Shown: piece after piece, positions 1 to 15,229 of the stretch
Layout: each line of letters starts with the position of its first letter
Position numbering within the stretch: position 1 is the stretch's first letter
Origin: Alphaproteobacteria bacterium
GTDB taxonomy: Bacteria; Pseudomonadota; Alphaproteobacteria; Bin95
Assembly: GCA_022822125.1 (NCBI GenBank)
Contig: JAJECF010000183.1
Coordinates: 1-15,229, forward strand
Reading direction: 5' to 3'
DNA length: 15,229 nt
Notes under the pieces: generated by a model
The model's database searches: none
What the model was told of the DNA's origin: nothing
Seen by the model: the letters and a program-made list of their open reading frames with translations, nothing else
Program-made: the position numbers and the translations under genes

Positions 1-413
1 TCGTCCCAGAGCTCCTGCCCGCCGCCATATTTCATCCAGGCGGCGTGCTCGATGCCGGTCAGCCCGTAGGGCACGGCGGTGAAGAAGTTGAAGCCCTTGT
101 GCTTGCCCTGCCAGTAATACTCGGCCGAATGGTACATGTCGGCATCGCCGGCGCTGACCGCGTCGAACACGCCGAAAGCCGGCACCAGCTCGCCGCCGCC
201 ATAGACCTTGACGGAAATCTTGCCGCCGGAGAGTTGCGTAATGCGCTGAGCCACCCGCTGGCCCGACGTGCCCAGCCCCGGCGAGTTGAGCGGCCAGGAC
301 ATGGCCAGCTTCCATTCCTTGAGGCCTTGCGAGATGGCGGGGGCCGCCAGTGTCGAGGCGGCGGCGGCGACACCGGCGGTCGCAGCGCCCTGAACGAATT
401 TACGGCGTTTCAT
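1..413 (-). CDS. TRAP transporter solute-binding protein, DctP family (partial, C-terminus off the left edge)
   Basis: The first 137 residues of a periplasmic solute-binding protein of a tripartite ATP-independent periplasmic (TRAP) transporter are visible. It opens with MKRRKFVQGA, a twin-arginine signal (R3-R4-x-F6), then an Ala-rich core and a likely cleavage site near APAIS (residues 24-28), so Tat export is inferred. The mature start has the family's W-x-x-x-x-S-W-P pattern (residues 34-41), followed by a GGKISVKVYGGGELVPAF segment and an AEYYWQGKHKGFNFFTAVPYG stretch. These are typical of the branch binding keto- or other organic acids; the ligand cannot be read from this fragment. The ATG at 413 is supported by GAGGA six bases upstream (complement of 420-424). 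The amidase gene lies 129 bp upstream on the same strand, so co-transcription is possible. The membrane subunits would lie outside the window. Confidence 0.9.
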   Translation of the reverse strand, partial: MKRRKFVQGAATAGVAAAASTLAAPAISQGLKEWKLAMSWPLNSPGLGTSGQRVAQRITQLSGGKISVKVYGGGELVPAFGVFDAVSAGDADMYHSAEYYWQGKHKGFNFFTAVPYGLTGIEHAAWMKYGGGQELWD

Positions 414-515
414 GGGATGTCCTCGCTGTTGCGCCGCAAGCGAAACCCGACGGGCCTGCCTCCCTCCGTCATCGGAGCGCGTACAAACCCGCTTGGCTCG
501 CGGCATTCGACCCCG

Positions 516-535
516 GGAGCGTAAAACAGCGCTCC
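516..535 (-). terminator. Hairpin between amidase and TRAP gene, possible weak terminator
   Basis: A perfect 6-bp inverted repeat (GGAGCG / CGCTCC) with an 8-base loop lies just after the amidase stop codon. No U-tract follows, so it could be a weak or Rho-assisted terminator, an mRNA-stabilising hairpin, or chance in GC-rich DNA. Confidence 0.3.
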
Positions 536-542
536 GGCCGAA

Positions 543-2051
543 TCAAACCCGGGCGAACGGCATGGAGCCGGGCCGCCAGGGACCGGCGGGGCCGGGAGGC
601 ATGCGCGCCTGCGCCGCCTGCTCGAAGGCATGGGCGTAGCCGATCAGAAGGCCGTCCCGCCAGGCGCCGCCGATGAAGGAGAGGCCGACCGGCAGGCCGG
701 CGACATAGCCGGCGGGCGCGGTGACGCTCGGATAGCCGGAAACCGCCGCCAGGCCCGAACTGCCGCCAAGGCGGTTGTCGCCGTTCACAAGGTCGATGGC
801 CCAGGGCGCAGGCGAAGTCGGCGCGACCAGGGCGTCCAGGCGGAACGCGCCGAGGGCCCGGTCGATGCCCTCTTCGCGGGTGAGCCGGCGGCAGCGGGCA
901 AGCGCCGCCAGATAGGCCTTGCTGTCCATGCCGTCGGTTTCTTCGGCCGCAATCAGCTGCTCCTGCCCGAACCAGGGCATGACCCGGTCGGCATGGTCGA
1001 TATTGAACCGGATCAACCCGGCGAGCGAACGGATCGGACATTCGGGCCCGAGCGCCGCAAGCCAGGCGTTCAGCCCGGTCTTGAACTCGGTTCGCATCAC
1101 CAGGATTTCGTGCGGCCGGATGGCTTCGCGCGCGGACATTTCGATGTCATCCACAATGACCGCGCCTGCATCCGCCAGCGCCTCGAGCGCCCGGTCGAAC
1201 ACCCGGTCCACGGCTTCGTGGAAGCCGCAATAGCTTCTGATGACGCCGAGTCTGGCCCCCCGCAGCGCGCCGGCATCGAGGAAGCGGGTGAAATCCGCGT
1301 CCGGCGGCGTCCGGCTGGCCGGATCGTCCCGGTCGGGACCGGCGATTGCGCCAAGCAGAACCGCCGCATCGGCCACCGACCGCGCCATGGGGCCGGCCGT
1401 GTCCTGGCTCGCGGCGATGGGGATGATTCCGGTGCGGGAGACAAGCCCGAGAGTCGGCTTGACGCCGACAACGGAATTCATCGCGGACGGCCCGACGATG
1501 GAGCCGTCGGTCTCCGTACCGATGGCGACGGGCGCGAAGTCGCGAGCGACCGCGACGCCGGAGCCCGAGCTGGAGCCGCCGGGCGTGCGGTCGGTCGCAT
1601 AGGCGTTGCGGACCTGCCCGCCGCGGCTCGACCAGCCGCTCGACGAGCGCGTGGAGCGGAAATTCGCCCATTCGCTGAGATTGGTCTTGCCGAGCAGAAC
1701 GGCGCCGGCCTCGCGCAGGCGCCGGGCGACATGGCTGTCCGCCTTCGTCCTCACGCCGTCGAGCGCCAGCGAGCCGGCCGAGGTCATCATGGCGTCGCCC
1801 GTCGCGATATTGTCCTTCAGCAGCACCGGCACGCCGTGCAGGGGGCCGCGGACATGCCCGGCGGCGCGCTCGCGGTCGCGCTCAAGCGCGATCCGGTCTG
1901 CGTCGGGATTGAGGAATGCAACAGACCGGAAGGGCCCGTCCTCCGCCGCAATCCGCTGCCGGAAGGACTCGACAAGGCCGGTCGAGGTGAGCGCGCCTGA
2001 CGCCATCAGGCGGGCGAGGTCGGCAATCGAGGCTTCTTTCGGCGCGTCCAT
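543..2051 (-). CDS. Amidase-signature family hydrolase
   Basis: A 502-residue cytoplasmic enzyme of the amidase-signature family, which hydrolyses carboxamides through a Ser-cisSer-Lys triad. The triad is intact: Lys79 in VLLKDNI, Ser160 in the GGSSSGSG loop (158-165) and nucleophile Ser184 in GTETDGSI. The 24-residue spacing between the serines and the total length match stand-alone amidases of the peptide-amidase type. GatA itself is less likely because no gatB or gatC is nearby. Substrate is unknown. The frame stays open 34 codons further upstream, but the ATG at 2051 (MDAPKEASIADLARL) is chosen because family homology begins there and the longer form would run into the divergent deaminase gene. 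The ribosome site is weak (AGGA about 13 bases upstream). The TRAP gene follows 129 bp downstream, so import and hydrolysis of an amide is conceivable but unproven. Confidence 0.9.
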   Translation of the reverse strand: MDAPKEASIADLARLMASGALTSTGLVESFRQRIAAEDGPFRSVAFLNPDADRIALERDRERAAGHVRGPLHGVPVLLKDNIATGDAMMTSAGSLALDGVRTKADSHVARRLREAGAVLLGKTNLSEWANFRSTRSSSGWSSRGGQVRNAYATDRTPGGSSSGSGVAVARDFAPVAIGTETDGSIVGPSAMNSVVGVKPTLGLVSRTGIIPIAASQDTAGPMARSVADAAVLLGAIAGPDRDDPASRTPPDADFTRFLDAGALRGARLGVIRSYCGFHEAVDRVFDRALEALADAGAVIVDDIEMSAREAIRPHEILVMRTEFKTGLNAWLAALGPECPIRSLAGLIRFNIDHADRVMPWFGQEQLIAAEETDGMDSKAYLAALARCRRLTREEGIDRALGAFRLDALVAPTSPAPWAIDLVNGDNRLGGSSGLAAVSGYPSVTAPAGYVAGLPVGLSFIGGAWRDGLLIGYAHAFEQAAQARMPPGPAGPWRPGSMPFARV

Positions 2052-2118
2052 AGGGAAGGGACTATCCTGCACTTGCGGTCCCGGCGCAAACTGCCAAGGG
2101 ATTGCAACGGAGGCCGGA
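2052..2118. promoter_or_regulatory. Divergent intergenic region of the amidase and deaminase genes
   Basis: These 67 bp separate two divergent genes and must carry the upstream control of at least one of them. On the minus strand TTGGCA resembles a -35 box, but nothing close to TATAAT sits 17 bp away. No riboswitch-like structure was recognised. The ribosome-binding GGAGG for the deaminase is at 2109-2113. Confidence 0.4.
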
Positions 2119-3135
2119 GTGGACGTGAGGTCGTTTGTCCGGGCGCTGCCCAAGGCCGAGCTGCACCTTCATCTGGAGGGCGCGCTCGAGCCGGAATTGA
2201 TGATGCGGCTGGCCCGCAGGAACGGGGTCGACATCCCGTTCCGCTCGGTAGAGGAGATCCGGGCCGCCTACCGCTTCTCCGAATTGCAGGACTTCCTGGA
2301 CATCTACTACCGGGGCATGGACGTGCTGCGCGCCGAAGAGGACTTTTACGATCTCACCGCGGCCTATCTGGAGCGCGCCGCCGCCGACGGGGCGATGCAT
2401 GTCGAAGTGTTCTTCGATCCACAGGGGCACACCGGGCGCGGCGTTCCGTTCGCGGCTGCGGCGGACGGTATCCTGGCGGCGCTCGCCGACGGGCGCGAGA
2501 GGCTGGGCGTCACTTCGCTGCTCATCATGTGCGTCCTGCGGCATCTGAGCGAGGAAGAGGGGTTCGCAGCCTTTCGCGAGGCCGGGCCCTATATCGCCGA
2601 CGGGAAGATCGCCGGCCTCGGTCTGGATTCGACCGAGAAGGACAATCCGCCCGCGAAGTTCGAACGCCTCTTTGCGGCCGCGCGCGAGGCCGGCCTCAAG
2701 CTCGTTGCCCATGCCGGCGAAGAGGGCCCGGCATCTTATGTCGCGGACGCGGTGGACCGGCTGGGCGTGGACCGGATCGACCACGGCAACCGAGCGCTCG
2801 ACGACCCGGCGCTGGTCCGCCGCCTGGCCGGGCAGGGCATCGCGCTGACCGTGTGCCCGCTCTCCAATCTCCGGCTCTGCGGCGTTCCCGACATGAGGCA
2901 GCACCCGCTGAAGCGCATGCTCGACGCGGGCCTCAAGGCCACCGTCAACTCCGACGACCCGGCCTATTTCGGCGGCTATCTGCTGGACAATTTCGTAGCC
3001 GTGGCCGATGCGCTCCAACTGGAGGCAGCGGACCTCGTCACGCTCGCCCGCAATTCCATCGAGGGTTCATTCCTCGACGACGCAGCTAAACTGGCGCATC
3101 TGGACCACCTCGACAGGACCTCGGCGGGCGGGTGA
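2119..3135 (+). CDS. Adenosine deaminase-family protein, probably adenine deaminase
   Basis: A 338-residue amidohydrolase-fold purine deaminase acting in salvage (adenine to hypoxanthine, or adenosine to inosine) in the cytosol. Zinc and catalytic residues are all present: His16 and His18 in HLHLEGAL, His198 and Glu201 in HAGEEGP, His222 in RIDHGNR, and Asp279-Asp280 in NSDDPAYFGGY. The SDDPAYFGGY form, with a short N-terminus, is characteristic of the bacterial/fungal adenine deaminase (Aah1-like) branch rather than classical Add, so adenine is the preferred call. The start is GTG at 2119, set by GGAGG five bases upstream and by homology beginning at VRALPKAELHLHLEG; the frame is open further upstream but lies antisense to the amidase. 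Its stop is 7 bp from the stop of the convergent SDR gene, leaving no room for separate terminators. Confidence 0.9.
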   Translation: MDVRSFVRALPKAELHLHLEGALEPELMMRLARRNGVDIPFRSVEEIRAAYRFSELQDFLDIYYRGMDVLRAEEDFYDLTAAYLERAAADGAMHVEVFFDPQGHTGRGVPFAAAADGILAALADGRERLGVTSLLIMCVLRHLSEEEGFAAFREAGPYIADGKIAGLGLDSTEKDNPPAKFERLFAAAREAGLKLVAHAGEEGPASYVADAVDRLGVDRIDHGNRALDDPALVRRLAGQGIALTVCPLSNLRLCGVPDMRQHPLKRMLDAGLKATVNSDDPAYFGGYLLDNFVAVADALQLEAADLVTLARNSIEGSFLDDAAKLAHLDHLDRTSAGG

Positions 3136-3142
3136 TCGCGTC

Positions 3143-3907
3143 CTAGCTGTTCCACCAGGGCATGTCGTTGAAGGAGCGCAGGTCGATTTCGTTCGTCCAG
3201 GTGGAGCGGTGCTGGCGCGCGAGATGGAGATAGGTGTCGGCGATCTTCTCCGGCAGCATGAGGCCGTCATGCTCCATGCCACGGCTCTCGCGCAGCGCCC
3301 GGTATTTCTCCGGTCCGAGCATCTTGCCGAGCGTGTCCGGGGCATCGACCGCGCCGTCCACAAGGATATGGACGATGTGGATGCCCTTCGGCCCGAATTC
3401 GGCGTTCAGCGTCTGGCACAGCATGCGCCGGCCCGCCATGGAGGCCGCATGCGAATGCTGGCCCCTGTTGCCGCGCACGGCCGCCGTCGATGACGTGACC
3501 AGAATGGCGCCGCCGCCGCGCTCGACCATGCAGGGACAGACGGCCGAGGCCGTGCGGAAAAGCCCGAAGGTCGCCATGCGCCAGCCCAGCTCGAAGACCT
3601 TGTAGCTGGTCGCCTCCAGGCTGCGGTTGCCGACCTGCGAGCCGAGATTGTAGAGGACCGTCTCGATGGGCCCGATATCGGCCTCCACGGCCGCAATCCG
3701 GTCTTCGATGCTGTCGGGCTGGACGGCGTTGAGCAGATAGCCCGTGGCGTCGCCGCCCTCGCTCCTGATGCCGTCAACCAGCCGGTTCAGGCCCTCCTCG
3801 TCGCTGCGGCGGCAAAGGACGGCGTGGTAGCCCTCCCGCGCGAAGCGTGTTGCGACGGTGCCGCCGATTCCGGCGCCGGCGCCGATGACGAGACAAACGG
3901 GTTTCAT
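3143..3907 (-). CDS. Non-canonical short-chain dehydrogenase/reductase (SDR) lacking the Tyr-Lys pair
   Basis: A 254-residue Rossmann-fold SDR. The nucleotide-binding GAGAGIG loop (residues 9-15) is intact, as is the active-site Ser of VTSS (139-140). The central NNAG motif is replaced by YNLG (86-89). The catalytic YxxxK positions, 13 residues after the serine, read H153-A-A-S-M157, so both Tyr and Lys are absent. The flanking sequence (RGNRGQHSHAAS, RRMLCQTLNAEF) is well formed, suggesting a distinct subfamily rather than decay. Either it uses other residues, reduces or isomerises an unusual substrate, or it only binds nucleotide. The substrate is unknown. The ATG overlaps the stop of the upstream retropepsin-like gene as ATGA (3904-3907), so translation is probably coupled. 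Confidence 0.87.
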   Translation of the reverse strand: MKPVCLVIGAGAGIGGTVATRFAREGYHAVLCRRSDEEGLNRLVDGIRSEGGDATGYLLNAVQPDSIEDRIAAVEADIGPIETVLYNLGSQVGNRSLEATSYKVFELGWRMATFGLFRTASAVCPCMVERGGGAILVTSSTAAVRGNRGQHSHAASMAGRRMLCQTLNAEFGPKGIHIVHILVDGAVDAPDTLGKMLGPEKYRALRESRGMEHDGLMLPEKIADTYLHLARQHRSTWTNEIDLRSFNDMPWWNS

Positions 3908-4317
3908 GCGAGTTCACTCCGCAGGACCATGCAATCTGCGCCCGCAGCCTGCAGCCTTTTCAGGCGCGCGGCGGGCAGGCGTTTCAATGTTCCATTGCGC
4001 GGGTCGATGTCGATCCCGACAGACTCCAGCGCCGTCACGCCCAGGATCGGTTCCGTCCCCTTGTCGCCGAAAATGATCGTGCCGCCCACAATCTCTCCCA
4101 TGAATTCCAGCCGCCCGACCGCGATATCCATGGCGACCGTGTTGCCGTCAGCGAGCTCGTAAAGACGGCGCGCCTCGGGCTCCAGCCCGATGGCCTCCAG
4201 GCGGTCCCTCGGCACCAGCGAATCGGTGGCGCCGGTATCGACCAGGAACAGGCCGTCCCATGCGCGCTTGCGGTCCGCCGGATTGCTGACGGTAACCGTG
4301 ACGTGGATGGCGCCCAA
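3904..4317 (-). CDS. Retropepsin-like (clan AA) aspartic protease family protein
   Basis: A 137-residue protein with the single-lobe retropepsin signature LFLVDTGATDSLVP (catalytic Asp27 in DTGA) and a later ILGVTALESVG segment matching the family's hydrophobic-hydrophobic-Gly motif. Such proteins work as homodimers, each subunit giving one Asp. No signal peptide or membrane segment is seen, so it is probably cytosolic. Bacterial substrates of this small family are largely unknown. The start is called at TTG 4317: GGAGG (complement of 4324-4328) lies six bases upstream and homology begins immediately after it. A longer in-frame ATG at 4389 is rejected because it lies inside the tRNA-Leu gene. 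The stop overlaps the SDR start (ATGA). The tRNA 3' end is only 28 bp upstream, so the mRNA may come from processing of a tRNA-containing transcript. Confidence 0.8.
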   Translation of the reverse strand: MGAIHVTVTVSNPADRKRAWDGLFLVDTGATDSLVPRDRLEAIGLEPEARRLYELADGNTVAMDIAVGRLEFMGEIVGGTIIFGDKGTEPILGVTALESVGIDIDPRNGTLKRLPAARLKRLQAAGADCMVLRSELA

Positions 4318-4345
4318 GATCGTCCTCCATCGCTTGCCGCGCCGG

Positions 4346-4432
4346 TGGTGCCCCCGGGGAGACTCGAACTCCCACGCCCTTGCGGGCAACAGATTTTGAG
4401 TCTGCCGCGTCTACCGATTCCGCCACAGAGGC
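4346..4432 (-). tRNA. tRNA-Leu (anticodon CAA)
   Basis: An 87-nt class II tRNA with encoded CCA. The acceptor stem pairs GCCTCTG with CGGGGGC (one T-G wobble). The anticodon loop CTCAAAA (complement of 4394-4400) gives CAA, reading UUG. The T arm is GGGAG-TTCGAGT-CTCCC, and a long variable arm typical of leucine tRNAs is present. It sits between ubiD (43 bp upstream) and the retropepsin-like gene (28 bp downstream) on the same strand. Confidence 0.97.
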
Positions 4433-4454
4433 ACAGGGCCGGCCCGGAAGCAGC

Positions 4455-4483
4455 TATTTAGCGCCGGCTGGCGGCTCAATCCA
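4455..4483 (-). promoter_or_regulatory. Possible promoter of tRNA-Leu(CAA)
   Basis: On the minus strand TAAATA (complement of 4455-4460) lies about 22 bases before the tRNA 5' end. A poor -35 match, TGGATT (complement of 4478-4483), sits 17 bp further upstream, at the ubiD stop. The tRNA could equally be cotranscribed with ubiD. Confidence 0.3.
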
Positions 4484-5960
4484 GCCCGAACTCCTCCCAT
4501 CTGGCGGCGATGCGCGCCTCCACCTCCTCGCTCATGGCAAGCCTGCGGCCCCATTCGCGCCGGGTCTCCGGCGGCCATTTGTCGGTCGCGTCGAGGCCGA
4601 TCTTGGAGCCGAGGCCGCTCTCGGGGCTCGCAAAGTCCAGATAGTCGATGGGCGTGTTCTCGACGAGCGTTATGTCGCGGGCGGGGTCCATGCGGGTGGA
4701 AACGGCCCACATGACGTCCTTCCAGTCGCGCGCATCGATGTCGTCGTCCACGACGATCACCCACTTGGTGTACATGAACTGGCGCAGATAGGACCAGACG
4801 CCGAACATCACCCGCTTGGCGTGGCCGGGATAGGCCTTGCGGATGGAGACGACGGCCACGCGGTAGGAGCAGCCCTCCGGCGGCAGCCAGAAATCGCGGA
4901 TTTCCGGGAACTGCGCCTGCAGCAGCGGGATGAAGACCTCGTTCAATGCCTCGCCCAGCACCGAGGGCTCGTCCGGCGGCCGGCCGGTATAGGTGGTGAG
5001 GTAGATCGGCTCGCGGCGCATGGTGATCGCCGAGACCGTGAACACCGGAAAGCGCTCGACCGCATTGTAGTAGCCGGTGTGGTCTCCGTAAGGCCCCTCG
5101 TCGCCATAGTCGTCGAGCGAGACATGGCCTTCCAGCACGATCTCGGCCTCGGCCGGCACCTTGAGCGGCACGGTGCGACAATCGACGAGGTCGAGCCGCC
5201 GGCCCGCCAGGAGGCCGGAGAAACGGTATTCGGAAAGCGTCTCGGGCAGGGGCGTGACGGCGGCGAGAATCGTCGCCGGGTCCGCGCCGATCACGGCGGC
5301 GGCGGGCAGGGGCTCGCGCTTCCTGGCCGCCCAGCGCGCATGGTGGCCGGCGCCGCCGCGATGCTTCAGCCAACGCATCAGGGTCGTGTTCCGCCCGGTC
5401 ACCTGCATGCGGTAGATGCCGAGATTGAAATCGTCCTCGGCCGTGCGCCCCGGCCCCCGCGTCACCACGAGCGGCCAGGTGATGAGAGGCGCGGGTTCGT
5501 CCGGCCAGCAGGTCTGGACGGGGAAGCGCCCGAGGTCGATATCGTCCCCCTCCAGCACGACCTCCTGCACGGGCCCCCGCCGGACGGTGCGCGGCGCCAT
5601 GGAGAGCATGGTTTTCAGCAGCGGCAGCATCCCGACCGCCTCGCGCCAGCCGCCGGGCGGGGCCGGCTGGCGAAGGAAGGCAAGCGTTTCGCCGATCTCG
5701 CGCAGGCCGGCCGGCTCGCGCCCCATCCCCCAGGCGACGCGCTCGACCGTGCCGAACAGATTGGCGAGCGCCGGCATGCCCCAGGAGCCGCCGTCCGGAC
5801 GGCGCAGGTTCTCGAAAAGCAGCGCCGGCCCGCCCGCCCGGAGCACGCGGCGGTGGATTTCCGTCACCTCCAGCTCGGGCGACACGGGCGCGGCTATGCG
5901 CTTGAGCCGGCCCGCCCTTTCCAGCCGGGCGATGAAATCGCGGAGGGATCGGTCGGTCAC
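4476..5960 (-). CDS. ubiD: UbiD family decarboxylase (3-octaprenyl-4-hydroxybenzoate carboxy-lyase)
   Basis: A 494-residue prenylated-FMN-dependent decarboxylase, close to the 497 residues of E. coli UbiD, which removes the carboxyl group of the prenylated hydroxybenzoate in ubiquinone synthesis. Visible family blocks are FNLGIYRMQ (178-186, with the conserved cofactor-contacting Arg184), [18 protein letters not shown] (261-278) and [11 protein letters not shown] (288-298), which carries a glutamate of the catalytic network. There is no signal or membrane segment; a soluble or peripheral enzyme is expected. The start is GTG at 5960, giving [19 protein letters not shown], with GGAGG ten bases upstream. 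The cofactor-making partner ubiX is not in this window. A paralogous UbiD acting on other aromatic acids is possible, but the length and close motif match favour the quinone enzyme. Confidence 0.92.
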
Positions 5961-5980
5961 GAAAAGCGCGCCTCCGGTCG

Positions 5981-6009
5981 TTGACAGATATGCGCCTTCC
6001 TCTTATCAC
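5981..6009 (+). promoter_or_regulatory. Sigma-70 promoter of tRNA-Leu(CAG)
   Basis: A perfect TTGACA (5981-5986), a 17-bp spacer and TATCAC (6004-6009, four of six matches) end 21 bases before the tRNA 5' end. This is ideal geometry for a stable-RNA promoter. It lies in the 70-bp gap between the divergent ubiD start and the tRNA. Confidence 0.8.
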
Positions 6010-6030
6010 GCCGTCTCCCTCCGGCCCCAT

Positions 6031-6117
6031 GCCCAGGTGGCGGAATTGGTAGACGCGCAGGTTTCAGGTACCTGTGGCCGCAAGGCCGTGGAAGTTCGAG
6101 TCTTCTCCTGGGCACCA
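6031..6117 (+). tRNA. tRNA-Leu (anticodon CAG)
   Basis: An 87-nt class II tRNA with encoded CCA. The acceptor stem GCCCAGG pairs with CCTGGGC. The anticodon stem CAGGT/ACCTG encloses loop TTCAGGT, giving anticodon CAG (6065-6067), which reads CUG, a major leucine codon in GC-rich genomes. A long variable arm and TTCGAGT T-loop are present. Its last 23 bases recur imperfectly at 10353-10375, making it the likely attachment site of the accessory segment that follows. Confidence 0.97.
6095..6117 (+). repeat. Left attachment-site-like repeat (3' end of tRNA-Leu)
   Basis: These last 23 bases of tRNA-Leu(CAG), ending TCTTCTCCTGGGCACCA, match 10353-10375 (ending TTTTCTCCCGGACACCA) at 18 of 23 positions in the same orientation. 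All five differences are transitions. The arrangement is what tRNA-targeting integration leaves: a functional tRNA end on one side and a drifting copy on the other. Confidence 0.5.
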
Positions 6118-6575
6118 AACCCTATGCTGGGGCACGCTTCATTTGGGGAATTATATTAGTTCCGCTCTTGAGCAACTACTGTCTGCACCGGTACCATTCG
6201 ACAGTAGGCGCAACCCCCGTTACTCGTGCGACGAAGCCGCCGCGTCGCGGGGATGACGACTCACAAGAGCGTACGATCATGCCCCCTACTGGAATCGACC
6301 CCAACTGCGGCAGGCTGCGTCGTCCGCTACACCTCCACTTGAGCGGGCGCGGTACCAACGCTCTGCGAATTATACTGGCAGGAGCATTCTAGAAGCGACA
6401 ATCGGGCCGCGAATTGCTCGGGAGCGCCCCTGCATCGTTCCTTGAGCATGACAGATGCGCGCTGAAAGCGTCGAATTCGGCCGTGCGAAACCGAACGCGC
6501 CATGCCAAGCTCGACGCGCATGTTTCAGCCGTCCGGCGGACGGGAGGCGCCGGAACGGAACACCGGGGGAGCCGG
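6118..6575. other. 458-bp non-coding leader of the helicase-PLD gene
   Basis: No convincing gene was found. It contains AT-rich patches unlike the surrounding core DNA, a GGGGAATTAT box (6145-6154) whose inverse occurs at 10318-10327, an ATATTAGTTCCG box (6153-6164) nearly repeated at 10339-10350, and a TATACT hexamer (6371-6376) that could be a -10 element about 200 bases before the helicase start, without a recognisable -35. Short open frames here have no good ribosome sites. Confidence 0.6.
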
Positions 6576-9500
6576 ATGACAAGCGACAAGGAACGGATGC
6601 GTGCGCGCCGGAACGAGGACGAGCAGGCGCCGCATCTACGCTTGGCGCGTTACTGGCGCGATTGCCTCGCGGATGCCGGACTCGGCAAGGGGCGCTTCGA
6701 GGACAGGGACCTTCCGGCCGAAAACACCCGGCGCCTGGAGGTGTCAGCGGAGGAGCTCCAGACAGGCTGCCTCGGGACCGGCACGCTGAAACGGCTCTTC
6801 TCACGGGTGGACGAGAAGCAGGACATCGCGCACATCCGGTTCTGGCCGCTTCTGTTCAGCCGCCGGACCTCGCACGGCACGAGCCGCATGGACGGCTGGC
6901 CCGCCCATGTCGCGCCGATCGTAGCAACCGCCCGGGTCGGCCGGCACGACGGCCGGATATGGCCGATGCGCACCGTGCTCGCGCGCGACGTGCTCGAGCC
7001 GCTCGGCGGACGCATGTTCTCGATCGGCAGCATGGAGGACCTCGACACCTTCCTTTCCGAATCGCCTATCCACCCGGCCGCAGAGGACGAGTCCCACGAG
7101 CGGATGTGGCAGCGTTACGGCCAGGACTGCAGGCGGTTGCGCGAAAAGGTGACCGGCGGATGGCCCGGTGAGGAGGACGAATACCAGAGCAGGCGCATCG
7201 GCATGATCGAATTTGCCGGAGACACGGCCGCCACGGTTCGCAACATCGTCGCCCTCTACGACAAGGCGCTCGAAGCGAAACCCAAAGCGCCGCTCTTCGC
7301 AAGCTATGCGATGGACCGGCCGGCAAAGGCGGCGCCGGGCCCCGACCGCCCCTACCGCCTCGCCTCGCTTCTCGGGCATTCGAGCGATCGCTTTCCGCTT
7401 GCGGACGGCCAGCGCGATGCGCTCGCCCACCTGGCCGTCGCCCGCGAGGGCGAGATACTGGCGGTCAACGGCCCGCCCGGAACCGGAAAAACCACCTTGC
7501 TGCTGTCCGCGATCGCCGGGGAATGGGTGCGAGCCGCGCTCGCCGGGGGCGAGCCGCCGGTGATCGCCGCCTCCTCGGCCAACAACCAGGCGATCACCAA
7601 CGTCATCGACGCTTTCAGGGAGAGTTTCGCGAAGGGAAAGGGCCCCTTCGCGGGCCGCTGGCTGCCGGGCATCGCAAGCTTCGGGCTCTTTCTCCCCGCC
7701 TACCGGCGAGAAAGGGAGGCTCGGGACCGAGGATACCAGACGGAAACATCCTTCGCCGAATGGGAGACCCGCGGATACGTGGTGAAGGCTAGGAAGGACT
7801 ATCTTGCCCGCGCGGCGAAGGCGCTGCCGGAGTTGGAGCGCGCCGACGTGCAGGGCGTGGTGGACGCGCTTCGCGCGCGCATCGAGAAGGCTGCCGGCAA
7901 GCTCGACGCCGCCGACGCCGCCCGCGTTGGGCTCGAGGCCGCGCGAAGGGAGGTTGCGGCCCTTCTCGGCGATGACCCCGAGAAAGCCGTGACAGAGCTT
8001 GAGGCGGACCGGGAGCGCGGCGCGCAACAGGATGCGGCCGCCCGGAGCCTCCTGGACGGCTGGAAGGCATATCTCGCGCAGGAATCCGTGTGGCTCGCAT
8101 TCTTCAGCTTCATCCCGCCAGTGGCGCGGAAGCGCCGCGACAAGGCCCGGTATTTCCTCGAAGGTGCGGGGTACGGCACTACCGACGCCGGCCTCCGGAT
8201 CGAGGCCGTCGAAGGCGAGTTGGACCGCCGGTCCCGCGACTGCCGGGAAAGGCTCTGCGCCGCCGCGGCGGCGGCGGATCGCGCGCGGACGGCGATGGAC
8301 GGGCTCGAGCGGGCATACGAGACATTCGCCGGCGCTGCAGAAGCCCTCGGTGCCGGCGAGGTCGATCCCGACGATCCCGGCGCCCTCGAACGGACAGCGG
8401 ACGTGGGCATACGCTTCCACCTTTTCCAGCTCGCGACCCACTACTGGGAAGGCCGCTGGCTCATCGAGACAGATCGCATCCTGCCGGACATAGACAGAAC
8501 GCGCACGAAGACTGGCGAGACGACGGCCGTGCCGCGGTGGCGCCGGTGGATGATGCTCACCCCCTGCATGGTCGCCACATTCGCCATGCTGCCGGACAAG
8601 CTCTCCGTTTCAAGAAAGGAGGACGGCGGGTTCCGCAAGGACTATCTGTTCAACTTCCTCGACCTGCTGATCGTCGACGAGGCGGGCCAAGTTCCGCCGG
8701 ACGTCGCCGGCGCCGCGTTCGCGCTTGCGAAAAAGGCCCTGGTGATCGGGGACACGCGCCAGATCGAGCCCATCCACCAGATCCCGAAATTCATCGATAT
8801 CGGTAACCTGATCGAACGGGGGCTGCTGCCCACGGACCACACGGAGGAGGACTTCGAGCGCGTGGAGGATACGGGCCGGACCGCTTCGGGCGGCAGCGCG
8901 ATGAAAGCCGCCCAGCGCGCCTGCCGCTATCGTCCGGAACCCGGACTCGACGGGGGCCTCTGGCTGTTCGAGCACCGGCGCTGCTATGACGAGATCGTCG
9001 AGTACTGCAACGCGCTCTGCTACCGGGGCAAGCTCGAACCCCGCCGCGGCCCCGCGCCGGATATTGGCGAGGCAGAGGAGCAGGCCATCCCCGGACCTCT
9101 GGCCTATCTCCATGTGGACGGCCTCTGCACGCCCGCCGGCGGAAGCCGCAGGAACATGGTCGAGGCGAAGACCATCGCCGCCTGGCTGGCGGCAGCGCGC
9201 GACAAGCTCGAAGCCCGGTATGCCGGGACGAAAAAGAGGCTCGAGAAGATTGTCGGAATCGTGACCCCCTTCGCCCGCCAGGCAAACGAGATCCGGGAGG
9301 CCTGCCGGGCCGTGGGCATCGCGGTCAGCGGCGCGGATGGCATGACGATCGGCACGATCCATTCGCTACAGGGAGCTGATCGGGAGATCGTGATCTTCTC
9401 CCCGACCTATTCCAAGCATGAGGACGGCGGATTCATTGACGGCTCGACCAGCATGTTGAACGTGGCCGTCTCGCGAGCGAAGGACGCCTTTCTCGTGTTC

Positions 9501-10118
9501 GGCGACATGGACCTCTTCTCGACCGCGAGGCCGGGATCGCCGCGGCAGCTGCTCGGACAGTTCCTGTTCGCGCATCCTGAAAACGCTATGTCCTTCCAGG
9601 CCATCGAACGCAAGGACCTCGCACGACCCGGCCAGGAAATTCGGACGCTACGGGATGCCGGCGAGCACGATGCGTTCCTGTTGGAACTCCTCGGCGCCGC
9701 CGGCAGCGCCAAGGTGAACATCGTCAGCCCCTGGATCGTGGTTCGCACCATGGAGGAGGAGGGCATCCTCACCGCGCTCGAAGCGGCCAGGAAGCGCGGC
9801 AAGGAGATCGACATCTATATCGATCCCGGGCTGAACGACGAAAAGGACAGGCACGGCGTCTCGAGCCTCGACCGGGCCCGGAGCGCGCTCACCGCGATCG
9901 ACGTGGAGCTGAAGCTCGTGCGGCAGTTGCATAGCAAGATCGTCTTCGCCGACGAGGAAGTGCTCTCCGTCGGCTCGTTCAACTGGCTCAGCGCACGACG
10001 CAGCGGCGACTTTGCGCGGCACGAGACGTCGCTGGTCTACAGCGGTCCGCATCTCTCGGGCGAGATCGAGGTGATCGCAGCGAGCCTGAAGAGGCGCGCG
10101 ATCGTCGACGCAAGCTAA
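6576..10118 (+). CDS. mkoC: SF1 (DNA2/NAM7/Upf1-like, COG1112-type) helicase fused to a PLD nuclease domain; Mokosh type II MkoC-like defense protein
   Basis: 1180 residues. An N-terminal region of about 270 residues has no recognised domain. It is followed by SF1 helicase motifs: Q-motif near Q279, Walker A GPPGTGKTT (299-307), Walker B DEAG (701-704), GDTRQ (725-729), EHRRC (799-803), VTPFARQ (896-902), TIHSLQG (927-933) and LNVAVSRAK (961-969). The roughly 400-residue gap between Walker A and B holds an Ala/Glu/Arg-rich, coiled-coil-like insert (about 415-595). The C-terminus carries one PLD active site: HSKIVFAD (H1119, K1121, D1126) then GSFNW (1133-1137). One-chain helicase plus PLD is the known layout of Mokosh type II, an anti-phage system; PLD nucleases with one HKD motif usually dimerise. 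The ATG at 6576 follows GGGGGAG by four bases; the frame is open 54 codons further upstream without family-like sequence. Other COG1112 helicase-nuclease fusions remain possible. Confidence 0.85.
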   Translation: MTSDKERMRARRNEDEQAPHLRLARYWRDCLADAGLGKGRFEDRDLPAENTRRLEVSAEELQTGCLGTGTLKRLFSRVDEKQDIAHIRFWPLLFSRRTSHGTSRMDGWPAHVAPIVATARVGRHDGRIWPMRTVLARDVLEPLGGRMFSIGSMEDLDTFLSESPIHPAAEDESHERMWQRYGQDCRRLREKVTGGWPGEEDEYQSRRIGMIEFAGDTAATVRNIVALYDKALEAKPKAPLFASYAMDRPAKAAPGPDRPYRLASLLGHSSDRFPLADGQRDALAHLAVAREGEILAVNGPPGTGKTTLLLSAIAGEWVRAALAGGEPPVIAASSANNQAITNVIDAFRESFAKGKGPFAGRWLPGIASFGLFLPAYRREREARDRGYQTETSFAEWETRGYVVKARKDYLARAAKALPELERADVQGVVDALRARIEKAAGKLDAADAARVGLEAARREVAALLGDDPEKAVTELEADRERGAQQDAAARSLLDGWKAYLAQESVWLAFFSFIPPVARKRRDKARYFLEGAGYGTTDAGLRIEAVEGELDRRSRDCRERLCAAAAAADRARTAMDGLERAYETFAGAAEALGAGEVDPDDPGALERTADVGIRFHLFQLATHYWEGRWLIETDRILPDIDRTRTKTGETTAVPRWRRWMMLTPCMVATFAMLPDKLSVSRKEDGGFRKDYLFNFLDLLIVDEAGQVPPDVAGAAFALAKKALVIGDTRQIEPIHQIPKFIDIGNLIERGLLPTDHTEEDFERVEDTGRTASGGSAMKAAQRACRYRPEPGLDGGLWLFEHRRCYDEIVEYCNALCYRGKLEPRRGPAPDIGEAEEQAIPGPLAYLHVDGLCTPAGGSRRNMVEAKTIAAWLAAARDKLEARYAGTKKRLEKIVGIVTPFARQANEIREACRAVGIAVSGADGMTIGTIHSLQGADREIVIFSPTYSKHEDGGFIDGSTSMLNVAVSRAKDAFLVFGDMDLFSTARPGSPRQLLGQFLFAHPENAMSFQAIERKDLARPGQEIRTLRDAGEHDAFLLELLGAAGSAKVNIVSPWIVVRTMEEEGILTALEAARKRGKEIDIYIDPGLNDEKDRHGVSSLDRARSALTAIDVELKLVRQLHSKIVFADEEVLSVGSFNWLSARRSGDFARHETSLVYSGPHLSGEIEVIAASLKRRAIVDAS

Positions 10119-10181
10119 TCGGGTAAGGACTTCGCTGCGCAGGAGCCGATATCCCGGTCAGGAAGACATGATGTCGATCTG

Positions 10182-10295
10182 GTGATCCCGCGACCAAGAC
10201 AGCGAAGGCAAGGGCAATATACGCAGCGTGGCATTCTGTCCGCTATTGCGGTTGGGGCGGCTGTATCCGCAGCCGTCGTCAAAGCACTTTTCTAG
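10182..10295 (+). CDS. Possible small hydrophobic protein (37 aa), doubtful
   Basis: A GTG-started frame gives a basic N-terminus (PRPRQRRQGQYTQR) followed by a continuous small-residue hydrophobic stretch (GILSAIAVGAAVSAAVVKAL) long enough to cross a membrane, then TAG. It lies in the same frame as the helicase-PLD gene and downstream of its TAA. The nearest purine-rich site (GGAAGA, 10171-10176) is too distant for this start, and no better start is seen. It could be a tiny membrane protein, the remnant of a larger gene, or chance. Confidence 0.2.
   Translation: MIPRPRQRRQGQYTQRGILSAIAVGAAVSAAVVKALF
10258..10275 (+). terminator. Hairpin downstream of helicase-PLD gene, weak terminator candidate
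   Basis: CGGCTG and CAGCCG form a 6-bp perfect stem around a 6-base loop. A short CTTTTC run begins about 12 bases later, not directly adjacent, so intrinsic termination is uncertain. The hairpin also overlaps the doubtful small ORF. Confidence 0.25.
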
Positions 10296-10352
10296 CTACG
10301 CTCCGACACTTTCCTACATAATTCCCCTTTAATTCAGCATATTAGTTGCGAT

Positions 10353-10375
10353 TTTGGGTTTTCTCCCGGACACCA
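10353..10375 (+). repeat. Right attachment-site-like repeat (decayed tRNA-Leu 3' end)
   Basis: A direct, imperfect copy of 6095-6117 (18 of 23, only transitions) that keeps the terminal CACCA but not the rest of a tRNA. Weaker similarity continues for about 20 bases beyond (both have GGGGC at the same offset). It marks the probable right end of the accessory segment, 188 bp before secG. Confidence 0.45.
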
Positions 10376-10414
10376 TACGCCATTCCGGGGCGCTTTCCGA
10401 TCATGTCCCGTTAG

Positions 10415-14630
<4,216 letters not shown>

Positions 14631-14642
14631 CCCGCAGGCGCT

Positions 14643-14662
14643 CCGGGCGGATAAGGGCCCGG
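14643..14662 (+). terminator. Hairpin after eno, possible terminator
   Basis: CCGGGC and GCCCGG make a perfect 6-bp stem around an 8-base loop in the 58-bp gap after eno. Only TT follows, so it lacks a proper U-tract. It could terminate or attenuate the operon before the complex I gene, which has its own strong ribosome site. Confidence 0.35.
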
Positions 14663-14688
14663 TTGCAACGAGGCGAGGAGGGTAAGCC

Positions 14689-14985
14689 ATGCGAGCATGC
14701 ATCTTCAGCCCGGCCCGCACGGCGATGCAGCAGGGCCGGGGCCGCACCGGTATCTGGACGGTCGAGTTCGAGCAGGAATCGGCCCGCCGGCCGGATCCGC
14801 TGATGGGCTGGACAAGCTCGTCCGATACCCGCCAGCAGGTCCGGCTCGAATTCGCGACGCGCGAGGCGGCGGTGGCCTATTGCGAGAAGCGCGGCTTCGA
14901 ATACAGCCTGCGCGCCCCGCAGCAGCGGCAGGTGAGACCGAAGGCCTATGCGGACAATTTCCGCTGGAACCGCGTTGCCGGGTAA
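14689..14985 (+). CDS. ETC complex I subunit (NDUFS4-like NADH dehydrogenase accessory subunit)
   Basis: A 98-residue protein of the ETC complex I conserved-region family (Pfam PF04800 type), the alphaproteobacterial counterpart of mitochondrial NDUFS4. It belongs at the hydrophilic arm of NADH:quinone oxidoreductase on the cytoplasmic side. The diagnostic block is WTVEFEQES followed by DPLMGWTSSSDTRQQVRL (residues 36-53), then an AAVAYCEKRGFEY segment and the YADNFRWNR ending. It has no signal peptide or membrane segment. The ATG at 14689 is preceded by a strong AGGAGG (14677-14682) at six bases. It stands apart from the nuo operon, as is usual for this gene in the class, and could be read through from eno. 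tRNA-Arg follows 10 bp after its stop. Confidence 0.93.
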   Translation: MRACIFSPARTAMQQGRGRTGIWTVEFEQESARRPDPLMGWTSSSDTRQQVRLEFATREAAVAYCEKRGFEYSLRAPQQRQVRPKAYADNFRWNRVAG

Positions 14986-14995
14986 GCGGCCATGC

Positions 14996-15072
14996 GCGCC
15001 CTTAGCTCAGCTGGATAGAGCAGCGGACTTCTAATCCGCAGGTCGGAGGTTCGAGTCCTCCAGGGCGCGCCA
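14996..15072 (+). tRNA. tRNA-Arg (anticodon UCU)
   Basis: A 77-nt tRNA with encoded CCA. Acceptor GCGCCCT pairs with AGGGCGC. The D arm is GCTC/GAGC, the anticodon stem GCGGA/TCCGC encloses CTTCTAA (anticodon TCT at 15030-15032, reading AGA), and the T arm is GGAGG-TTCGAGT-CCTCC. It begins 10 bp after the complex I gene stop and may share its transcript. An AAATCA-A-TGATTT palindrome (15076-15088) follows at once. Confidence 0.97.
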
Positions 15073-15161
15073 ATAAAATCAATGATTTACCTGCTTATCC
15101 TTGAGCTTCCACCTGTGAGGAGGTATGTTCTGTTTAGGTTCTCTACGGTGGAGGTCACGGA

Positions 15162-15229
15162 ATGGGCTTGAAATTGGCATCCCGGGTGCGCGGGCTGAGC
15201 GACGCGGCGTTCCGCGAGGCGTTCGGAGA
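15162..15229 (+). CDS. N-terminal start of a CDS, possibly IS1595-type transposase (partial, off the right edge)
   Basis: An ATG with GGAGG (15150-15154) seven bases upstream opens a frame that runs off the window. The 22 visible residues begin MGLKLASRVRGLSDAAFREA and end FG. The pattern of a short basic leader then a F-R-E-x-F-G segment resembles the start of some IS1595-family transposases, which continue into a zinc-ribbon region, but so few residues cannot settle it. Its place right behind a tRNA gene, with lower-GC DNA in between, is compatible with an inserted element. No terminal inverted repeat was recognised in 15073-15161. A host gene is the alternative. Confidence 0.4.
   Translation, partial: MGLKLASRVRGLSDAAFREAFG

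What the first reader, a model, noticed from the sequence alone, without database searches (positions are those of the whole stretch)
6576..10118. Single-chain helicase-PLD protein matching the Mokosh type II anti-phage architecture
The sequence shows a full set of SF1 helicase motifs followed by one HxKxxxxD...GSxNW PLD active site in the same chain. Mokosh type II is defined by a COG1112-type helicase joined to a PLD nuclease in one protein (MkoC). The gene stands alone in an accessory segment beside a tRNA. That it defends against phage here is inference.
Basis: partly seen in the sequence, partly recalled or inferred. Interest (0 to 1): 0.72.

Follow-up and report, generated by a model that had tools for sequence, protein, structure and literature searches.

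The report
Mokosh type II defence gene (MkoC)
This is an intact copy of a known bacterial anti-phage gene that joins an RNA/DNA-unwinding motor to a nuclease in one protein, apparently the only cargo of a small DNA insert beside a tRNA gene; the gene family is known, so the finding is ordinary.

Summary
Window 6576-10118 (+) is an intact 1180-aa ORF that matches the PADLOC MkoC (Mokosh type II) profile over its whole length (1191 bits; protein 20-1174, profile 5-1135 of 1136). It is 40% identical, N-terminal region and long insert included, to a full-length E. coli MkoC that RefSeq calls 'helicase YjhR'. The helicase and PLD residues checked are present. The predicted fold is a Upf1/Ighmbp2/Sen1-type SF1 helicase plus a Nuc/NucT-like PLD domain. 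The gene is accessory: of 14 held genomes of the closest family none has more than a weak partial match (best 67 bits). In one of them, G313, tRNA-Leu and the conserved secG-side DNA are 202 bp apart, against 4330 bp here. An imperfect repeat of the tRNA-Leu 3' end lies beyond the gene (25/34; 0 of 3000 shuffles), so it is probably cargo of a small tRNA-targeted insert without an integrase. Anti-phage activity here is inferred. New member of a known kind; low interest.

The parts
6576..10118 (+). mkoC, 1180 aa, single-chain helicase-PLD (Mokosh type II)
   Evidence: ORF; PADLOC PDLC03924 MkoC 1191 bits, 20-1174 vs 5-1135/1136; 40% identity to E. coli full-length MkoC/YjhR over 21-1176
6624..7385 (+). 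N-terminal region of MkoC (residues ~17-270), probably the stalk and domain 1B of a Upf1-like helicase
   Evidence: 31% identity to E. coli MkoC; structural alignments to Upf1/Ighmbp2 start at model residues 16-18; the assignment to stalk/1B is an inference from those ranges and recalled Upf1 anatomy
7470..7493 (+). Walker A (GPPGTGKT, residues 299-306)
7848..8510 (+). long helical insert (residues ~425-645) within the helicase
   Evidence: helices 425-464, 468-502, 514-530, 542-590, 601-645 in the model; 34% identity to E. coli MkoC over 351-655, 29% over 400-600
8676..9485 (+). helicase motifs II (DEAGQ 701), III (GDTRQ 725), V (QGADRE 932) and VI (SRAKD 966)
   Evidence: Pfam AAA_12 801-978; motif numbering recalled
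9624..10103 (+). PLD nuclease domain (residues ~1017-1176; H1119, K1121, D1126, S1134, N1136, E1150)
6031..6117 (+). tRNA-Leu(CAG), presumed insertion site
   Evidence: conserved with UbiD upstream in relatives
6101..6134 (+). left copy of att-like imperfect direct repeat (3' end of tRNA-Leu plus flank)
   Evidence: 25/34 to 10359-10392; next best in 6201-15190 is 18/34; 0 of 3000 dinucleotide shuffles of 10119-10580
10359..10392 (+). right copy of att-like imperfect direct repeat
6118..10447 (.). segment without blastn counterpart in G313, where tRNA-Leu and the secG-side homology are 202 bp apart (15285-15486)
   Evidence: blastn pieces end at 6117 and resume at 10448

Best explanation
The gene is mkoC, a single-gene Mokosh type II anti-phage system, acquired by this alphaproteobacterium as the only recognisable cargo of a roughly 4.3-kb insert at the 3' end of tRNA-Leu(CAG). 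Likely working: the Upf1-like SF1 helicase (ATP-dependent, probably 5'-3' on single-stranded RNA or R-loop-like nucleic acid) binds and moves along nucleic acid of the infecting phage. This positions or activates the C-terminal PLD nuclease, which has only one HKD motif per chain and therefore probably cuts as a dimer. Phage nucleic acid is degraded, or the infected cell is shut down. Shown here: family membership by profile and alignment, architecture, intact catalytic residues, predicted fold, accessory position. Inferred: substrate, polarity, dimerisation, activation, and defence itself.
Against: No other defence gene or integrase was recognised among the window genes scanned (Pfam on 8 window proteins, PADLOC on 3); no phage data; the structure model is of moderate confidence (pTM 0.69). 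The near-empty-site argument rests on one genome, G313. In four other family members tRNA-Leu and secG lie on different contigs (in G411 no secG match within 10.5 kb after the tRNA), and in G409 secG was not recovered, so the ancestral arrangement is not certain. The att-like repeat is imperfect (25/34), and no such repeat was found at six other mkoC loci with a tRNA nearby.
Confidence: 0.9

Rival explanations
1. It is an MkoC but acts on DNA rather than RNA: a translocating helicase-nuclease that degrades phage DNA ends or damaged DNA, like the SauUSI restriction enzyme or Dna2. (This is a rival on mechanism, not on membership.)
Against: The best structural matches are RNA helicases (Upf1, Sen1, Senataxin, spliceosomal Aquarius), but folds do not settle the substrate; one paper states that Mokosh degrades viral transcripts (PMC11291487, passages).
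Confidence: 0.35
2. A cellular DNA/RNA repair or surveillance helicase-nuclease, not a defence gene.
For: Folds like Dna2/Upf1; no defence island noticed around it in the window; the relative on a Rhizobium plasmid has mostly metabolic neighbours, with one zeta-toxin gene.
Against: No true copy found in the 14 genomes of the closest family, rare in the class sample, found on plasmids, inserted at a tRNA, and the family is described as anti-phage.
Confidence: 0.06
3. An inactive relic of a defence gene.
For: The family does decay: of 40 records taken at even steps from the 2284 E. coli records with a match, 21 match only about the last third of the gene, and the K-12 MG1655 copy is annotated as a pseudogene.
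Against: Full-length ORF, every checked catalytic residue present, plausible ribosome-binding site.
Confidence: 0.04

Closest known systems
Mokosh type II (MkoC)
   Same: Single chain, SF1 helicase then C-terminal PLD; full-length profile match; homology to E. coli MkoC/YjhR over 21-1176.
   Different: Only 40% identical to the E. coli protein; sits alone, next to housekeeping genes, in a tRNA-Leu insert.
Mokosh type I (MkoA + MkoB)
   Same: Helicase part matches MkoA (106 bits) and the PLD part MkoB (42 bits).
   Different: One gene instead of two; far weaker scores; no kinase family reported by Pfam.
Upf1/Ighmbp2/Sen1 SF1B helicases
   Different: About 14-18% identity in those alignments; a PLD nuclease is added.
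SauUSI ATP-dependent restriction endonuclease
   Different: The motor of SauUSI is an SF2 helicase (recalled) and its PLD is N-terminal (the match lies at chain residues 11-183).

Membership tests
Mokosh type II | Helicase and PLD nuclease in one protein, helicase N-terminal, PLD C-terminal (definition as given in PMC11672841, passages) | tested here: met
   Pfam AAA_30/AAA_11 at 275-345, AAA_12 at 801-978, PLDc_2 at 1053-1138
Mokosh type II | Helicase of the COG1112 family | not tested
   No COG library on hand; Pfam AAA_11/AAA_12 and a Upf1-like fold are in keeping with it
Mokosh type II | Full-length match to the MkoC profile, better than MkoA/MkoB | tested here: met
   1191 bits vs 105.9 (MkoA) and 42.2 (MkoB); the 32 homologues in A1 all match MkoC too
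Mokosh type II | Intact helicase and HKD catalytic residues | tested here: met
Mokosh type II | N-terminal region and long insert homologous to MkoC of a model species | tested here: met
   31% and 34% identity to E. coli MkoC/YjhR
Mokosh type II | Close relation to the experimentally tested MkoC | not tested
   Founding paper not held; which sequence was tested is not known to me from any call
Mokosh type II | Protects against phage | not testable with these tools
   needs plaque assays
Mokosh type I | Separate helicase (MkoA) and PLD (MkoB) genes, with a serine-threonine kinase domain (PMC11672841, passages) | tested here: not met
   One fused gene; no kinase family reported by Pfam

The most novel reading that the evidence does not exclude
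mkoC can travel as a single-gene, integrase-less mini-element (about 4.3 kb, flanked by an imperfect repeat of the tRNA-Leu 3' end), moved in trans by an integrase of another element; tRNA-Leu sites would then be landing places for stand-alone Mokosh type II genes.
Probability: 0.3. Interest if true: 0.35.

Novelty: new member of a known kind. Interest (0 to 1): 0.18.

Why it matters
It adds a well-supported MkoC from an unnamed alphaproteobacterial lineage with a comparison genome (G313) in which the same tRNA-Leu and the secG side nearly touch, so gain of the system at a tRNA site can be seen. It also ties the E. coli 'helicase YjhR' annotation to the Mokosh family, with the K-12 copy being a C-terminal remnant. 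Neither changes what Mokosh is.

Tried and rejected
Rejected: that the protein is a generic Upf1/IGHMBP2 helicase (the NCBIfam IGHMBP2 model gives 37.7 bits against a cut-off of 348.9, and none of the 21 NCBIfam models listed reaches its cut-off), or a member of DISARM (DrmC 21 bits) or Hhe (14.5 bits).

Sequence search of solved structures gave only 5 weak helicase hits at E <= 0.01 (best 7.8e-5). No sigma-70-like promoter and no terminator-like site on the + strand was found in 5950-10600 (alphaproteobacterial promoters may differ). Rfam found only the three tRNAs.

First comparison set (20 stretches from genomes of L020's order and from the genome of L041) was too distant: tblastn found none of the window's left-flank proteins (amidase, SDR, protease-like, UbiD) and no MkoC there (the query named ADA in that script was translated in a wrong frame by me and says nothing about that gene). 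The family of G390 was then used.

att-like repeats were looked for at tRNAs near mkoC in six other loci (L006, L010, L011, L013, L026, L036): none stood out (best 13 of 18 and 20 of 34). I gave 31 of the 80 loci; 6 of these 31 had a tRNA, and only L013 had a tRNA-Leu, about 0.2 kb upstream of the match.

The sequence just beyond the right repeat was compared in fixed register with the flank after tRNA-Leu in eight of the ten relatives printed (G415 and G221 left out). It resembles G390 (14 of 18; 2 of 20,000 shuffles) and weakly G409-G412 (8-9 of 13), not G313 (3 of 18) or G107 (5 of 18); G417 8 of 18. The left flank also resembles G390 (14 of 24; right flank 17 of 24). Mixed, so not used as proof.

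The MkoC family search of the 14 family genomes gave weak partial matches in 6 of 14 (18-67 bits) and in 11 of 14 control genomes at the default threshold, as expected of a helicase profile; at E <= 1e-100 the control rings only in E. coli.

A claim that MkoC = YjhR is unreported is not made: 'yjhR' was searched in the held papers (8 listed; titles and abstract starts seen, Mokosh in none of these), nothing more.

Full report
What is there. Window 6576-10118 (+) is an intact ORF of 1180 aa. It carries the SF1 helicase motifs (GPPGTGKT 299, DEAGQ 701, GDTRQ 725, QGADRE 932, SRAKD 966) and one PLD site (H1119, K1121, D1126, GSFNW 1133, E1150). Pfam finds AAA_11, AAA_30, AAA_12 and PLDc_2, each above its cut-off. 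In the 32 aligned homologues (chosen by me from the 120 listed) the residues checked are kept in 32 of 32, except D701 (31) and D1126 (30).

What it is. The PADLOC profile MkoC (Mokosh type II) matches residues 20-1174 to profile positions 5-1135 of 1136 with 1191 bits; MkoA follows with 106 and MkoB with 42. The 32 homologues all match MkoC too. The contig that holds the window's protein is 22,550 bases long there. A full-length E. coli member, annotated 'helicase YjhR', scores 1471.6 bits with MkoC and is 40% identical to the window protein over residues 21-1176. By region the identity is 31% (20-270), 65% (271-350), 34% (351-655), 54% (656-1000) and 41% (1001-1176). [quoted passage not shown] PMC10013915 says much the same (passages). 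The founding paper is not held.

Setting. Leftwards of the gene lie tRNA-Leu(CAG) 6031-6117, a UbiD-family gene, tRNA-Leu(CAA), an aspartyl-protease-like gene, an SDR gene, an adenosine-deaminase-family gene and an amidase. To its right are secG, then pyrG, kdsA and eno (these three names read from the translations, recalled, no profile run), an NDUS4 gene and tRNA-Arg. The spacers between tRNA-Leu and mkoC (458 bp) and between mkoC and the right repeat (240 bp) are too short for an integrase. No genome is held for the window. By secG-pyrG-kdsA similarity the nearest of 385 sampled genomes of the class are G390 (91%) and G313 (87%); in their family G410, G411 and G412 reach 92% over secG-pyrG. 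In G313 the blastn match to the window ends at the last base of tRNA-Leu (15284) and resumes at 15487 for window base 10448: 202 bp there against 4330 bp here. In the 14 family genomes the MkoC profile finds only weak partial matches (6 of 14, best 67 bits); no completeness figures are given for them. In G390, G410, G411 and G412 tRNA-Leu and secG are on different contigs, and in G409 secG was not recovered, so G313 is the only direct near-empty site. A 34-base imperfect repeat links the tRNA-Leu 3' end (6101-6134) with 10359-10392: 25 of 34, next best 18 anywhere in 6201-15190, and 0 of 3000 dinucleotide shuffles of 10119-10580 reached it; for the 17 tRNA bases alone, 14 of 17, reached by 2 of 3000 dinucleotide shuffles and 3 of 2000 simple shuffles of 10119-10600. 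This is what a tRNA-targeting integrase can leave. The region between the repeats is slightly poorer in GC (0.657 vs 0.688 outside; right spacer 0.533).

Distribution. At E <= 1e-100, 2 of 385 class genomes have MkoC, one being the seed genome G001, in which it is split over two contigs. On plasmids 164 of 72,556 records have a match, 38 covering at least 80% of the query; phage records: 3 of 50,697, none with 80%. In viral contigs 28 stretches matched a pattern and 6 encoded a relative. In E. coli 2284 of 5426 genomes have some blastn match to the mkoC of L025, 45 a place covering at least 80%. Of 40 records taken at even steps, 1 matches over 100%, 14 over 77-80% in two pieces, 21 over about the last third only, and 4 are other pieces; so full-length copies are probably more than 45. 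The K-12 MG1655 copy is annotated as frameshifted and lacking its N-terminus.

How it probably works. The helicase engages phage-derived nucleic acid, ATP-driven movement positions or licenses the PLD nuclease, and a PLD dimer cuts. RNA as substrate is favoured by the Upf1-like fold and by one paper's statement that Mokosh degrades viral transcripts (PMC11291487, passages), but Dna2 and SauUSI show that DNA is possible (function recalled). A 2026 review lists Mokosh among systems of unknown mechanism (PMC12926258, passage). No mechanism paper on Mokosh was noticed in the listings of the held library (titles and abstract starts only).

Verdict. Observation confirmed, interpretation supported, ordinary new member of a known kind. 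The mildly interesting part is the apparent single-gene insert at tRNA-Leu.

Noticed in passing
L232:8980-12495 and L233:5983-7223: E. coli 'helicase YjhR' is MkoC: a full-length copy in strain N1420 (1471.6 bits) sits near DNA methylase genes and next to a phosphorothioation-dependent restriction gene, not far from nanC/fimB; the K-12 MG1655 yjhR is annotated frameshifted and N-terminally incomplete, i.e. a C-terminal remnant.
   Followed up: partly
L229:6410-8253 and L230:4687-6479: In relatives G410 and G411 a different two-gene pair, an AAA_21 ATPase resembling candidate defence proteins (PDC-M07A, HEC-01A) plus a 187-aa protein without any Pfam or PADLOC match, lies between an mnmE-like gene (read by eye) and secG; the secG-upstream position may be a variable spot (PADLOC/Pfam run on the G410 pair only).
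   Followed up: partly
window 6145-6154 and 10318-10327: A perfect 10-bp inverted repeat (GGGGAATTAT / ATAATTCCCC), each found once in the window, and an 18-bp direct repeat at 83% (6153-6170 / 10339-10356) lie near the ends of the insert; could be chance or further traces of its ends.
   Followed up: no
L013:9710-13501: In Pantoea endophytica an mkoC relative starts about 0.2 kb downstream of tRNA-Leu(CAA), a similar placing to the window's, but no repeat of the tRNA end stood out.
   Followed up: partly
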